From Levilactobacillus mulengensis (GTDB lineage Bacteria > Bacillota > Bacilli > Lactobacillales > Lactobacillaceae), in NCBI RefSeq assembly GCF_003946045.1, contig NZ_RHNW01000003.1:186001-250000 (forward strand): a stretch of 64,000 bases of DNA. The letters run 5' to 3'. Both the position numbers and the translations under genes were made by a program. A model generated the notes under the pieces. The model was not told where the DNA came from and searched no databases. It was given only the letters and a program-made list of their open reading frames with translations. Below are positions 1 to 64,000 of this stretch, in pieces. Positions within the stretch are counted from its first letter, which is position 1, and each line of letters begins with the position of its first letter.

Positions 1-1
1 T

Positions 2-349
2 CCCACGGCAGATTTAGACAAGACGATGGCTTTCTACGAATCATTAGGCTTCGAACGGGCCGGGTTATTTCCAAATGGGGAAAACCGGTGTGCTTTCATG
101 CGGTTCGGCAACCTGACGATTGAAACGTGGGAAGGCGACCCAACCAACCCAGAAGCTGGCGCCATCAACCATATTTCCCTGAACACCACCGACGTCGACA
201 AGGCTTTTGCCGCCGCCAAGGAACAGGGCTTAGACATGGTCAACGACGAAGTCCAATCCATCCCATCCTTCTGGGACAAGGGGATTCGGTTCTTTAACAT
301 TTTGGGACCTAACCACGAGACGATTGAATTTTGTGAGATCTTGAAGTAG
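2..349 (+). CDS. VOC (glyoxalase/bleomycin-resistance fold) family protein, 5' truncated by window
   Basis: The reading frame is open from base 2, and residues PTADLDKT precede the first Met at base 26, so the real start lies outside the window. The visible DLDKTMAFYESLGFE is the usual first beta-alpha motif of VOC-fold proteins, and the C-terminal GPNHETIEF carries the conserved metal-site-type Glu of the last strand. Such proteins are small metal-dependent lyases, dioxygenases or binding proteins; the substrate cannot be told. A terminator-like hairpin follows at about 388-437. The family call is firm; the function is open. Confidence 0.8.
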   Translation, partial: PTADLDKTMAFYESLGFERAGLFPNGENRCAFMRFGNLTIETWEGDPTNPEAGAINHISLNTTDVDKAFAAAKEQGLDMVNDEVQSIPSFWDKGIRFFNILGPNHETIEFCEILK

Positions 350-387
350 AGTGCGGAATAAGGCGATTAGGTCCTGAGCATTAGGGA

Positions 388-437
388 GCTAAAGGGCTTC
401 TGTTCGGCAGCGCCGGGCAGGAGGCCTTTAGCTTTCT
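388..437 (+). terminator. Probable Rho-independent terminator of the VOC gene
   Basis: GCTAAAGG (388-395) pairs with CCTTTAGC (425-432), followed by a short TTTCT tract. The inner part is also G+C rich and self-complementary. Confidence 0.6.
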
Positions 438-459
438 AAGCGCAGGGACCTGCCTTATG

Positions 460-657
460 TAGCACGTTTCAGAGGCCGCCAGTTTCCGGATAGGCAAGTG
501 TAGAGCCAGTCAAGCGCACTAACGCAACATAGCTTAAAAAGGCTAATCCAAGCCCTAAACAAACTGGACTTCTTAGCTGGGTTAAGCGCAGGCGTCTGGC
601 TCTCGTAGCACGTTTCAGAGGCCGCCAGTTTCCGGATAGACAAGTGCAGAGCCAGTC
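460..657. repeat. 52-bp direct repeat (460-511 and 606-657)
   Basis: Two near-identical copies of a block starting TAGCACGTTTCAGAGGCCGC lie 146 bp apart and differ at only two positions (TAGGCAAGTGT against TAGACAAGTGC). The spacer is A/C rich and non-coding. Short overlapping ORFs here have no ribosome-binding site and arise only from the repetition. The block is unlike the A/B/C repeats found elsewhere in the window. Confidence 0.75.
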
Positions 658-729
658 CAATGTACCGACGCCCCACCAAGTCACTTTCAAAATCAATCAG
701 TCTAAGAAATAAATTAATGCAGAATTAGT

Positions 730-1056
730 TGGTAGTGGAATCGGTTTAGCCGTCATGGCAAGGAGAAACAACTGGGAGACCGCCTTTGGCTCCCGGCAAG
801 CCCCCTGTCTTGGTAAGACTGATTCGCCTGCCAGGTCTCAGATGGAACGGACCAGAGCAAGTCCCTAGCACCAGATCATCTCCTGGCAGAGTGCATCAAA
901 CAGTTAGCAATGCTCGCTGAAACTATTCGTGGACCAACTCAGAGCACCTCATCAAACTTGCGAAAATTCCCGGCCCGGCGCGTCAGCAAAGGGCCGCTAA
1001 GGTTCACGAATAATCAGCAAAAGCGGATGACCCCAGTCAGGGTGATCCGCTTTTTT
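730..1056 (+). ncRNA. Possible structured non-coding RNA ending in a terminator
   Basis: This is a gene-free stretch with several strong stems. CTGGGAG (772-778) pairs with CTCCCGG (790-796) around the loop ACCGCCTTTGG, nearly the loop of the A/B/C repeats (ACCGCTCTTTGG). ATTCGTGGACC (925-935) pairs with GGTTCACGAAT (1001-1011), enclosing a GGCCC/GGGCC stem. It ends at the intrinsic terminator 1019-1056. I could not match it to tmRNA, RNase P, 6S, SRP or T-box consensus elements. Transcription is inferred only from the terminator. Confidence 0.4.
1019..1056 (+). terminator. Rho-independent terminator
   Basis: AAAGCGGATGACCC and GGGTGATCCGCTTTTTT form a long stem with a six-T tail, 68 bp before the pentapeptide gene. 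Confidence 0.85.
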
Positions 1057-1123
1057 CATGGAAACTATTTTTGACACCCGGAATTCGGTATACTAGAGAA
1101 AAATCAACTAGGAGCTGACCAAC

Positions 1124-1753
1124 ATGACCAATCCTAAAATCCCAGCAACCCTCGGACCGCAGAGCTTCATGGCTGTGACTCGTGTGGAGGATAATTTACT
1201 CGCCCAGGTGAAGCTACAACAGGAGACCATTACCGACCAAAATTTTGAACGGGTGATGTTCGATCAGGCCACGTTGACGGGGATGACGCTAATGGCGGAT
1301 ACCATTAGTCGCCTAGAGCTGACCGATGTGGTCCTGAAAAATTGTACGCTGGTAAATTGTGATTTAGCGGGTGCTAGCTTCTTTCGGACTGCGTTTCAGA
1401 ACTGCAAGCTGGTGGGCACGACCCTTGACCGGAGCATGCTAAAAGAGGTCACCTTTACCGACTGTGACCTCTCTCTGACAAATTTTAATGAAGCAAAATT
1501 AACGGATGTCGTCTGCCAACACAGCAAGCTGACTGAGCTGAACTGTCTGGATAGCACCCTGAAAAAGGTCCAGCTGGTGGATTGTGACCTCAACGAAGCG
1601 GATTTCTCGGACACCAGTCTGAACAAGGTGGACCTGAGCACCTGTCAGTTCGACACGCTGCGGGCAACCGAATTTGACCTGCATGGCTGTCGGCTCAATG
1701 AGACCCAGGCCGCCTACTTTGCCAGCCAGTTTCTGGGGATTCACCTAGCGTGA
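1124..1753 (+). CDS. Pentapeptide-repeat protein
   Basis: This 209-residue protein starts at ATG after AGGAGC (1110-1115). From about residue 40 to 190 it is built of A(D/N)LXX-type units, for example NCDLAGASF, DCDLSLTNF, DCDLNEADF and TSLNKVDLS, which predict a right-handed quadrilateral beta-helix. It has no signal peptide, so it is probably cytoplasmic. Some family members (Qnr, McbG, MfpA) mimic DNA and protect gyrase, but many have no known role and nothing here decides. Cys residues recur at the repeat corners. The gene ends 9 bp inside the 3' end of the convergent LacI-type gene. Confidence 0.85.
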   Translation: MTNPKIPATLGPQSFMAVTRVEDNLLAQVKLQQETITDQNFERVMFDQATLTGMTLMADTISRLELTDVVLKNCTLVNCDLAGASFFRTAFQNCKLVGTTLDRSMLKEVTFTDCDLSLTNFNEAKLTDVVCQHSKLTELNCLDSTLKKVQLVDCDLNEADFSDTSLNKVDLSTCQFDTLRATEFDLHGCRLNETQAAYFASQFLGIHLA

Positions 1754-2722
1754 AATGGTGGTTGCGGACAGTCGAATCTCTTTGGGTAAGAGGTCGGGGT
1801 CCTCAATCTTGGCGAGGAGCCGGTCGATAGCCGTCTGTCCCAGTTCGGCGATGGGTTGCTTGGCCGTGACGATGGGCTGTGGCAGAAAGTCGAACCAGTC
1901 CTGGTCATCGAACCCCCCCAATTGGAGGTGGGGCAGATTCAGGTCCGGAAGCTTACGGAGCACCTCTTCCATGATGGTGTTGTCGCCAACGAATAAGCCG
2001 TCACATTTTTGATTAATTAATAATTGGCGGGTCATCTGTTGCACATTACTATTATCTTCGCGGGCGGTAGCCTCAATGGCGGCATCGGGTTCTTGACCGG
2101 CCGCGGTGAGGGCCCTTTGATAACCGGTCAACCGTTCGCTAGCCGTGAAGGAGACCGCGCTATTAATAATACCCACGCGTTGGGCGCCTTGTTGAATCAG
2201 CCGGGTCACGATGGCTTGGGTGCCCTGAACGTTGTCGACCAACACCCGGTCGTATGGGGTATCCTGGACGTTAGGCGGCATTCGGTCGACGAAGACGGCG
2301 GGGGTACTGCCAAGAATGGCGGCGTAGTCGGTGGGACCACCGGCACTGGTAATGATAATTCCATCGACCTGCTTCTCCAGGAGGAGGTTCAGGGCACTGG
2401 CTTCTTTGGCGAGGCTTTCGTCGGTGTTGACCAGCACCACGTCATAGCCGGACCGGGAAGCCGCGTCTTCGATTGCGCGGCTTAGGTGGGTGAAGAAGGG
2501 GTTTAAGATATCGGGGATGATAACACCTAATGTGTGCGTTTGCTGGACCCGAATGCTGCGGGCCAGACCGTTAGGATGATAGCCTAAATTGCTAGCGATG
2601 TTCTGAACCTTTTGGCGCGTATCGCGCTTGACGCGGGGATTGTGGCTCAGTGCCCGAGAAACGGTGGCTTCGGAAACGCCGGCCGCTTTGGCCACATCCT
2701 TAATGGTGACTTTTCCTGTCAA
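1745..2722 (-). CDS. LacI/GalR-family transcriptional regulator
   Basis: This 325-residue regulator starts at TTG, preceded by AAGAGGTG at good spacing. The N-terminal helix-turn-helix is typical (TIKDVAKAAGVSEATVSRAL, residues 5-24), followed by a hinge helix (NGLARSIR) and a periplasmic-binding-protein-like effector domain. The effector domain (HTLGVIIPDILNPFF, DGIIITSAG, GGFDDQDW) resembles ribose/nucleoside-type RbsR regulators. The nearest plausible target is the nucleoside hydrolase at 3243, which has a CG-centred operator-like site at 3184-3197. A perfect A+T palindrome at 2741-2760, just upstream of the ribosome-binding site, may serve autoregulation. The sugar or nucleoside effector is inferred from context only. 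Confidence 0.9.
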   Translation of the reverse strand: MTGKVTIKDVAKAAGVSEATVSRALSHNPRVKRDTRQKVQNIASNLGYHPNGLARSIRVQQTHTLGVIIPDILNPFFTHLSRAIEDAASRSGYDVVLVNTDESLAKEASALNLLLEKQVDGIIITSAGGPTDYAAILGSTPAVFVDRMPPNVQDTPYDRVLVDNVQGTQAIVTRLIQQGAQRVGIINSAVSFTASERLTGYQRALTAAGQEPDAAIEATAREDNSNVQQMTRQLLINQKCDGLFVGDNTIMEEVLRKLPDLNLPHLQLGGFDDQDWFDFLPQPIVTAKQPIAELGQTAIDRLLAKIEDPDLLPKEIRLSATTISR

Positions 2723-2740
2723 ATACGTTCACCTCTTGTA

Positions 2741-2760
2741 ATTAATAATTGATTATTAAT
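2741..2760. promoter_or_regulatory. Perfect A+T palindrome upstream of the LacI-type gene
   Basis: ATTAATAATTGATTATTAAT has 8-bp perfect arms around TTGA. It lies 18 bp upstream of the TTG start, where an autoregulatory operator would sit. It lacks the central CG usual for LacI-family sites, so another protein may bind it. Confidence 0.4.
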
Positions 2761-2986
2761 ATTAAGAATAGAAATAGTGGCTTGGTGGTGGCTAGTTGGT
2801 AGCCTGTAGCGACAACTTATTGTAAAACAATGCACAAATAGAACTAGCAGTAGGTGCTAATCTATTTTAGAAGAAGTCGTCTTTTTTGCGACCAACTGGG
2901 CCGACCAAACATAGTGTCTACGGTAATGTTAGCGGTTTACTGGTAAGGACGCAACTATTCATCCGACAAAAAATTCAAAAAAGGGG
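2761..2986. other. Gene-free spacer between the LacI-type gene and tRNA-Gln
   Basis: No credible ORF, repeat copy or strong hairpin is visible here. It presumably holds the regulator's promoter on the minus strand. Confidence 0.5.
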
Positions 2987-3016
2987 TTGCGCTACCCCCC
3001 TACTTAATGATAAAAT
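2987..3016 (+). promoter_or_regulatory. Likely promoter of tRNA-Gln
   Basis: TTGCGC (2987-2992), an 18-bp spacer and TAAAAT (3011-3016) end 33 bp before the tRNA. Confidence 0.55.
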
Positions 3017-3049
3017 TTATTTCTGTTGGGTCAGTGATGACTTAATTCT

Positions 3050-3121
3050 TGGGCTATAGCCAAGTGGTAAGGCAACAGGTTTTGATCCTGTCATGCGCTG
3101 GTTCGAACCCAGCTAGCCCAA
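3050..3121 (+). tRNA. tRNA-Gln (anticodon TTG)
   Basis: The cloverleaf is complete: acceptor TGGGCTA/TAGCCCA, D-arm GCC...GGC with AGTGGTAA, anticodon stem ACAGG/CCTGT with loop TTTTGAT (anticodon TTG), and T-arm GCTGG-TTCGAAC-CCAGC. The discriminator is A at 3121. CCA is not encoded. A terminator follows at 3135. Confidence 0.95.
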
Positions 3122-3134
3122 TTAGAAGTATGTG

Positions 3135-3174
3135 GATTCTCGTCGATTGCGTAGGCAATGGCGAGAATTTTTTT
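3135..3174 (+). terminator. Terminator of tRNA-Gln
   Basis: ATTCTCGTCGATTGC and GCAATGGCGAGAAT form a hairpin followed by seven T residues. Confidence 0.85.
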
Positions 3175-3183
3175 GTCATCTGT

Positions 3184-3197
3184 AGAAAGCGCTACCA
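3184..3197 (+). promoter_or_regulatory. cre-like / LacI-family operator upstream of nucleoside hydrolase
   Basis: AGAAAGCGCTACCA fits the CcpA cre consensus WGWAARCGYTWWCW at all but one position. It ends 46 bp upstream of the hydrolase start codon. It could serve CcpA carbon-catabolite control or the neighbouring LacI-type regulator; both bind CG-centred dyads. Confidence 0.6.
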
Positions 3198-3242
3198 TTT
3201 TCGTTTAGAATGAGGGTAATGATGAGGATGGGAGTTTTACAT

Positions 3243-4175
3243 ATGACGAAGATTATTTTAGACTGCGACCCCGGTCACGACGATGCGCTGGCCATGATGT
3301 TGGCGATTGCCAACCCTGAGATCGACCTGTTGGCCGTGACCACGTCCGCCGGCAACCAGACGCCGGAGAAGACGTTAAACAACGCGATGCGGCTGTTAAC
3401 GCTGATGCACCACCAAGAGATCCCGGTGGCTGGTGGCAATCGGACACCGCTGTTAAAGCCGCTGGAAACGGCCGGTAACGTTCACGGCAAGAGTGGGCTG
3501 GACGGGGCTGAGCTGCCAGATCCCGATTTTGCGGTGCAGGACATGACCGCGATTGAACTGATGGCCAAGACCTTGCGGGCAAGTACCACGCCCGTCACGA
3601 TGGTGGTGACCGGGCCGATGACCAATATGGCGCTGTTCCTGCGCGTCTACCCAGAGTTGAAGGCTAAAATCGACCGCATCGTCTTCATGGGCGGCGCCAT
3701 GGGTCTGGGCAACTGGACGCCATCGGTCGAATTCAACATTTACGTGGACCCCGAGGCGGCCAAAATCGTTTTGAATGCTGGGATTCCACTGACGATGGCG
3801 CCACTGAATGTGACTCATCAGGCCCAGATCCTCAAACCGGAAATCGAAGCCGTTGGCAAGATTGCTAATCCCGTGGCCCAGGCCTTTTACGGGCTCCTGA
3901 ACTTCTTTGAGCTGTACCACGAGAATCCTAAATGGGGGTTCAAGGGCGCGCCACTCCATGATCCCTGCACGATTGCTTGGTTGCTGCACCCCGACATGTT
4001 TGAGAGCGAATTGATGAACGTGGATGTGGAAACGCAGGGCGAACTGGTTCGTGGCGAAACGGTTTGCGATTACTATGAATTGACGGGTAAGCCGAAGAAT
4101 ACCGACGTCCTGTTACATGTTGACCGCGACGCCTTTATCCGGTTGATCATGACGTCTTTAGAAACATTTAACTAG
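3243..4175 (+). CDS. Inosine/uridine-preferring nucleoside hydrolase
   Basis: This 310-residue enzyme begins MTKIILDCDPGHDDA, carrying the N-terminal DxDxxxDD calcium-binding signature of the IunH/Rih family. Further on, VVTGPMTNMA, the EFNIYVDPEAA block and LHDPCTIAW (the Asp that closes the Ca site) are all present. These enzymes cleave the N-glycosidic bond of ribonucleosides to base plus ribose in the cytoplasm. The ATG at 3243 is chosen over the in-frame ATG at 3210 because GGGAG lies 8 bp before it and because the family starts here. The cre-like site at 3184-3197 suggests catabolite control. A terminator follows. Confidence 0.93.
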   Translation: MTKIILDCDPGHDDALAMMLAIANPEIDLLAVTTSAGNQTPEKTLNNAMRLLTLMHHQEIPVAGGNRTPLLKPLETAGNVHGKSGLDGAELPDPDFAVQDMTAIELMAKTLRASTTPVTMVVTGPMTNMALFLRVYPELKAKIDRIVFMGGAMGLGNWTPSVEFNIYVDPEAAKIVLNAGIPLTMAPLNVTHQAQILKPEIEAVGKIANPVAQAFYGLLNFFELYHENPKWGFKGAPLHDPCTIAWLLHPDMFESELMNVDVETQGELVRGETVCDYYELTGKPKNTDVLLHVDRDAFIRLIMTSLETFN

Positions 4176-4188
4176 CTGGAAAATCCCT

Positions 4189-4229
4189 TGTCCCACTTGA
4201 CCTGAACGCTTAGGGTCAGTGGGACTTTT
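4189..4229 (+). terminator. Terminator of nucleoside hydrolase
   Basis: GTCCCACTTGACC and GGGTCAGTGGGAC form a stem followed by TTTT. Confidence 0.8.
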
Positions 4230-4301
4230 GAGCGTCCTTGGAAAATCTTAAACAATTTCACCTATACTGAAAAGACGAAATTTTTCGGAGAGGTGACAAC
4301 T

Positions 4302-4958
4302 TTGAGACAGACTGGTTTTCCAGCTCATGAGGAGCTGTTATTGGGGAGCAGCTTAACGGCTGTTGTCGGCGCGTTAGACGCCTATACCTACCTGGAACAC
4401 GGGGCGGTCTTTGCGGGCTTTCAAACGGGGAATTTATTGCTGCTGGGGCTGAACTTTGGCCACCTCCAACTAGCTGAGATGGGCCGTTATTTAACGGCGT
4501 TACTGGCCTTTGGTATCGGGATTGGTCTGATTCAAGGCCTGCAACACCTGCTGGCCAAGCGACAGTGGGACAGCCAACAGGTGGCCTTATGGGTGGAATT
4601 TGGTGTGCTGATCGTAGTTCTAGCAACGACCAACGTGGTGCCTAACTGGGTGGCGACGGCCTTGCTGTCATTGGCCGCAGCCGTGGAACTCGAGGGGTTC
4701 CGGGAGATTTTGCCTAGCAGAAACCCACGGGATATGGCGACAACGGTACTAGCGGCGAGTCATTTTCGGGACCGTGATGCGCGACAGCACGCTAAGAATA
4801 GCTTGGCGGTGATGGGGAGCTTTGCCTTGGGCGCCGTTTTGGTAGCGGCTTTTAGCAAGCTACTGGCGGGGTACACGGTCTTAGTGCCAATCTTATTATT
4901 AGCTGGCCTAATCTTTTGGCAGTATCAGCAAAGTCATCGGCGTAAGTGGAAGCACTAA
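4302..4958 (+). CDS. YoaK/DUF1275-family membrane protein
   Basis: The 218-residue protein has about six hydrophobic segments. Family hallmarks are the opening GSSLTAVVGALDAYTYL and GFQTGNLLLLGLNFG. DUF1275 proteins are inner-membrane proteins without an established substrate. TTG at 4302 is preferred over GTG at 4293 because GGAGAGGTG (4287-4295) would overlap the earlier codon. TATACT at 4263-4268 is a likely -10 box. The gene stands alone, with a terminator shared with the convergent MerR gene. Confidence 0.85.
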   Translation: MRQTGFPAHEELLLGSSLTAVVGALDAYTYLEHGAVFAGFQTGNLLLLGLNFGHLQLAEMGRYLTALLAFGIGIGLIQGLQHLLAKRQWDSQQVALWVEFGVLIVVLATTNVVPNWVATALLSLAAAVELEGFREILPSRNPRDMATTVLAASHFRDRDARQHAKNSLAVMGSFALGAVLVAAFSKLLAGYTVLVPILLLAGLIFWQYQQSHRRKWKH

Positions 4959-4981
4959 GGTAAATTTGAAATTATTAGACT

Positions 4982-5034
4982 AAAAAAACTGTGAGTGGTC
5001 CAAGTCGTCTGACTGGCTAATCACAGTTTTTGTT
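4982..5034. terminator. Bidirectional terminator between YoaK and MerR genes
   Basis: AAAAACTGTGA and TCACAGTTTTT flank the loop, giving A and T tracts for both directions. Confidence 0.8.
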
Positions 5035-5057
5035 ATTCTAAGAGATAGACCGGCTGG

Positions 5058-5864
5058 CTAAAGTAGTTGATACTGTAGCCGCACTAGGTCAGAGGATCCC
5101 TTACTGGTGAAGGATTCGTCCAGGTTCATTTGCCACAGCTGGTCGTCAATTTTTAGCTGATTTTTTTGAATGTAGTTAGCTAAGATGGTCAACGCCAGAC
5201 AGATGTGCTTGGTATCATTCGTGGTGTCGATGCCGACGTATTGTCCCGCGGGCTTCTTAAGGAGTGGCAGGTCCTGGGTGTTGGTGCGGGCGGCCACGGC
5301 CTTGAGAATACAGAATGAGGCGGTCGGGTAACCGTTGGCATCGCTGCCGGGGAGCTGCGTCAAAAAGCCTGAGTCCTGGCGATTAACCAGCTTGAGCTTG
5401 CCCAGTTGCTGATAAAAATCGGCGTAGATTTCGGCGATTTCCTTTTCCGTGCAGGCAACGGACTGGCGGGACCGGCAGAATAACGTGGCGGTCTCCGTGG
5501 TCGTGAATGGCCGATTTTGCGGGAGCGTGTCCGCGGGTACCGGTTGACCGAAGCGCGTCGTCAGGGTATCCCTGAGTAGCGTCAGGTTATCGATTTGCTG
5601 ATTGATCTGGCCCAGCACGGACTTCAGGTTCGTGTTTAGCGACGCCGATGAATGGCTGGCGTTCAGGGACTTGATTTCTGAAATGGAGAGGCCGAGTTGG
5701 CGTAATCCTAAAATGAACGTGACCGTGTACAGTTGGTCGTAATCATAGAACCGGTAGCCATTTTCCGCGACCTTTTTCGGGTGAAACAGGTCCTTTTGGT
5801 CGTAGAAAATGAGCGTCCGCCGCGTTGTGCCAGCTAGTTCTGCAAATTTTTGAATGGTTAACAT
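5058..5864 (-). CDS. MerR-family regulator with a C-terminal effector domain
   Basis: The 268-residue protein starts at ATG after GGGGTG. The winged helix (IQKFAELAGTTRRTLIFYDQ, then NGYRFYDYDQL) occupies residues 3-70 and is followed by a dimerisation coiled coil (about 85-110). The remaining roughly 150 residues (GQYVGIDTTNDTKHICLALTILANYI) look like a GyrI/BmrR-type small-molecule-binding domain. No Cys cluster typical of metal-sensing MerR proteins is present. The gene is divergent from the dehydrogenase at 5962, whose promoter has the 19-bp spacer characteristic of MerR activation, so that gene is the probable target. Confidence 0.9.
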   Translation of the reverse strand: MLTIQKFAELAGTTRRTLIFYDQKDLFHPKKVAENGYRFYDYDQLYTVTFILGLRQLGLSISEIKSLNASHSSASLNTNLKSVLGQINQQIDNLTLLRDTLTTRFGQPVPADTLPQNRPFTTTETATLFCRSRQSVACTEKEIAEIYADFYQQLGKLKLVNRQDSGFLTQLPGSDANGYPTASFCILKAVAARTNTQDLPLLKKPAGQYVGIDTTNDTKHICLALTILANYIQKNQLKIDDQLWQMNLDESFTSKGSSDLVRLQYQLL

Positions 5865-5885
5865 GAATTCACCCCAATTAATTTC

Positions 5886-5916
5886 TTGACTGTAACGTTA
5901 CGTCACACTCTATACT
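5886..5916 (+). promoter_or_regulatory. MerR-type promoter (19-bp spacer) for the dehydrogenase gene
   Basis: TTGACT (5886-5891) and TATACT (5911-5916) are 19 bp apart, the over-long spacing corrected by MerR regulators. The spacer contains the perfect palindrome GTAACGTTAC (5892-5901), within a wider imperfect dyad TGACTGTAAC/GTTACGTCA. Confidence 0.8.
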
Positions 5917-5961
5917 AAGCGTATTGATTAAGCAAATCAAAAATGAATGGAGATTTTTATT

Positions 5962-6906
5962 ATGCGTGCAATTGTTATTGATAAACCCGGCGACGTTACC
6001 GCCATGAATTTAGTTGAACGGCCAATTCCAGAAGTTACGGCGGACCACTCCGTCATGCGGATCCATGCGTTTGGCGTGCACCGCTACGAAGCACTGACCC
6101 GAGCTGGTGGCTCACCGTCGGTTAAATTCCCACGGGTCATCGGGGTAGAGGCCGTCGGTGAGATTGCCGTTCCGGCTAAAAACAGCGGGTTTAAGGTCGG
6201 TCAGAAGGTTGTGACCATGATGGGTGGCCTGGGCCGCGAAGTTGATGGTAGCTATCAAGAATACGCCCTCGTCGACGATGCTCACCTGTTCCCAGTTGAT
6301 TTTGACGGGGATTGGGTCACCTTGGCCGAGTATCCGGAAAACTTCTACACGGCCTTCGGGGCTTTAAAGACGTTATCCCTTCACGCCGGTCAGACGTTAT
6401 TAGTGCGCGGAGGCACGACCGCCGTTGGTTTGGCAGCTGTTCAACTTGCGAAGACCCTGGGGCTGACGGTCACGGCTACTAGCAGACGGCCAGAAATGTT
6501 GGCCGCTTTGAAGGAGAATGGCGCAGACTTTGCCGTTCTTGACACCAATAACCAGCTGGATTCTGACCAACAATTTGATGGGATCATCGACATGGTCGGG
6601 ACGGTCACGTTGGCGAACTCTATCAGCCATCTGAACCAGGGTGGCGTGGTCACGGTTATCGGCCTGTTGTCTGGTGAATGGATTGTGGAAAACTTCAACC
6701 CCTTCATGCTGGCTGGCAAGTTCTTGACGGTCTTCGACTCCACTGAAGTTGACCCTGCGATGGTAACGGAAATGTTCAAACTGATCAATGATAATCACTT
6801 GTCGATTCCAATTGCTAAGGTCTTTAAGCTGGCGGATATCCGCACAGCCCACGAATACGTGATGGCCAGCCGCGAGTTAGGCCAAGTCATCGTGGACAAC
6901 GACTAG
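5962..6906 (+). CDS. Zinc-independent medium-chain alcohol dehydrogenase / quinone oxidoreductase
   Basis: This 314-residue protein has a GroES-like N-terminal half (residues 1-125; GVEAVGEI, GFKVGQKVVTM) and a Rossmann domain with the nucleotide-binding loop VRGGTTAVGLAAVQLAKTLG. The zinc ligands of true alcohol dehydrogenases are missing, placing it with NAD(P)H:quinone reductases and related enzymes. The start at 5962 follows ATGGAGA with 8-bp spacing; the upstream in-frame ATG (5947) overlaps that ribosome-binding site. Being divergent from a MerR gene and having a 19-bp-spacer promoter suggests induction by a reactive or toxic organic compound. Confidence 0.9.
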   Translation: MRAIVIDKPGDVTAMNLVERPIPEVTADHSVMRIHAFGVHRYEALTRAGGSPSVKFPRVIGVEAVGEIAVPAKNSGFKVGQKVVTMMGGLGREVDGSYQEYALVDDAHLFPVDFDGDWVTLAEYPENFYTAFGALKTLSLHAGQTLLVRGGTTAVGLAAVQLAKTLGLTVTATSRRPEMLAALKENGADFAVLDTNNQLDSDQQFDGIIDMVGTVTLANSISHLNQGGVVTVIGLLSGEWIVENFNPFMLAGKFLTVFDSTEVDPAMVTEMFKLINDNHLSIPIAKVFKLADIRTAHEYVMASRELGQVIVDND

Positions 6907-6939
6907 GGTTAAATAGCCGTTGTCCACGCCTCCGGGCTG

Positions 6940-7179
6940 GTGAAAACTGGGCCGGAACGCGGTGACGTTCGTTCTCGGCGGCGGGTTCAAAACGCCCTGC
7001 TATGGGGCCGGTTCCAGCCTGAAGGGCGGTCTTCCACCTCAACTTTGCGTCTGGGAATCGGTCGCAAAGGTTGTCCCGTGGACTAGGCTGAGAAAGAACC
7101 TCAGCCAAGGCCACCGACACAGCTGGGCATTTTGACCCGCCTCTGGTCACTGATATCCACCAGCGTGGCCCATTTTCAC
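6940..7179 (-). repeat. Structured intergenic repeat A1
   Basis: The outer stem is GTGAAAACTGGGCC (6940-6953) with GGCCCATTTTCAC (7167-7179). The inner covarying stem is GGGTTCAAAACGCCC with GGGCATTTTGACCC. Further local hairpins are CAACTTTGCG/CGCAAAGGTTG and AGGCTGAG/CCTCAGCC. The 3' end of the element lies 34 bp after the dehydrogenase stop codon. Confidence 0.85.
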
Positions 7180-7254
7180 TAATCTTGTGGCTGACATGGA
7201 TTTAACCCGTTGATTTGCGTTTTACTAGGTCATTGGTCGTCCGGCCTTAGACGA

Positions 7255-7493
7255 GTGAAAGCTGGGTCGGAACATGGTGACGTTCGTTCCCGGCAGCGGG
7301 TTCAAAACGCCCTGCTATGGGGCCGGTTCCAGCCTGAGGGGCGGTCTTCCACCTCAACTTTGAGCCAAAGGGCGGTCTCAAAGGTTGTCCCGTGGGCTAG
7401 GCTGAGAAAGAACCTCAGCCTAGCCCACCGACACAGCTGGGCATTTTGACCCGCCTCTGGTCACTGATGTTCACCAGCGTGGCCCGTTTTCAC
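7255..7493 (-). repeat. Structured intergenic repeat A2 (tandem with A1)
   Basis: This is a second copy in the same orientation, 315 bp from A1 and about 90% identical to it. It has the outer stem GTGAAAGCTGGG/CCCGTTTTCAC and an intact AGGCTGAG/CTCAGCCT hairpin. Small ORFs across it are artefacts. Confidence 0.85.
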
Positions 7494-7576
7494 CAATCCT
7501 GTGGCTGACACGGATTTAAGCCGTGGTCGTTCAAAGTGGTTGTTTAGTTTTGGCGTGAATAAAAATTTAAAACGAA

Positions 7577-7624
7577 AAAACACCCGCAAGAGCAGTCATA
7601 TCGGCCGTTCTTGCAGGTGTTTTG
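7577..7624. terminator. Terminator-like hairpin
   Basis: AAAACACCCGCAAGA and TCTTGCAGGTGTTTT form a strong stem with A and T tracts on both sides. It may end transcripts running through the A1/A2 repeats. Confidence 0.7.
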
Positions 7625-7748
7625 TGTAACGCTCAGAAACAAAGTAAAAGTGAATCACAAGTTCGACCTCAGCTAATATTGCCAGCACGTAGCCGGAGGC
7701 AGTGGGGGGGGTACGCTGTGATAGTAGTGGATGACTTTAGGAAAATAA

Positions 7749-7794
7749 AAAGGCATCCACGAAAACAGTCTAAAACTGTCTCATGGATACCTTT
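7749..7794. terminator. Terminator-like hairpin
   Basis: AAAGGCATCCA pairs with TGGATACCTTT around an inner ACAGTCTAAAACTGT hairpin. Confidence 0.6.
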
Positions 7795-7839
7795 GAAGTG
7801 AAAAGTTCGTTCGAGGATACGGCTAGTGTGAGCCGGAAA

Positions 7840-7995
7840 GGCAGACAAAATGGGCTCAGCCGTGGGATTTTCTGAGTGTTCTACTCAGAAAATGGTGACT
7901 TTGAGACTCGTACTGTGAGGCTCAAAGCAAGTTCAGAGACCGCCCTTTGGCTCTGGACGTCCTCCCCACCGCGTTCCGGCCCAATTTTGACTGCC
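7840..7995 (+). repeat. Structured intergenic repeat C1
   Basis: The outer stem is GGCAGACAAAATGGGC with GCCCAATTTTGACTGCC. Inner stems are GATTTTCTGAG/CTCAGAAAAT, CTTTGAG/CTCAAAG, and CAGAG/CTCTG around ACCGCCCTTTGG. Its 3' end is 14 bp from the stop codon of the arylsulfotransferase-like gene. Confidence 0.85.
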
Positions 7996-8008
7996 TTGGA
8001 GGCGCCTG

Positions 8009-9739
8009 CTAGCGGGTAGCGTCGAACTGGTAGCTGGCGCTGTAGAATGGGACGCGGTAGGCCCGGTAAGCATAAGCCTTAGCCGCTGCACTCTTCATCG
8101 TCACGTTGAAGACCTGCTTGCCATCCTTGGTCACTTCGATCACGTTACTTGCGGCCCCGTTGTTCTTGAACCCGAAGTCAATCAGCGTGTTGCCGTTGGC
8201 TTGGCGTTCGGCGTAACCAATCACGTAGGTGAAATTGGCCTTGCCCAGGGATTTACCCCATGACCAGGTTGACTTGATGGTCATGTTCTTGGCATCCACG
8301 TGGTATTGAACGGCCTGCGAGTATTTCCCGGAAGTCTGCTTATTCCCGTTGGTAACAGCAATGTTGTTGTCGTACAGCAGGAAGTCTTCGCTGTCGGCAG
8401 TGTTCTTGCCGCCGTTGTTCAACAGGTAGATCCCGTGTTGACCACCGGTGATGATGGTGCCCTTCTTTGGTGTCAACAGGTACTTGCGGTAAACCTTGGG
8501 CCACGTGGACTTCTTCTTACCGGAGTAAATCCACTTGATGTGGCTGGTCTTGTAATCCATCTTCATGATGAGATCTTGGTTCCGGCTGGAAATCACGATG
8601 GACTTGTCATTCTTGTCGTAGTCCACGGCGTTTTGGTGCAGCCAGTCGACCTTACCATCGGCACCCTTGGCAAATTTGGTATACATCGCCTTAGGCATCA
8701 ATTTCTTCATATCGATGACCTTAACGATCTTCCCAGTCTTGTGGGAAACCTCGATCATGGTGTCTTCCTTGTACTTGGACCCGTCGGAAACGGTGGCCAG
8801 GAAGTTGTGATTTGGCAGTTCAACCAGGTCATGGTGAATGACCGTGGTTTCAGTGTTGGCCTTGGCCGCAGCCTTGCTGACACTGGCACTGTCGGAACTA
8901 CTGGTGTTGTTGGCGAAACTGTATTCCTTGTAAACCCGGCCCAAGTAGTCGGTTTCAATTAAATCGTTGTAAACGTCTGAGTCGACGTCCTTCTTGGACA
9001 GCATCATGATGTGACCGCCCGTCCACTGTTCAATCGTGTGTTGGGAGTAGTCGGTGCTGTACCACCGGACGGCAGCGTCTGCGTCAATCGCAAAGGGTTG
9101 CTTGGTGGTCCGGTTCATGATGGTCAACTTGTTCTTGCCAATTTCCATCTTGGACTTGTCGACGTTTTTCGTGGTCAACGTGGCGTCCTTGATATATTTT
9201 GGCAGGGCACTCGTTTGCATCTTTAAGGTTTTAGTCTTGGTTTTGCCATCCTTGTTGGTGGCAGTAATTTTAACAGTGTTATTGTAATCGGCGTACAGCC
9301 CAACCACGGGAACCTGGTGGGTCTTGGTGTAGCCGCCGTTAACGGTGTTGGTGATGGACGTCTTGTCCGTCTTACCTACGACCGTGTAGCTGACTTTTTC
9401 TGCGTCGCTGGTGGTAAACGTCACCAGGGCGGACAGTGGGGACGTCTCGTACGGGTTAACCTTCACGTAGGGACTGTCCAGGGTGTACTTGCTGTTTTGC
9501 GCTGCTGCTTTGTAGGTTGCGGTCAAACTCTTCTGATTGTCTTGGCGTGTCGTAATGATCTTCGTGTCCAAATTTTTCTTGATTTGGGCGGTCGTCAACA
9601 CGGCCTTGTTGCTCTTGATCTTGTAACTCGCCGCTGATGAGGTCGAGTTCTTGGTAGTGGAACAACCGGCTAGACCGACTGTCAGAATTGCCAGGGAAGC
9701 AACAGCAAGCGTCACCATCCGGGGGTGTTTGAATTGCAA
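8009..9739 (-). CDS. Arylsulfotransferase (ASST)-family lipoprotein
   Basis: The protein has about 576 residues. A signal peptide ends in the lipobox LAGC (Cys about residue 26), so it is predicted to be anchored outside the membrane. An Ig-like N-terminal domain is followed by an ASST-type propeller region with repeated DxxG and W-rich blades (WLHQNAVDYDKNDKSIVISS, SHIKWIYSGKK, GGQHGIYLLNN). ASST enzymes move sulfate between phenols, but the role in lactobacilli is unknown. AGAAGGAG touches an ATG at 9748, leaving one base, so the TTG at 9739 with 9-bp spacing is the likelier start. An intrinsic terminator lies in the leader (9766-9804). Confidence 0.8.
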   Translation of the reverse strand: MQFKHPRMVTLAVASLAILTVGLAGCSTTKNSTSSAASYKIKSNKAVLTTAQIKKNLDTKIITTRQDNQKSLTATYKAAAQNSKYTLDSPYVKVNPYETSPLSALVTFTTSDAEKVSYTVVGKTDKTSITNTVNGGYTKTHQVPVVGLYADYNNTVKITATNKDGKTKTKTLKMQTSALPKYIKDATLTTKNVDKSKMEIGKNKLTIMNRTTKQPFAIDADAAVRWYSTDYSQHTIEQWTGGHIMMLSKKDVDSDVYNDLIETDYLGRVYKEYSFANNTSSSDSASVSKAAAKANTETTVIHHDLVELPNHNFLATVSDGSKYKEDTMIEVSHKTGKIVKVIDMKKLMPKAMYTKFAKGADGKVDWLHQNAVDYDKNDKSIVISSRNQDLIMKMDYKTSHIKWIYSGKKKSTWPKVYRKYLLTPKKGTIITGGQHGIYLLNNGGKNTADSEDFLLYDNNIAVTNGNKQTSGKYSQAVQYHVDAKNMTIKSTWSWGKSLGKANFTYVIGYAERQANGNTLIDFGFKNNGAASNVIEVTKDGKQVFNVTMKSAAAKAYAYRAYRVPFYSASYQFDATR

Positions 9740-9765
9740 ATGAGCCATCTCCTTCTAAAATTGTC

Positions 9766-9804
9766 GAAAAAAGGGGGGACTGGTCACTAAGACCAATCTC
9801 CCCC
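9766..9804 (-). terminator. Terminator in the leader of the arylsulfotransferase gene (possible attenuator)
   Basis: Read on the minus strand, GGGGGAGATTGGTC and GACCAGTCCCCCC form a hairpin followed by TTTTTT, about 12 bp before the ribosome-binding site. It points into the gene, so transcripts starting upstream would terminate unless the hairpin is disrupted. Confidence 0.65.
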
Positions 9805-10070
9805 AAATTATCTATGTAACACTTACAATATACGCTACATATAATCTAGGCATGTTAATAAATTCTGAAAATTGTGTGAACATCCTGTGAATTTTATCAA
9901 TCCTATCATAACTGTCCACTAATAAAGCATGACGTTTTTTTTGAATAAGATGAGGTGAGAGCTTTTTCTGAGTGAGGCATGGTCCCCTAAAAAGTTCTTG
10001 GAACACGACACTACCCGGTTGATTGAACTGATGGCGTATACTAGGAGCATCTAGTTAAGGGGTGTCAATG

Positions 10071-11234
10071 ATGACTAAAATTATTATCGCCGCGGATTCC
10101 TTTAAAGGAAGCGCGACGTCGTTGGAAGTGGCTGACTATTTAGCTGAAGGGATTCACACCGTCGATGCACAGGCGGAAGTGGTTAAGGTGCCCGTTGCCG
10201 ATGGTGGCGAGGGTACGGTTGCCAGTATTCTAACGGCGGTTGGTGGCCAACGCATGACCACTGATGTGACGGAGCCGTCTGGTCAACCGTTGCAGGCACA
10301 CTGGGGATTGTTGGCGAATCACGTGGCCGTTATAGAAGTCGCTGAGGGTGCTGGAATTACACAGGTGGTCGGTCAGCTTGACCCGTTGAGAACGACTAGT
10401 TACGGTGTTGGTCAGGTCATCGAGGCGGCCTTGGACGCTGGGGCACGAACCATCTACGTGGGCCTCGGTGGCAGTGCCACGACCGATGGTGGCGTGGGGC
10501 TAGCTCAGGCCTTAGGCGCGCATTTTTACGATGCCCAAGGTGCCGAAGTCACGCATCAGGGCGCCGGTGTCGGGCGGATTGTCCGGTTGGATTGCCAACA
10601 GATGGATCCGCGGCTGGCCGAGGCCAAGATTATTGGCCTGACGGACGTGACGAATCCGCTGATAGGACCTGAAGGCGCCGCCGCTGTCTTTGGTCCCCAG
10701 AAGGGTGCGACGCCGACTGTCGTTCAGCAATTAGATGCCGGGCTGAAGAACCTGAATACGCTAGTTTTGCGGCAGACGGGAACTGATTTCAGTCAACAAC
10801 CGGGTGCCGGTGCGGCTGGTGGGATTGGGTTTGGCTTGTTAGCCTTCTTAGGCGGCCAACTCCAACCAGGAATTCAGGAAATCTTGCGGTTGACCCAACT
10901 GTCGGCCAGACTCGCAACGGCAGACTTGGTCATCAGTGGTGAGGGGCAGATCGATGGTCAGTCTTTGATGGGCAAGGCGCCAATCGGCATTACCAAGTTG
11001 GCCAAGGCTCAGGGTAAGCCGGTCGTCCTGATTGCCGGGAGCCTGGGGGCAGATTTAGCGGCCGTGTACGCAGCGGGCGCGGACCTGGTCCTCTCATCGA
11101 CGGTGTCACCCATGTCGGTTACCGAAGCAATTTCCCAGACGCCTAAGTTATTAAAGCAGGCCGGAATGACGGCTATGCGGGCGTTCTTGCTAGGACATAA
11201 CCCGGGGAATAAGGACGTTGAAGCTAAGGCTTAA
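10071..11234 (+). CDS. glxK: Glycerate kinase
   Basis: The 387-residue protein opens MTKIIIAADSFKGSATS, the GlxK/GarK signature. PVADGGEGTV, the Gly-rich VGLGGSATTDGGVG and the C-terminal VISGEGQID and GKAPIG are all conserved. The enzyme phosphorylates D-glycerate with ATP to a phosphoglycerate, feeding glycolysis. AAGGGG at 10057-10062 suits the ATG at 10071 (an ATG at 10068 is also possible). The gene is monocistronic with a strong terminator. No regulator is obvious next to it. Confidence 0.95.
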   Translation: MTKIIIAADSFKGSATSLEVADYLAEGIHTVDAQAEVVKVPVADGGEGTVASILTAVGGQRMTTDVTEPSGQPLQAHWGLLANHVAVIEVAEGAGITQVVGQLDPLRTTSYGVGQVIEAALDAGARTIYVGLGGSATTDGGVGLAQALGAHFYDAQGAEVTHQGAGVGRIVRLDCQQMDPRLAEAKIIGLTDVTNPLIGPEGAAAVFGPQKGATPTVVQQLDAGLKNLNTLVLRQTGTDFSQQPGAGAAGGIGFGLLAFLGGQLQPGIQEILRLTQLSARLATADLVISGEGQIDGQSLMGKAPIGITKLAKAQGKPVVLIAGSLGADLAAVYAAGADLVLSSTVSPMSVTEAISQTPKLLKQAGMTAMRAFLLGHNPGNKDVEAKA

Positions 11235-11235
11235 A

Positions 11236-11286
11236 AATATAACCCGGGACATATCGGAGAGAATTGATATGTCCCGGGTTATTTCT
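11236..11286 (+). terminator. Terminator of glxK
   Basis: AACCCGGGACATATC and GATATGTCCCGGGTT form a perfect 15-bp stem followed by ATTTCT. Confidence 0.85.
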
Positions 11287-11306
11287 GTATAATTGAGAAA
11301 AAAGAC

Positions 11307-11337
11307 TTGCACGTTACGCGACGTCATCCACTATAAC
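11307..11337 (+). promoter_or_regulatory. MerR-type promoter (19-bp spacer), probably autoregulated
   Basis: TTGCAC (11307-11312) and TATAAC (11332-11337) are 19 bp apart. The spacer GTTACGCGACGTC resembles the GTAACGTTACGTCA dyad of the other MerR promoter at 5886-5916. Confidence 0.75.
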
Positions 11338-11358
11338 TAGACTTAGGAGGTGAGATCC

Positions 11359-12093
11359 ATGTCAACCACATACACGACGGGCGAATTGGCTCGACTAGCA
11401 GGCGTTTCGGTACGGACGCTGCAATACTATGACCAGAAGAATGTGCTCAAACCCACAGTGGTTTCTGACGGTGGCCGGCGCATCTACACGGCCAATGATT
11501 ACGAACAGCTGAAGTTGGTTTTGCTCCTAAAGAGTCTTGGCCTGAAGCTGGCCGCCATCCAGGAGATTCGAACCAGTGATAATGCGCAGGAAGTCTTGTC
11601 CTTACTGCTGGCGGAGCAGGCCAAACGGCTGACACATGACCGCGACGAGGCGACAATCCAGCTCAAGACGGTTATGACCGTGCAGAAGAGCCTAACCGAT
11701 ACAGCCAACGTGTCCCTCAAATCCATTCAGGACATGGATCAGCTAATGAATAACCATCAGTCTTTGAAACAGATACGCCTCAAGTTAGTTGCGGGGGGTC
11801 TCGCGATGGACGCCATTGAGGTGGCTGGACTGGTTTACTCTTGGCAATCGGGGAATTGGTGGGTCTTCGGCGGCACGATGGTCCTGGCCGTTGTCGTGGC
11901 AACGGTACTGATGCGATGGTATATGCGGTCGGTGGCCTACGTTTGCTCGCATTGCCAAACGACCTTTCAGCCGCGGTTTTGGGCCGCTTTTTGGGCGGGC
12001 CACAATCCGCGAGCCCGGAAGCTAGTTTGCCCCCACTGTGGGCGTAAATCGTATTGTGTGGAGGTATTTGCTAATCCGACCGAAGTGAAATAG
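11359..12093 (+). CDS. MerR-family regulator fused to membrane segments and a zinc ribbon
   Basis: The 244-residue protein starts at ATG 8 bp after AGGAGG. Residues 5-70 are a clear MerR helix-turn-helix (YTTGELARLAGVSVRTLQYYD, GRRIYTANDYEQL) with the following dimerisation helix. At about 150-195 two hydrophobic stretches (LAMDAIEVAGLVY, FGGTMVLAVVVATVLM) look membrane-spanning. The C-terminus carries CSHC...CPHCG, a four-Cys zinc-ribbon-like motif. A membrane-tethered MerR protein is unusual. Its own promoter has MerR-type 19-bp spacing. The next gene (12141) follows after about 48 bp and is probably co-transcribed. Confidence 0.85.
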   Translation: MSTTYTTGELARLAGVSVRTLQYYDQKNVLKPTVVSDGGRRIYTANDYEQLKLVLLLKSLGLKLAAIQEIRTSDNAQEVLSLLLAEQAKRLTHDRDEATIQLKTVMTVQKSLTDTANVSLKSIQDMDQLMNNHQSLKQIRLKLVAGGLAMDAIEVAGLVYSWQSGNWWVFGGTMVLAVVVATVLMRWYMRSVAYVCSHCQTTFQPRFWAAFWAGHNPRARKLVCPHCGRKSYCVEVFANPTEVK

Positions 12094-12140
12094 ACTAGGG
12101 ATAGTTAGTTATTTCACAAATGGAAGGGTGGGCGTTTTTC

Positions 12141-12977
12141 ATGGATAAGAAGCGAACGATTCGGTTGGTTTTGCCACAGTGGCCGGGGGCTAGTTCGGCC
12201 GATAATCGGCTGAGTGCGCAGTTGCTGTCGTTGATTTTGCCGCCAGACGCTGGTGCAGAGACAATTCAGGTGCCGCTGGCTGAGGGAATCGTGGCCGGCG
12301 GAGAGAATCAACCGGTCGTCTTGCAACAGATTGCGGAGACACAAGCAATCTTAGCTGCCAAACACCCTGACCACGTGATTACGGCCGGTGGTGGGAGTGT
12401 CATTTCCGCGGCACCGGTGGATTACTTGAGCGGCAAGTATGGCGAGCATCTCGGCCTGCTATGGTTAGGTGTGCACCCAGACATTGCCGACCCGAGCACG
12501 TCATCGCACTTATCTGAAATGGTGGCGGGTAACTTGCTGGGTCAGGGCGATCCAGCGTTGACCGTCCAACAACCACTCCTGCCCCGTCAGTTGATGTATG
12601 CGGGATTGAATGAGCCGTTGCGTCCCATGGATCAGGCCGTCACGTCGCTAGGCATTCGGCACGCCACCGCGGAGGATATTGCCAGTGACAGCCAGTCCGT
12701 GCTGGATTGGTTGGCGGCGGAACACCTGACCCGGGTTGCCGTTCACTTCGACCTGGATGTCCTGACACCAGCGGACTTCCGGTCGATTTTACCGGCCCAA
12801 TCTTACACGGAACCAGCTGATGCGGGTACGGGGGAATTAGCGTTGCGGCAGGTCGTGCGGTTGCTGCAAGATGTCAGTGCGCAAGCCGAGTTAGTTGGGT
12901 TCAGCATCGCCGCACCATTGCCTCAAGATGCGCTTAATCTGCGCCAGGCTCTGAGTGATATTTCAATCTTTAACTAA
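12141..12977 (+). CDS. Arginase/agmatinase-fold protein with degenerate metal site
   Basis: The 278-residue protein keeps the ureohydrolase layout: an ITAGGGS block (about 80-86), WLGVHPD (108-114) and VHFDLDVLTP (about 200). In arginases these are GG(D/N)H, DAHxD and SxDxDxxDP. Here the first His is Ser, and the first Asp of DAHxD is Gly, so at least two Mn ligands are lost; the second His, its Asp and the DxD pair remain. Catalysis by the usual two-Mn mechanism is therefore doubtful. It follows the membrane MerR gene. The ATG at 12141 follows GAAGGGTGG; the ATG at 12120 has no ribosome-binding site. Confidence 0.8.
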   Translation: MDKKRTIRLVLPQWPGASSADNRLSAQLLSLILPPDAGAETIQVPLAEGIVAGGENQPVVLQQIAETQAILAAKHPDHVITAGGGSVISAAPVDYLSGKYGEHLGLLWLGVHPDIADPSTSSHLSEMVAGNLLGQGDPALTVQQPLLPRQLMYAGLNEPLRPMDQAVTSLGIRHATAEDIASDSQSVLDWLAAEHLTRVAVHFDLDVLTPADFRSILPAQSYTEPADAGTGELALRQVVRLLQDVSAQAELVGFSIAAPLPQDALNLRQALSDISIFN

Positions 12978-13014
12978 AATAAGTGATCATAACAGCGTGT
13001 TACCAATCGATACT

Positions 13015-13053
13015 AAAAGCGACGACTACTTGCAAACTGTAGTCGTCGCTTTT
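13015..13053. terminator. Terminator between arginase-like gene and the convergent antitoxin gene
   Basis: AAAAGCGACGACTAC and GTAGTCGTCGCTTTT form a perfect 15-bp stem usable in both directions. Confidence 0.85.
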
Positions 13054-13104
13054 GTGTGGCTGTTTTTGACAATCTACATGACATGCTTGCTTGGGATGAT
13101 GAGC

Positions 13105-13620
13105 CTAATCAATGGCTAAATTAAGCTTACTAAAGAGCTTATCAGCGTTGACGTCATTTTTAGGAGCTCGGGAACGAATTAGCGGTCGATGTTGCCGGAT
13201 GAGATTCCGTAAGTCATTTGGCTGGGTCAGAAGACGGAGCTTAATTTCCTGGTCAAAAGATTGTAGAAGAAGACTGTTTTCAATGTTGGAGAGAGTCGCA
13301 AAACTCATAGCCAGAATCAAGGCGGCTTCACGTAAGGTTAGGCCTAATTGTTCGCGGGCAGCTTTTATCTCTGCTGGAAAAAGAAAACCGTATGTTTCGC
13401 GATAGAGCCGATAGTCTGAAGTGAAATTAGTATCAACCGTATCTAGGGGCTCCAGGTAGGTCTCCGAATCGTGAATATCGCTCCCGGCAGGAACCCAATA
13501 GCGGTGTGTATTTTCTAGCGGGTCGCCCCCAATTAACTCCGTTTCCGTGAGTTCAATGACCGTATAGGCTAGGCTATTTCCCATAGCATCGGCGGCGGTT
13601 ACGTGATCAATGATTTTCAT
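13105..13620 (-). CDS. MqsA-like antitoxin with C-terminal XRE helix-turn-helix
   Basis: The 171-residue protein has a C-terminal HTH (FPAEIKAAREQLGLTLREAA...SFATLSNIENS, about residues 80-120) of the type found in MqsA/HigA antitoxins. The N-terminal 75 residues contain no Cys, so the zinc finger of classic MqsA is absent. It is the second gene after the toxin-like gene (20-bp gap), matching the toxin-first order of mqsRA. GTAGGTAATAG precedes the ATG. It would neutralise the toxin and repress the operon. The pairing is inferred from gene order plus both sequences. Confidence 0.65.
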   Translation of the reverse strand: MKIIDHVTAADAMGNSLAYTVIELTETELIGGDPLENTHRYWVPAGSDIHDSETYLEPLDTVDTNFTSDYRLYRETYGFLFPAEIKAAREQLGLTLREAALILAMSFATLSNIENSLLLQSFDQEIKLRLLTQPNDLRNLIRQHRPLIRSRAPKNDVNADKLFSKLNLAID

Positions 13621-13640
13621 ATCTATTACCTACTTTCTGT

Positions 13641-13988
13641 TTAGTGGTATGTCCAAGTGAAATTTATGGGCTTTTCTCGAGAGTGAAATGATTCAATCTG
13701 ACTGAATTCTGGGCCAATATCAAATTTAATGTACATGTCACTGTCGTCAATCATCGTAATAAACTCGTAGACAGTGAGATGCGCTTTCCAATGATGAGGA
13801 GAGGGTCCACGATAATAATGATTGTTGGATAGCTGACTAATGGCCATTTGGATCATAGCATCTATGGTCAACCGATGGGCCTTTAAATAATCTTTGGATT
13901 TTTTATGAAGGAATATTCTGAGTTGTCCTGATTGGTAATCATCTTCTAATCGTTGAATGATGCGGTCAATGTTTGGCTGATTATTCAC
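13641..13988 (-). CDS. MqsR-like toxin (putative mRNA interferase)
   Basis: The 115-residue protein starts at GTG after GAGGAA. Its pattern (SKDYLKAHRLTIDAMIQMAI, HYYRGPSPHHW, VYEF, MYIKFDI, IESFHS) resembles the small RelE-fold MqsR group, where the equivalent segment contains FYKSMT and VYLKI. MqsR cleaves mRNA at GC(U/A). The resemblance is at the level of motif order, so confidence is moderate. Two direct AGGTT boxes (14012-14016 and 14021-14025; AACCT on the coding strand) lie upstream and recall the AACCT/AGGTT halves of MqsA operators. Confidence 0.6.
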   Translation of the reverse strand: MNNQPNIDRIIQRLEDDYQSGQLRIFLHKKSKDYLKAHRLTIDAMIQMAISQLSNNHYYRGPSPHHWKAHLTVYEFITMIDDSDMYIKFDIGPEFSQIESFHSREKPINFTWTYH

Positions 13989-14011
13989 GTGAGTTCCTCG
14001 ATTCCAGAAGT

Positions 14012-14025
14012 AGGTTCTAAAGGTT
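14012..14025 (-). promoter_or_regulatory. Possible antitoxin-binding boxes upstream of the toxin gene
   Basis: AACCT-TTAG-AACCT on the minus strand gives two copies of the MqsA half-site, arranged here as a direct rather than an inverted repeat. Confidence 0.35.
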
Positions 14026-14149
14026 AACTCCGTAAAAAACAGCCAAATGTTTTTTTGAAATGGAAAAAGTTTAAAACAACATAAATGTTATTACACAATA
14101 ACAGAATTTTACCATGGACCCACCCCAATAGCAACGAAACGCCACAACA

Positions 14150-14186
14150 AAAGCGACTAACCCCCAATCGGATTAGTCGCTTAATT
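14150..14186. terminator. Terminator-like hairpin
   Basis: AAGCGACTAACCC pairs with GATTAGTCGCTT around CCCAATCG. It lies downstream of the NlpC remnant on the minus strand. Confidence 0.65.
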
Positions 14187-14207
14187 GTCATGCATTAAAT
14201 TGAATTT

Positions 14208-14413
14208 TTAGTGGAAAACCCGAGCAATTCCGGCAACGTATGAGCGTTGACCGTTCTTGATAGGTTGAATCATGATCCGTGGTGGCCAGCTTTCGATGAC
14301 TTTGCCCTTACCTAAGTAAATGGCCACGTGCCAGATGACGTGGGTACCAGGTTCGTAGTAGAAGACCAGGTCGAGCTTTTTTGAATAGCTTGTCTGTGTT
14401 GAAGGAAGTCACT
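14208..14413 (-). pseudogene. C-terminal remnant of an NlpC/P60 endopeptidase
   Basis: Reading the minus strand from about 14413 to the TAA at 14208 gives LPSTQTSYSKKLDLVFYY, then HVIWHVAIYLGKGKVIESW and ending YVAGIARVFH. This matches the last third of NlpC/P60 peptidoglycan hydrolases, including the catalytic-His region HVAIYLG. In-frame stops lie immediately upstream. The catalytic-Cys segment, signal peptide and start are gone, and the usual PGDLVF appears as LDLVF. It is a decayed fragment, possibly of a gene once paired with the nearby secreted peptidase. Confidence 0.75.
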
Positions 14414-14455
14414 AGACCAAGGACTGTTAGTCTGTAAACTTATCTCAAAGACGAC

Positions 14456-14494
14456 GAAACGCGACTAACCTCAGAATCAGGTTAGCCACGTTTG
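14456..14494. terminator. Terminator downstream of the C39-like peptidase gene
   Basis: AAACGCGACTAACCT and AGGTTAGCCACGTTT form the stem. It resembles the hairpin at 14150-14186, sharing CGACTAACC, so the two may be duplicates flanking the remnant. Confidence 0.65.
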
Positions 14495-14568
14495 ATTGAA
14501 CTGTGTAATCTTACTAAGATTCACTATCATTTTTATCCAGATTCAAAATAGAATTATACCGAATAGAG

Positions 14569-15504
14569 TTAATAGATTGTCATAGCGTGTTTGCCATATT
14601 CCTTCTTGAAGTGTGAAATTGATTCCCAACTAATAGCACCGTGATCATACTTCATATTTTTGCCACCGGTACCGGCCTTAGCGGTTGAACTGTAGTATAA
14701 GGGATCATTGACTTTGAATTTACCATTCTTGTAGCCGACGATAACCTTGCAATGATTACGGTTCTTGTCATTGTTCTTTTGATAGGATGAGTAACCATAA
14801 AACAGGACAGGATATCCACCTTGAACGTACATCTTGATATCATTGGCGCTAGCCTTGGAGATATTTGCAGTCCGCTTAGTCCAATGATGAGAGTACTTGG
14901 TTAGTGCAGCAGCGGTGATGACGTGGCCGAAGCCGACACCTGTGTAAACATTACCTTTTTGACCGCCTTTAGTTGGTACCATTGGCAGATGATTTTGGGC
15001 ATAACGTAAATTAACTTTTACACCACGGTAACGGAGCAACATGCTCATTGCAGCTGAGGCACAGCCCCAAGGAGCAAACACGGGTTTGTATTGACTGACG
15101 TAAGGAACCTTCATAACTTTACTTGCTGTATTGGTAGCCACAGCCTTTGCGTTAACATAACCTAAGTAGGTTTTCTTCGAATTATAAAGACGGTAGTAGG
15201 TTCTACCATTACTCAACTTATACTTACCATTTGCTTTATAACCCTTGTGGAAAAGCTTATTTGAAGATGAGACTGCGTGCCAGTTGTCTTGATAAACTTT
15301 GTAGTCCTTTTTTACAAAGTGGACTTTGTGGCTGAAAGATTTCCAGGATTTGCTGTCCTTAGCCGGTACCGCTTTCATTGCGGCGTTAGCGGTGAGTGGT
15401 TCTGGTGTCACTGATGGGATGCTGATACTGCTACCAACTGTGATGATAGCGAGTAAGGCTGCCCCATTGCGGAGTAGTCGCTTGCTCAGACTAGTTTTAA
15501 CCAT
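14569..15504 (-). CDS. Secreted C39-like cysteine peptidase
   Basis: The 311-residue protein starts at ATG after AGGAGG; the in-frame ATG further upstream (15555) is unlikely. A signal peptide (KRLLRNGAALLAIITVG, cleavage near TANAA) is followed by an SH3-like region (about 60-125; KVYQDNWHAV, YYRLYNSKKTYLGYVNA). A C39_2 peptidase-like domain then has Cys148 (APWGCASAAM), His251 (NHCKVIVGY) and Asp267 (VNDPLYY) as the expected triad. It is probably exported and acts at the cell surface, on peptides or cell wall. A good promoter lies at 15544-15572. Confidence 0.85.
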   Translation of the reverse strand: MVKTSLSKRLLRNGAALLAIITVGSSISIPSVTPEPLTANAAMKAVPAKDSKSWKSFSHKVHFVKKDYKVYQDNWHAVSSSNKLFHKGYKANGKYKLSNGRTYYRLYNSKKTYLGYVNAKAVATNTASKVMKVPYVSQYKPVFAPWGCASAAMSMLLRYRGVKVNLRYAQNHLPMVPTKGGQKGNVYTGVGFGHVITAAALTKYSHHWTKRTANISKASANDIKMYVQGGYPVLFYGYSSYQKNNDKNRNHCKVIVGYKNGKFKVNDPLYYSSTAKAGTGGKNMKYDHGAISWESISHFKKEYGKHAMTIY

Positions 15505-15543
15505 GATGGTTCCTCCTATATATGTATGTTTGTCACAGAGGCA

Positions 15544-15572
15544 ATTATACATCAAAAATATTTGCGCGACAA
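15544..15572 (-). promoter_or_regulatory. Promoter of the C39-like peptidase gene
   Basis: On the minus strand TTGTCG (15572-15567), a 17-bp spacer and TATAAT (15549-15544) stand about 40 bp upstream of the ATG. Confidence 0.7.
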
Positions 15573-15922
15573 TATTAAATGTATATTGGACTAACTAAGT
15601 ATGTGAAATTTTGATTGTTATTTAAGTTGTTGCCAAATCTGTACGTGGCGTGTACTAATGCTGAGTTCAATGAATAATTCCACGTAGAATGAATTTGATT
15701 GTTTAAAGACAAACCCGTGAAAAGTGGAATATAGCTTGATACCATATGCTGTTAACTGGAGTCTAAATTGGAAAATTATAAGAAAAGCATCAGACAAAGT
15801 ATCTTACTGTATGGTCGTCTAAATTATGTTTTGTACGGTAAACTAATAGCTATATAGGGACATAGTTTTTCCTTATGGCTAGCAGTTGAGCGAATGTTAG
15901 AAATATTAAAAGTAACGAAAGA
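15573..15922. other. A+T-rich spacer
   Basis: I see no gene, repeat copy or convincing structure here. It is clearly A+T richer than the surroundings, which may mark old horizontal transfer or decay. Confidence 0.5.
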
Positions 15923-15959
15923 GGGCTGCGACATTCATTATTTCAGAAAGTCGTAGCCC
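15923..15959 (-). terminator. Terminator-like hairpin downstream of the isochorismatase-family gene
   Basis: GGGCTGCGAC pairs with GTCGTAGCCC. The minus strand continues CTCTTTCGTTACTTTT, a weak T tract. Confidence 0.55.
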
Positions 15960-15984
15960 GTTTCATAACGCTAACGTGATTAAT

Positions 15985-16536
15985 TTAAATAATTTCCGCA
16001 CCCAAGCACGTTTTAAAGTGATTCAACGCCCAAGCGTGACCAGCAGGATAGAAGCTAGCCACCGCATCGGCGGGGATGATGAGGTGGTAGCCGAGGTTGT
16101 AGGCATCCACTGCAGTATGCAGGACGCAAATGTCGGTACAAACGCCCGTGAGAATCAGGGTGTCCACGTGGCGTTCGCGCAAACGCAGGTCGAGATCCGT
16201 CCCCGCAAATGAACTGTAGCGGGTCTTATCGAATTGCCAGACGTTTTCCGCGGCTTGATTTTGCTCAAACCATTCTTTCACGTCGCCAAATAGCTCGCGT
16301 CCCCAACTGTCGCGAACATTGTGGGGTGGGAAGAGCTTGGTCTCGGGGTGGTAGGGGTCGTTCGGCGTATGGACGTCGGTCGGTAGGAGTACCCAACCGC
16401 CAGCCTGGTGCGTTTCATCGGCTAGTTTGGTGATGGCTGGTGCTAGGAGCTGCCCCGGTTGGCCGCAAGTCAGGGCCCCGGTGTCCGCCACAAAATCGTT
16501 GGTGTAATCGATGATCAACAAAGCTTGATTTGTCAT
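15985..16536 (-). CDS. Isochorismatase-family cysteine hydrolase, nicotinamidase-like
   Basis: The 183-residue protein starts at ATG after GGGGGA. The catalytic triad of the family is visible: Asp10 (LLIIDYTNDF), Lys104 (FDKTRYSSF) and Cys137 (CTDICVLHT). Asp54, His56, His63 and His72 (PTDVHTPNDPYHPE...PPH) match the metal site of nicotinamidases such as PncA, so conversion of nicotinamide to nicotinate in NAD salvage is the likeliest role. Other amidase substrates cannot be excluded. It appears monocistronic. Confidence 0.85.
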   Translation of the reverse strand: MTNQALLIIDYTNDFVADTGALTCGQPGQLLAPAITKLADETHQAGGWVLLPTDVHTPNDPYHPETKLFPPHNVRDSWGRELFGDVKEWFEQNQAAENVWQFDKTRYSSFAGTDLDLRLRERHVDTLILTGVCTDICVLHTAVDAYNLGYHLIIPADAVASFYPAGHAWALNHFKTCLGAEII

Positions 16537-16793
16537 GAAAAATCCCCCGTTTTCAGTCGTTTTCACCAGTATGTCGAAGCCCACGAGCGAAGTCAAAGGA
16601 TTACGCTATTTATTTTGTTATATCAACCAACGAGCGATGAAATGACTGGGGAAGACTACGGTGTGGCTAGCGGTAATTTCGTAAGTGATAACGCATTACC
16701 CTCTGCCTTGTTGTGAGTTTAAGATGATTAACAGAACGAAGAGTTCCGGATAAGACTATATTGAGTTAATTGTACATAGATGGAGGAAGCGTC

Positions 16794-17573
16794 ATGAAAA
16801 ATATGAAACGCATTTTAATGGCCAGTTTGGCCGTTTTAGGACTAGGCATTGGCTTAGTGGGGATGACTCAGGTCGTTGGCACCACGACGGCGTCTGCTAG
16901 TGTGAAGAAGTTGAGCTTGAAGCAGGCGGTTAAATTAACGAATCACTACAACTTATTTAAAGTTGTTAAAATGGATAAGCTGAGATTAAACAGCAAGGGA
17001 AAAATTGCCAAGGATAAGCATTTTGCGGCTGGTGCGGAGCGCTATAAGAAAGGCTGGAAGCTCGATTATGCTGGCCTAGGCGGTGGTTACCGGGCCCATT
17101 TGACGTTAGTGCCTAAGGGAAGCAAAAAGATTGCTGTAACCAGAACATACAGCGAATCGTATGAACCCGGGACAACGACCAAGCACCGGACCATTGCGCG
17201 TAAACTGCCCAAAAAGGTTTGGCACAAAGGCTTCCCCAAGTTCTTACGGCACAAGTCATTCTATGCCAACATGTACTCCAAGAAGGGCGTTAGCGGCTAC
17301 TACTTCTTCGCTTTCCGTAAGACAGCCTTAACAGAAGGACTCGGTCAGGCCGGCGACACGGGTTTGAGTGGCGTACATTACAAGAAGCGGGGGACAAATT
17401 ACTATCTTAAAGGTAAGATTGAAGCTCCTGGTCTCATGAAAGTAGAGAAGCACACGTACAAAATTCATAAGACCGCCAGCAAGTCGTTTACCGCTACTAG
17501 TCTAAGCACATTTCGCGGTAAGAAGGTTCGGACTTATCACTATGCTAAGCACGCGCCTAAAATTAATTGGTAA
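16794..17573 (+). CDS. Secreted protein of unknown function
   Basis: The 259-residue protein starts at ATG after GGAGGAAG. A signal peptide (MKNMKRILMASLAVLGLGIG, cleavage near ASAS) is followed by a Lys/Tyr-rich mature region (SVKKLSLKQAVKL, KKGWKLDYAGLGGGYRAHL, KHRTIARKLPKKVWHKGF). This is the style of small exported, positively charged lactobacillar surface proteins. No catalytic motif, LPXTG or known repeat is visible. It is a single-gene unit with a terminator. Confidence 0.75.
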   Translation: MKNMKRILMASLAVLGLGIGLVGMTQVVGTTTASASVKKLSLKQAVKLTNHYNLFKVVKMDKLRLNSKGKIAKDKHFAAGAERYKKGWKLDYAGLGGGYRAHLTLVPKGSKKIAVTRTYSESYEPGTTTKHRTIARKLPKKVWHKGFPKFLRHKSFYANMYSKKGVSGYYFFAFRKTALTEGLGQAGDTGLSGVHYKKRGTNYYLKGKIEAPGLMKVEKHTYKIHKTASKSFTATSLSTFRGKKVRTYHYAKHAPKINW

Positions 17574-17577
17574 CAGC

Positions 17578-17618
17578 CAAACGGCTCAAGTCCTCTCGAT
17601 GGATTTGAGCCGTTTTTG
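17578..17618 (+). terminator. Terminator of the secreted-protein gene
   Basis: AAACGGCTCAAGTCC and GGATTTGAGCCGTTTTT form a 15-bp stem with a T tail. Confidence 0.85.
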
Positions 17619-17710
17619 CTTTTTAAAATGTAGCAAACGGCTGAGCTAATTCACCTCAATCTACCCGACAACGTGCTACGCTTAGCTCACGATAGGGAAG
17701 GAGACCGCAT

Positions 17711-17980
17711 ATGCCAACTACCGAAAATATTGAAGTTCAGGTTGATTCAGTCCTTAAACAAGAGGCTGAAAAAAAGCTCCATCAGCTGGATTTAACTCCC
17801 GAAGAATTCACCCGTTTTATTCTTAGCCGATTCGTTGCGGGAGAACTAGATGATAGCCTAGAAATCGCTAATGAAGAAGTCTTGGCTTCACTACAAGAAG
17901 TTATCGATAATGCTACTGGTAAGCGAAAATTGCCCGCTTACCACGACTTTGATTCTTTGAATGACGCCTTACTCAAATAA
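17711..17980 (+). CDS. RelB/DinJ-like antitoxin without an adjacent toxin
   Basis: The 89-residue protein starts at ATG 8 bp after AAGGAG. The N-terminus (ENIEVQVDSVLKQEAEKKLHQLDLTPEEFTRFILSRF) has the ribbon-helix-helix layout of RelB/DinJ antitoxins. The acidic C-terminal half would be the toxin-binding tail. No RelE/YafQ-type gene lies next to it; a terminator follows directly and PadR comes next. It is either an orphan antitoxin or a stand-alone repressor. Confidence 0.7.
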   Translation: MPTTENIEVQVDSVLKQEAEKKLHQLDLTPEEFTRFILSRFVAGELDDSLEIANEEVLASLQEVIDNATGKRKLPAYHDFDSLNDALLK

Positions 17981-18011
17981 GGTCTGGCTCATCAAACTCT
18001 GTCCAGAATTC

Positions 18012-18044
18012 AAACGACCTCAGCCCAATGCCGAGGTCGTTTTT
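18012..18044 (+). terminator. Terminator of the RelB-like gene
   Basis: AACGACCTCAGC and GCCGAGGTCGTTTTT form the stem and T tail. Confidence 0.85.
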
Positions 18045-18070
18045 ACATCCAATCATTTCCTACCAAAGTC

Positions 18071-18099
18071 TTGACAACCCCTAACGACTATCGTATATT
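18071..18099 (+). promoter_or_regulatory. Promoter of the padR operon
   Basis: TTGACA (18071-18076) and TATATT (18094-18099) are separated by 17 bp, a near-consensus sigma-A promoter. Confidence 0.85.
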
Positions 18100-18115
18100 A
18101 TTAGTGAATTGATAT

Positions 18116-18128
18116 TATATGTCATATA
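18116..18128. promoter_or_regulatory. Putative PadR operator
   Basis: TATATG-T-CATATA is a perfect odd-centred palindrome just downstream of the -10 box, where an autorepressor would block transcription. Confidence 0.5.
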
Positions 18129-18150
18129 GCATTGCAAGGGAGGCAGTCAC

Positions 18151-18468
18151 ATGGCGATTCAAGTACCCACGGAGTTGTTGGACGGCAGTGTGCTGGGCCT
18201 ACTCACACGCGAGGATCATTACGGTTACACGTTGACGCAGGAGGTCCGGGCGTTGATTCCCATTTCAGAATCGACCCTGTACCCAGTCCTCCGGCGGCTG
18301 AAGAAAAATGGTTGGCTGGAAACCTACGACGAACCCTTTCAGGGGCGCAATCGCCGCTACTATCGGCTAACGACGAGTGGTCGGCAGCGGCTGGCCGAGA
18401 TTCAGGCCGAGTGGCAGGATTTCGATCAAGCAATCACAAAGTTATTAGGGGGCAACCAAGATGAATGA
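18151..18468 (+). CDS. PadR-family transcriptional regulator
   Basis: The 105-residue protein starts at ATG after GGGAGG. It has the compact PadR winged helix (LDGSVLGLLTREDHYGYTLTQEV, ESTLYPVLRRLKKNGWLET, RRYYRLTTSGRQRL). The gene overlaps the next by 8 bp, giving a tight three-gene unit with DUF1700 and DUF4097 proteins. That arrangement is common in Firmicutes, where PadR represses a cell-envelope-stress-linked membrane module. A promoter and a perfect palindrome suggest autoregulation. Confidence 0.92.
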   Translation: MAIQVPTELLDGSVLGLLTREDHYGYTLTQEVRALIPISESTLYPVLRRLKKNGWLETYDEPFQGRNRRYYRLTTSGRQRLAEIQAEWQDFDQAITKLLGGNQDE

Positions 18469-19093
18469 ATACATTCAGACCGTGCAAAAGCTACTCGGCC
18501 AGTTAACAACGGCGGAGCAGCAGGAGGTCGTGGAATATTATCGTGAATACTTATTGGATGCCGGCATTGAGACCTACCAGCAGGCCGTGGATGAATTGGG
18601 TTCACCCCGGTCGTTGGCACGCAAGGTTCTCGCCGATTATTCCATTAAAATGGCGGAACAGACCGGCGACCACGCACAGTCACGGTCGACCGTTCAGGCG
18701 ACGAAGAACAACGTGAAGACGGTCTGGCTGATTATTTTGGCCTTACTATCGACGCCCGTGACCATTCCCATCTTAATTGTGATCGGCGGGCTTTTTCTGG
18801 CGTTTGCCGCAGTCGTCTTTAGCCTGTTTGTGGCCGCACTAGCCGTCTACCTCAGCATTATTGCGGTGGGCGTCATGGGGTTGGTCATGGGCCTGAGCAC
18901 CCTCTTTCAAGCGCCTTGGACCGGAATCTTTTATCTCGGTATCGGATTCTTCGCGTTAGGGGCAAGCTGGATTGGCTGGTTAATTTTGAAATGGATCGGG
19001 AGTAAGGTGGCTTGGGCTCTGTCGTGGACGGCACAGAAGATTTATCACCGCTTCATTCCACGGAGTCGGGCAGAACGGGGGCGGAAACTATGA
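18461..19093 (+). CDS. DUF1700 (HAAS-domain) membrane protein
   Basis: The 210-residue protein has an N-terminal helical HAAS domain (MNEYIQTVQKLLGQL...EVVEYYREYLLDAG...ELGSPRSLARKVLADY) followed by three or four membrane helices (about residues 90-195). It is the partner of PadR in this operon and overlaps both neighbours (8 bp upstream, ATGA downstream). HAAS domains are thought to transmit signals between membrane and partner proteins; the exact role is unknown. Confidence 0.85.
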   Translation: MNEYIQTVQKLLGQLTTAEQQEVVEYYREYLLDAGIETYQQAVDELGSPRSLARKVLADYSIKMAEQTGDHAQSRSTVQATKNNVKTVWLIILALLSTPVTIPILIVIGGLFLAFAAVVFSLFVAALAVYLSIIAVGVMGLVMGLSTLFQAPWTGIFYLGIGFFALGASWIGWLILKWIGSKVAWALSWTAQKIYHRFIPRSRAERGRKL

Positions 19094-20055
19094 AACGAAC
19101 GACAAAAATTGCGCTAGTGTTAGTGGTCTTGGGGGCCATTTTAATCGGGATTGGCTGGTGGAATCATGGCGACAAAGCTGTCGTGTGGTCCCACGATTCG
19201 CGGAGCTTTCGGGTCGTTCAGCGCAGCAAGCTGTCTTACCAGCCCGGCGCTTACGATAAAATTGTGGTGGATGCCCAGGCACCGGTGACCATCAAGGCCG
19301 GCAATACCGACCGGGTGACCGCCAGCTACCTGGACAACACCCAGGGACGGCCAACGGCAACGGTTTCCAAGGGCACCCTGATGGTTCGGGGCGGTCGCAC
19401 TACGAAACAGATGAGTCAGACGGTCGTTGGTTTCAGCGACGATGACTATACCAATGGCGGCGTGCTGATCACGGTTCCGCGGAACAAGCATCTGACTAGT
19501 ATCGACATCAAACGGGAAAACAGTGGGGTTTCGCTGAGGGACTTAACCGTCAAACAGGTCAACGTGAAAAGTTCAGATGACATCAGTCTGATGAATCTGA
19601 CCGTTCAAAAGGGCGTGACGGCGGCGTCCAGCGATGGGGATGTTTGGGCGAGCCAAGTCAAAGCCAATCGCCTACAAGTTAAGGCGGCTGACGGGGACAT
19701 TGGCATCAGTAATAGTCGCTTAGCTGCAACGAATAATCAGCTGACAGCCACGGATGGGGACGTCCGGGTCTCGGAAACGAAGCTGGGTGGCGGCCATTTA
19801 GCCACGGCGGATGGCGATGTGCATTTGCAAAACAATCGGCTGACCAAGACGTTAACGGCGTCGACGGATGATGGTGACATCAATGCCCACATCGCCAAGA
19901 CGGCCGGGGCCAAGGTCGTGGTCAAAGACGCTGATATGGGGGATATCAAGGTCAAGGGTCACGCACGGCGCAGTGGTTATTGGTTACATCCGAATGCCAC
20001 GAGTCAGTATAAACTGACCACGGCAGACGGTGATGTGACTGTCGGGACTGATTAA
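19090..20055 (+). CDS. DUF4097-family surface-exposed beta-helix protein
   Basis: The 321-residue protein starts at the ATG within the ATGA overlap. One N-terminal membrane anchor (TTKIALVLVVLGAILIGIGWW) is followed by a repetitive domain with recurring ADGD/SDGDV units (SSDGDVWAS, AADGDIGIS, ATDGDVRVS, ADGDVHLQ, DDGDINAH, ADGDVTV) about 20 residues apart. These are typical of DUF4097 and predict a parallel beta-helix outside the membrane. LiaX-like proteins of other Firmicutes combine related domains. It is the last gene of the padR operon, with a terminator just after. Confidence 0.85.
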   Translation: MKRTTKIALVLVVLGAILIGIGWWNHGDKAVVWSHDSRSFRVVQRSKLSYQPGAYDKIVVDAQAPVTIKAGNTDRVTASYLDNTQGRPTATVSKGTLMVRGGRTTKQMSQTVVGFSDDDYTNGGVLITVPRNKHLTSIDIKRENSGVSLRDLTVKQVNVKSSDDISLMNLTVQKGVTAASSDGDVWASQVKANRLQVKAADGDIGISNSRLAATNNQLTATDGDVRVSETKLGGGHLATADGDVHLQNNRLTKTLTASTDDGDINAHIAKTAGAKVVVKDADMGDIKVKGHARRSGYWLHPNATSQYKLTTADGDVTVGTD

Positions 20056-20092
20056 AAATGTGTCTGGGATAGAACCCCAGACGCATTTTTGC
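20054..20092 (+). terminator. Terminator of the padR operon
   Basis: AAAAATGTGTCTGGG and CCCCAGACGCATTTTT form the stem. Confidence 0.85.
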
Positions 20093-20115
20093 GTATCCGT
20101 TTATCTGGCCGAAAC

Positions 20116-20225
20116 GTGAGACAAAAGGCAGTCGGTTCCGCTTAAAACTGCTAGCCAAACAATCCAAGACCGGGATTATTCGGTTAGCAGCCTTAATGCT
20201 CGCCGGCTAATCACCTTTTGTCTCA
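20116..20225. repeat. 110-bp inverted-repeat element
   Basis: GTGAGACAAAAGG (20116-20128) is perfectly repeated in reverse complement at 20213-20225. Inside, a second stem pairs GCTAGCCAAACAATCC with GGATTATTCGGTTAGC (two mismatches, one wobble). There is no ORF. It resembles a miniature hairpin element and is not a copy of A/B/C. Confidence 0.7.
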
Positions 20226-20326
20226 CTCTCTTTTTTGCTAGCTTTCGCTGCTAAACGTGGTAAAATGTATGGACTGCACTAAACCGGACTAAACATCAAA
20301 TTTACTTACATTAAGGAGACTTTATC

Positions 20327-21322
20327 GTGTCTGATTCATCTTACTGGCAAACTATTGCGGACCACGCCAAGGCCGAAAACCGGCCGTTCTTTAGCTTGGC
20401 ACCCATGGAAGCTGTGACCAACGCCATCTTCCGGCGGGTCGTGGCTAAGGCCGCTGCGCCCGACGTATTCTTCACGGAATTCACCAACGCTATTAGTGTG
20501 ACCCATCCCAAGGCTAAATTTACCGTTCAGGGTCGGCTCTACGTGGCGCCAGAAGAGGCCCACATGCCGGTCGCCCAACTCTGGGGCAATGAACCGGAGG
20601 CCTTTGAACGGGCCGCCGCTGACGTCAAGGGTCGCGGTTATGAGGCTATTGATTTGAACATGGGTTGCCCGGACGCGACCGTGATCAAGAACCACGGTGG
20701 GAGTGACTTGATCCGCAACTTTGAGACCGCGGGCGCCGTGATTGCGGCAACCAAGACGGCGGGCTTGCCCGTTAGTGTGAAGACGCGGCTGGGCTACAGT
20801 CGCCTGGATGAATGGCGCGATTGGTTGACCTTCCTGCTCCAACAGGACATTCCGTTGTTGACGATTCACCTGCGGACCAAGAAGGAAATGAGTCGTGTAC
20901 CAGCGCATTTCGAGCTGATCGACGACATTGTGAAGCTGCGCGATGAAGTTGCCCCCGACACCCTGCTGCAACTCAACGGGGACATTGAAACCTACCAACA
21001 AGGCTGCCAGATTGCCCAGGAACATCCCGGCGTCGACGGTATCATGATTGGGCGGGGTATCTTCGCCAGTCCTTTTGCTTTTGAAAAGGAACCCAAGGAA
21101 CACGACATCAAGGAGCTGTTGGGCCTGTTGAACTACCAACTCGACCTGTATGACGACTTCGAAAAGCGCTTCGATACGTCGCGGTTCCCCTCACTCAAGC
21201 GGTTCTTCAAGATTTACGTCCGCAACCAGCGCAACGCTGCTAGCCTACGGAACGCGATGATGGAGACCCACTCCACGGATGAGGTTCGTCAGTTATTGGC
21301 GGATTCGGAATTTACCGATTAA
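20327..21322 (+). CDS. tRNA-dihydrouridine synthase
   Basis: The 331-residue enzyme starts at GTG after AAGGAG. The FMN-binding TIM barrel begins FFSLAPMEAVTNAIFRRV. The catalytic Cys lies in DLNMGCPDATVIKN, followed by KTRLGY and the phosphate-binding GIMIGRGIFASPFAF. Dus enzymes reduce uridines of the tRNA D-loop using FMN and NADPH. The sequence fits the DusB/DusC-type branch but the exact class is uncertain. It is monocistronic with a bidirectional terminator. Confidence 0.93.
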   Translation: MSDSSYWQTIADHAKAENRPFFSLAPMEAVTNAIFRRVVAKAAAPDVFFTEFTNAISVTHPKAKFTVQGRLYVAPEEAHMPVAQLWGNEPEAFERAAADVKGRGYEAIDLNMGCPDATVIKNHGGSDLIRNFETAGAVIAATKTAGLPVSVKTRLGYSRLDEWRDWLTFLLQQDIPLLTIHLRTKKEMSRVPAHFELIDDIVKLRDEVAPDTLLQLNGDIETYQQGCQIAQEHPGVDGIMIGRGIFASPFAFEKEPKEHDIKELLGLLNYQLDLYDDFEKRFDTSRFPSLKRFFKIYVRNQRNAASLRNAMMETHSTDEVRQLLADSEFTD

Positions 21323-21329
21323 ACAGTTA

Positions 21330-21390
21330 AAAAAGAAGACACCGCTCATCATCAGCCAATTACGAGGTTGATGATGGGCGGTGTCTTTTT
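21330..21390. terminator. Bidirectional terminator between dus and ABC exporter genes
   Basis: AAGACACCGCTCATCATCA and TGATGATGGGCGGTGTCTTTTT form a very long stem with A and T tracts on both sides. Confidence 0.9.
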
Positions 21391-23068
21391 AGATTAAATC
21401 CAATTGGGTTAAGCCGGCTTGAATGGTGGCAGCCTGCAGGGGGCCCTGTGCGATGACTCGGCCAGCGTCGACAATCACGATTTCATCGGCGAAGGCGAAC
21501 AATTGCGCGTCATACTGGTGGGTGATGGTGACCCAGGCGGCGGTGTTGGGTCGCGTCAGTAAGCCGACCATGTCGTGGGCCGTACGGGGATCCAGCCCGG
21601 TCAGCGGTTCATCGAAGAAGGTGAGGCCGTGGGGATGCAGGAGCAAGCGGGCCATGGCCAACCGCTTCTTTTCACCACCGGACAGCGTGTTGCCTTGCGC
21701 ACTAACGACCTGTTGTTGGCCGGTTGTCGTGGCATAAGCGTCCAGGCCCACCGCCGTCAGTACCCGGTTCACTTGGCTGTCAGTAATTTTCGGATCGTAG
21801 AGCGTGAGATTCTGATGAATCGTGTCGTTGAAAATGTAGCTGGTCTGTTCCAGCAGGCCGATTTGTGCGGAGACGGTTGCCGGCGCCAGCGTGGTCAAGT
21901 CCTGACCGTTGAGCCGCAATGTCCCGGTAAAGGTCGTCTGCGGACTGAGTGGCAGATTGAGCAAGGTTGATTTGCCACTGCCACTCTTGCCCACAATCAA
22001 CACGTGTTGATCCGCTGCGAAGGTTAGCGAGACATTTTGCAAGATGGGCTGGTCGGCCAAGTGTAGGGAGACATCCTGGTAGGCTAAGGTCCGAAAGGCT
22101 GCTGGTGCTTTTAACGGCGCTGCTATCGATTGTTCAGTCAATGCTGGAGCCAACGTCTTCGCCGCCTCGCGACCACCGACGATATCGGCCAGCAAACCTG
22201 AAGCGGATTGAATCGGTTCCGCAATGAAAATCATCAATTGGGAAAAGGCGACTAACTGGCCCAGGGTCACGGCCTTGTGCATGACGAAATAGATGCCGAC
22301 AATCCAGGTGCCCAGATACAGCACGTTATCCAACAACTGGCTGAGCCCACCGACCTGTTTACGCTTGAGTTGGTCGCGATTTTGCGCCGCCAGTAGCTGC
22401 TGGTTCTTGGTTTGAAACCGGCGCAGCAATCGGCGTTCCAGGTGGAAGAGCTGCGCGGTCCGGAGCCCGTTGAGCAGGTCCTGGAGTTGGTGCGTGTATC
22501 GTTCACCGGCAGCTAAGATATGTTGCTTATTGGTTGCCAGGAGGCGCTTTTGGAGAAAGGGTAAGGCCAATGCGGGGAGACACAGCAACACGATGATGAG
22601 GCTCAAAACCGGTTGAATCAGGACGGATAATGTCAGGGCAATCACAAGCTGACAAATTTGCTTGTAGGCGTTCACGCTACCCTGCAGGTAATCGCCGTGG
22701 AGCACGTCAACGGTGGTCGTGAACGTATTGTTGTAGTGAGTCGTCAGCTGTTGGCGATCGTGACTGACCCCGGTATTTTGCTGCAAAAATTGTTGCATGA
22801 GGCGATGGCGGACGCCGAAAATGATACGGTTCAAGACGACCTGTTCCGTGTAGGATTCAACGAAGGAGGTCAGTGAATCCGCCAGAATGTAGCTAACGAC
22901 AATGGCAATCAGGACACCATAGGCCAAGTTGGCGTGACCCGTCACGGAATCCGTAATCAGTTGAAGCAAGTAGGAGACCGCAATTTCAATGGCGGAGGCG
23001 CAGGGGATGAGTAACAACAGGACCAGGGTAAGTTTGCCAGCTAGTCGAAAATACTTAGATAAGAGCAT
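21389..23068 (-). CDS. ABC exporter half-transporter (fused permease and ATPase)
   Basis: The 559-residue protein has about six membrane helices (residues 10-300) and a C-terminal nucleotide-binding domain. The latter shows Walker A GKSGSGKST, Q-loop LLEQTSYIF, signature LSGGEKKRL, Walker B LTFFDEP and H-loop ITHQ. It is encoded alone, so it probably works as a homodimer exporting an unknown lipid, peptide or drug. ATG follows GGAGG. The minus-strand promoter region carries four CTAAT boxes at 11-12-bp spacing (23110-23148) around a TATAAT, suggesting a dedicated regulator. Confidence 0.9.
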   Translation of the reverse strand: MLLSKYFRLAGKLTLVLLLLIPCASAIEIAVSYLLQLITDSVTGHANLAYGVLIAIVVSYILADSLTSFVESYTEQVVLNRIIFGVRHRLMQQFLQQNTGVSHDRQQLTTHYNNTFTTTVDVLHGDYLQGSVNAYKQICQLVIALTLSVLIQPVLSLIIVLLCLPALALPFLQKRLLATNKQHILAAGERYTHQLQDLLNGLRTAQLFHLERRLLRRFQTKNQQLLAAQNRDQLKRKQVGGLSQLLDNVLYLGTWIVGIYFVMHKAVTLGQLVAFSQLMIFIAEPIQSASGLLADIVGGREAAKTLAPALTEQSIAAPLKAPAAFRTLAYQDVSLHLADQPILQNVSLTFAADQHVLIVGKSGSGKSTLLNLPLSPQTTFTGTLRLNGQDLTTLAPATVSAQIGLLEQTSYIFNDTIHQNLTLYDPKITDSQVNRVLTAVGLDAYATTTGQQQVVSAQGNTLSGGEKKRLAMARLLLHPHGLTFFDEPLTGLDPRTAHDMVGLLTRPNTAAWVTITHQYDAQLFAFADEIVIVDAGRVIAQGPLQAATIQAGLTQLDLI

Positions 23069-23109
23069 TAGAGAACCTCCACAATGAATCAGTTCTAAAT
23101 TAGTTTTTT

Positions 23110-23148
23110 CTAATTATACACTAATCGTAATCTAATATGTCGACTAAT
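23110..23148. promoter_or_regulatory. Four helically phased CTAAT boxes at the ABC exporter promoter
   Basis: CTAAT occurs at 23110, 23121, 23132 and 23144, that is every 11, 11 and 12 bp (one DNA turn). The minus-strand TATAAT (about 23112-23117) overlaps the first box. This looks like an iterated regulator-binding array. Confidence 0.55.
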
Positions 23149-23250
23149 TGGTCAATCGAGTGAAATTAATAAGCGGTAAGGCAAATTCCTACCGGCACCG
23201 CCCCTAGAAGTGGTACTTTAGAGGTAAATACTCGGGAGGGTGACGACGGC

Positions 23251-24450
23251 ATGGCACAGATGACGCTCACAGAAAAAATTGCAGGCAACGTTGCGCGTTC
23301 GGTAAATCCTTTAGGACTCCAACAAATGATGGCCCAACAGATTGCGACAGTTACGAAACAGGGGACGTACGCGGGGGCCAAACACGCGTTGATTTTAGGT
23401 GGCTCCTCCAGCTATGGGCTAGCCAGTCGGCTCACGGCGGCCTTTGGCATGGGCGCGGCGACATTGTCCGTCGGCTACGAACGCCCACCACGGCCTGACT
23501 TTTTGGGAACGGCCGGTTGGTGGAATCAGATTTTCTTCAAGCAGATAGCGGAAAAAGCAGGCTTGTTGGCAGAAAATTTGAACGCCGACGTCTTCTTGCC
23601 GGAAACCAAGCGCGCAGTCATTCAGGCCATCAAGGCCGATTTCGGTGGCAAAATTGATCTCCTGGTCTATTCGATTGCTGCGCCCAAACGAAAAAATCCG
23701 GTGAATCCCGATGAGGCTTGGCGATCCGTCATCAAGCCGTTGGGCGCGCCACTCACGGATTACACGTTGGACCTGGAACACGAAAAACTTGTCGAGACCA
23801 CGTTGGCCCCCGCAACGGCGGATGAAGTCGCCGCGACCAACCATGTGATGGGTGGCGAGGACTGGGAACTCTGGGTTCACGCGCTACAGGCGGCCGGAGT
23901 TCTCGCCGACAATTTCAAAACGATTCTCTATTCCTACGAGGGTCCCCGGGTCACAGCGCCCATCTATCACGATGGCACGTTGGGCCAGGCCAAGCGGGCA
24001 GCTGAAGCCAGCGGGCGGCGTTTACAGGCCGAGTTGGCACCGCTGGGCGGAGAAGCACTGGTCAGCGTCAACCGTTCCGTGACGACCAAGGCGTCCGTGG
24101 TGATTCCGGGCTTTTCACGCTACTGCATGGCGCTCTACCGGGTCGAACAGGACCGTGGCGGCCATGAACAACCCAGCGACCACATTGACCGGCTATTCCG
24201 GGACATGGTCTACGGGAACCGCCGTGAAGTGGATGGCCGCGGGCGGTTGCGTCCGGATGCACGGGAATTGTCACCGGCGGTCCAGGACGTGGTCGAGGCG
24301 GTTTTGCCGCAAATCACGCCGGCCAATTTCACCTCGGATTTTCCTGGCTACCAACAATTTCGTCAGGAATTCCGTCAGCTAAACGGGTTCGGGGTCCCCG
24401 GGGTGCCGAACGTGCTGGACTCGGATGAATTTACAAATTTATCGTTTTAA
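23251..24450 (+). CDS. fabV: FabV-type trans-2-enoyl-CoA/ACP reductase
   Basis: The 399-residue protein has the NADH-binding motif of the FabV/TER family (HALILGGSSSYGLASRL) and the extended active site YX8K (YHDGTLGQAK) preceded by YSYEGP. SIAAPKRKNP and GFGVPGVPNVLD near the end are also family-typical. The enzyme reduces the trans-2 double bond of enoyl-ACP/CoA. FabV is best known from Gram-negatives and TER from clostridia; lactobacilli usually use FabI or FabK, so this may be an extra, perhaps acquired, isozyme. GGGAGGG precedes the ATG. It stands alone with a terminator. Confidence 0.93.
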   Translation: MAQMTLTEKIAGNVARSVNPLGLQQMMAQQIATVTKQGTYAGAKHALILGGSSSYGLASRLTAAFGMGAATLSVGYERPPRPDFLGTAGWWNQIFFKQIAEKAGLLAENLNADVFLPETKRAVIQAIKADFGGKIDLLVYSIAAPKRKNPVNPDEAWRSVIKPLGAPLTDYTLDLEHEKLVETTLAPATADEVAATNHVMGGEDWELWVHALQAAGVLADNFKTILYSYEGPRVTAPIYHDGTLGQAKRAAEASGRRLQAELAPLGGEALVSVNRSVTTKASVVIPGFSRYCMALYRVEQDRGGHEQPSDHIDRLFRDMVYGNRREVDGRGRLRPDARELSPAVQDVVEAVLPQITPANFTSDFPGYQQFRQEFRQLNGFGVPGVPNVLDSDEFTNLSF

Positions 24451-24465
24451 TAAGAAATTGATGAG

Positions 24466-24492
24466 AACGACACGGCTAGTGGTGTCGTTTTT
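24466..24492 (+). terminator. Terminator of fabV
   Basis: AACGACAC and GTGTCGTTTTT form a short stem with a T tail. Confidence 0.75.
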
Positions 24493-24711
24493 CTGTGTGG
24501 CACGAGAGCGGTTTAATCTGTGAAATACCGGGATTAGTCGGGGGCCTAGCGTCAAATTAGCGTCATCAGGCCCAGAAAAAAGTTCACGCGAACGATTGCT
24601 TTTTGCTAGGGAAATGGGGCAAAAAGGTCTATAATACTTAGCAGTTTCTAGTGGCGTTAAAGGGCTTTAGGACGCGGCTAGTTGAAATCGCTTGAGGAGA
24701 AAATTTAACTT

Positions 24712-25158
24712 ATGACACCATCAATTCAGATTATATTTGCCAGTCAATCTGGTCGTAACCGGGCCATCGCTGGCCACGTGCAAGCGCAACTGGCGTCCCG
24801 GGCACAGACCGTGATTACTGAGATTTCACAGGCCAATGCCTTTGATTTAGCAGCGAACGATGCCATTATTGTGATTAGTTATACCTTCCACGACGGCGAC
24901 TTGCCGGACGAGGCCCAGGATTTCTTTGAGGATTTAAAAGAAGTTGATTTGGCGCGGACCAAGTTTGCCGTTCTGGGTTCCAGCTCAAAGAAACACATCC
25001 ACTTTGGCCGGGCCGTCGACTACCTCACCATCCAGCTGAATTCCAGCAACGGTGAACAGGTCGCTGACTCAGTCAAGATTGACCAGGATCCGGACGACTC
25101 AGACTGGGCGCGGGTCGACGCCTTGACGGCTCAGGTATTAGCTAGCCTGCAGGTTTAA
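24712..25158 (+). CDS. Flavodoxin-like protein
   Basis: The 148-residue protein has the FMN phosphate loop at its start (IIFASQSGRNRAIAGHV, where typical flavodoxins have SxTGNT). A second loop, VISYTFHDGDLPDEAQDFFEDL, is followed by FAVLGSSSKKHIHFGRAVD, a standard flavodoxin core. It would carry electrons in the cytoplasm; the partner is unknown. TATAAT near 24632 is a likely -10 box. GAGGAG stands about 12 bp before the ATG. Repeat B1 starts 25 bp after the stop. Confidence 0.88.
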   Translation: MTPSIQIIFASQSGRNRAIAGHVQAQLASRAQTVITEISQANAFDLAANDAIIVISYTFHDGDLPDEAQDFFEDLKEVDLARTKFAVLGSSSKKHIHFGRAVDYLTIQLNSSNGEQVADSVKIDQDPDDSDWARVDALTAQVLASLQV

Positions 25159-25182
25159 GCGAAACAGATTGTGTAAACTGTT

Positions 25183-25319
25183 GCGCCTGCGGCCTCCAGG
25201 TACTCCGCCTGCTGTGGGGTCGGTTCCCGCCTGAGAAGCGGGCTCCCACCTCGACTTTAAGCCCTGCGGGGATCATGCAGGTCTCAAAGGTCGTCCCCGT
25301 ACCTGGCTGCCTCCGGCTC
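25183..25319 (-). repeat. Structured intergenic repeat B1 (short form)
   Basis: CCAGGTAC pairs perfectly with GTACCTGG, flanked by GCCTGCGGC and GCTGCCTCCGGC. The hairpin holding the CAGCTGTGTCG motif is missing, so this copy is internally deleted. Its 3' end faces the flavodoxin stop codon. Confidence 0.75.
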
Positions 25320-25534
25320 CTGATTGTGGGCTTGCCGGTAGACTGGCTAAGTCTGAGGGCCGGTTGTCTGGGTGATGCAACTTGGCATCAGCTAGGTAAC
25401 TGGCACAGTGGTCACGGTCAGGTTAAATGCCGCGACCATTGTGGGAGGTACCACCCATGTCAGCCGTGAGGACAGCGGAAACTCGAGAAGTATTGTGTTT
25501 GAATGCAGGTAACACCAGTGTCAGTTCCGAGACA

Positions 25535-25770
25535 GTGAAAATGAGAGGTCAATGTTAGCGACCAGAGGCGGGCCAAGGTGTCCAGCTGTGTCGGTGGTCT
25601 TAGTTGAGTGGATTTCTCAACTTAGAGCACGGGACGACCTTGGAAACTCACGGTTTTGGTGAGGTTTCAAGGCGAGGTGAAGGACCGTTTCTCAGGCCGG
25701 AACCGGGCCCCACAGCAGGATACCTTGAGCCAGCCGGCGGGAACGAATTTGACCACGGCCTCGTTTTCGC
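25535..25770 (+). repeat. Structured intergenic repeat A3
   Basis: The outer stem is GTGAAAATGAG with CTCGTTTTCGC, and the covarying stem is CAAGGTGTCC with GGATACCTTG. Motifs GACCAGAGGCGGGCC, CAGCTGTGTCGGTGG and CCCACAGCAGG are present. Its 3' end faces the GNAT gene 81 bp on. Confidence 0.85.
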
Positions 25771-25851
25771 TGTCCGGTAAGGCGAAATCAAAGACTAGAA
25801 TAACCAGCACCAACCAATGTAAGATAAAATTTAAGATGAGGTGAGACCACC

Positions 25852-26370
25852 ATGTATTTACGGAAAGCAAAGATTGAAGAATTAGACCTAGTTTGTGACA
25901 TTATCGAAGACGGCAAGAAGCAACTCGCTGACGCCGGCATCGACCAATGGCAAAACGAATACCCTAACCGCAACGTGATCAAGGGGGATATTGAAGACGG
26001 CCGGGCAGTAATTTACAACAGTGATGACCACGAAACGTTGGGCGTTGCCGCTGTGATTGAAGCGCCAGACCACGCCTACGACACCCTGCAGGGCGAATGG
26101 CAAAAGGATACCGATAAGTACGTGACGGTCCACCGGGTAGCCATCTTCTCCCATCACCAGGGAAAAGGGTACGCCTCACAATTGTTCCGCGACTTGTTCG
26201 ACTATATCGCGAAGAATCATCCAGATGCTGAGAGTATTCGGATTGATACCCACCGGGACAATGCCAAGATGCAACATTTAATTGAAAAATTTGGGTTCGT
26301 CAAGGCCGGGCAAATCGTTGGCGTTTACCATCCAGACGACGTCTGCTTCGTTTATGAGAAGGTTTTGTAA
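25852..26370 (+). CDS. GNAT-family N-acetyltransferase
   Basis: The 172-residue protein starts at ATG after GAGGTGA. The GNAT fold is clear: an N-terminal LRKAKIEELDLVCDIIEDGKK, the acetyl-CoA loop VAIFSHHQGKGYASQLF (Q-x-x-G-x-A type) and the C-terminal RIDTHRDNAKMQHLIEKFGFVKAG. The N-terminal IDQWQNEYPN is shared with many lactobacillar GNATs. The acceptor, whether an amine, peptide or antibiotic, is unknown. Confidence 0.9.
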   Translation: MYLRKAKIEELDLVCDIIEDGKKQLADAGIDQWQNEYPNRNVIKGDIEDGRAVIYNSDDHETLGVAAVIEAPDHAYDTLQGEWQKDTDKYVTVHRVAIFSHHQGKGYASQLFRDLFDYIAKNHPDAESIRIDTHRDNAKMQHLIEKFGFVKAGQIVGVYHPDDVCFVYEKVL

Positions 26371-26383
26371 AAAGTTTCGTGAA

Positions 26384-26420
26384 GACCGTTACCGGCACAC
26401 CGCCGCTAACGGCCTTTTTT
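26384..26420 (+). terminator. Terminator of the GNAT gene
   Basis: GACCGTTA pairs with TAACGGCC, followed by TTTTTT. Confidence 0.7.
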
Positions 26421-26679
26421 GTATACAGGTCAGATTGAAACAACACTAATTTTGCGGCATACTTGAAAATAGAATTAACAAACATACGCATTTTTTGCAT
26501 AAAAAAAGATTGCGAAAAGGACCCAAATCAGGTAACCTTTTCTCATGAAGTTTTAATCATACATGTTTGTATTCGTTAACTAGTGCCAGACCTATCTCTA
26601 AGCTGGCAGGTAGTGACGAGATTATTGTTCATTAAATGAAACGCTTGTGTAGGGTTAAACCAGTGTCAGTCCCGAGACA
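26421..26679. other. A+T-rich spacer with one weak hairpin
   Basis: The only structure seen is GAAAAGG/CCTTTTC at 26515-26543. There is no credible gene, and repeat A4 begins at 26680. Confidence 0.45.
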
Positions 26680-26915
26680 GTGAAAATGAGGGGTCAATGT
26701 TAGTGACCAGAGGCGGGCCAAGGTGCCCAGCTGTGTCGGTGGTCTTGGTTGAGTGGTTTTCTCAACCTAGAGCACGGGTCGACCTTGGAAACTCACGATT
26801 TTGGTGAGGTTTCAAGGCGAGGTGAAGGACCGTTTCTCAGGCCGGAACCGTACCCCATAGCAGGGTACCTTGAGCCCGCCGGCGGGAACGGATTTGACCA
26901 CAGCCTCATTTTCAC
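26680..26915 (+). repeat. Structured intergenic repeat A4
   Basis: The outer stem is GTGAAAATGAGG with CCTCATTTTCAC, and the covarying stem is CAAGGTGCCC with GGGTACCTTG. The preceding CCAGTGTCAG...CCGAGACA is shared with A3. Its 3' end, running into CCCGGAGGCG, faces the permease start 75 bp away. Confidence 0.88.
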
Positions 26916-26990
26916 CCTCCCGGAGGCGCTGACAAAAACGAGTTTAACCCGGACCAAGCGTGATCATATGTACAGAAAGAAGGAATTAGA

Positions 26991-28361
26991 TTGCAGAGAA
27001 AACTAAGTGCCCGTCAAATGCAGATGATTGCGTTGGGCGGTACAATCGGCGTTGGATTATTTATGGGGTCTGGTTCCACAATCAAGTGGACGGGACCTTC
27101 CGTCCTTATCGCGTATATTATTTCAGGTGTTTTCTTATACTTAATTATGCGGGCGTTGGGCGAAATGCTTTACGTTCACCCCACAACCGGTTCATTCGCA
27201 ACGTTTGCGTCCGAATACATGCACCCCGTCTTTGGGTTCCTGACCGCCTGGAGTAACATCTTCCAGTTCATCGTGGTCGGCATGAGTGAAATGATTGCCC
27301 TGGGTGGGTATTTCCGCTTCTGGTGGCCCAACCTACCGGACTGGATTCCCGGCCTGGTCGCCATCACGTTCCTCTGTATCGCTAACCTGATTTCCGTGAA
27401 AATGTTCGGGGAACTGGAATTCTGGTTTGCCCTGATCAAAGTGGTCACGATTATTTTAATGATCATTGCCGGCTTGGGTGTCATCCTGTTTGGCTTTGGC
27501 AATGGCGGTCACGCGGTTGGTATCAGTAACTTGTGGAGTCACGGTGGTTTCTTCACCGGTGGCGCCAAGGGCTTCATTTACGCGTTGGCTATCGTGTTGG
27601 CCTCGTATCAAGGTATCGAGTTGATTGGGGTCACGGCCGGTGAAGCCGAGAATCCGCAACACACCCTGGTCGCCGCGATTCGCTCGACGGTTGCCCGGAT
27701 TTTGATCTTCTACGTGGGCGCAATCTTTGTGATTGTGGCCATCTATCCGTGGAACCAATTGAACCAAATTGGCTCACCATTCGTTCAAACGTTTGCTAAG
27801 ATTGGGATTACGGCAGCGGCTTCCATCATCAACTTCGTGGTTGTGACGGCCGCGTTGTCCGGGTCTAATTCCGGAATCTACAGTGCCAGCCGGATGGCCT
27901 TTACCTTGGCGGACAAGGGTCAGCTGCCCCGAAAGGTCACGCTGCTTAACCGTCATGGGGTGCCATTTTACTCCGTCATCGCGATTTCTTTGGGGATTGC
28001 GATTGGGGTGGTCTTAAACGTGGTCCTGCCCATGTTCTTCAAGGATGCGAGCCAAATCTTCGTGATGGTTTACAGTTCCAGTGTCCTGCCCGGCATGGTG
28101 CCGTGGTTCGTGATTTTGATCAGTGAAATCGAGTTCCGCAAGCAAAATCCTAAAGAGATGGCCAACCATCCGTTTAAGATGCCGTTTGCGCCATGGTCCA
28201 ACTACGTCACGCTGGTCTTCTTGGCAGTCACACTGATTTTTATGTTCCTGAATCCAGAAACGCGGGTATCCATTTTGGTTGGGGTGGTCTTCCTGGCCGT
28301 CATGACCCTGATCTACTTCCGCAAGTACCAGCCACGCGAAAAGGCTGCGGCTAAGAAGTAA
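26991..28361 (+). CDS. Amino-acid permease (APC superfamily, AAT family)
   Basis: The 456-residue protein has about 12 membrane helices. It opens [25 protein letters not shown], the AAT-family signature, and has [20 protein letters not shown] in TM3 and the EAENPQ loop after TM6. It imports an amino acid with protons; the substrate (GABA, Ala/Ser/Gly and aromatic amino acids are all known for the family) cannot be fixed. The start is TTG after AAGGAA. The gene is bracketed by repeats A4 upstream and B2 downstream, both facing it. Confidence 0.92.
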
Positions 28362-28377
28362 ATTGTGCGTTGAACAC

Positions 28378-28556
28378 CTCCGTCAGCCAGGCACGCCGCC
28401 TGCTATGGGGAACGGCTACGGCCTGAGAATCGGTCCTTCGCCTCGCTTTTAAGCCGCAAAGATCACGCGTCTCAAAAGTCGTCCCGTGACGTAAGCCGGT
28501 AAAAAACACCGACTAACGCCACCGACACAGCTGGCTCTGTGCCTGGCTGACTCCGG
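28378..28556 (-). repeat. Structured intergenic repeat B2
   Basis: CCGTCAGCCAGGCAC pairs with GTGCCTGGCTGAC. Inner hairpins are GCCGGT/ACCGAC-type and CTTTTAAGCC...CTCAAAAG. Its 3' end lies 16 bp from the permease stop codon. Confidence 0.82.
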
Positions 28557-28888
28557 CGATGACAATCTGTGTGTCGTTAGCCGTTAGCAGCGGCAGTTTC
28601 ACTGTAGGTCTAATAAAATTAAATGTGTATTGGGGCCCAGTTCAGTAGTTATGGACTGGGCCTTTCTATGTGCTTAGATAGCTGATTAACCTTTTAATTC
28701 ACCGTAAAGTTGCGGTATGATACAGTAACTGAGGTAAAAAATATCAGCACGATTCCACACTATCGGCAACGAGTTATGGCAACCGACCCACAATAAGAAA
28801 GTTGACCAACTATGCGGCCAGCAGCGACGAATATGACCAGCTCCTGCTTTTGGGTTTCCAAACCAGAGTAGACATAACGCGCAATCAG
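28557..28888. other. Spacer between back-to-back repeats B2 and B3
   Basis: It holds a terminator-like hairpin at 28633-28667 (GGCCCAGTTC/GACTGGGCC followed by TTTCT). No gene is seen. Confidence 0.5.
28633..28667 (+). terminator. Terminator-like hairpin
   Basis: GGCCCAGTTC and GACTGGGCC flank AGTAGTTAT, followed by TTTCT. Confidence 0.7.
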
Positions 28889-29075
28889 AGCCGGAGGAAG
28901 CCAGGACGGAGCCAGCTGTGTCGAGGGTGTTAGTCGGCGTTTCTGAGCCGGCTTACAGCCTGGGGCAACCTTTTAGACTTGCATGATCCTCGCAAGGCTA
29001 AAAGTTGAGGTGGGAGCCCGAACTTTGGCGGAAACCGACCCCACAGCAGGCGTAGTCCTGGAAGCCGCAGGCGGC
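28889..29075 (+). repeat. Structured intergenic repeat B3
   Basis: CCAGGAC pairs with GTCCTGG inside outer GCCGGAGG/CCGCAGGCGGC. Conserved CAGCTGTGTCG and CCCCACAGCAGG are present. It is over 90% identical to B4 (42899). Its 3' end faces the gene at 29144. Confidence 0.85.
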
Positions 29076-29143
29076 TATCACAACCCGCACTTGACCTTAA
29101 TCACTAAAGCAGAATGAGAACCCCAAAGAAGGAGCAAAAAAAT

Positions 29144-29806
29144 ATGAGTCGACCAGGGAATTACGGCAAATCGAGTCGTCTAAAACAATTACGTCAGCTA
29201 AAGCGCCGCAAACAGCGTCAGGCCGGTAACGTCATTGATTGGCAACAGGTGGAGGACTTTCTCCTCGGCCGTTACCATTTGACCCAGGGCAGCAAGCGCT
29301 CACCCTTAGTGGACGCCACCGTTCAGCGCTTTTTCAGTGAATGGTTGACCACCGTACTGGCGCAAGGCGAGTCCCAGGTGCAATGGGACATTGCCGCCAC
29401 CACGGCGACCACGTTGAAGCGGATTGGCAATCAGGTGCCCTGGCAGTTCTACGGCGTCCTGCTGGGACAGGTGATGAACTGGCAAAAATTCCTGTTACGG
29501 GAAGGACCCGCCGTGCCACTGGCCACGCGCCGGCAAATCGTGAAGCCCCTGACAGCGACGGCGTATGCGGCCTTGGTGGCCGACCAACTAGCCGTGAACT
29601 TACTAACCGTCATGGCAACGCCCATCACGCCCGAACAACGGGAGCGGCTGACGCAGAGTTTCTTCCACGATGGCCAGGTACAATGGCCCGCAGTCGACGC
29701 CCTGTTTAGTCCCTTGGGGTATCAGATTCAGGGAACGCCAGATGACCCCACGCGTGACTGGTTAAACGGGTTGTTGGCCTTAACCGTGGCCGACTTCCAT
29801 CATTAA
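29144..29806 (+). CDS. Hypothetical protein with a basic N-terminus
   Basis: The 220-residue soluble protein starts at ATG after AAGGAG; an earlier in-frame ATG at 29114 overlaps this site. The first 30 residues are very Lys/Arg rich (RLKQLRQLKRRKQRQ), suggesting nucleic-acid or ribosome contact. The rest is Trp- and Leu-rich helical sequence (VDATVQRFFSEWLTTVL, QVPWQFYGVLLGQVMNWQKFLL) without recognisable motifs. I do not recognise the family. It is monocistronic. Confidence 0.65.
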   Translation: MSRPGNYGKSSRLKQLRQLKRRKQRQAGNVIDWQQVEDFLLGRYHLTQGSKRSPLVDATVQRFFSEWLTTVLAQGESQVQWDIAATTATTLKRIGNQVPWQFYGVLLGQVMNWQKFLLREGPAVPLATRRQIVKPLTATAYAALVADQLAVNLLTVMATPITPEQRERLTQSFFHDGQVQWPAVDALFSPLGYQIQGTPDDPTRDWLNGLLALTVADFHH

Positions 29807-29823
29807 ATGACTAGGTACGAAAG

Positions 29824-29848
29824 GCCGGCTTAAAGCTGGTCTTTTTAT
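29824..29848 (+). terminator. Terminator of the hypothetical gene
   Basis: AGGCCGGCTT and AGCTGGTCTTTTT form a compact hairpin with a T tail. Confidence 0.75.
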
Positions 29849-30165
29849 TTGGAACCGGTTATCATCATTAGTGAATCAAGCAATTGGCTACTAAAGGAAT
29901 TATTTAGTAAGACCGTCGGCGGACCAAGTGGCCGACACGGAACAAGTTAGGGAATCAGCTTACGGGTGGCTCAGCCATTACCGGGGCTATTCGTTTACTC
30001 TAAAACTGGTAATCATGAGACTATGCTTGATGGGTAATGGGTTTAAATTCGGTTCGTCAGCAGGTCCCCCTTAACGATGGCAACAGTCGGTGAGGGGCAC
30101 GGCAACAGGCCTAACTGATTAACGGGATAACCCACGGCAATCCAAACGAATGCGGATTGCAGATA
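29849..30165. other. Gene-free spacer before repeat A5
   Basis: I see no ORF with a ribosome-binding site, no repeat copy and no strong hairpin. Confidence 0.5.
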
Positions 30166-30393
30166 GAAAATAACCCGCAAATGTCAGTGACCAGAGGCGG
30201 GCCAAACCGCTCAGTTGTGTCGCTGGTCTTAGCTGAGGTTTCTTCACTCAGCTAAGACCAGGGGATGACCTTTGAGACCGTTCCTCAGGCTCAAAGTCAA
30301 GGTGGAAGCCCGTACCACAGGCTGGAACCGGCCCCACAACAGGGCGGTTTGAGCCCGCCGCCGGGAACGAACCATTTGCTAATCGTTATTTTC
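30166..30393 (+). repeat. Structured intergenic repeat A5
   Basis: The outer stem is GAAAATAAC with GTTATTTTC and the covarying stem CAAACCGCTC with GGGCGGTTTG; both differ from other copies yet pair. The hairpin GGTCTTAGCTGAG/CTCAGCTAAGACC is perfect. Its 3' end faces the WxL operon 47 bp on. Confidence 0.88.
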
Positions 30394-30440
30394 AAAGCAG
30401 CCCGGAGATCGTAGGACTAACTTTTAGAGGAGTGAGTATG

Positions 30441-31088
30441 ATGACTCGCAGATTAAAGGTTTCGCTGCTGAGTAGCCTAGCCATTCTAGGCCTCGGGATT
30501 GGCTTTGCCGGTGCGCTTCCAGCTGCAGCGGCAACTACCGATACCAGCAGTAGCAGCGACAGTAGTAGCAGTTCATCTGCCACTACCACGGAAAACACGA
30601 CAACGTCTGCAGACTTTACCATGGATCCAAACGCAGCTGTTTCACTGGATAGTGCCCCAAACATTAGCTTTGGGAGCAACCCAGCACCTAACGGCAAGGT
30701 CAACGGGAATTACTTCTCAACGACCGTCGACAATCCACTTGAGGTTTCTAACCCTGGGGTAGCCACTGGGTGGAGCGTTCAGTTAAAGAACACGCCATTC
30801 ACGGATACCGCGGGCGATACCTTGAGCGGTGCCGTTCTGAGCTTAGGTGACGCGAGCGTAGATGCAGCCAACGAGGGCAACCCTTCGGCCACACCAATTG
30901 CGACGATTTCGCCGCTCGAGGGTGGCAGCATCAATCAGTTAGTCTTCGCCGCTGAAGCCAAGGGTGGCTTAGGTGTGTGGGACGCGACCTATGCCCCAGC
31001 CAAAGTTAACTTGACGGTTCCCGCTGGGCAACTTCCAGGGGACTACACCTCAACGCTGACGTGGCAGCTGAGTGAGACGCCACAATGA
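30441..31088 (+). CDS. WxL-domain surface protein
   Basis: The 215-residue protein has a signal peptide (KVSLLSSLAILGLGIGFAGALPAAAA) followed by a Ser/Thr-rich linker. The C-terminal WxL domain has its two motifs at GWSVQL and YTSTLTWQL. WxL domains bind peptidoglycan non-covalently and partner with DUF916 proteins. GAGGAG suits ATG 30441 (30438 is possible). It is the first gene of a three-gene surface operon of csc-cluster type. Confidence 0.92.
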   Translation: MTRRLKVSLLSSLAILGLGIGFAGALPAAAATTDTSSSSDSSSSSSATTTENTTTSADFTMDPNAAVSLDSAPNISFGSNPAPNGKVNGNYFSTTVDNPLEVSNPGVATGWSVQLKNTPFTDTAGDTLSGAVLSLGDASVDAANEGNPSATPIATISPLEGGSINQLVFAAEAKGGLGVWDATYAPAKVNLTVPAGQLPGDYTSTLTWQLSETPQ

Positions 31089-31134
31089 TGATGGCTGACC
31101 GGTAGTTAATTTGGTAACTGAGGGGGAGTCAGTG

Positions 31135-32160
31135 ATGAATCGGGGACTAAAAATTTTGTTTGCCATTGGACTGGCCATGTTGACGTTAGCCGGTCACGTA
31201 CCGACGGCTGCCGCGGATTCCGTAGGCTATACCGTTAAAGCGTCGTTACCCAGTAATCAGTTGAACAAGCAGGCCGGCTACTTTGACCTGTTGACACAAC
31301 CCCGGGCGCAACAACACCTGACGATTTATATTACGAACACCAGTAACCGCCAGCAATCATTCAATGTCAGTGTGACCCAAGCCATCACCAACGATAACGG
31401 GGTGATCGACTACAGTCAGCTCAAGCCACAGTTGGATCAATCGCTGAAGGTCGGCATCAAAGACATCTTCAGTCGGGCGTCCAACCAGAAGGTCACGGTC
31501 CCAGCTAATGCCCGGAAACAAGTGACGCTCACCTATACGATGCCCGCCAAACGGCTCCGGGGAATGATTCTCGGTGGCGTGTATGTGGAACAGGTTCCCG
31601 GCAAAACGAAAAAGCCAACGGCCCACTTTACCATTCAAAATGCCTTTGCCTATGCAATCGGCATCGAGTTGCAAGAGAGTCGCCAGCCAGTAGCGCCGAA
31701 CCTGTTACTACATCAGATTCAAGCGACACAGATCAACCGTCGCAATTTTGTGACGGCCAATCTGCAAAACCCTGAGCCAGGCATTATGCAAAAACTGAAG
31801 ATCAATGCGCGAGTTACCAAGGTCGGCGCGACCCAGACCCTCATCCGGCAACAGCAGAGTGGGCTGGGGATGGCGCCCAACAGTAACTTTAACTTTGGGA
31901 TTCCGTGGGGGACCCAGAACTTACCGGCGGGGCAGTACACCCTGCATTTAACGGCCCAAGCTGGCAAACGAGATTGGCAGTTTACCCGTAATTTCACCAT
32001 TGCGAACCGCACCGTCAAGCGGATGAACAAGACCGTCTTGACGCCAACACGCCAGCCTAACTACTGGTTGTACGCTTTATTAGGCCTGTTGATTGCTTTA
32101 CTGTTAGCAATCATTGGGTACCTGTGGTATCGCAATCGGCACCAAAAATCAGCGAAATAG
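31135..32160 (+). CDS. DUF916/DUF3324 WxL-interacting protein
   Basis: The 341-residue protein starts at ATG after GGGGGAG. A signal peptide (ILFAIGLAMLTLAGHVPTAAA) is followed by an Ig-like DUF916 domain (GYTVKASLPSNQLNKQAGYFDL) and a DUF3324 domain (ENAFAY-type block NAFAYAIGIELQES). A C-terminal membrane anchor (WLYALLGLLIALLLAIIGYLWY) and basic tail complete it. Such proteins hold WxL proteins at the surface and can bind host matrix. The next gene follows within 13 bp. Confidence 0.92.
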   Translation: MNRGLKILFAIGLAMLTLAGHVPTAAADSVGYTVKASLPSNQLNKQAGYFDLLTQPRAQQHLTIYITNTSNRQQSFNVSVTQAITNDNGVIDYSQLKPQLDQSLKVGIKDIFSRASNQKVTVPANARKQVTLTYTMPAKRLRGMILGGVYVEQVPGKTKKPTAHFTIQNAFAYAIGIELQESRQPVAPNLLLHQIQATQINRRNFVTANLQNPEPGIMQKLKINARVTKVGATQTLIRQQQSGLGMAPNSNFNFGIPWGTQNLPAGQYTLHLTAQAGKRDWQFTRNFTIANRTVKRMNKTVLTPTRQPNYWLYALLGLLIALLLAIIGYLWYRNRHQKSAK

Positions 32161-32172
32161 GAGGGATGGCAG

Positions 32173-34320
32173 TTGTTGAAATGGTGGCTGAGCGCTAGCT
32201 TGATTCTACTAGTCGGTTGCCTTGGCAGCGTGGTTGCCCGGGCTGATGCGGATTACACGCAAGCGTTGCAAAAGGCGCCTCAGGGCATTCGCCTAAGCCG
32301 GACAGATCCGTTTGTCACGACAAAAACGACTAATAAGAGCTCGGCAACCGTTGTTGATGGCACCAATCCCCAGTCTCCCGGCACCGAAGCGGCTAGGCTG
32401 ACTACGGGTCCCAATCAGTTTGGGGCGTTGTGGTCAACGACCGTGGGGGCGCTGGACCTAACGCAGAACCAAACGCTACGGATGTGGCTGTACCTGGGCG
32501 ATCAGGACGCCCAAGCCGGTGATGGGTTAGCGTTTGTCTTGCAAAATGATCCGGCCGCATTGGCCGCCATGCCCGGTGGTAAAGTTAGTGGTCAGATTCC
32601 CGGCGAAACGCTGGGTGTCTGGGCCAAAGATACCGACGCCACCGAGGCTTCAGCGGTCAACCTGGCAAAGTCCGCCATTCAGAACAGCTGGGCGCTGGAG
32701 TTCGACACGCACTTCAACGACCAGCCGGACAATCGACCGGCGGGCAAGGCAAATGCCTTTGATACCAATTATCCGGCGGTACACATCGCATCCAATTATC
32801 CCGCCCAACCCACGACTTACGTGCAACACTTTTTACCGGCAACGAATTTCTTTGGAGCACTTCTCGGACAGAAAGATTATTTTTACAGCATGACGCACAA
32901 TGGCCTGATTGCCAATGTTAATGAGCCCGATTTCTTGTCGAACGGTCACTGGCACCACCTCACTTTGAAGTGGGATGCTAAGGCCGAAATCATGACTTAC
33001 ACCTTTGACGACCGGGATCCGCTGACCAATGAACGGCAACCAGGCGTCAGCCAATCGGCGCGGATCATGCCGTCTAAAATTGATCCGAATAAGACCGGAA
33101 AAGTCCGCTGGGGATTAACGTCTGCGAGTAGTCGGTATTTTGAAAATAACCTCGTTGTTTTGGAAAATATTCCCAGCCTGATCGATGCGACGAGCCAGGC
33201 CACGTTAACGAACTTGACGCGGCGGCGAGTGATTCAAGCGGGGGATCAGGTTCTGAGTAACGACCGGTTATTGTTGGAATACCAGCTGACCTACCACGGT
33301 GGCAACCAACCATGGTCAGATGTTCGCACTAGTTTAAAAATCCCCGAGAACGTTGACGTGACGGATGGTCAAATGATTTACGCCGATGGAACGGCCCAGT
33401 CGCTAGATGTAGCGGCTATTCAGGAGGGCCGGTTACCGGTTCAACTGGCGAAACAGCTGAACGCGGCAACCCCGACGGTAACCATCAGATTGACTGGGCA
33501 CGCAGCCAACGCCACCAAAACGCACAAGGTTCCGGCAACGACCAGTACGTTTACCTCTCCGGATCTGGTCAGTGCTGCGGATACACCGGACTTTATTATC
33601 AATCCGAGAACCGACCTTGAGTTACGCGTGACGAGCGACAATTCCGTAAATTTAAAGGTCGGCCAGGATACCACGGTCAGGGGACACGTGGCAATTCTGA
33701 CGACAGAGGCCCAGCAGCCTGGGGTGGTCGTCACCCCGGTGCTCAACGGGCAAACGCTCAAAGAACAAGTCGTCGGCCAAGATGGCACGTTTCAGGTACC
33801 GTTGACTGCTACGCAACTCCAAGGCGGAACCAACCGGCTGAAGTTGGTGGCACGTACGGAACAAGGCGATGCTTCACGCCCAGTCACCCTTGAGTTAACG
33901 GTGGCGGGTAACTTAACATTTGCGAGTATCTCCCCGAGTGAGAGCTTTCAAGCTGCCCGATTAACTGGCCGGGCGCAACGGGTCAAACGCGCCGGAGAAT
34001 GGCGCTTGGCGATTCGCGATACCCGGGGGACGAGTGAACGCTGGACGCTATCAGCGCAGGCCTCAGCGTTTACCGCCCCAGATGGTCGGGTCATGGCCGG
34101 TTATCCCGTGTACGTGACGCCCTACCAAACAATTCGGATCGGGCCAACGCCGACGCCCGTTCTGTCACACGTGACGGACGACAGCGTCAACGATGGACTG
34201 GTCGATGTGGCCGGCAGCTGGACGCCGCAAACGGGTGTCTTCTTAGACATCCAGAGCAGCTCCAGCCAAGGTCGCTACCAGGGAACGCTCACGTGGTCAC
34301 TGGCCAATGCACCAGGCTAG
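32173..34320 (+). CDS. Large WxL protein with an L-type lectin-like domain
   Basis: The 715-residue protein starts at TTG after AGGAGGG. After a signal peptide (LILLVGCLGSVVARA), residues about 55-335 form a legume/L-type lectin-like domain (GLAFVLQNDP, SWALEFDTHFND, WHHLTLKWDAK, VRWGLTSASS). Two Ig-like segments lead to a C-terminal WxL domain (GEWRLAIRD, YQGTLTWSL). It is probably a carbohydrate-binding surface protein displayed with the other two operon products. No LPXTG protein completes the cluster. Confidence 0.9.
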   Translation: MLKWWLSASLILLVGCLGSVVARADADYTQALQKAPQGIRLSRTDPFVTTKTTNKSSATVVDGTNPQSPGTEAARLTTGPNQFGALWSTTVGALDLTQNQTLRMWLYLGDQDAQAGDGLAFVLQNDPAALAAMPGGKVSGQIPGETLGVWAKDTDATEASAVNLAKSAIQNSWALEFDTHFNDQPDNRPAGKANAFDTNYPAVHIASNYPAQPTTYVQHFLPATNFFGALLGQKDYFYSMTHNGLIANVNEPDFLSNGHWHHLTLKWDAKAEIMTYTFDDRDPLTNERQPGVSQSARIMPSKIDPNKTGKVRWGLTSASSRYFENNLVVLENIPSLIDATSQATLTNLTRRRVIQAGDQVLSNDRLLLEYQLTYHGGNQPWSDVRTSLKIPENVDVTDGQMIYADGTAQSLDVAAIQEGRLPVQLAKQLNAATPTVTIRLTGHAANATKTHKVPATTSTFTSPDLVSAADTPDFIINPRTDLELRVTSDNSVNLKVGQDTTVRGHVAILTTEAQQPGVVVTPVLNGQTLKEQVVGQDGTFQVPLTATQLQGGTNRLKLVARTEQGDASRPVTLELTVAGNLTFASISPSESFQAARLTGRAQRVKRAGEWRLAIRDTRGTSERWTLSAQASAFTAPDGRVMAGYPVYVTPYQTIRIGPTPTPVLSHVTDDSVNDGLVDVAGSWTPQTGVFLDIQSSSSQGRYQGTLTWSLANAPG

Positions 34321-34495
34321 AGGAACCGGCTGCCACGTTAAAACCAAACAGTCAACACGGAATGTCGCGGGTACGCTTTGACACCGTAAAGGCAGCCACA
34401 GACGACTACCGGTTAACTACTCAGCAAGCAGCTAACTGCCAACGTGACCGGGTGCCCGTCTGGAAGTGGCAAGTCCAATAGCTTATGTTCCCGAA

Positions 34496-34526
34496 AGCAG
34501 TCGTCCGTAAAAGGGCGGCTGTTTTT
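34496..34526 (+). terminator. Terminator of the WxL operon
   Basis: AGCAGTCGTCCG and GGGCGGCTGTTTTT form the stem, about 175 bp after the stop codon. Confidence 0.8.
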
Positions 34527-34540
34527 GGTATTAGGGATTA

Positions 34541-34592
34541 AAAAACAAGTCGGAGACGGTCATCGGTGAGATGAGCGGTCTTCGGCTTGTTT
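34541..34592. terminator. Second terminator-like hairpin
   Basis: AAACAAGTCGGAGAC pairs with GTCTTCGGCTTGTTT. Confidence 0.65.
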
Positions 34593-34730
34593 GGGTTAAA
34601 TGGTTAATTTTAAGGAATCATTGTGACGAATAGTTGGTTAACATCTAGCTGGATTATCATGCCAATTGGTTAATTTGGTGGAACCATGGTTTATGGCAGG
34701 AAACCCGCCTAGACAGAGGTTGAACAAGTA

Positions 34731-34926
34731 CGAGCAAAAGGGACTGCTGGTGTCCATCCATTTAGTGTCGCATAGACCGAATGAATGGAGATGGTAGAGA
34801 ACCCGACCAGAAATCGGTTAAGCAATTACGAGCTGAAGGGGCTACCGGTGTCCAGCCATTCAGTGTCGCATAGACCGAATGAATGGTGATGGCAGAGAAC
34901 CCGACCAGAAATAGGTTAAACAAGTG
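34731..34926. repeat. 98-bp tandem repeat, two units
   Basis: Units 34731-34828 and 34829-34926 are about 85% identical (shared AGTGTCGCATAGACCGAATG). Each contains an inverted pair around that block, CCATTCA/TGAATGG in the second unit. A fragment of a third unit may precede. The array is non-coding and lies immediately before repeat A6. Confidence 0.75.
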
Positions 34927-34940
34927 TGAGCCGCAGGGCT

Positions 34941-35167
34941 GGGGAAATGGGCTAGTCGTGGGAGTGACCAGAGGTGAGCCAAGCCGACCAGCTGTGTCGG
35001 TGGTCTTGGCTGAAGTTCTTTTTCAGCCTAGTCCACGGGACAATCTTTGCGACCGGTTCTTAGGCGCAAAGTTGAGGTGGAAGCCCGCTCTTTGGCTGGA
35101 ACCGGCCCCACAGCAGGGCAGCTTGAGCTCACCGCCGGGAACGGACGCGACGAGGCCCATTTTCACC
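34941..35167 (+). repeat. Structured intergenic repeat A6
   Basis: The outer stem is GGGGAAATGGGC with GCCCATTTTCACC; the covarying stem is CAAGCCGACC with GGGCAGCTTG. Its 3' end faces the stop codon of the M20 peptidase 34 bp away. Confidence 0.85.
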
Positions 35168-35200
35168 GGCCCGGAGGCGTATGACAACGGCCAGTTTAAC

Positions 35201-36436
35201 CTATTTCAGCAAGGAAGTGATTAGGCGCTCGTAGATGGTGATAAACCGGTGGTACATGTCCAAATCCACGTACTCGTTAACCTGGTGCGCGGTAATGTTA
35301 CCAGGCCCAAAGACAATCACGTCGATGTCCGGGTTGAATGCCAGGAAAGAAGAGGCGTCGGTGCCGCCGGGAACGCCGATCAGTGGCAGCTTCTGTTGCA
35401 GCACGTCTTCGGCAATTTCTTTGGCCGTTGAGACGAGTTCAGTGTCTTCCATGGTGTGCATTGGCCGTAAATCACTGAGAATGTCCAAGCTGAGGTCGGC
35501 GCCTTGCGCGTTGATGTCAGCGATGATTTGCTTGATAGCGGCAGTGATGTCGGCGTTTGGCAGTTCGGGGATGGTCCGGATCTTCACGGATAAGTCGGCA
35601 CTGGCCGGCACCGTGTTGATCTGCTCGCCACCCTTGATGACCGTCACGACGGGTGTGATGGCGCCCAGAACAGGGTTGCGGTAATCCTTGATGCTGTCAA
35701 AGTAAGCTTCTTCCTTTTGGTAGAAGGTCATCAGCGGTGTGATGGCGTTCTTGCCGATTTCAGGCATGGAGCTGTGGGCAGCGACCCCTTTAGAATGAAC
35801 GGTGTAGGTCAGTGAGCCCTTGTGCGCCAGTTCAATGAAGTGTTGTTCGTTGGTCTGGTTAGCGGCTAACAGGGCCTTAGCGCCGGCCTCATCGCTTTGA
35901 AGCATGTATTGAATCTGCTTTTGAAGTAAGAGTTGCTTGTGGACCCCGCTAGGTTCGCCGACAATCAACGTGTCGAGGTCATTGGCGTAGCCGGCTTCAC
36001 CGAGTTGTTGGGCGCCGTACTGGCCGTATTCTTCACCGACCGTGGCCATGAAACGCAGCGTGCCGTGTAGTGGGACGTTTTGTTCTTTCAAATTGATCAT
36101 GGCAAAGACGCCGGCCATCAAGCCGGACTTCATGTCGGAAGTGCCTCGGCCAATCATGTTGTTGTCTTTGATGGTCGCGGAAAGGGCGTCGACTTGCCAT
36201 TTAGCGGCGTCACCGAGGGCAACGACGTCTTCGTGACCATCAAAACCAACAACGGGGCCGTTGCCGTCACCGATTTCGGCGACCAGGCTGACCCGGTCAG
36301 GTTCGTAGGCAATCAATTTACTGTCGATCCCGTGCTTCTTCAGCAGGTCGGCTAGGTAGTCGGCAACCAATTTTTCGTGGCCGTTGACCGTGTTTAATTT
36401 AATAACGTCGCTTAGTGCTTGGACGACTTCATCCAT
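35201..36436 (-). CDS. M20-family metallopeptidase (ArgE/DapE/ACY1 type)
   Basis: The 411-residue protein starts at ATG after AAGGTGG. Metal-binding motifs are in order: GFDGHEDVV, GRGTSDMKSG, the catalytic GEEYGQYG and the late GGTDASSF. A lid domain (KGVAAHSSMPEIGKNAI) sits between. The family hydrolyses N-acyl amino acids or dipeptides; succinyl-diaminopimelate desuccinylase is a common label, but the substrate is not proven here. The gene is bracketed by inward-facing repeats A6 and A7. Confidence 0.9.
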   Translation of the reverse strand: MDEVVQALSDVIKLNTVNGHEKLVADYLADLLKKHGIDSKLIAYEPDRVSLVAEIGDGNGPVVGFDGHEDVVALGDAAKWQVDALSATIKDNNMIGRGTSDMKSGLMAGVFAMINLKEQNVPLHGTLRFMATVGEEYGQYGAQQLGEAGYANDLDTLIVGEPSGVHKQLLLQKQIQYMLQSDEAGAKALLAANQTNEQHFIELAHKGSLTYTVHSKGVAAHSSMPEIGKNAITPLMTFYQKEEAYFDSIKDYRNPVLGAITPVVTVIKGGEQINTVPASADLSVKIRTIPELPNADITAAIKQIIADINAQGADLSLDILSDLRPMHTMEDTELVSTAKEIAEDVLQQKLPLIGVPGGTDASSFLAFNPDIDVIVFGPGNITAHQVNEYVDLDMYHRFITIYERLITSLLK

Positions 36437-36499
36437 AATACATTCCACCTTAGTTTTGTTTTTTGAGTTAAATTCGGCATTGTCGGCCGCTTCCGGGCT

Positions 36500-36723
36500 G
36501 GTAAAATGGTGTGCGCATGTCGTTCCCGGCGGCGGGTTCAAGGTGCCCTGCTATGGGGTCGGTTTCAGCCTAAGGTGCGGGCTTCCACCTCAACTTTGAG
36601 CCAAGGAGCGGTCTCAAAGCTTGTCCCGTGCTCTAACCTGAGAAGGACACTCAGCTAAGAGCACCGACACAGCTGGGCACCTTGGCCCGCCTCTGGTCAC
36701 TAACGTTAGCGGTCAATTTTACC
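36500..36723 (-). repeat. Structured intergenic repeat A7
   Basis: The outer stem is GGTAAAAT with ATTTTACC; the covarying stem is GGGTTCAAGGTGCCC with GGGCACCTTGGCCC. Its 3' end faces the M20 start codon 64 bp away. Confidence 0.85.
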
Positions 36724-36868
36724 AATTCTGCGACTGACGTGAATCTAACTCGTCGTTATTCGATTTATTTACTGAAAATGGTTCTGTTTACCAGTTGAAA
36801 AGGGTTGATCCTGATTAATTTAGGGGCAACTCGAAAGCAATAGTTGGCAACTAATCGGGAGATAGTTT

Positions 36869-36918
36869 CTTGGTGGCAGTGGTCATATTTTCAGGTGCAA
36901 TCCAATTGACCACCCCAA
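36869..36918. repeat. Small inverted repeat
   Basis: CTTGG...TGGTCA pairs with TGACCA...CCAAG, with unequal inner gaps. The remaining spacer between A7 and the Lrp gene shows nothing else. Confidence 0.4.
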
Positions 36919-37009
36919 GCACCAGATACTATGACTGATTAAGGAAAAGAACTATTGTACTCAACTTGATTACAGCACTTTTTGAAGGAAGGGTCAAGAA
37001 TGTCCGCAC

Positions 37010-37423
37010 TTAAATATCATCAATCACGTCAATGACCTCGTACGTGGCGAATTTTCCGAGCTCGAGGAGAAAATCGGTGAGGACGTGGCGGGTCGGGAAG
37101 GCACCTTCCAGGAGGTAGTCAAACTTGCCCGTTGTGCGGTAGTGATGGCGAAAAGTGTTGTGGTGCCGTTTAACGAACGCTAAATAAGCCGCTTGTTGCG
37201 GGGCTTGTACGGCCACCTGAATGAAGACCTGCCGCGGTAATCCAAGTTTATCCAAATCGACTTCAATCGTATATTTAGAAATGATCTTTGCGTCCTCCAA
37301 CCGCTGAATCCGCGCAGCAACGGCGGGAGCGGTAAGGTGGACGATTTGCGCCAGATGGCTGACCTTGACGCGACTGTCCTGGTTGAGTGCTTTAATAATG
37401 GCAATATCAATTTCGTCTGGCAT
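37010..37423 (-). CDS. Lrp/AsnC-family transcriptional regulator
   Basis: The 137-residue protein starts at ATG after AAGGTG. The N-terminal helix-turn-helix (EIDIAIIKALNQDSRVKVSHLAQIVHLTAPAVAARIQRLE) is followed by a RAM/AsnC ligand-binding domain (VFIQVAVQAP, HHYRTTGKFDYLLEG). These regulators sense amino acids. A neighbouring target is not obvious; the OpuC-type operon at 38235 and the M20 peptidase are the nearest candidates. Repeat C2 lies upstream and faces it. Confidence 0.92.
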   Translation of the reverse strand: MPDEIDIAIIKALNQDSRVKVSHLAQIVHLTAPAVAARIQRLEDAKIISKYTIEVDLDKLGLPRQVFIQVAVQAPQQAAYLAFVKRHHNTFRHHYRTTGKFDYLLEGAFPTRHVLTDFLLELGKFATYEVIDVIDDI

Positions 37424-37608
37424 GGTGAACACCTTGTTTTCTAAGTTTTTCGGGCTAAAAGTCTTTCGTTTCAATATTAACAGTCGCTGCTTTGACGTGT
37501 AAAGTAGACGTTATCGCTTTTGAAAATTTGTAAGCCGTTTGCTTCGGTAATCCCCGAAACATTAGTATAATTGGATTTACATGTTTTGGTCGTTGTCCTC
37601 GCCTTACC

Positions 37609-37761
37609 GGGCGGGATAAATAGGCCGGAACGCGGTGGGGAGGACGTCTAGAGCCACAGAGCGGTCTCTAGACTTGCTTTGAGCGGAAGAACGCGTCTCA
37701 AAGTCACCATTTACTGCGCTACGCTTCGTAAATCCCACGGCTGAGCCTATTTATCCCGCCC
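37609..37761 (-). repeat. Structured intergenic repeat C2
   Basis: The outer stem GGGCGGGATAAATAGGC is perfectly complementary to GCCTATTTATCCCGCCC (17 bp). The hairpin TCTAGAG/CTCTAGA encloses a loop like that of C1 and C3. Its 3' end faces the Lrp gene. Confidence 0.88.
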
Positions 37762-37983
37762 TCACGGCTGATGTTAGTGATGGGGATGTAAGTCCCATCA
37801 GACTGATTAGTGGGCCGTGGATGGCTGTTAATTGGGCTGTAACTGCGGGTGTCGCTGTGGTTTGTTAGGTGAGATTGTAAGAATGAACCAGTTTTAATCA
37901 GGTTAAATAGCAGTGATATTAGGTGACTGAGTTAATGGATACGAGCTTAAACAGGAATGAATGAGACGATTGCTGGTGAGCGT

Positions 37984-38193
37984 GAGTGATCAACGTTAGT
38001 GACCAGAGGCGGGCCAAAGTGTCCAGCTGTGTCGGTGGTCTTGGGTATTTGCCCAGCCTAGTCCACGGGACGACCTTTGTGACCGCTTTTTAGGCACAAA
38101 GTCGAGGTGGAAGCCCGTTCTTTAGGCTGGAACCGGTCCCACAGCAGGGCGCTTTGCCCCCGCCGCCGGGAACGACAAATTGATCAGTCACTC
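37984..38193 (+). repeat. Structured intergenic repeat A8
   Basis: The outer stem is GAGTGATCAA with TTGATCAGTCACTC (2-nt bulge), unlike other copies. The covarying stem is CAAAGTGTCC with GGGCGCTTTG. Its 3' end is 41 bp before the OpuC-type operon. Confidence 0.82.
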
Positions 38194-38234
38194 TCATCAA
38201 CATGAGATGAGTAGAAGAGGTTGGAGGGGTACTA

Positions 38235-39167
38235 TTGATTGAATTTAAGAACGTTACCAAGCGTTACGCCAAGAACCAAGCCCTAGACGACTTGAACTTG
38301 ACGATACCGACGGGCGATTTTTTTGTGCTCGTTGGGCCCAGCGGGAGTGGGAAGACCACGACGCTGAAGATGTTGAACCGGTTGATCGAACCGACCGGCG
38401 GCGACATCTACTTTGATGATAAACGGATTATTGATTATGACATCAAACAATTACGTCAGCAAATGGGCTACGTGCTGCAAAATATTGCACTCTTCCCCAA
38501 TTTAAACATTCAAGAAAACATTGCAATTCAGGCGGAGTCGTTGGGCTGGCCGCGAAAGGAACGAATCGAGCGGGCGCGGGCGTTACTGAAACAGGTCGAC
38601 CTGGACCCCGACAAGTATGCCACGCGGATGCCTAGCGAGCTGTCCGGTGGGGAACAACAGCGGGTCGGCATCATCCGGGCGCTGGCCATCAAGCCCAAGG
38701 TCGTCTTGATGGACGAGCCGTTCAGTGCGCTGGACCCCATTTCTCGTAAACAGTTGCAGGACCTGGTGTTACAGCTACATCAGGAACTGAACATGACCTT
38801 TGTCTTCGTCACCCATGACATGCACGAAGCGCTCAGATTGGGCCAACACATTGCGGTGATGCGGCTAGGCCACATTCAACAGGTTGGGACGGGCGAAGCT
38901 ATCATGCAGCATCCGGCCAATGATTTTGTGCGTGGCTTTTTTGAAAATGAACACACGCCGCGGCCGGCCACGGTTCAGGATTTAGTGGTCAAGGGTTATG
39001 GTCAAGCGACCACTGCGGCGGCAACGTTGGCTGTGACGGCGCCGGTCAGTGAGTTGGCCGCAGCCCTGCAGACGGCGGCCACGGTGGTTGTGGCGACGGA
39101 TCAGGGTGCCCGCCAGCTGACGACTGCCGATGTCATTGACTATTTAGCAACGAAGGAGGCGGACTAG
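38235..39167 (+). CDS. opuCA: Osmolyte (glycine betaine/carnitine/choline) ABC importer, ATPase subunit
   Basis: The 310-residue protein starts at TTG after GGAGGGG. It has Walker A GPSGSGKTT, Q-loop LQNIALFP, signature LSGGEQQRV, Walker B VVLMDEP and H-loop VTHD, and groups with OpuCA/ProV. The C-terminal 60 residues look like a reduced CBS region (TVQDLVVKGYG...VSELAAALQTA). In OpuCA, CBS modules sense ionic strength, so regulation may differ. The permease gene starts directly at the next base after the stop. Confidence 0.9.
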   Translation: MIEFKNVTKRYAKNQALDDLNLTIPTGDFFVLVGPSGSGKTTTLKMLNRLIEPTGGDIYFDDKRIIDYDIKQLRQQMGYVLQNIALFPNLNIQENIAIQAESLGWPRKERIERARALLKQVDLDPDKYATRMPSELSGGEQQRVGIIRALAIKPKVVLMDEPFSALDPISRKQLQDLVLQLHQELNMTFVFVTHDMHEALRLGQHIAVMRLGHIQQVGTGEAIMQHPANDFVRGFFENEHTPRPATVQDLVVKGYGQATTAAATLAVTAPVSELAAALQTAATVVVATDQGARQLTTADVIDYLATKEAD

Positions 39168-40688
39168 TTGGCCCAAATTATTCATATTTTACAAACGCAA
39201 GGTGGCGACATTCTCCACGCGATTGGCCAACACATTGGTCTGTCACTGATTTCGCTGCTGATTGCGGCCTTGATTGCGATTCCGCTGGCCATCGTTTTGA
39301 TGCACCACGAGCGGTGGGCCAAGGTGATGCTTCAGATTACCAGTGTGCTCCAGACGATTCCTAGCCTGGCACTGCTGGGAATTCTGATTCCTATCGTGGG
39401 AATTGGGACGGTGCCGTCCATCATTGCCTTAGTGATTTACGCAGTGATGCCGATTTTTCAAAACACCTATTCCGGTCTGACCACTATCGACCCCAACTTG
39501 GAAGAGGCGGCGACGGCGTTTGGTTTGTCGCGGCGGATGAAACTCTTTCGGATTGAGCTCCCCTTAGCGTTGCCGATGATTATTTCCGGGATTCGCATTG
39601 CCACGGTCATGATCATTGGGACCGCCACGCTGGCTGCCTTGATTGGTGCCGGTGGGTTGGGGACCTACATCCTGTTGGGAATCGAAACCAACAACAACGC
39701 GCTCCTGATTATTGGGGCCGTGCTGTCGGCGGCGTTGGCACTGATTTTTGGCGCCGGCATCGACTGGTTGGGCAAGCTGTCGTTTAAAAAGGCTGGGATC
39801 GTCCTGCTGACGCTGGTCGTTCTGATTGGCGGCTTTGCCGGTTACCGGAAGCTGGTCAATCCGCAAACAGAAATTACGATTGCTGGAAAAATGGGCAGTG
39901 AACCAGAAATTTTAATCAATATGTATAAGGATTTAATTGAACATGACCATCCCAACATGCAGGTGTCGACCAAGGCCAACTTTGGGGGAACCTCGTTCCT
40001 GTTTAAGGCGCTGAAATCGGGGTCCATCGACATTTATCCTGAGTTTACTGGGACCGTGTTGGAGTCGCTGATCAAGGGCGACAAGCTGGCGAGTCATGAT
40101 CCAGCGAAGACCTATCAGGTGGCGAAGAACGGCTTGAAGGCGCAGTACCAGATGGCCTATCTCAAGCCGATGAGCTATCAAAATGGGTATGACTTGGCCG
40201 TGACGAAGCAGTTTGCCAAGAAATACAACCTGAAGACGGTATCTGATTTAGTCGCCGTTGAGGGGAAGATTCACGCGGGCTTTGACCCCGATTTCTATCA
40301 ACTCAAGGATGGTTATCCGGGGTTACGCAAGGCTTACGGGTTGAACTTGGCCAGTGCGAAGACCATGGAGCCCTCGATTCGCTACAAGGCCATCGCCAAC
40401 GGCAAGGTCAACCTGATCGACGGCTATACCACCGACCCCGAGATTCGCGAATATCACCTGGTCGTGTTAAAGGATAATAAGCACTTCTTCCCACCGTATC
40501 AAGGCGCGCCGCTGATGACGGAAAAGTTATTGACGGCCCATCCCGAGCTGCGGACCACGCTGAATAAACTGGCGGGGAAAGTCTCCACGGCGGACATGCA
40601 GCAGATGAACTACAAGGTGACGGTCAAGCACGAAAAGGCCGCTACGGTGGCGCGAGATTACTTGCGGAGCCACGGGTTGTTGGACTAA
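39168..40688 (+). CDS. Osmolyte ABC importer, permease fused to substrate-binding domain
   Basis: The 506-residue protein starts at TTG 8 bp after AAGGAGG. Residues 1-225 form an OpuCB/CD-type permease (LEEAATAFGLSRRMKLFRIELPLALPMIISGIR is the EAA loop). Residues about 235-506 are an OpuCC-type binding domain (ITIAGKMGSEPEILINMYKDLIE, SGSIDIYPEFTGTVL). Permease and receptor are thus one chain, as in other lactic acid bacterial OpuA/Bus-type systems. It imports compatible solutes with its ATPase partner. Confidence 0.92.
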   Translation: MAQIIHILQTQGGDILHAIGQHIGLSLISLLIAALIAIPLAIVLMHHERWAKVMLQITSVLQTIPSLALLGILIPIVGIGTVPSIIALVIYAVMPIFQNTYSGLTTIDPNLEEAATAFGLSRRMKLFRIELPLALPMIISGIRIATVMIIGTATLAALIGAGGLGTYILLGIETNNNALLIIGAVLSAALALIFGAGIDWLGKLSFKKAGIVLLTLVVLIGGFAGYRKLVNPQTEITIAGKMGSEPEILINMYKDLIEHDHPNMQVSTKANFGGTSFLFKALKSGSIDIYPEFTGTVLESLIKGDKLASHDPAKTYQVAKNGLKAQYQMAYLKPMSYQNGYDLAVTKQFAKKYNLKTVSDLVAVEGKIHAGFDPDFYQLKDGYPGLRKAYGLNLASAKTMEPSIRYKAIANGKVNLIDGYTTDPEIREYHLVVLKDNKHFFPPYQGAPLMTEKLLTAHPELRTTLNKLAGKVSTADMQQMNYKVTVKHEKAATVARDYLRSHGLLD

Positions 40689-40711
40689 CGTGCGTGCATT
40701 TTCAGCTAAAT

Positions 40712-40753
40712 TAAAACGCGTCGACACTGTCTAACAGGGTGTCGGCGCGTTTT
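40712..40753 (+). terminator. Terminator of the OpuC-type operon
   Basis: AAAACGCGTCGACAC and GTGTCGGCGCGTTTT form a long stem. Confidence 0.85.
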
Positions 40754-40761
40754 GGTTAGAA

Positions 40762-41025
40762 TCAGTCGAATGGGTCGACTCTGACGTAAATGACAGTTTC
40801 ATTGCTTTGCAAGTTCCAGGTACGCGGATCTTGCACGGTTGGGTAAATCCCATTGCTACCTTCCAGCATGGTCGCGATAGCATCGTTAGCAGCTAGTGGG
40901 AGTTTGACCAGTGAATCAGTTTGGGTCACCATACCCGGAATATTGGGTGAGTAGCCCACATAGTATTGACCATCCTCATCATTATTTTCTTGTGCGATGA
41001 GGGGATAGATTAATTGGCTTGGCAT
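40762..41025 (-). CDS. HicB-like antitoxin without an adjacent HicA
   Basis: The 87-residue protein begins MPSQLIYPLIAQENNDEDGQYYVGYSPNIPGMVTQ, the partial RNase-H-like fold of HicB (strand pattern Y-x-V-x-x-P-x-x-P-G). AAGGATGG precedes the ATG at 41025; an upstream in-frame ATG (41088) has no ribosome-binding site. No C-terminal DNA-binding domain and no HicA gene are visible. It is an orphan; its role is unknown. Confidence 0.7.
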   Translation of the reverse strand: MPSQLIYPLIAQENNDEDGQYYVGYSPNIPGMVTQTDSLVKLPLAANDAIATMLEGSNGIYPTVQDPRTWNLQSNETVIYVRVDPFD

Positions 41026-41136
41026 TTGGGAATGACCATCCTTTCGAGGTAAGCATAGCATAGCAGTAATAACCAGCAGTGTCTTCAAAAAGGATTGCTG
41101 GCGAACGACAGGGTAGTGCCAATCTCAGATTCTCCC

Positions 41137-41165
41137 TTGACAGAAATGCGCCCTAGCCGTAAGAT
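41137..41165 (+). promoter_or_regulatory. Promoter of the Met T-box transcript
   Basis: TTGACA (41137-41142) and TAAGAT (41160-41165) are 17 bp apart. Confidence 0.8.
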
Positions 41166-41194
41166 TATCATTAATTTCTAATGAGTCTGTCATA

Positions 41195-41460
41195 AATAAA
41201 GCTAGGAGAAGAGTAGTGGCGTTGTCGTTGCGCAGTGAGCCCGAGCCAGTGCAAACGGGTCTGCGACAAACCACGAAGATGAGCTCCCAATAGCTATCAA
41301 GCGGTTCACGCTGCTTGGTCGGTAGGAACCGTTAACTTTCCGGGTATCAATCGGTACCGGTGAGGCAAAGTCTGTGAGGGCTTTGTGAATTAGGGTGGTA
41401 AAACGACGCGGTCGTCCCTTGAACTAAGCAATTGGTTCGGGGGATGAGCGCGTTTTTTGT
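41195..41460 (+). promoter_or_regulatory. T-box riboswitch leader with Met (ATG) specifier
   Basis: Stem I can be drawn fully: GCTAGGAG pairs with GCTCCCAATAGC, then GTGG/CCAC, TTGTCG..GCGCAG/CTGCGACAA and GCCCG/CGGGT. The specifier loop reads GAAG-ATG-AG with ATG at 41279-41281. The T-box AGGGTGGTAAAACGACGCG starts at 41392. The terminator pairs CGCGGTCGTCCCTTGAAC with GGTTCGGGGGATGAGCGCG followed by TTTTTT. Uncharged tRNA-Met would stabilise the antiterminator, switching on the methionine gene at 41579. Confidence 0.92.
41407..41460 (+). terminator. Regulated terminator of the T-box leader
   Basis: The stem CGCGGTCGTCCCTTGAAC/GGTTCGGGGGATGAGCGCG ends in a six-T tail. Its 5' arm overlaps the T-box antiterminator. 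Confidence 0.9.
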
Positions 41461-41578
41461 TACCGTGATGGACGTTAGAAAATTGGTGAGGACTAACTTG
41501 CTGGACTGGCAATGGGCGCAAAGTCACGGGGCCAGTCGAACGAGTTAGTCGATGGTTAAATTTAGGAGGAAAAAGGTT

Positions 41579-42709
41579 ATGACAACAACGACTAAAACGA
41601 ACTTTCCGTACCGCTACGATGTTGTAGGCAGCCTGTTACGGCCGGCTAAGTTGAAACAGGCACGCGCTGAATTTGCCCAAGGGGCCATCGATGCCGCGCA
41701 ATTGCAGACGATTCGGCACGCGGAGACCAAGCGAGTCGTGCAAAAGCAGATTGACCTGGGGTTAAAGGCCGTGACCGATGGCGAATTTAACCGGAGTTGG
41801 TGGCACCTGGACTTTCTCTGGGGACTGACAGGGGTCGGCCACTACGATTACAAGCAAAGTTATAAATTCCACGGCAGTAAGACCCGGACCGACAACGCCG
41901 ATTTGGTCGGCAAGATTGCCTTTAATCCGGATCACCCCTTCTTTGAGAGCTTCCAGTACCTGCAAAGCCTGGTGCCAGATGATGTGCTGGTTAAGCAGAC
42001 CATCCCGTCACCAACTATGTTGTTCCGCGACAACCGTAGTGACAACTGGCATGAATTCTATGCAACCTGGGATGCTTACCTGGATGACCTGGCCAAGGCG
42101 TATCACGAAACGATTTTGCATTTCTACGAACTCGGTTGCCGGTACATTCAACTCGATGACACGACTTGGGCGTTCTTGATCAGCAAGCTCAACGCGACGG
42201 CCGACGACGTGACGGCCCACCAGACCTACGTGAACTTGGCCCAGGATGCCGTTCACGTCATCAACACCTTATTGGAAGGTTTACCAGCCGATTTGACGGT
42301 GACGACCCACATTTGCCGGGGGAATTTCAAATCAACGTACCTCTTCTCCGGCAGCTACGATGACGTGGCCGATTACCTGGCCCAGTTGCACTACGACGGC
42401 TTGTTCTTGGAGTACGACAGCGAACGGGCAGGGAGTTTTACGCCGTTAGCGAAAATCTGGAACCACGACGCCAACAAGCGCCTGGTCCTCGGTCTGATTA
42501 CGTCCAAGTTCCCCGAATTAGAGGATCAGGCGGCGGTCAAGGCCCGTATCGCAGACGCTGCCAAACAGGTGCCTCTAGACAACCTGGCCATCTCCACACA
42601 ATGTGGATTTGCCTCCACGGAAGAGGGCAATGCGTTAACGGAAGACCAACAATGGGCCAAGTTAAACTTGGTTAAGGAAATCGCCGAAGACGTCTGGCCA
42701 GAAGCCTAA
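41579..42709 (+). CDS. MetE-like methionine synthase (C-terminal-domain type, YxjG/YxjH)
   Basis: The 376-residue protein starts at ATG after AGGAGG. It corresponds to the catalytic half of cobalamin-independent methionine synthase only. It has DGEFNRSWWHLDF, the zinc-ligand region THICRGNF (His and Cys), and the last Cys in ISTQCGFASTEEGN. It transfers a methyl group to homocysteine to make methionine; the methyl donor is uncertain because the N-terminal folate-binding half is absent. The Met-specific T-box upstream supports a methionine role. Confidence 0.92.
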   Translation: MTTTTKTNFPYRYDVVGSLLRPAKLKQARAEFAQGAIDAAQLQTIRHAETKRVVQKQIDLGLKAVTDGEFNRSWWHLDFLWGLTGVGHYDYKQSYKFHGSKTRTDNADLVGKIAFNPDHPFFESFQYLQSLVPDDVLVKQTIPSPTMLFRDNRSDNWHEFYATWDAYLDDLAKAYHETILHFYELGCRYIQLDDTTWAFLISKLNATADDVTAHQTYVNLAQDAVHVINTLLEGLPADLTVTTHICRGNFKSTYLFSGSYDDVADYLAQLHYDGLFLEYDSERAGSFTPLAKIWNHDANKRLVLGLITSKFPELEDQAAVKARIADAAKQVPLDNLAISTQCGFASTEEGNALTEDQQWAKLNLVKEIAEDVWPEA

Positions 42710-42732
42710 ATTCGATAGGTTAATTGATTAAG

Positions 42733-42768
42733 TGAGCGAAGAAATTAATGATTTCTCGCTCCTTTTTT
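42733..42768 (+). terminator. Terminator of the MetE-like gene
   Basis: GAGCGAAGAAAT and ATTTCTCGCTC form a stem followed by CTTTTTT. Confidence 0.85.
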
Positions 42769-42898
42769 ATGCAGAAAATTATGTAAACGTGAGCATGATT
42801 TTGGAAAATAGTGGGTGTTCATTCAACGTAGAAGACAGCGAAATATTAGTAAAACTGGGTAAGTTCGGCCCTGATACGGTTGCCATAATGCTCAATCG

Positions 42899-43081
42899 GA
42901 GCCGGAGGAAGCCAGGACGGAGCCAGCTGTGTCGAGGGTGTTGGCCGGTGTTCTTGGCCGGCTTACAGCCTGGGGCAATCTTTTAGACTTGCGGGCTTCA
43001 AGGCTAAAAGTTGAGGTGGGAGCCTGAACTTTGGCGGAAACCGACCCCACAGCAGGCGTAGTCCTGGAAGCCGCAGGCGGC
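42899..43081 (+). repeat. Structured intergenic repeat B4
   Basis: It is over 90% identical to B3, with CCAGGAC/GTCCTGG inside GCCGGAGG/CCGCAGGCGGC. Its 3' end is 45 bp before the PHO-box-like promoter of ugpC. Confidence 0.85.
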
Positions 43082-43126
43082 AAATCACAACTAATATAAC
43101 TATCATAATGGCAACTCCCGGGGGAC

Positions 43127-43180
43127 TTTACACAGGATTTACAGGGGCAACATCTTACCGTTACATAGGCCGCGTACACT
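43127..43180 (+). promoter_or_regulatory. PhoP-box-like promoter of the ugp-glpQ operon
   Basis: TTTACA at 43127 and again at 43138 are 11 bp apart, with GTTACA at 43160 three turns further. TACACT (43175-43180) serves as -10 and no good -35 exists. Bacillus PhoP sites are TT(A/C/T)ACA repeats at about 11-bp spacing, so phosphate-starvation control is likely. Confidence 0.6.
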
Positions 43181-43210
43181 AAGTCCAGACTCAAAAAGGG
43201 GAGTGGCAAA

Positions 43211-44320
43211 ATGTCAATTGAGTTAAAAGCATTAGGGAAAGAGTATACGGCCGGTAATTGGGTGCTAGAAGATGTGAGTGCCCACATTGAAAGCGGCGAG
43301 TTTTTTGCCATCGTCGGGCCTTCTGGCTGTGGCAAAAGTACGTTGCTGCGGATGATTGCTGGCTTGATTCCAATTTCTGCTGGTGAATTACAAATTGACG
43401 ACCAGGTCGCAACCAACCTGCCGCCTAAGGATCGCAAGCTCACCATGGTTTTTCAAAGCTATGCGCTGTTTCCATTCTTATCGGTTACTGACAACGTGGC
43501 CTTTGGATTAAAGGCCCGAAAGTTTCCGGCCGATGAGATCAAGAAGCGCGTCGACAAGGCCATTGACTTGGTCAACTTAAATGAGTTTAAGGACCGTAAG
43601 CCCCGTGACCTATCCGGTGGGCAACGGCAACGGGTCGCTTTGGCCCGGGCCATTGCTAGCGACGTCAAGATTTGTTTGATGGATGAACCCCTGTCCAATT
43701 TGGACGCGCAACTGCGAATCAAGATGCGCACGGAACTACGCAACCTCCAGCGGGAGTTGGGGTTGACCGTCATCTACGTCACCCACGATCAGGTGGAGGC
43801 AATGACCATGGCCGACCACATCATGGTGTTGCACAACCATGAGATTCAACAGATTGGCACGCCCCTCGACATTTACAATCAGCCCGCTAACACCTTCGTG
43901 GCCAGCTTCTTTGGGACGCCACGGATGAATTTATTGCCCGCCCGCGTCGAAGCCGACAGGGAACTTTTGTTAGCGAATACGTTGAAATTAAGTGTCCCTG
44001 AGCCCTTACCCGTGGCGGATTACGTGGTCGGTATCCGGCCCAACGCCTTGCGCCTCTTACCCCAAGGTGCCGGCGAACCCAACGCGCAAGTGAAGACCGT
44101 CGAGTATCTGGGGTCCGAAATCATTTTGGAGGCCGAACTCGCGGATGGAACGCCACTAGAATTGGTTGCCGCGGCTAAGGACCAGTACAACGTCGGTGAC
44201 TGGCTAAACGTGGCAATTGCTGGTCAGGCCTACGTTTTCGACCATGATGGTCAGGCCCAATTCATGGTGGAAGGGGGAACGCGTCATGCAACAGGAAATC
44301 ACGCCAGCGTCCAAGCCTAG
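43211..44320 (+). CDS. ugpC: Glycerol-3-phosphate/glycerophosphodiester ABC importer, ATPase subunit
   Basis: The 369-residue protein starts at ATG after GGGGAG. It has Walker A GPSGCGKST, Q-loop FQSYALFP, signature LSGGQRQRV, Walker B ICLMDEP, H-loop VTHD and a C-terminal TOBE-like domain (VVGIRPNALRLL), as in UgpC/MalK. The UgpC assignment rests on the operon, which ends with glpQ. Its last 35 bases overlap ugpA. Confidence 0.9.
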   Translation: MSIELKALGKEYTAGNWVLEDVSAHIESGEFFAIVGPSGCGKSTLLRMIAGLIPISAGELQIDDQVATNLPPKDRKLTMVFQSYALFPFLSVTDNVAFGLKARKFPADEIKKRVDKAIDLVNLNEFKDRKPRDLSGGQRQRVALARAIASDVKICLMDEPLSNLDAQLRIKMRTELRNLQRELGLTVIYVTHDQVEAMTMADHIMVLHNHEIQQIGTPLDIYNQPANTFVASFFGTPRMNLLPARVEADRELLLANTLKLSVPEPLPVADYVVGIRPNALRLLPQGAGEPNAQVKTVEYLGSEIILEAELADGTPLELVAAAKDQYNVGDWLNVAIAGQAYVFDHDGQAQFMVEGGTRHATGNHASVQA

Positions 44321-45236
44321 CCTAAAACCGAAAACGCTGAATCAAGCAAACGCGAAGGGGTTTAACCTCCACGTCAACGATAAATGGTATGCGTTAGCCT
44401 TTCTAGGACCATCCGTCTTGATTCTGGGCGTCTTCGTCTTTTACCCAATGTTGCGGACGCTTTACCTTAGCCTCTTCCTGACCAATAACGTTGGGCGACC
44501 GACCGTATTTATCGGCCTGAAAAATTACGTGAATTTATTGACCTCGAGCGCCTACCAGGCCAGCCTACAAGCCACCGCCGTTTATGTGATTGGTGTCGTA
44601 GCCTTCACCCTGATTCTCGGGTTACTACTGGCGCAAATGGCTGTCCGCAAACTGGCCGGCATTCAGTGGTTCCGGACGATTTTCTCCGCGACCATGGGGG
44701 TTTCCGTCTCCGTCGCCGCCATCTTCTGGCTGTTCATTTTCAGTCCGTCGATTGGCCTATTTGACCAGATTGGCACCCTGTTGCATTTGCCGCTGGTGCA
44801 ATGGTTGACGACGCCCGGTCCGGCCATGATTGCCGTGATCATCTCGACCGTCTGGATGAACCTGGGCTTCACCTTTTTGATTCTCTTTGGGGCCCTGCAA
44901 ATGGTGCCACAGCCGCTATATGAAGCGGCAGCCATCGAAGGTGCTTCGCCAAGTTATCAGTTCTTTCACGTGACCTTGCCCATGATTTCACCCACGCTGT
45001 TCTTTACGTCAACGGTCACGCTGATTGGGGCGTTCAAGAGCTTCGGGTTGATCGACCTGATGACGGCTGGGGGACCTAACAACGCGACCAACCTGATGGT
45101 CTATCAAGTCTACCGCGATGCCTTTTTAAACGGGAACTACGGCCTCGCCAGCGCCGAATCGGTCATCTTAGCCGTCATTATCGCGTTGTTTACCTTGCTG
45201 CAATTCAAATTCTTAGAGAAACGGGTGACCTACTAA
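44286..45236 (+). CDS. ugpA: Glycerol-3-phosphate ABC importer permease UgpA
   Basis: The 316-residue protein starts at ATG after GAAGGGGGA, inside the 3' end of ugpC. It has six membrane helices and the EAA loop YEAAAIEGASPSYQFFHVTLPMISP typical of MalF/UgpA permeases. The stop overlaps the ugpE start (TAATG). Confidence 0.9.
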   Translation: MQQEITPASKPSLKPKTLNQANAKGFNLHVNDKWYALAFLGPSVLILGVFVFYPMLRTLYLSLFLTNNVGRPTVFIGLKNYVNLLTSSAYQASLQATAVYVIGVVAFTLILGLLLAQMAVRKLAGIQWFRTIFSATMGVSVSVAAIFWLFIFSPSIGLFDQIGTLLHLPLVQWLTTPGPAMIAVIISTVWMNLGFTFLILFGALQMVPQPLYEAAAIEGASPSYQFFHVTLPMISPTLFFTSTVTLIGAFKSFGLIDLMTAGGPNNATNLMVYQVYRDAFLNGNYGLASAESVILAVIIALFTLLQFKFLEKRVTY

Positions 45237-46054
45237 TGATTCAGACGAAAACCCGTAAACCATTACGTTATTTGGTGTTGATTCTCTTGGCCATCATCAT
45301 CCTAGGGCCCTTTATCCTCGGCTTCTGGACCAGCTTGTTGCCAACGGCGGATATTGCTAAAGGGGCGCTGTGGAGTACCCATATTTCCTTTGCCAACTAC
45401 GCCGAAGCCGTTAAGCAAACGGCCATCTTACGCTACTTACTCAACAGTTTTGTCATTTCCACGTTGACCATGGCGGCCCAGCTGCTGTTCTGTTCACTGG
45501 GTGCCTATGCTTTTGTTTTCCTGAAATTTAAGGGCCGCGACCTGTTGTTCTACCTGATTTTAGCGACGATGATGTTGCCATTTGAAGCGGAAGTCATTCC
45601 CAACTTTGCCACGGTGCGGCAGCTGAACCTGCTGAACCATTACGCCGTTATGGTGATTCCGTTTCTGACCTCAGCGTTTGGAATCTTCATGTTGCGACAG
45701 GCCTTCCGGCAGATTCCACCCGAACTGAAGGAAGCCGCGGACGTCGAGGGCCTGAACCACTGGCAGTTCTACTGGCGGGTCACCTTACCCTACGCGCGCA
45801 TCAGCCTGTTTACGCTGGCGGCTTACAGCTTCTTGGAGAGTTGGAACCAATACCTCTGGCCAATGTTGACCACGTTTAGCGATAAATTCCGACCCGTGCA
45901 AGACGGCCTGCGGCAACTGCAATCGCAGGAAACGTTTAACAACTGGGGCATGATTCAAGCCAGTGCCGTGATTGTCGTTGTGCCCACGCTGATTGTGCTG
46001 TTCGTCGGGCAACACTACTTCAAGAACGGGCTCAATGAGGGGGCCACGAAATGA
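45236..46054 (+). CDS. ugpE: Glycerol-3-phosphate ABC importer permease UgpE
   Basis: The 272-residue protein has six membrane helices and the EAA loop LKEAADVEGLNHWQFYWRVTLPYAR of MalG/UgpE permeases. It is translationally coupled on both sides (TAATG upstream, ATGA downstream). Confidence 0.9.
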   Translation: MIQTKTRKPLRYLVLILLAIIILGPFILGFWTSLLPTADIAKGALWSTHISFANYAEAVKQTAILRYLLNSFVISTLTMAAQLLFCSLGAYAFVFLKFKGRDLLFYLILATMMLPFEAEVIPNFATVRQLNLLNHYAVMVIPFLTSAFGIFMLRQAFRQIPPELKEAADVEGLNHWQFYWRVTLPYARISLFTLAAYSFLESWNQYLWPMLTTFSDKFRPVQDGLRQLQSQETFNNWGMIQASAVIVVVPTLIVLFVGQHYFKNGLNEGATK

Positions 46055-47418
46055 CAACCAAAAATGGATCACAGCAACGCTTGTTGATTCTGGGGGCGAT
46101 TCTGGTCGCCGTGATTGCTGCCTTTGCCGGGTGGTCGGTCATGAGTAAACCCGCTGCCCAGGCCCAGGGGGCTAAACGGACCAAGGTGGTCTTCTGGAAC
46201 GAAATGACCGGACCCGCCCAGCAACAGTTGAATACCTTTGTGAAGGATTTCAACCAGTCGCAGAGCAAGTATGAAGTGGTGTCGGAGTTTGAAGGCAACT
46301 ACAACGAGGCTGTGCAGAAAATTATCAATACGCATGGCACCGATGCCTCGCCGGCGGTCTTTCAGTCGATGGACATTTCGACCAGTCAGATTCACCATAC
46401 GGGCTACACCACGCCCGTCCAGAAGTTCATTGACGAGGACCATTACAACGTGAACCAGATTGCCGCTGGGGCGCGGGCGTTTTACGCGAACAAGGGGACC
46501 CAACTCTCCATGCCGTTCAACACCTCACAACCCGTGTTGTACTACAATGCCACGCTGCTGAAGAAATATAAGATCACACCACCCCCGGTCAACCCGTCAT
46601 ACAGTGACATTACGCGGGTGGCCACGCAATTGACGGACCGGTCCCACAAGAAGGTCCAAGGGATGACGGTCGAGATTTATGGCTGGCTGTTTGAACAGTT
46701 CATGGCCAATGCTGGCGTCTCTTTGGCCAACCAGGAAGATGGCCATGCAGGGACCCCAACCGCCGTCAACTTCACGAACGCCGCCACCGTCAAGACCATG
46801 AAGTGGATTCAGGATAACCTGAAGAAGGGAGACTTTGTGAACTACGGCGCGGGTGCCAACGCGCAGAACAACGAAACGGCCAGCTTCCTGTCCGGTCGGT
46901 TGGGGATGTTCATGCAAAGTTCCGCCTCAATCGGGCAATTGACCACTGGCAACCAGGATCAGCTGGGTATCACCTACTACCCACATCCGGATGGTCAGAA
47001 GAGTAACGGGGTCGCCATTGGGGGCGCGTCACTCTGGATTTCAAATGATAAACCAAGCAACGTCCAACGGGGCGCCTGGGAGTTCATCAAGTACCTGATG
47101 ACGGCGAAGAGCCAAGCCCAGTGGCAGGTTGCGACCGGCTACCTGGCCTTGAACAAAGACTCACAGAAGGAAGCCGTCTTGCAGAATCTCTATAAGAAGT
47201 TGCCCGCGACGAAGGTGCCTGGCGAACAATTACGGGCCGCCACGCCAAATGCCACCAATTCCGGGATTTTCCTACAGGGACTGATTCAGGAACGAAACTT
47301 AACCCAAACGGCGATGGAACAGATTTATAATGGGAGTGATATTCAGAAATCACTGGCCACAGCTCAAAAGTCGATGAACGCGTACATTCAGGGAAATAAT
47401 CGTGCGAACGGCTACTGA
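46051..47418 (+). CDS. ugpB: Glycerol-3-phosphate ABC importer substrate-binding protein UgpB
   Basis: The 455-residue protein has an N-terminal hydrophobic anchor (LLILGAILVAVIAAFAGWSVM) and then a class D solute-binding domain (VVFWNEMTGPAQQQLNTFVKDFN, LSMPFNTSQPVLYYN, AIGGASLWISN). The PFN-SQPVLYYN block matches UgpB. There is no lipobox Cys, unlike most Gram-positive binding proteins, so it may stay anchored by the uncleaved helix. It starts in the ATGA overlap with ugpE. Confidence 0.9.
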   Translation: MTTKNGSQQRLLILGAILVAVIAAFAGWSVMSKPAAQAQGAKRTKVVFWNEMTGPAQQQLNTFVKDFNQSQSKYEVVSEFEGNYNEAVQKIINTHGTDASPAVFQSMDISTSQIHHTGYTTPVQKFIDEDHYNVNQIAAGARAFYANKGTQLSMPFNTSQPVLYYNATLLKKYKITPPPVNPSYSDITRVATQLTDRSHKKVQGMTVEIYGWLFEQFMANAGVSLANQEDGHAGTPTAVNFTNAATVKTMKWIQDNLKKGDFVNYGAGANAQNNETASFLSGRLGMFMQSSASIGQLTTGNQDQLGITYYPHPDGQKSNGVAIGGASLWISNDKPSNVQRGAWEFIKYLMTAKSQAQWQVATGYLALNKDSQKEAVLQNLYKKLPATKVPGEQLRAATPNATNSGIFLQGLIQERNLTQTAMEQIYNGSDIQKSLATAQKSMNAYIQGNNRANGY

Positions 47419-47455
47419 GATAAGCAAAAATAAAATGGCAATAGGGAGCGGTAAA

Positions 47456-48151
47456 ATGACAGTTAAAACGTTAGTATTTGGGCACCGGGGCTACCCGGCT
47501 AAATTTCCAGAAAATAGTCTGGCGGGATTCGCCTACGGCCTGGACCACGGCATCGAGGGCTTGGAATTTGACGTGCATCTGACCAAGGATCAGGTACCCG
47601 TGATCATGCACGACGAGCGCCTCGACCGGACCAGCGATGGGACTGGGTACATCCACGACTACACGTTAGCGGAGCTCCGCCAATTTCATTTAGCTGAAAA
47701 TGAACCGATTCCCACGTTGGCTGAATTTTTAACGCTGGTCGGGACCCACGATGTTCAGTTAAACCTGGAGTTTAAGACCGATAAGATTCAGTACCCCAAC
47801 ATTGAAAAAATCGTGATGGGAATGGTCCACGCGACTCCGTTAAAGCATCCAGTGATCTACTCCTCGTTTCATTTACCCACGCTGAAGACTTGTCAAAAAC
47901 TGGCGCCCAACGAGGCTTACTGCTGGTTGACGGGCAAGCCGGTCGTAAATGCCGGGGCCTTCGTGGCCAACGAGCATTTGGCCGGGCTACACTTGAGCCA
48001 TTACCAAGACGACGTGCCCGGGGATGAACGGATTTGGACCGTGGATGATCCGAAGGAAGCCGCGGCACTGTTTCGAAAGGGTGTGGCGGGCATCTTCACT
48101 GACGATTTCGTCACCATGACCGCCCTTCGCGACGAGCTTACGGTGGACTGA
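47456..48151 (+). CDS. glpQ: Glycerophosphodiester phosphodiesterase
   Basis: The 231-residue protein starts at ATG after GGGAG. The GDPD signature is complete: FGHRGYPAKFPENSLAGF, EFDVHLTKDQVPVIMHDERLDRTSDG and NLEFKTD. No signal peptide is present, so it acts in the cytoplasm on diesters imported by UgpABCE, releasing glycerol-3-phosphate and an alcohol. As the last operon gene it supports a phosphorus-scavenging role. Repeat B5 starts 13 bp after the stop. Confidence 0.93.
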   Translation: MTVKTLVFGHRGYPAKFPENSLAGFAYGLDHGIEGLEFDVHLTKDQVPVIMHDERLDRTSDGTGYIHDYTLAELRQFHLAENEPIPTLAEFLTLVGTHDVQLNLEFKTDKIQYPNIEKIVMGMVHATPLKHPVIYSSFHLPTLKTCQKLAPNEAYCWLTGKPVVNAGAFVANEHLAGLHLSHYQDDVPGDERIWTVDDPKEAAALFRKGVAGIFTDDFVTMTALRDELTVD

Positions 48152-48163
48152 CGTTTCCCTTCG

Positions 48164-48354
48164 CTGCGCCTGCGGCTGACAGACACGGACCCACTGTGGG
48201 GACCGCTGGAAGCCTGTGGAGCGGTCTTCCAGCTCGACTTTGAGCCTCGGAGTACACGAGTCTCCAAGCTCGTCCCGTGGTGTAAGGCCGAGAAAAAACG
48301 CTCGGTCTAACACCACCGACACAGTGGGTCCATGTCTATCCTCCTCCGGCTCCG
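48164..48354 (-). repeat. Structured intergenic repeat B5
   Basis: GACACGGACCCACTGT pairs with ACAGTGGGTCCATGTC; other stems are GGCCGAG/CTCGGTC and CTTTGAG/CTCCAAG. Its 3' end faces the glpQ stop, so B4 and B5 bracket the ugp operon. The stem sequence is quite different from B1-B4. Confidence 0.75.
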
Positions 48355-48442
48355 CTGACGTGGCGTTAGTTCGCCGACGCTGGTAGCGAGCGGGGCGTCC
48401 ACGGAATCTAGTAGGGGCAGGTTAAATAAAACTCAGTGCAAT

Positions 48443-48486
48443 CAAAAGCAGCGCGCTCGGAAAAAATTCCGAACACGCTGCTTTTT
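48443..48486. terminator. Terminator between repeat B5 and the FMN reductase gene
   Basis: AAAAGCAGCGCGCTCGG and CCGAACACGCTGCTTTTT form a long stem usable in both directions. Confidence 0.85.
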
Positions 48487-48500
48487 GAGTTGCGATTAGA

Positions 48501-49055
48501 TTAGTCGGCAAGGACGTGCGCAAATTCTGCGCCCAACTGTTGGGCAGAGAAGGCGTAGGGGGCTAAGGCGTCATCCGTGTTTTTGAATTGACCGTTCTCG
48601 TCCAAGGCATCCTTTTTCAAATCGATGCGGAGGTTGTTGGTCATGATGGGCATCTTCAATCCCCGAACCACTAGTTGCATGCCTAGGGCCGCTTGAAAAC
48701 CACCGTGACCGCCGTAAGAAACTAGGCTGACGGGCTTGCCGCGCCATTCCCAGTAGAGTGTGTCGAGGGCGTTTTTCAGTGGCGCCGGGTAACCCCAATT
48801 GTATTGCGGGAACAGCAGGATAAAGGCGTCGTAACCCTGAATCAACGCGCTCCATTGCTTAGTGTGCGCCAGTTCGTACTGGTTGTCGGAAGGCATGGCT
48901 GCCTCATCCAGGAAGGGCAGATGGATGTCTGCCAAGTCAATGAGATCAATGTCTAGGCTGTCGTGGGCCACGTTTTGTTGGAGCCAGGTCGCGATGCTGG
49001 GACTGATTCGACTGGGACGCGTGGAGCCAATGATTAAGCCAATTTTTTTCGTCAT
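48501..49055 (-). CDS. NADPH-dependent FMN reductase / azoreductase family
   Basis: The 184-residue protein starts at ATG after AAGGAG. It has the flavodoxin-like fold with FMN loop GLIIGSTRPSRISPSIATWL, then FPQYNWGYPAPLKNALDTLYWEW and the SYGGHGG loop. Enzymes of this family reduce FMN, quinones, azo dyes or metals. It is divergent from a MarR gene whose operator overlaps its start site, so MarR control is likely, perhaps in response to quinones or oxidants. Confidence 0.92.
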   Translation of the reverse strand: MTKKIGLIIGSTRPSRISPSIATWLQQNVAHDSLDIDLIDLADIHLPFLDEAAMPSDNQYELAHTKQWSALIQGYDAFILLFPQYNWGYPAPLKNALDTLYWEWRGKPVSLVSYGGHGGFQAALGMQLVVRGLKMPIMTNNLRIDLKKDALDENGQFKNTDDALAPYAFSAQQLGAEFAHVLAD

Positions 49056-49078
49056 AATGGGTCTCCTTAAAGTTAATG

Positions 49079-49091
49079 GTGCAATATGCAC
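49079..49091. promoter_or_regulatory. Putative MarR operator
   Basis: GTGCA-ATA-TGCAC is a perfect palindrome at the expected transcription start of the reductase gene. Confidence 0.6.
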
Positions 49092-49093
49092 AC

Positions 49094-49122
49094 ATCTTAG
49101 CATGGTTCTGGTATAATGACAA
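49094..49122 (-). promoter_or_regulatory. Promoter of the FMN reductase gene
   Basis: On the minus strand TTGTCA (49122-49117), a 17-bp spacer and TAAGAT (49099-49094). It overlaps the marR -10 box on the other strand. Confidence 0.7.
49109..49117 (+). promoter_or_regulatory. Extended -10 promoter of the MarR gene (leaderless transcript)
   Basis: TGGTATAAT is a perfect extended -10. The MarR ATG begins 7 bases after it, where transcription should start, and no ribosome-binding site is present. Confidence 0.65.
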
Positions 49123-49123
49123 C

Positions 49124-49567
49124 ATGGATAATGAAATTTTTGAAGCACTCTTTGAAATCGTGACGTTTTTCAATCAGCCCCAGCAAGATCGACGTTTGCT
49201 AAAGCAGTCCAACATCTCGCTGGAACCGGCCGCCCTGCCAATCATTGTGCGGGTCGGTCGCCAACCGGGAATCAGTATTGGCGAACTGGCCAACCAGATT
49301 GGGCGGAATCATTCGTCCATCAGTCGCCAGGTCGATAAGCTAGTCACAGCGGGATGGCTCGTGGAGGTCGAGCGGCGTGACCAGCGGATTCGGCAGGTCA
49401 CACTGAGCCCCCAAGGCCAACGGGCGCTGTTACAAATCAAAATTGCCAGAGAAGCTGCTTTACGCGATAAACTACAGGACTATTCAAACGCCGACAAGGT
49501 TGCGCTACTGCAGGTCTTGCAGCAATTGGCAACGACCTTGACGGGGCCCGGCGAGTATCGCGAATAA
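49124..49567 (+). CDS. MarR-family transcriptional regulator
   Basis: The 147-residue protein has a MarR winged helix (ISIGELANQIGRNHSSISRQVDKLVTAGWLVEVERRDQRIRQVTLSPQG). It is divergent from the FMN reductase gene. The first ATG consistent with the fold is 49124, only 7 bases after a perfect extended -10 box; no Shine-Dalgarno is visible, so it is probably translated from a leaderless mRNA. The next gene follows after 22 bp and is likely co-transcribed. Confidence 0.9.
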   Translation: MDNEIFEALFEIVTFFNQPQQDRRLLKQSNISLEPAALPIIVRVGRQPGISIGELANQIGRNHSSISRQVDKLVTAGWLVEVERRDQRIRQVTLSPQGQRALLQIKIAREAALRDKLQDYSNADKVALLQVLQQLATTLTGPGEYRE

Positions 49568-49589
49568 ATGTAGATGAGATGAGTCAATT

Positions 49590-50255
49590 ATGAAACAAAA
49601 AATGTTGTGGCAACGAGGCGCCATCATGCTTGGATTTTACGGTCTGTGGTGGTTGCGAACCGTGGGCTGGGTCGCCATTAACGGGAATAATAGTGAGTCG
49701 GGCTGGGCAATCGTGATTTTGGTGGGCGAAGTCTTGTTACTACTAGCCCCCTGGGTCCTGATTCTGGGATCGTTCGCTTTTTTCTCGGGCGGGTATGGAC
49801 TGATCACGGCAACGCTGTTACCCCTGACGGTTCTTTCTAGTCAGTGGCTGAGCGGTTATGCGGCAGTCATTCTTCCCGGGCTCATACTGTTTACGGGCTG
49901 GGTGTTGGCAACCGCTAAGCTGAAATTGGCCTTCGGACGGTCGACAAAATGGGTCGGCGGCATCGTGGCTGGCCTAACGTGTCTGTGTCTTTTGGCACCA
50001 CAGGCCAGCGCGCGGCTGTTCGTGGCGGGGTATCACTCCCCGTATCCGGCCGTCGTCGGGACGTACAGTGCAGACCGCAGTTCGTTGCGTGAGGCGCATT
50101 ACCTGGATTATTCACCCGCGGATCCGGCGGTAGCGGAACCAGGTCTGTTGGGGACAACGGGTTATCCCGTGTCTGATCAAAACAGTTTGGGCATTAAGGT
50201 TTACCAGCTAGGATTTGTCTATTGGCCAGTGGAGGACCGTTGGTGGATTGCGTAA
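49590..50255 (+). CDS. Hypothetical membrane protein
   Basis: The 221-residue protein has four or five hydrophobic segments (residues 10-30, 42-65, 70-110, 122-137) and a C-terminal soluble tail rich in Tyr and Pro (HSPYPAVVGTYSADRSSLREAHYLDY, VYWPVEDRWWIA). I do not recognise the family. GATGAG precedes the ATG. It is probably co-expressed with the MarR gene upstream. Confidence 0.65.
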   Translation: MKQKMLWQRGAIMLGFYGLWWLRTVGWVAINGNNSESGWAIVILVGEVLLLLAPWVLILGSFAFFSGGYGLITATLLPLTVLSSQWLSGYAAVILPGLILFTGWVLATAKLKLAFGRSTKWVGGIVAGLTCLCLLAPQASARLFVAGYHSPYPAVVGTYSADRSSLREAHYLDYSPADPAVAEPGLLGTTGYPVSDQNSLGIKVYQLGFVYWPVEDRWWIA

Positions 50256-50325
50256 GTGAATAGGCAGACAAAATGAGGGCAATCCAGTCAGGACCGTCCT
50301 TTTTTGGTGGAAAAATGGGCAAAAA

Positions 50326-50379
50326 AATTAACCTCATTGAATCGAACTGGGATTTAGTCTGATTCAATAAGGTTAATTA
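50326..50379. terminator. Terminator-like hairpin
   Basis: AATTAACCTCATTGAATC pairs with GATTCAATAAGGTTAATT. Confidence 0.75.
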
Positions 50380-50444
50380 TTCAATTGGGGACAGACAGAA
50401 TTAAGGCATTTTCCGGGTACCTTAATCGCTGTTACCAAAAAAGC

Positions 50445-50492
50445 TTTAGTTTGTCGTTAGTTTGTTAAGCAATTGTTTACGACATATTTACT
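50445..50492 (+). promoter_or_regulatory. Phased PhoP-box-like repeats upstream of the phn operon
   Basis: TTTAGT (50445) and GTTAGT (50456) are 11 bp apart; TTTACG (50476) and TTTACT (50487) are also 11 bp apart. The pattern matches the ugp promoter boxes. They lie more than 400 bp before phnD, so a long leader or a promoter for the small ORF at 50631 would be implied. Confidence 0.45.
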
Positions 50493-50630
50493 ATAACAGA
50501 GAAATCAAGGCTTGCGGGCGAATTTGACGATTTGTAATATTACAATTTCAACGCCACTAGTTTCTAATGAGTCATATTGTAAACGAAGTGGCCGATCCGG
50601 CGCTGTCGGTTTTGGCCGATGAGGAGATGC

Positions 50631-50816
50631 ATGAATACATATTCAGAAAAAAGGCGGCCGTCAAAAAACTTTTCGGGTTTATTTTGGGAAGCGATTGATT
50701 GGAAATCCGGTTCTTTTTGCATGAAATTGATAAATGAGTTCGGAAAAAGGATGATTAATGTTCCTTTGTTACGAAATGTAGTGGCTATTAATCAGATTTT
50801 GCTGAATATAAAATAG
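50631..50816 (+). CDS. Possible small ORF upstream of phnD
   Basis: The 61-codon ORF is preceded by GAGGAG only 4 bp before the ATG. The product is basic with no recognisable motif. The surrounding sequence is A+T rich. It may be spurious or a leader ORF. Confidence 0.25.
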   Translation: MNTYSEKRRPSKNFSGLFWEAIDWKSGSFCMKLINEFGKRMINVPLLRNVVAINQILLNIK

Positions 50817-50845
50817 TTAATAACGAACTATAAATAACATAATCA

Positions 50846-50873
50846 TTGATTCGTTCGTATTCTATGCTAAACT
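50846..50873 (+). promoter_or_regulatory. Possible promoter close to phnD
   Basis: TTGATT, a 16-bp spacer and TAAACT stand about 46 bp upstream of the phnD ATG. Confidence 0.45.
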
Positions 50874-50918
50874 GGAACTTGCTAGAGAAAAACAATACAT
50901 ATTTGAGGAGTGAATGCG

Positions 50919-51869
50919 ATGCATTTGAAGAGTAAGGGGAAATTGCTCTTAATTATGGCAACGCTATTGATTTTGCCAGCGACATTAGCCGCTTGTGGGA
51001 AGGCATCCAGTAGTGCAGGTTCCAAGTCAGTAGCTTACGCGCCAAAGAAGTTAACGGTTGAATTTGTGCCGTCATCTAATGCGGGGACCATCGAAGCTAA
51101 GGCCAAGCCACTGGAAGGGTTATTAAAGAAGCAACTGGGGATCCCGGTGACGGTGAGCGTCTCAACCGACTACAACACGATCGTTGAAGCCATGGGTTCC
51201 AAGAAGGTTGATATTGGTTTCCTGCCACCTGATGCTTACGTCTTAGCGCACAAGCAATATGGTGACAAGGTTCTGCTGCAAGCACAGCGGTATGGCGTCA
51301 GTGAGCCTAACGACAAGGCCACTAAGGAACTGGTGAACTTCTACCGGTCACAAATCTTGGTTCGTAAGGATAGTGGTATCAAGTCCATCAAGGACCTGAA
51401 GGGCAAGAAGATTGCCGTTCAAGATACGACGTCAACTGCCGGGTGGATCTATCCCGCCGTTGAAATGCTGGACCATGGGGTCAACATCAACAAGGATGGC
51501 ATTCAGACCGTCACCGTTAAGGGTCATGACCAAGGGGTATTGTCCGTCTACAACAAGAACACCGATGCCGCCTTTGTTTTCCAAGGTGCCCGGAACATTG
51601 TGATGAAGGATGAGAAGGACATCATGAGTAAGGTTGTCCCAATCTACACCACGGGTAAGATTCCAAACGATACTATCACTGCGCGTGGCGACATGAGCGA
51701 GAAGTGGCAAAAGAAGATTGCGACCGCCTTTAAGGAAATTGCCAAGACCAAGCAAGGCCATGACATTATTTCCAGTGTGTACTCACACCAAGGCTACGCC
51801 GATTCTAAGGACAGTAACTTTGATATTATTCGCCAATATGATAAAAAGGCTAAGAGCTTAGACAAGTAG
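50919..51869 (+). CDS. phnD: Phosphonate/phosphate-type ABC importer, binding lipoprotein
   Basis: The 316-residue protein starts at ATG 8 bp after GAGGAG. A lipoprotein signal (LLLIMATLLILPATLAAC) is followed by a PhnD-family domain (KLTVEFVPSSNAG, DYNTIVEAMGSKKVDIGFLPPDAYV, KIAVQDTTSTAGWIYPAV). It delivers the ligand to PhnE permeases. PhnD homologues bind phosphonates, phosphite, methylphosphonate or phosphate. A terminator separates it from phnC, which would make the receptor more abundant. Confidence 0.93.
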   Translation: MHLKSKGKLLLIMATLLILPATLAACGKASSSAGSKSVAYAPKKLTVEFVPSSNAGTIEAKAKPLEGLLKKQLGIPVTVSVSTDYNTIVEAMGSKKVDIGFLPPDAYVLAHKQYGDKVLLQAQRYGVSEPNDKATKELVNFYRSQILVRKDSGIKSIKDLKGKKIAVQDTTSTAGWIYPAVEMLDHGVNINKDGIQTVTVKGHDQGVLSVYNKNTDAAFVFQGARNIVMKDEKDIMSKVVPIYTTGKIPNDTITARGDMSEKWQKKIATAFKEIAKTKQGHDIISSVYSHQGYADSKDSNFDIIRQYDKKAKSLDK

Positions 51870-51914
51870 GCGGCTTCCAGCAGCTGAATCTAAACGTCTA
51901 GTCGTCAAGGATGG

Positions 51915-51961
51915 TAAAAAGTAGTAGGGTAGCGCGTTTCTGGCACCTTGCTACTTTTTTA
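51915..51961 (+). terminator. Intra-operon terminator between phnD and phnC
   Basis: AAAAAGTAG...AGGGT pairs with ACCTTG...CTACTTTTTT. It probably reduces transcription of the distal genes. Confidence 0.7.
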
Positions 51962-51976
51962 CGGGGGAACGAATAA

Positions 51977-52741
51977 ATGGTAGAAGCACCCATTATTTCT
52001 TTTAAAAATGTGAATAAGATTTATAGCAACGGGACTGTCGGATTGAAGGATATCAATCTTGAAATTCCGCAAGGTCAGTTTTTGGTGGTCGTCGGGTTGT
52101 CAGGTGCGGGAAAGAGTACCTTGTTACGCACGATTAATCGGATGCATGAGATTACCTCTGGTGAAATCAAGATTGATGGCGAACCGATTCACGCGTACAA
52201 AGGTCAGGCCTTACGCCTATTACGACGTAAAATTGGCATGATCTTTCAAGGGTTTAACTTGGTTAATCGTTCGAGTGTCGAACGCAATGTCTTATCTGGC
52301 CGCGTAAGCTATTACCCGACCTGGAAGACACTCTGTGGGCTGTTTACCCAGGCGGACCGCGAGATGGCTGTCCGGTCCTTACAGCGGGTAAATTTAGCCG
52401 ATAAACTCTACACGCGAGCGGACGAATTGTCCGGGGGCCAGCAGCAGCGCGTCGCCATTGCACGGACGTTGATGCAGGAGCCGAAGATTATTTTGGCGGA
52501 TGAACCCGTGGCGTCGTTGGATCCCCTAACGACCAAGGCTGTGATGGATACCCTTCAACGGTTAAACCGGGAGGACAATATCACCGTCATCGTCAATCTG
52601 CATTCGGTTCCGTTGGCACGGCAGTATGCGGATCGAATCATTGGGCTGCAGGCGGGCCAATTGGTTTATGATCGGCCAATCAGTGAGGTCACTGAGGCCG
52701 ACCTGAATGAGATCTATGTGACGGAGGCGGTTCAGGCATGA
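51977..52741 (+). CDS. phnC: Phosphonate-type ABC importer ATPase
   Basis: The 254-residue protein has Walker [11 protein letters not shown]-loop FQGFNLV, signature LSGGQQQRV, Walker B IILADEP and H-loop NLHSV, as in PhnC. It overlaps phnE (ATGA at 52738). ATG follows GGGGGAACG. Confidence 0.93.
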
Positions 52742-53532
52742 GTATTCCAGAAGCCCCACGGCGTTCGTGGATGCAGCGGTGGCACGTGAAGGGCATCGTT
52801 GTGACTAGCCTGCTGCTGGTTCTATTGGTGACATCATCGCGGATGACCGGAGTCGACGTGGGGATGTTCTTCAGTAACTTCGGGCAGTTTCTGAATCTGC
52901 TAGTGCGGATGTCACATCCAGACTGGCAATATGCCAATGTGATTGTTCGGCCACTGTTGGAAACCATTCAAATGGCAATCCTGGGAACCACGATTGGGGC
53001 GGCGTTTGCCGTGCCGTTCGCCGTCTTGAGTGCCAGTAATTTGATTCACAATCGGTTCTTACGGGGATTGACCCGGTTATTTTTGGATTTGGTTCGGACG
53101 TTACCCGATCTCTTATTAGCGGCTATTTTTGTGGCTGTTTTTGGTATCGGCTCGACGGCGGGGGTCGTGACCTTAGCCATTTTCTCGTTTGGGATGGTTT
53201 CCAAACTCTTCTATGAAGTCATCGAAACCATTGATATGGGGCCCTTGGAGGCGTTGACCTCCGTGGGTGCCAGCAAGGTCACCATTATTTGGTACGCGGT
53301 GTTGCCACAGATTCTCAATCAGTTTGTGAGTTATTTTCTCTACACGTTGGAAATCAACGTGCGGGCGTCGACCGTCTTGGGGTACTTGGGCGCCGGCGGG
53401 ATTGGGGTCTTTCTTCAGCGCTCACTCAGTGAATTTAATTACAGCCAAACCGCTGTCATTATTCTGGCTACTCTGGCAGTGGTATTAGTCATTGACGGCA
53501 TCAGTAATCACCTGAGGAGGGTCTTGCTCTAA
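52738..53532 (+). CDS. phnE: Phosphonate-type ABC importer permease (first copy)
   Basis: The 264-residue protein has about six membrane helices and the PhnE-type EAA loop ([25 protein letters not shown]). It overlaps phnC by 4 bp and the second permease by 1 bp. Two PhnE proteins probably form a heterodimer. Confidence 0.92.
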
Positions 53533-54341
53533 TGATAACTACGTTGATTGAAAAGCCGTCACGAAGTATCTGGCAACGGTGGCGCTGGCTCTTGTGGGTC
53601 GTCGTGATTGGTGCGCTATATGACTGGACGATTAGTGGGTTGAAGTTCACCGGTCTCCAGGAATCAGCCGGTGTCGTCTCACGGTCCATTATGGCCGGGT
53701 TGGTCCATCCCCAGTGGTCGTACGTGTATGACGGGAGTGGTGAGGACCTGGTTTCCTTGATCTTGCAAACATTGGCCATTGCCTTTCTGGGGACGATTGT
53801 CTCCGCAGTTATCAGTGTGCCCTTTGCCTTTTGGGCGGCTCGCGGTGACCATGAACGTTTCTTCCTACGCTCAGGGAGTGGGAAAGTTGTCTTGACGTTG
53901 ATCCGGACCTTTCCCGAGATTGTCTTGGCGATTATGTTTATTAAGGCCGTGGGACCGGGATCTTACGCGGGTGTCTTGGCCGTTAGCATTCATTCGATTG
54001 GGATGCTGGGCAAGCTCTTTAGCGAGGCCATTGAGAACATGAATCGGGGGCCGGAAGAGGCCATCGTGAGTGCGGGTGGCCGTCCCGGTCAGGTATTTGG
54101 CCTAGCAACGCTACCAACCATTCTGCCAGAGTTCTTTTCCTATACGTTGTATCGTTTTGAGATTGCCGTTCGGTCCGCCTCCATCCTGGGAATGGTGGGG
54201 GCTGGGGGAATCGGGACGCCCATGATTTTTGCCATTCAAACGCGGAACTGGCCCAAGGTCGGGATTATTCTGTTAGGCATCGTTATCATGGTACTCTTGA
54301 TTGACTCCCTGTCCGAACAGTTACGAAAGCGGCTGATTTAA
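53532..54341 (+). CDS. phnE: Phosphonate-type ABC importer permease (second copy)
   Basis: The 269-residue protein is paralogous to its neighbour, with the EAA loop GPEEAIVSAGGRPGQVFGLATLPTI and a longer N-terminal part. The stop is followed directly by the ATG of the phosphoesterase gene, so the two are translated together. Confidence 0.92.
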   Translation: MITTLIEKPSRSIWQRWRWLLWVVVIGALYDWTISGLKFTGLQESAGVVSRSIMAGLVHPQWSYVYDGSGEDLVSLILQTLAIAFLGTIVSAVISVPFAFWAARGDHERFFLRSGSGKVVLTLIRTFPEIVLAIMFIKAVGPGSYAGVLAVSIHSIGMLGKLFSEAIENMNRGPEEAIVSAGGRPGQVFGLATLPTILPEFFSYTLYRFEIAVRSASILGMVGAGGIGTPMIFAIQTRNWPKVGIILLGIVIMVLLIDSLSEQLRKRLI

Positions 54342-55907
54342 ATGAAAGTCAAAATTTTATCGACCAGTGATGTTCACGGTTACGTGTTGCCAACGAACTA
54401 TAGCCGGCGGGATGACCACCAGGACTATGGGTGGTTGAAGGCGGCAACCGTCATTCAAGAGGTCCAGCAACGGGCGACGTCGGATGAGATTGTCATCACG
54501 ATTGAGAATGGGGATTGGATTCAAGGGTCCGCATTTGCCAGTTATCTGGCCCAGCAGTCGGCTGACCAGCAAGCACTGTTTACCCAACTGACGCGGTCAA
54601 TTCACTATGATGCGGGGGTTCTGGGCAATCATGAATTCAATTATGGCTTAGATTACCTGCGAAATTGTGAACGCCAACGGAACTATCCGTTGCTGGGTGC
54701 CAACATTCAAGGTGGTGTTACGCAGGGAATCTTAGATGCCCCGTACACGATTGTTGAAGAACGGGGCATCAAGATTGCCATCTTAGGGCTGACCACCGCC
54801 TACGTTCCCGTTTGGGAAAGGTCGGACCATCTAACGGGATTAACCTTCACGTCTGCGTTGGCCACAGCCAAGCGCATTGTTCCGCAACTGCGGGCACTAG
54901 CCGATGTTGTCATCGTGGCCTATCACGGGGGATTTGAAGCGGACCTGGCGACTAGGCAGCCGACAGAACGACTGACGGGCGAAAACGAAGGGACTCAGCT
55001 CTTAGCGGATGTTCCCGGGATCGACGCGTTAGTGACCGGTCACCAGCACCGACAACTGGCGGGCGTCTATCGTGGGATTCCGACGACGCAGCCCGGTGAA
55101 AAGGGGATTGCGGTAGGCCAGATCACACTAACACTGAATCAGAAAAAGCAGGTAGTCGACCGGTCGGCCACCCTACTGACGACGGCGACGGCTAAACCAG
55201 ATAGTGCCATGGCTGCGTTAGTGGCACCTATCCAAGAGAAAGTTGAAACTTGGCTGGATCAACCAGTCGGCCAGCTCACCGGTGAATCACTGGCAGTCAC
55301 TGATCCAATGGCGGCACGGCTGTGTGGTCACCCCTATCTCCAGTTTATCAACACGGTTGAGATGGCTGCTGGTCAGACGGACATTGCGGCGACGGCGTTG
55401 TTTAACGACGAGGTCCGGGGCTTGGGTGAACAGGTCTCGTTGCGCCAACTCCTCAATAGTTACCCGTACGCCAATACGCTGGTCGTCGAGCGGGTGACGG
55501 GGGCCGAGTTGCGAGCTGCCTTGGAACGGTGTGCCAGTTTCTTTACCGTCACTAAAGATGGCCGGGTTGGCGTGGCACCAGCGTTTACGACCCCCAAACT
55601 GGCGCTGTACAATTACGATATTTACAGCGGTATTGACTATCACTTCGACTTGACTCAGCCAGTCGGTCGGCGCGTGACGCGGCTGATGTATCACGGACAA
55701 CCGGTCGAAGCGACGCAGACGTTAGCCATTGCGATGAATCAGTATCGTGGCAATGGGGGCGGGGATTACCCGATGTTTTCGCCGGACAAGGTCTGTCGCG
55801 AGGTCAATGTCGACATGGCGGAGCTGATCCGTCAGTACTTTGTGGCCCAGCCAGTCGTTGTCGGCCGGCCGCAGACGAACTTTACGGTCAACCTGACCGC
55901 TGAATAG
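54342..55907 (+). CDS. 5'-nucleotidase / 2',3'-cyclic-nucleotide phosphodiesterase family (UshA/CpdB-like), cytosolic
   Basis: The 521-residue protein has the metallophosphoesterase domain (STSDVHGYVLP, ENGDWIQGS, LGNHEFNYG, VIVAYHGGFE, VTGHQHRQL) and a C-terminal 5'-nucleotidase domain (YANTLVVERVTGAELRAALE, YNYDIYSGIDY). No signal peptide is present, so unlike UshA it should act inside the cell. As last gene of a phn-type operon lacking C-P lyase genes, it suggests that the imported ligand is a phosphate ester or nucleotide-like compound, or that it supplies phosphate from internal nucleotides. Confidence 0.9.
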   Translation: MKVKILSTSDVHGYVLPTNYSRRDDHQDYGWLKAATVIQEVQQRATSDEIVITIENGDWIQGSAFASYLAQQSADQQALFTQLTRSIHYDAGVLGNHEFNYGLDYLRNCERQRNYPLLGANIQGGVTQGILDAPYTIVEERGIKIAILGLTTAYVPVWERSDHLTGLTFTSALATAKRIVPQLRALADVVIVAYHGGFEADLATRQPTERLTGENEGTQLLADVPGIDALVTGHQHRQLAGVYRGIPTTQPGEKGIAVGQITLTLNQKKQVVDRSATLLTTATAKPDSAMAALVAPIQEKVETWLDQPVGQLTGESLAVTDPMAARLCGHPYLQFINTVEMAAGQTDIAATALFNDEVRGLGEQVSLRQLLNSYPYANTLVVERVTGAELRAALERCASFFTVTKDGRVGVAPAFTTPKLALYNYDIYSGIDYHFDLTQPVGRRVTRLMYHGQPVEATQTLAIAMNQYRGNGGGDYPMFSPDKVCREVNVDMAELIRQYFVAQPVVVGRPQTNFTVNLTAE

Positions 55908-55915
55908 CACCTCAC

Positions 55916-55960
55916 GAAAAGAGCTCACACCAGCAGAAAATGCGGGTGTGGGCTCTTTTT
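55916..55960. terminator. Terminator of the phn operon
   Basis: AAAAGAGCTCACACC and GGGTGTGGGCTCTTTTT form a stem with tracts on both sides; it also serves the convergent oxidoreductase gene. Confidence 0.85.
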
Positions 55961-55972
55961 AGTTGTTATAAA

Positions 55973-56950
55973 TTAGGCGACTCGGACGACAAGCTTACCC
56001 AGGTTATCGCCACGTTGGAGCATTTTCAAGCCAGCGGCTGCATCATCAAAGGCCAAGACGCGGTCAATGACCGGGTCGAATTCACCGGTCGCTAATTTCT
56101 GACCAACGACACCCGCCATGAAACCGAGGTCGGCAATCTCCTGGGGATTGTTTGAGCGGTAGACGCCGCCGAGCGCGGACCGCGTTAGGCCCAACGCTTT
56201 GTCATCTAGGTTCAGGTGTGCCGGCATTCCGTCACCGATGGCGATGATTTGGCCATTGTAGGCCATGCGGTCGGTATCGGCTGCGAGCTCTTCGCCACCA
56301 ATGGTATTGAGGCTCAGGCCAACCCCGAGACCGTTCGTGGCCTGTAGAACTGCCTTGGTCACGTCCGTTTCATGGTAGTCAATGATGACGTCTGCGCCAA
56401 CGCGCTCGACCAGCGGCCGTTTTCTAGCGGACGTGGTGGCAATCGTTCTTAAGTGTAGGTCGTGGGCAAACTGCAGGGCGGCTAACCCCACGGCACCACC
56501 ACCGGCGTGGATTAAGACGGTCGGTAGTTCGGAAAGGTTAGCCTTGCGGTAGAGGGCCTGATAGGCGGTCAAGGTGCCACAAAGACTGGCCGCCGCCTGT
56601 TCAAAGCTGACGTTGCTGGGAATCGGCGCCAGACTCAGGGACGTGGTCACGGTAAACTCAGCTAAACTACCGGCGCGGCGCAAATCCCCGTGGTACATCA
56701 CGCGGTCACCCACGGACCAGTCCGTCACGTTGGCGCCGACCGTGACAATTTCGCCGGCACAATCCATGCCAACCACACGGGAATCGGTGGTATTACTGCC
56801 TTCGATAACCTTGTAGTCTGCTGGGTTGAGGCCCACGGCGCGCACGTAAACCTTGACCTCATCGTCTTGCGGCGTTGGTTCGGGCACTTCCGTGAATTTT
56901 AAGTCATCTAATGTGTGGGGTGCGGGCCCCGTAATCGTCCAAGCTTTCAT
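55973..56950 (-). CDS. Quinone oxidoreductase-like medium-chain dehydrogenase
   Basis: The 325-residue protein has a GroES-like domain (GLNPADYKVIEG, GMDCAGEIVTVG, WSVGDRVMYHGDLRRAGSLAEFT) and a Rossmann domain (VLIHAGGGAVGLAALQFAHDL). Structural-zinc Cys residues are absent, so it belongs with the zinc-free NADPH:quinone reductases. AAGG abuts an ATG at 56959, so the ATG at 56950 (MKAWTITG) with 9-bp spacing is chosen. Confidence 0.9.
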   Translation of the reverse strand: MKAWTITGPAPHTLDDLKFTEVPEPTPQDDEVKVYVRAVGLNPADYKVIEGSNTTDSRVVGMDCAGEIVTVGANVTDWSVGDRVMYHGDLRRAGSLAEFTVTTSLSLAPIPSNVSFEQAAASLCGTLTAYQALYRKANLSELPTVLIHAGGGAVGLAALQFAHDLHLRTIATTSARKRPLVERVGADVIIDYHETDVTKAVLQATNGLGVGLSLNTIGGEELAADTDRMAYNGQIIAIGDGMPAHLNLDDKALGLTRSALGGVYRSNNPQEIADLGFMAGVVGQKLATGEFDPVIDRVLAFDDAAAGLKMLQRGDNLGKLVVRVA

Positions 56951-57204
56951 AGTAGTCATCCTTTTTTAACGCTGGTAAATTTCAGATGTTAATCATGACT
57001 GGTCAGAACCAGTCTCCCTAGTCAGTATACTACATCGATTAGGATAGCCAATTTTAGTATCGGAAGCAGGCCACCTTTTGATTGTGACCGTTATCAATTC
57101 ATCCTATTATTAAAAGTATGTTGCAATCGACTCTAATGGGATGCAATTTTCATGAAAACTTGGTAAAATTAATTAACTAAAAATGAGATTTGGAGGTGGA
57201 CGCC

Positions 57205-57246
57205 TTGCACCAACCGTACGCTGCATTCCCGATTCCCGACCGCTAA
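57205..57246 (+). CDS. Possible 13-codon leader peptide
   Basis: TTG with a strong GGAGGTGG 5 bp upstream opens MHQPYAAFPIPDR and then TAA, 38 bp before the P-type ATPase gene. The Shine-Dalgarno is better than that of the ATPase itself. Translation of a regulatory peptide is plausible but unproven. Confidence 0.35.
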   Translation: MHQPYAAFPIPDR

Positions 57247-57283
57247 ACTGAATTTTCAGGAATAGAAAGGAAGACCCATTTAC

Positions 57284-60034
57284 ATGTCGAAAGACCCGAA
57301 AGAAACAGTTACCACACCAACCGAAGCAGAAACCACTGACCCTGGACCCAGCCAGCAGTCGCCCCTATGGCAACGCTCGACTGAGTCCTTACTCGTCGAC
57401 TTTGCCACTAATGAAGATGCGGGATTGACCACCGCCGAGGCCGAAAAGCGGCTCAAGCAAAATGGTCCCAACGAGTTAACTGCCAAGAAGCAATCCAACC
57501 TGCTGCGCTTCTTGAAGCAGTTTAACAACTCCATCATCTACATCCTAGCGGCGGCTGCCCTGATGACGTTCTTCATGCACCATTACTCCGATTCCATTGT
57601 TATCGGGTTAGTGATCGTTGCGAACGCCTTTATTGGTTATTTCCAGGAACGCTCAGCGGATAATGCTTTGGACCGCATCAAGGCCCTACTGGTCTCCGAG
57701 GCCGTCGTAATTCGTGACGGTCAGAAAATAACGTTGCCGGCGCGTGAGCTGGTAACGGGGGACATCGTTCAACTGGAAGCCGGGGATACCGTCCCTGCCG
57801 ACTTGCGGTTGATCGACGCGGATAACTTAAAAATCCAAGAGTCGGCCTTGACCGGTGAAACGGACTCCGTGGAAAAGGGCGAAGACCCCTTAGACGTGGC
57901 GGACCTCGCATTAGCCGAACGAAGCAACCAAGCCTTTGCCTCAACCGCCGTGACCAACGGTTCTGGGCGAGGAATCGTGACCGTGACCGGGACGCAGACT
58001 GAAATTGGTCATATCCAACAAAATGTTGCCGAAGTTAAGCAACAGACCACACCATTGATGAAAAACTTAAACAGTTTAGGTTTAGGCTTATCCATCGCCA
58101 TTTTAATTGCGGCCGTGCTGCTATTTGTCCTGGGGATGATTACCCACGTCTACAGTTTGCCAACATTATTAATCGCCGTGATTACGATGGTCGTGGGGTC
58201 CATGCCTGAAGGCTTACCGGCCAGCACGTCGGTGGTCCTCGCCATGGGGACCCAGGCCATGACCAAGCAAAACGTTATCGTGAAGACGCTGCCCGCCGTG
58301 GAAACACTGGGGGCCGTCGACATCGTCAACACCGATAAGACCGGGACGTTGACCAAGAACGAAATGACCGTGACCGACATTTTAACGCCGCAGGATACCT
58401 ATACCGTCTCCGGGGTGGGCTACGATGCCGCGGGTCAGATTCAAAACGACGAGGGTCAAGACGTCGACTGGCAAGCCGACGGTGACCTGGAGTGGTTGGT
58501 CCAAATTGCCGGGCAGACCTCCGATGCCGAATTCCATGAGGAAGATGGCCAATGGGTGCTGACCGGGGAACCGACCGACGGGGCCTTAACCGCGCTCTAC
58601 CACAAGATGGTCGGTGCCGACCCAGATCCAGCTGAAATTGATTCCCTACCATTCGACTCCGCCATCCGGTACTCCGCGCGGCTGGTCGACTACCGCGGCC
58701 AACGTTACCTGTTGGTCAAGGGGGCCCCACAAACGCTGATTCGGTTGATGCAAGAACAGGGCGGAACCGTCGACGAAAACGCTTGGCAAAAACGTTTGTC
58801 TCAGTTAACGCAACAGGGTAAACGGGTGGTGGCCTTGGGGTATCAGCCGGTTGCCGCCGATGCCGACGAGGTCGATGACCTGCCAGTTGGGCAGAACTTC
58901 CATTTGGCCGGAATGGCTGGTATCATTGATCCCCCACGTCCTGGGGTAGCCGATGCCGTGCGGCAGTTACGTTATGCCGGCATCAAGGTTAAGATGATCA
59001 CCGGGGATGACCCGGAAACGGCCGCCGCCATCGCCGAACAGTTAAACCTGTCCGAGCAGGCGCGCGCCATTACCGGACCAGAATTGGCCCAGATGAGCGA
59101 TGCCGAATTGGCGTCACAGATTGATAAATACACCGTGTTTGCCCGAACGACGCCAGCCGATAAGCTGCGAATCGTGAAGGCCCAACAATCCCGTGGTCAC
59201 GTGGTTTCCATGACCGGTGACGGGGTCAATGATGCCCCTGCCCTAAAGCAGGCCGACATCGGGGTCGCCATGGGAATTCGGGGAACCGACGTTGCCAAGG
59301 ACTCCGCCGATATGGTGCTGGCCGATGACGACTTTACCTCAATCCTGGGCGCGGTTCGGGAAGGGCGGCACGTCTTCGATAACATTCGGAAGACGATTCG
59401 CTTCCTCCTCCCAACCAGTTTTGCCGAAGGGTTGATTGTGGTTCTGAGTATCCTGATGGACCAGGAGTTGCCGTTATTCCCAACCCAACTGTTGTGGATC
59501 AACATGGTGTCGGCCCTGACGATTCAGTTTGCCTTCATCTTCGAACCGGCCGAAAGCGGCATTATGAAACGGGGACCACGGGATGTGACGCGGGGGATTC
59601 TTTCCAAGCTAGACGTCTTCGAAGTCACCTACGTGTCGTTGCTGATTTCCGGGCTGGGGATGTTTGCCTACGACCTCTTAACGGGCCAAGGCCTCTCTGC
59701 TGTCATCGGCAGTACCATGACGCTGAACGTGATTATTTTCGGGAAGATTTTCTACCTATTCAACCTGCAAAATGACCACCCTGTGCTGTCGAAGTACTTC
59801 TTCAGAAATAAGATGAGTTTCGTGATTGTCGGCATCCTGCTGTTGCTGCAAGCCATGATCATTTACTGGCCAGCGATGCAGGGCGTCTTCCACACCACGT
59901 CCGTCAACTTCTTCTACGGTTGGGGCATCCCAATCATGGCCGGGGTCGCGGTCCTGGTGGTCACGGAAATTGCCAAGGCCATTCGCCATCGTCTCGACGC
60001 CAACACAATCACCCGCGAACAGCGGAATTTCTAA
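57284..60034 (+). CDS. P-type cation-transporting ATPase (P2-like)
   Basis: The 916-residue protein has an N-terminal cation-ATPase domain (LLVDFATNEDAGLTTAEAEKRL), TGETDSVEKG in the actuator, PEGLPAST in TM4 and the phosphorylation site DKTGTLT. GDGVNDAPALKQAD and a TM5-10 block follow. The fold is that of Ca/Mn or Na pumps. In TM6 the expected N-x-x-x-D is NMVSA, so an Asp used for Ca binding is missing and the ion is uncertain. AAAGGAAG precedes the ATG. A small membrane protein follows. Confidence 0.9.
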   Translation: MSKDPKETVTTPTEAETTDPGPSQQSPLWQRSTESLLVDFATNEDAGLTTAEAEKRLKQNGPNELTAKKQSNLLRFLKQFNNSIIYILAAAALMTFFMHHYSDSIVIGLVIVANAFIGYFQERSADNALDRIKALLVSEAVVIRDGQKITLPARELVTGDIVQLEAGDTVPADLRLIDADNLKIQESALTGETDSVEKGEDPLDVADLALAERSNQAFASTAVTNGSGRGIVTVTGTQTEIGHIQQNVAEVKQQTTPLMKNLNSLGLGLSIAILIAAVLLFVLGMITHVYSLPTLLIAVITMVVGSMPEGLPASTSVVLAMGTQAMTKQNVIVKTLPAVETLGAVDIVNTDKTGTLTKNEMTVTDILTPQDTYTVSGVGYDAAGQIQNDEGQDVDWQADGDLEWLVQIAGQTSDAEFHEEDGQWVLTGEPTDGALTALYHKMVGADPDPAEIDSLPFDSAIRYSARLVDYRGQRYLLVKGAPQTLIRLMQEQGGTVDENAWQKRLSQLTQQGKRVVALGYQPVAADADEVDDLPVGQNFHLAGMAGIIDPPRPGVADAVRQLRYAGIKVKMITGDDPETAAAIAEQLNLSEQARAITGPELAQMSDAELASQIDKYTVFARTTPADKLRIVKAQQSRGHVVSMTGDGVNDAPALKQADIGVAMGIRGTDVAKDSADMVLADDDFTSILGAVREGRHVFDNIRKTIRFLLPTSFAEGLIVVLSILMDQELPLFPTQLLWINMVSALTIQFAFIFEPAESGIMKRGPRDVTRGILSKLDVFEVTYVSLLISGLGMFAYDLLTGQGLSAVIGSTMTLNVIIFGKIFYLFNLQNDHPVLSKYFFRNKMSFVIVGILLLLQAMIIYWPAMQGVFHTTSVNFFYGWGIPIMAGVAVLVVTEIAKAIRHRLDANTITREQRNF

Positions 60035-60083
60035 TCAATTCCTAGTGGATGAGACGTTGTGGCGGTAAAAATAGGTGATCAAA

Positions 60084-60251
60084 ATGAAACGAAAAATTAG
60101 GTGGGTGCCCATCGGCATCATGGTACTGGCGGCGGTGATCGTTGACCTCAGTCGCCACAGCCTACCGGACTGGTTAGTGACGGGATTCACGGTCGTGTGG
60201 CTGCTGATTGTTGCCGTCGGCCTGTACCGAATGGTTACCCTTAAACGTTAA
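60084..60251 (+). CDS. Small two-helix membrane protein
   Basis: The 55-residue protein starts at ATG after AGGTGAT, 49 bp after the ATPase stop and before its terminator, so it is probably co-transcribed. It has two hydrophobic segments (PIGIMVLAAVIVDLS and LVTGFTVVWLLIVAVGLY) with basic ends (MKRKIRW, TLKR). Small proteins of this form often regulate neighbouring pumps; here that is only a guess. Confidence 0.65.
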   Translation: MKRKIRWVPIGIMVLAAVIVDLSRHSLPDWLVTGFTVVWLLIVAVGLYRMVTLKR

Positions 60252-60257
60252 TATGGA

Positions 60258-60290
60258 GGAGCTCAGTCGTTATGGCTGGGCTCTTTTTTT
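60258..60290 (+). terminator. Terminator of the ATPase operon
   Basis: GAGCTCAGTC and GGCTGGGCTC form a stem followed by seven T residues. Confidence 0.88.
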
Positions 60291-60422
60291 CTGTTGGAGT
60301 AGAAATGACAGTTGAGATCCAGTTGGTGAGTCCACAGAGTGCTGAAATATTTAGAATATAACAATTCGTGACTAAGGGCAGAGAACCGTTGTGTGTCTGG
60401 GGCTAAACAAAGTGTAGCCGCA

Positions 60423-60591
60423 GGGATGGTGAAAATAGGCTTAGCCGTAGGAATTGCCTTAGTGGCCGGCTAGGCCGCTTAGGCAATTGGTATCTTTGAG
60501 ACGCGATTCTTAGTGGCTCAAAGTAAGGGGGAAGACCGCTCTTTGGCTTCCGTCGTCCGCCTACAGCATTCCGGCCTATTTTCACTATCCC
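60423..60591 (+). repeat. Structured intergenic repeat C3
   Basis: GGTGAAAATAGGC pairs with GCCTATTTTCAC. Inner stems are AATTGCCTTAG/CTTAGGCAATT, CTTTGAG/CTCAAAG, and GGAAG/CTTCC around ACCGCTCTTTGG. It runs into CCCGGAGGC and is followed by A9 in the same orientation. Confidence 0.85.
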
Positions 60592-60616
60592 GGAGGCAGC
60601 AAGAAAAGTCGGTGAG

Positions 60617-60915
60617 TTGATTAGAGCCAGGGCCAACGATGTTCCTAGAAAGGCCAACGATTGTGTGAGTGACCAGAGGCGGGTCAAGGTGCTCAGCTGT
60701 GTCGATGGTCTTGGCTGAGGCCTTTTTCAGCCTAGAGCATGGGGCGACCTTGGAAACACGCGTTTCTTAGCGTGATTTCAAGGCGAGGCGGAAGACCGTT
60801 CCTCAGGCTGGAGCCGGCCCCCACAGCAGGGCACCTTGAACCCGCCGCCGGGAACGGGTGCCAGCCACCACCTGAATTTCTAGGAATATTTTGGGAAACC
60901 TCTGGCTCTAATCAA
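60617..60915 (+). repeat. Structured intergenic repeat A9 (longest outer stem)
   Basis: TTGATTAGAGCCAG is perfectly complementary to CTGGCTCTAATCAA at the ends, and TTCCTAGAAA to TTTCTAGGAA inside. The covarying stem is CAAGGTGCTC with GGGCACCTTG. The 3' stem reaches the likely -35 region of pepD, whose -10 is TATACT at 60926-60931. Confidence 0.88.
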
Positions 60916-60957
60916 AACTTAATCCTATACTGGTAAGAAAGGGGGCGGAACAACAAA

Positions 60958-62379
60958 ATGTTGAAGAAGAGTTCCGATTGTACCGAGATTTTAGTGGGTA
61001 AGGCCGCCAGTATTGACGGTTCTACCATTGTGGCGCGTAACGAGGACGGTTACGGCCCGATTAATCCAATTAAATTTGTGGTCCACCCAGCGACGGACCA
61101 ACCGGGCGCATCGTTTACGTCAATTACTACTGGCGTCAACGTTCCCTTACCCGATCACGCTTTCCGCTACACAGGCACGCCACAGGCCGACCAGAGCGAT
61201 GGCCAGTACGAAGAATCTGGGATCAACGAGTTTAACGTGGGGATGAGTGCCACCGAAACCACGGCCACGAACGCTCGCGTCTTGGGCTACGACCCACTGG
61301 TTGACGATGGCATCAACGAAGAGGCCATGGTTACCTTAGTTCTGCCATACATCAAGAGCGCTAAAGAAGGGGCCCAACGCCTGGGTGCCCTGCTCGAAAA
61401 GTACGGGACTGGCGAAAGCAACAGTATCGCCTTTAACGATAACGATGAAATTTGGTATCTTGAAACGGCCGGTGGTCACCACTGGGCCGCGATGCGGTTG
61501 CCAGAAGATAGCTATGCCATCGCGCCTAACCAGACGTTGATGCAAGAGGTCGACCTTAATGATACCGACAACTTTTTGGTTGCCACGGACCTGGTCGACT
61601 TCGTAGAAAAGAATCACTTGAACCCGACACCGGGCAGCTTTAACTTCCGCGAGATCTTTGGCACCCACGGCGAAGACGATGCTTACTACAACACGCCACG
61701 GACCTGGTACGGCCAAAAGCTGTTCAATCCAGAAATTACGGACCAACAGCCGACCGACCAAGACATGCTGTTTACCCGGGTACCCGCTAAGAAATTAGCG
61801 ATTGAAGACGTCCAGTTCTTCTTGAGTTCCCACTACAACGGCACGCCTTACGATCCATTTGGCACCTACGCTTCCGGCTCGGCTGACGACCAGAAGAAGT
61901 ACCGGCCAATCGCCATGGACCGGAACCAATGCTCATCCATTTTGCAAATTAGAAATGATGTTCCGGCCAATCACGCGGCGATTCAATGGATTGCCATGGG
62001 CTTCTTCGCCTATGCACCCTATGTACCATTCTTTACCAACATCAAGGATACGCCGGTGGACTACCAAAACACCACTACTGACGTCGATGTTGAGAATGTT
62101 TACTGGCTAAATAAGACGTTATCTGTTATCATTGAACCACATTTCCACGAATATGTGGAAGCCGTCAATGCCTTCCGTGAAGGTTGCCAGTCCTACGCCC
62201 GTTCCCGGGTTGCAGCGACCGACGCAGCCATCACGGGCGACGCGACGGACTTCTTGACGCAGAGTAACGCTGAAACGGCCGGCGAAATTTCTAAACGGAC
62301 GCATCAATTGTTCGATGACCTGGTCAAGCACGGCTTGTTATTATCCAAGACGGCTTGGGAAAAGGGTCAGAACCTCTAA
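60958..62379 (+). CDS. pepD: C69-family dipeptidase
   Basis: The 473-residue protein begins with a short pro-segment and Cys8, the N-terminal nucleophile (SSDCTEILVGKAASIDGSTIVARNEDG). The PepD/DipA pattern continues with GINEFNVGMSATETT, GESNSIAFNDNDEIWYLET and FFLSSHYNGTPYDPFG. Cytoplasmic dipeptidases of this Ntn-hydrolase family are common in lactobacilli. GGGGGCGG precedes the ATG. The promoter overlaps the end of repeat A9. Confidence 0.92.
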   Translation: MLKKSSDCTEILVGKAASIDGSTIVARNEDGYGPINPIKFVVHPATDQPGASFTSITTGVNVPLPDHAFRYTGTPQADQSDGQYEESGINEFNVGMSATETTATNARVLGYDPLVDDGINEEAMVTLVLPYIKSAKEGAQRLGALLEKYGTGESNSIAFNDNDEIWYLETAGGHHWAAMRLPEDSYAIAPNQTLMQEVDLNDTDNFLVATDLVDFVEKNHLNPTPGSFNFREIFGTHGEDDAYYNTPRTWYGQKLFNPEITDQQPTDQDMLFTRVPAKKLAIEDVQFFLSSHYNGTPYDPFGTYASGSADDQKKYRPIAMDRNQCSSILQIRNDVPANHAAIQWIAMGFFAYAPYVPFFTNIKDTPVDYQNTTTDVDVENVYWLNKTLSVIIEPHFHEYVEAVNAFREGCQSYARSRVAATDAAITGDATDFLTQSNAETAGEISKRTHQLFDDLVKHGLLLSKTAWEKGQNL

Positions 62380-62552
62380 TTTCTGTTTAGCTTCACTAGT
62401 CTATCCTCTGACTAAGGAAAATTTGGCGTTACTCGTGCGTAATCGTTAACTCCAGCAATGGATTTGACATAAAAGGGTGGTGGATGAATTTTTATTCACG
62501 CCTGATGGAGTAGGGACTTAAAAGTTGAGGATAGATATAGGAGGAGACAACT

Positions 62553-63554
62553 ATGAAATGGGCGAAGTTAATCCTGGCTAGTGTGGCAGGGCTGAGTTTA
62601 TGGGGCGGCGTGACGACGGCAAGTGCGGCCAAAAAGGTCACGTTACCCGCGTACCCGAAGCAACGGGTGTTTACGTTTAAAGCCAAGGGCACCAAGGTTT
62701 ATAGTTATCCCCGCGCGGCGTATAAGCACAGTAGCGTGTTGGGAACGGATCAGAGCACCGCGAAGCAGTGGACGGTCGACAAGGTGGTTACCGTCAAAGG
62801 GCAACGCTACGTGCGTTTAGCCCAGGTAAGTGCCAAGTCGTTGCCGCACGGGACGATTGTGCCGAACGCCTCTAAGGCCAGTGTGAAATTGGTCGGGGGA
62901 TATGTCGCGTTGAATAAGCTGAAATTTCATCAACGGATTGCGAGCATGAAGTCGGTGAAGAAGACGGCTTACTGGACGCCAACGACTAACCACGATTTCT
63001 GGAGCATGCCCGCCCATTCTTTAGGGCAAACGGCGGCGAGCCACTACGGTCACACGTATGGCTACCGGACGTTGTACGCGGTCGAATCGTTAACGACCAC
63101 CAGCAAGAAGCACTACTTGTACTTCGAAACGACTGATGGCAAGGCGATTGGCTGGTTGCCAAAGAGTGCTGTGATCAAGGGGCAATACCCCGACTTACTG
63201 AAGCGGGAACTGGGCCGGAACCTGTCCGCGGATTCGACGGCGTTAACCACCGTTGATAAGGCGGGCCACGTGAAGGTCGGTGTTGCCCTGAAGGCGGGGC
63301 AAGTCCAACGGGTTGCCCTCCTGAAGCAAAACAGTGAGACGGCGGTTTACGATTTTGTTGCCGGCAAGGCCGTTAAGCTCACGACGCGGACGTCAACGGG
63401 CAAGGTCAAGCAGACCACGGCCGTGACGCAAACCACGAAGAACCTGAAGTTCAAGGCCCAATCGGATTTTGATATTCAGGGGTACACCTACAACGTGAAG
63501 GTCACGCCAGCCGGTAAGGTCAGCGTGATGAGCGTCGGCGGGTGGATGGCGTAA
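62553..63554 (+). CDS. Secreted protein with SH3/GW-like modules
   Basis: The 333-residue protein starts at ATG after AGGAGGAG. A signal peptide (KLILASVAGLSLWGGVTTASA) is followed by modules resembling bacterial SH3/GW repeats (KVYSYPRAAYKHSSVLG...KVVTVKGQRYVRL; KTAYWTPTTNHDFWS...HYLYFETTDGKAIGWLPKSAV). The C-terminal 100 residues are Thr/Lys rich. It probably binds the cell wall; there is no catalytic motif. It is monocistronic. Confidence 0.8.
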   Translation: MKWAKLILASVAGLSLWGGVTTASAAKKVTLPAYPKQRVFTFKAKGTKVYSYPRAAYKHSSVLGTDQSTAKQWTVDKVVTVKGQRYVRLAQVSAKSLPHGTIVPNASKASVKLVGGYVALNKLKFHQRIASMKSVKKTAYWTPTTNHDFWSMPAHSLGQTAASHYGHTYGYRTLYAVESLTTTSKKHYLYFETTDGKAIGWLPKSAVIKGQYPDLLKRELGRNLSADSTALTTVDKAGHVKVGVALKAGQVQRVALLKQNSETAVYDFVAGKAVKLTTRTSTGKVKQTTAVTQTTKNLKFKAQSDFDIQGYTYNVKVTPAGKVSVMSVGGWMA

Positions 63555-63575
63555 AGGCTAATTAACTGAAATTAA

Positions 63576-63626
63576 AAATAGGTCAGCGTGTTTGAGAGAA
63601 ATTCTCAAATACGCTGACCTTTTTCG
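63576..63626. terminator. Bidirectional terminator
   Basis: AGGTCAGCGTGTTTGAGA and TCTCAAATACGCTGACCTTTTT form a long stem between the convergent secreted-protein and ATPase genes. Confidence 0.88.
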
Positions 63627-63643
63627 TGACGTTCAATGGTGGA

Positions 63644-64000
63644 TTATAAGTGTTCTCCCGCTGCTAAACAATCCGCACGCAACAGTTCGTAGATTTCCGC
63701 CTTCAGTGGTGCTTGTGTCGCCAGCCAGGCACGGTCGCGGGTGACCGGTGTCAGGGCGATGTCTTGAACCACGTGGGCCGGCCGTGCCGACAACACGAGA
63801 ATCCGGTCGGACAGGTAAATGGCCTCCTCGATGTCGTGGGTGACCAGCAAGGTCGTCCGTTTCAAATCGGCCGGCAGTCCCAGTAACCAGTCCTGCATCA
63901 GTCCCCGAGTCATTGCGTCCAGTGCCCCGAACGGTTCGTCCAGCAGGCGGTAGTCGGCCGGGTTGAGCATGGTTCGCAACAGGGCGACGCGTTGCCGCAT
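63644..64000 (-). CDS. ABC importer ATPase of the nitrate/sulfonate/taurine type, truncated by window
   Basis: The visible 118 residues are the C-terminal half of an SsuB/TauB/ThiZ-like ATPase: the tail of the signature (MRQRVALLRTML), Walker B YRLLDEPFGALD and H-loop VTHDIEEAIYLSDRI. The Met at the window edge is almost surely internal, since the signature normally reads SGGMRQR. The substrate (aliphatic sulfonate, nitrate or a thiamine precursor) cannot be told without the neighbours. Confidence 0.88.
   Translation of the reverse strand: MRQRVALLRTMLNPADYRLLDEPFGALDAMTRGLMQDWLLGLPADLKRTTLLVTHDIEEAIYLSDRILVLSARPAHVVQDIALTPVTRDRAWLATQAPLKAEIYELLRADCLAAGEHL

Follow-up and report, generated by a model that had tools for sequence, protein, structure and literature searches.

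The locus described here lies in a window of 64,000 bp (the whole stretch of DNA that was analysed) from the 3.1-Mb genome of Levilactobacillus mulengensis (GCF_003946045.1, contig NZ_RHNW01000003.1, positions 186,001 to 250,000), and all coordinates below refer to this window. It carries two divergently transcribed genes, one coding for a MarR-family protein (marR) and the other for an NADPH-dependent FMN reductase, with two sets of promoter elements and a palindrome in and around the short region between them (Table 1). The best solved relatives of the reductase were yeast YLR011w and the azoreductase YhdA of Bacillus subtilis. Directly 3' of marR, an open reading frame on the plus strand (49590-50255) codes for a predicted membrane-type protein of 221 amino acids, which had no Pfam or NCBIfam match at an E value of 0.001.

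Table 1. Features of the marR/reductase locus, in window coordinates.
Feature	Coordinates	Strand	Remarks
NADPH-dependent FMN reductase gene	48501..49055	-	184 aa, SD-led, ATG at 49055; PF03358, E 3.8e-30
Reductase SD, AAGGAGA	49062..49068	-	SD pairing kept in 34/34
Palindrome GTGCA-ATA-TGCAC, GTGCAATATGCAC	49079..49091	.	Arms perfect over 5 bp; proposed MarR operator
Reductase extended -10, TGC TAAGAT	49094..49102	-	TAAGAT at 49099-49094, 17 nt from the -35
marR extended -10, TGG TATAAT	49109..49117	+	TGG at 49109-49111, TATAAT at 49112-49117; no recognisable -35 hexamer
Reductase -35, TTGTCA	49117..49122	-	TTGNNA at the same offset in 34/34
-10-to-ATG gap of marR, GACAAC	49118..49123	+	6 nt, no SD; 5 bases shared with the reductase -35 on the opposite strand
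marR	49124..49567	+	147 aa, cysteine-free; predicted to be leaderless, with transcription from the start codon
marR codons 2-10	49127..49153	+	AT-rich, synonymously conserved; -40 to -66 of the predicted reductase start, the place of an UP element

The marR product contains the winged-helix domain of the MarR family above the curated Pfam cut-offs (MarR_2, 35.3 bits with a cut-off of 27, E = 1.3e-8; MarR, 30.6 bits with a cut-off of 24.6, E = 3.1e-7), and no NCBIfam equivalog matched it at its cut-off. The protein was found in 34 of 35 Levilactobacillus genomes, the genome lacking it being 72% complete, and the nearest named relatives, L. lanxiensis and L. wangkuiensis, showed 99% protein identity. 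A wider search at an E value of 1e-20 detected marR in 26 of 301 genomes drawn from the family, distributed over 4 of 40 genera; it was present in one of five genomes of genus g19 and in all three of genus g21. A wrongly chosen marR start codon was ruled out, as the best match begins at residue 1 in all 34 genus members, and at residue 1 or 2 in the 11 orthologs from other genera (33-45% identity). In two orthologs, L038 (G026) and L070 (G024), one TAA was reported inside the match, which may only mean a shorter C-terminal end.

MarR proteins of the OhrR/YodB kind are thiol-sensing and are marked by a sensing cysteine. The orthologs studied here contain no cysteine in 32 of 34 cases and a single one in the other two, so that a thiol-sensing MarR of this kind was rejected, and the lack of cysteine argues for ligand rather than thiol sensing.

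A structured repeat of about 140-190 bp, abundant and interspersed, has one of its copies at 48160-48365, beside the end of the reductase gene. This copy yielded 11 blastn matches in the window, itself included, the others being located at 7016-7127, 7331-7441, 25182-25297, 25586-25715, 28421-28530, 30216-30338, 34986-35090, 36567-36677, 38027-38144, and 60697-60826. Matches were present in 27 of 34 Levilactobacillus genomes and in 14 of 151 family-drawn genomes (5 of 40 genera), and the L. mulengensis genome gave 255 first-look candidates, 22 of which were scored. In an alignment of 14 copies, out of the window copy and 20 others taken, changes on both sides that keep pairing were seen at 17 of 39 base pairs, all 39 having been predicted on the same alignment. 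The window contained no Rfam match at the gathering score, four copy-bearing loci returned one match (E = 0.73), and nothing was found on the repeat in the literature covered. The repeat has the appearance of an undescribed family that forms an RNA or a hairpin. Elsewhere in the window, the block at 12001-16000 has a GC content of 0.444 compared with 0.497-0.547 in the other 4-kb blocks, and is possibly acquired DNA.

Next, the promoters were compared in the upstream regions of all 34 genus members, a set related by descent. In L. mulengensis, the extended -10 of marR ends 6 nt before the ATG, just as the initial annotation had it, and the -35 position is occupied by CACACA, which is not a -35 hexamer. 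The TG and the TATA.T of this element (TG.TATA.T) were kept in 34 of 34 genomes. For the reductase, a TAnnAT sequence 17 nt past the TTGNNA was likewise present in all 34; it is preceded by TG in 32 genomes, and the remaining two have a perfect TATAAT. With the usual spacing of 7 nt, the transcription starts were predicted at 49124 for marR and at 49087 for the reductase. The reductase -35 thus falls in the space from the marR -10 to the marR start, and the place of a marR -35 is taken up by the reductase -10 and start.

These data indicated that two predicted promoters on opposite strands overlap in common DNA, their elements interlocking over 49094-49122 in every one of the 34 genomes. A reductase promoter TTGTCA-17-TAAGAT in the DNA of the marR promoter had been proposed before, and it was indeed read on the minus strand and is kept throughout the genus. 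The accompanying description of the two promoters as face-to-face was wrong, since the transcripts diverge from predicted starts 37 bp apart: the promoters are back-to-back and interlocked. Because the footprints of two polymerases would fall on common DNA, polymerase competition is plausible. It may be negligible at low basal activity, given that the basal activity of the five bidirectional promoters tested by Warman et al. (2026) was too low for competition, as stated in the available part of that study (PMC12825309).

The distance between the marR -10 and its ATG was found to be 6 nt in 8 genomes, 7 nt in 23, and 59-61 nt in 3; the locus of L. brevis ATCC 14869 (L007) has the 6-nt gap, as in L. 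mulengensis. SD-like pairing, determined as the pairing energy of 20 nt (-22 to -3) with the anti-SD sequence, was absent in front of marR in 31 of the 34 (best -5.4, median -2.9 kcal/mol), compared with a median of -8.65 kcal/mol (range, -7.4 to -11.1) for the reductase in all 34. Moreover, the marR gap is fixed to 6-7 nt in these 31 genomes, whereas the reductase leader, from -10 to ATG, ranges from 37 to 49 nt. A -10 placed for transcription to start at the start codon, with no SD, is the mark of a leaderless gene, and 31 of 34 orthologs carry it. The leaderless marR put forward in the initial annotation is therefore well supported by comparison. The observation that would have counted against it, a start further upstream with a usable ribosome-binding site, found no support either: SD-like pairing being absent in 31 of 34 orthologs, a far-upstream start would still have no usable site. 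Where the gap is 7 nt (23 species), a T stands at the usual start position, so that transcription may begin at the A of the AUG or up to about 3 bases before it. In the favoured reading, the marR mRNA would begin at or within about 3 nt of the AUG and be translated leaderless.

Promoter-like matches are expected by chance, and the counts were examined accordingly. A consensus promoter scan gave 4 sites versus 3.8 expected from shuffles; the reductase promoter was among the matches, and the scan alone is no evidence for it. The marR promoter, lacking a -35, was not among the sites that this simple scan reported. Genome-wide, TATAAT-N5-8-ATG occurred 79 times versus 56 for the reversed pattern, a mild enrichment, and TATAAT-N0-20-ATG occurred 318 versus 254 times. 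Among all 79 places, a script covering exact TATAAT only found the marR site alone to combine a TGN before the TATAAT with an open frame of at least 60 amino acids, and the idea that leaderless genes are common in this genome was rejected on this count. On inspection by eye, some of the other long frames among the 79 seem to begin at ATGs that lie upstream of, and in frame with, the start of an SD-led gene. The uniqueness of the marR site singles it out without proving the leaderless layout, for which the genus comparison is decisive. A chance promoter-like match was ruled out by the conserved register of both promoters in 34 of 34 genomes, which, being related by descent, do not amount to 34 independent trials.

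The perfect-armed palindrome that had been noticed at the reductase start does cover the predicted start, extending from -4 to +9 relative to it and from -45 to -33 relative to the predicted marR start. The exact form GTGCAnnnTGCAC (GTGCA-N3-TGCAC) was found in 29 of 34 genomes, at -33 from the TATAAT in 25 and at -31 in 4, and 5 genomes had no exact palindrome. A repeat finder run over 49040-49140 reported no repeats, missing this short palindrome. In these 29 genomes, the putative autorepressor gene has an inverted repeat overlapping its own predicted promoter, as is characteristic of MarR autorepressors, and we infer that the palindrome is the MarR operator. Since both the reductase start and the place of the marR -35 fall within it, a single site probably serves to repress both genes, and one bound MarR dimer could block both promoters. 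A wider regulon was not indicated by the palindrome, as only 2 exact sites exist genome-wide versus 4 for the reversed pattern; the sole other site lies inside a reading frame, so MarR looks like a local regulator.

The three genus members with a long gap (L049, L054, and L056) retain the promoter core, 59-61 nt in front of the start codon, and possess strong SDs (-10.5, -12.6, and -12.6 kcal/mol, respectively). The start codon is GTG in L054 and L056, and ATG in L049 and in all 31 leaderless orthologs. GUG also starts leaderless mRNAs in mycobacteria, according to the available sections of one study (PMC4633059), and the two GTG species are sisters, so this contrast is only suggestive. To place the exceptions, leader states assigned by eye before tree building were mapped on a midpoint-rooted tree of 45 MarR proteins, 34 from the genus and 11 from other genera, for which long branches were flagged (L058 and L070 among them). 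L049, L054, and L056 formed one clade with a support of 99/93. The SD-led state arose twice, in this clade and in L059, an ortholog from another genus, and both changes are forced by supported branches. Within the clade compared here, the leaderless state would be the simplest ancestral one.

The layout also reaches beyond the genus. Orthologs L058, L061, and L062, from two other genera, have 7-nt gaps and appear leaderless-like, with L061 lacking the TG and L062 carrying TAAAAT, and seven further orthologs, all of genus g4, apparently lie directly behind another gene, as assessed by eye. The interlock recurs in three orthologs of two other genera (L058, L062, and L059). At the same offsets, elements for the divergent gene were read as TTGCAA and TATGAT in L058 and as TTGCTA and TAATAT in L062; in L059 the fixed offset gives CTTGCA, and by eye TTGCAT-17-TATCTT lies one base out of register. 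The divergent protein of L058 gave no tblastn match to the reductase, and a 70-residue piece of it had no Pfam hit. In L061, the reductase is about 0.8 kb away and ATCCTA stands in place of its -35.

Upstream ATGs were present in two of the SD-led orthologs. L059 has an ATG where the old start would be, 6 nt past the -10; it begins a frame of 4 codons ahead of the SD-led marR start and is possibly a relic of leaderless initiation. The corresponding ATG of L049 is 4 nt past the -10 and begins a frame of 8 codons; a normal transcription start would fall at or after this ATG, so that the frame may not be within the transcript or be translated. Neither of these frames is present in L054 and L056.

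We also determined how far the first marR codons are constrained, expressing the result as the excess of same-codon agreement over the average that these amino acids have in the gene as a whole, in overlapping windows across the 31 leaderless orthologs. Codons 2-10 showed a mean excess of 0.252, above all 121 other windows (maximum, 0.102), compared with 0.035 for the first ten columns of the reductase, a value reached by 26 of 158 windows. The GC content in marR codons 2-10 is 0.25 versus 0.58 elsewhere, and the reductase start, at 0.35, is AT-rich too. Low structure was dismissed as a mark of the leaderless start because it did not distinguish the genes, the mean MFE of the first 39 nt being -2.57 kcal/mol for marR and -3.14 kcal/mol for the reductase. 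Either leaderless translation or an UP element of the reductase promoter over the same bases could account for the constraint on the first marR codons.

Building on the observed layout, its conservation, the absence of an SD and the two gains of an SD leader on the tree, we consider it quite likely that this pair forms an autoregulated, effector-responsive switch with a leaderless repressor mRNA; the transcript ends, repression, ligand, low output and competition are inferred parts of it. A cysteine-free MarR and an FMN reductase of the quinone/azo kind would be transcribed divergently from two interlocked sigma-70-type promoters within the same 37 bp or so. MarR bound at the single GTGCA-N3-TGCAC operator would shut both promoters and would be released by a small-molecule ligand, probably one of the reductase's substrates that resembles a quinone or a phenol; the suggestion of a quinone or phenolic inducer comes from the reductase partner. 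Leaderless translation of marR would keep the repressor output low, while the SD-led reductase would be made efficiently, and only one polymerase at a time could occupy the common DNA.

A rival reading takes the TATAAT as a genuine promoter with a minor start near the AUG, the working marR message coming from another start, e.g., by upstream read-through. The failure of the simple scan to report a marR promoter fits such a message, but a longer mRNA would not gain an SD in 31 of 34 genomes, and the marR gap is held at 6-7 nt in those 31 beside a leader of 37-49 nt for the other gene. Furthermore, wherever a leader is present within the genus, a strong SD is present with it (3 of 3), and we regard a working message from elsewhere as improbable. 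Even less credence is due to the view that the minus-strand reductase promoter is fortuitous and the reductase is expressed otherwise. The scan sites, as many as in shuffles, would allow for it; the presence of TTGNNA-17-TAnnAT in all 34 genomes, two of which have lost the TG but carry a perfect TATAAT, does not, and beyond the genus the promoter is absent in the one ortholog whose reductase is non-adjacent. A fortuitous promoter is thus very improbable.

A weightier objection, although we think it rather unlikely, holds that the first marR codons are conserved as the UP element of the reductase promoter instead of for leaderless translation, and that the leaderless layout merely results from fitting two promoters into little space. 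In its favour, codons 2-8 are rich in A/T and occupy roughly positions -40 to -60 relative to the predicted reductase start. However, L061, with a non-adjacent reductase and no -35 for it, is still leaderless-like with an A/T-rich start, and ATTTTTGAAGC persists in the SD-led clade, where the longer leader parts marR from the promoter. Both counterpoints are few cases, and they lean towards translation as the cause of the codon constraint. Returning to the repressor switch, we can take the leaderless start itself to be selected as the translational set point of the repressor, with some 50 bp holding three overlapping signals (the N-terminal codons, the leaderless start, and the divergent -35/UP element) and the start twice replaced by an SD leader behind a retained promoter. 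This extension is speculative, and we would sooner expect it to fail than to hold. If the set point is real, the upstream ATG of L059 hints at the origin of the 5'-terminal AUGs known on SD-led mRNAs.

In Bacillus subtilis, MhqR and YodB are MarR-type repressors of quinone and azo stress linked to an FMN-dependent azo/quinone reductase. YodB senses by cysteine, unlike the MarR of L. mulengensis, which has none. In Tn1721, tetR and tetA are transcribed divergently and operators cover both promoters; tetR differs in that its product belongs to the TetR family, its partner is an efflux gene and it resides on a mobile element, whereas here a MarR with a reductase partner is chromosomal and genus-wide. 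The likeness lies in a leaderless mRNA for the repressor, and both lambda cI and Tn1721 tetR are given as leaderless repressor genes in the available text of one report (PMC3017554). A tetR control, printed as Tn1741, was used as leaderless in another (PMC4965119, available part).

The acuR-acuI-dddL operon of Rhodobacter sphaeroides is similar in that the transcript of its autorepressor starts at the AUG, as mapped by 5' RACE, and its operator overlaps the promoter; the leaderless layout was also predicted in relatives, and changing the ATG to GTG greatly lowered expression. It is dissimilar in belonging to the TetR family and in having a co-directional operon with SD-led downstream genes, and the accessible sections of the paper do not describe a divergent interlocked promoter (PMC3017554). 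The bidirectional promoters of Warman et al. resemble our locus in having two divergent starts at so short a distance that polymerases are mutually exclusive. According to the available text, their starts flank or lie within a shared -10, mostly 18 bp apart, with 10 and 23 bp also common (PMC12825309); here the starts are 37 bp apart and the -10s are separate (49112-49117 on the plus strand versus 49094-49099 on the minus strand), so that a bidirectional promoter in the sense of Warman and Grainger was rejected. For rcoLS20 of pLS20, also a Gram-positive system, overlapping divergent promoters of an autoregulator and its target were reported, together with DNA looping and a long 5' UTR, which set it apart; the word "leaderless" is absent from the part of that paper at hand (PMC4207663).

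As far as the literature was covered, nothing direct was found on leaderless genes in lactobacilli, nor on the MarR of L. brevis or a marR/reductase pair. Zheng et al. (2011) reported leaderless genes in the Lactococcus-Streptococcus and Oenococcus-Leuconostoc clades and, in the available portion of their survey, none identified in Lactobacillus (PMC3160421). The marR gene would thus be a conserved, chromosomal, leaderless autorepressor gene in a group from which, according to that portion, no leaderless genes had been identified. Related species with or without a leader behind the same promoter core form natural pairs, on which one can test the old question of what makes leaderless repressor genes so frequent and how an SD leader is acquired by a gene without one. 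Leaderless repressors and overlapping divergent promoters are both already known; the present locus would join the two in a MarR/reductase pair.
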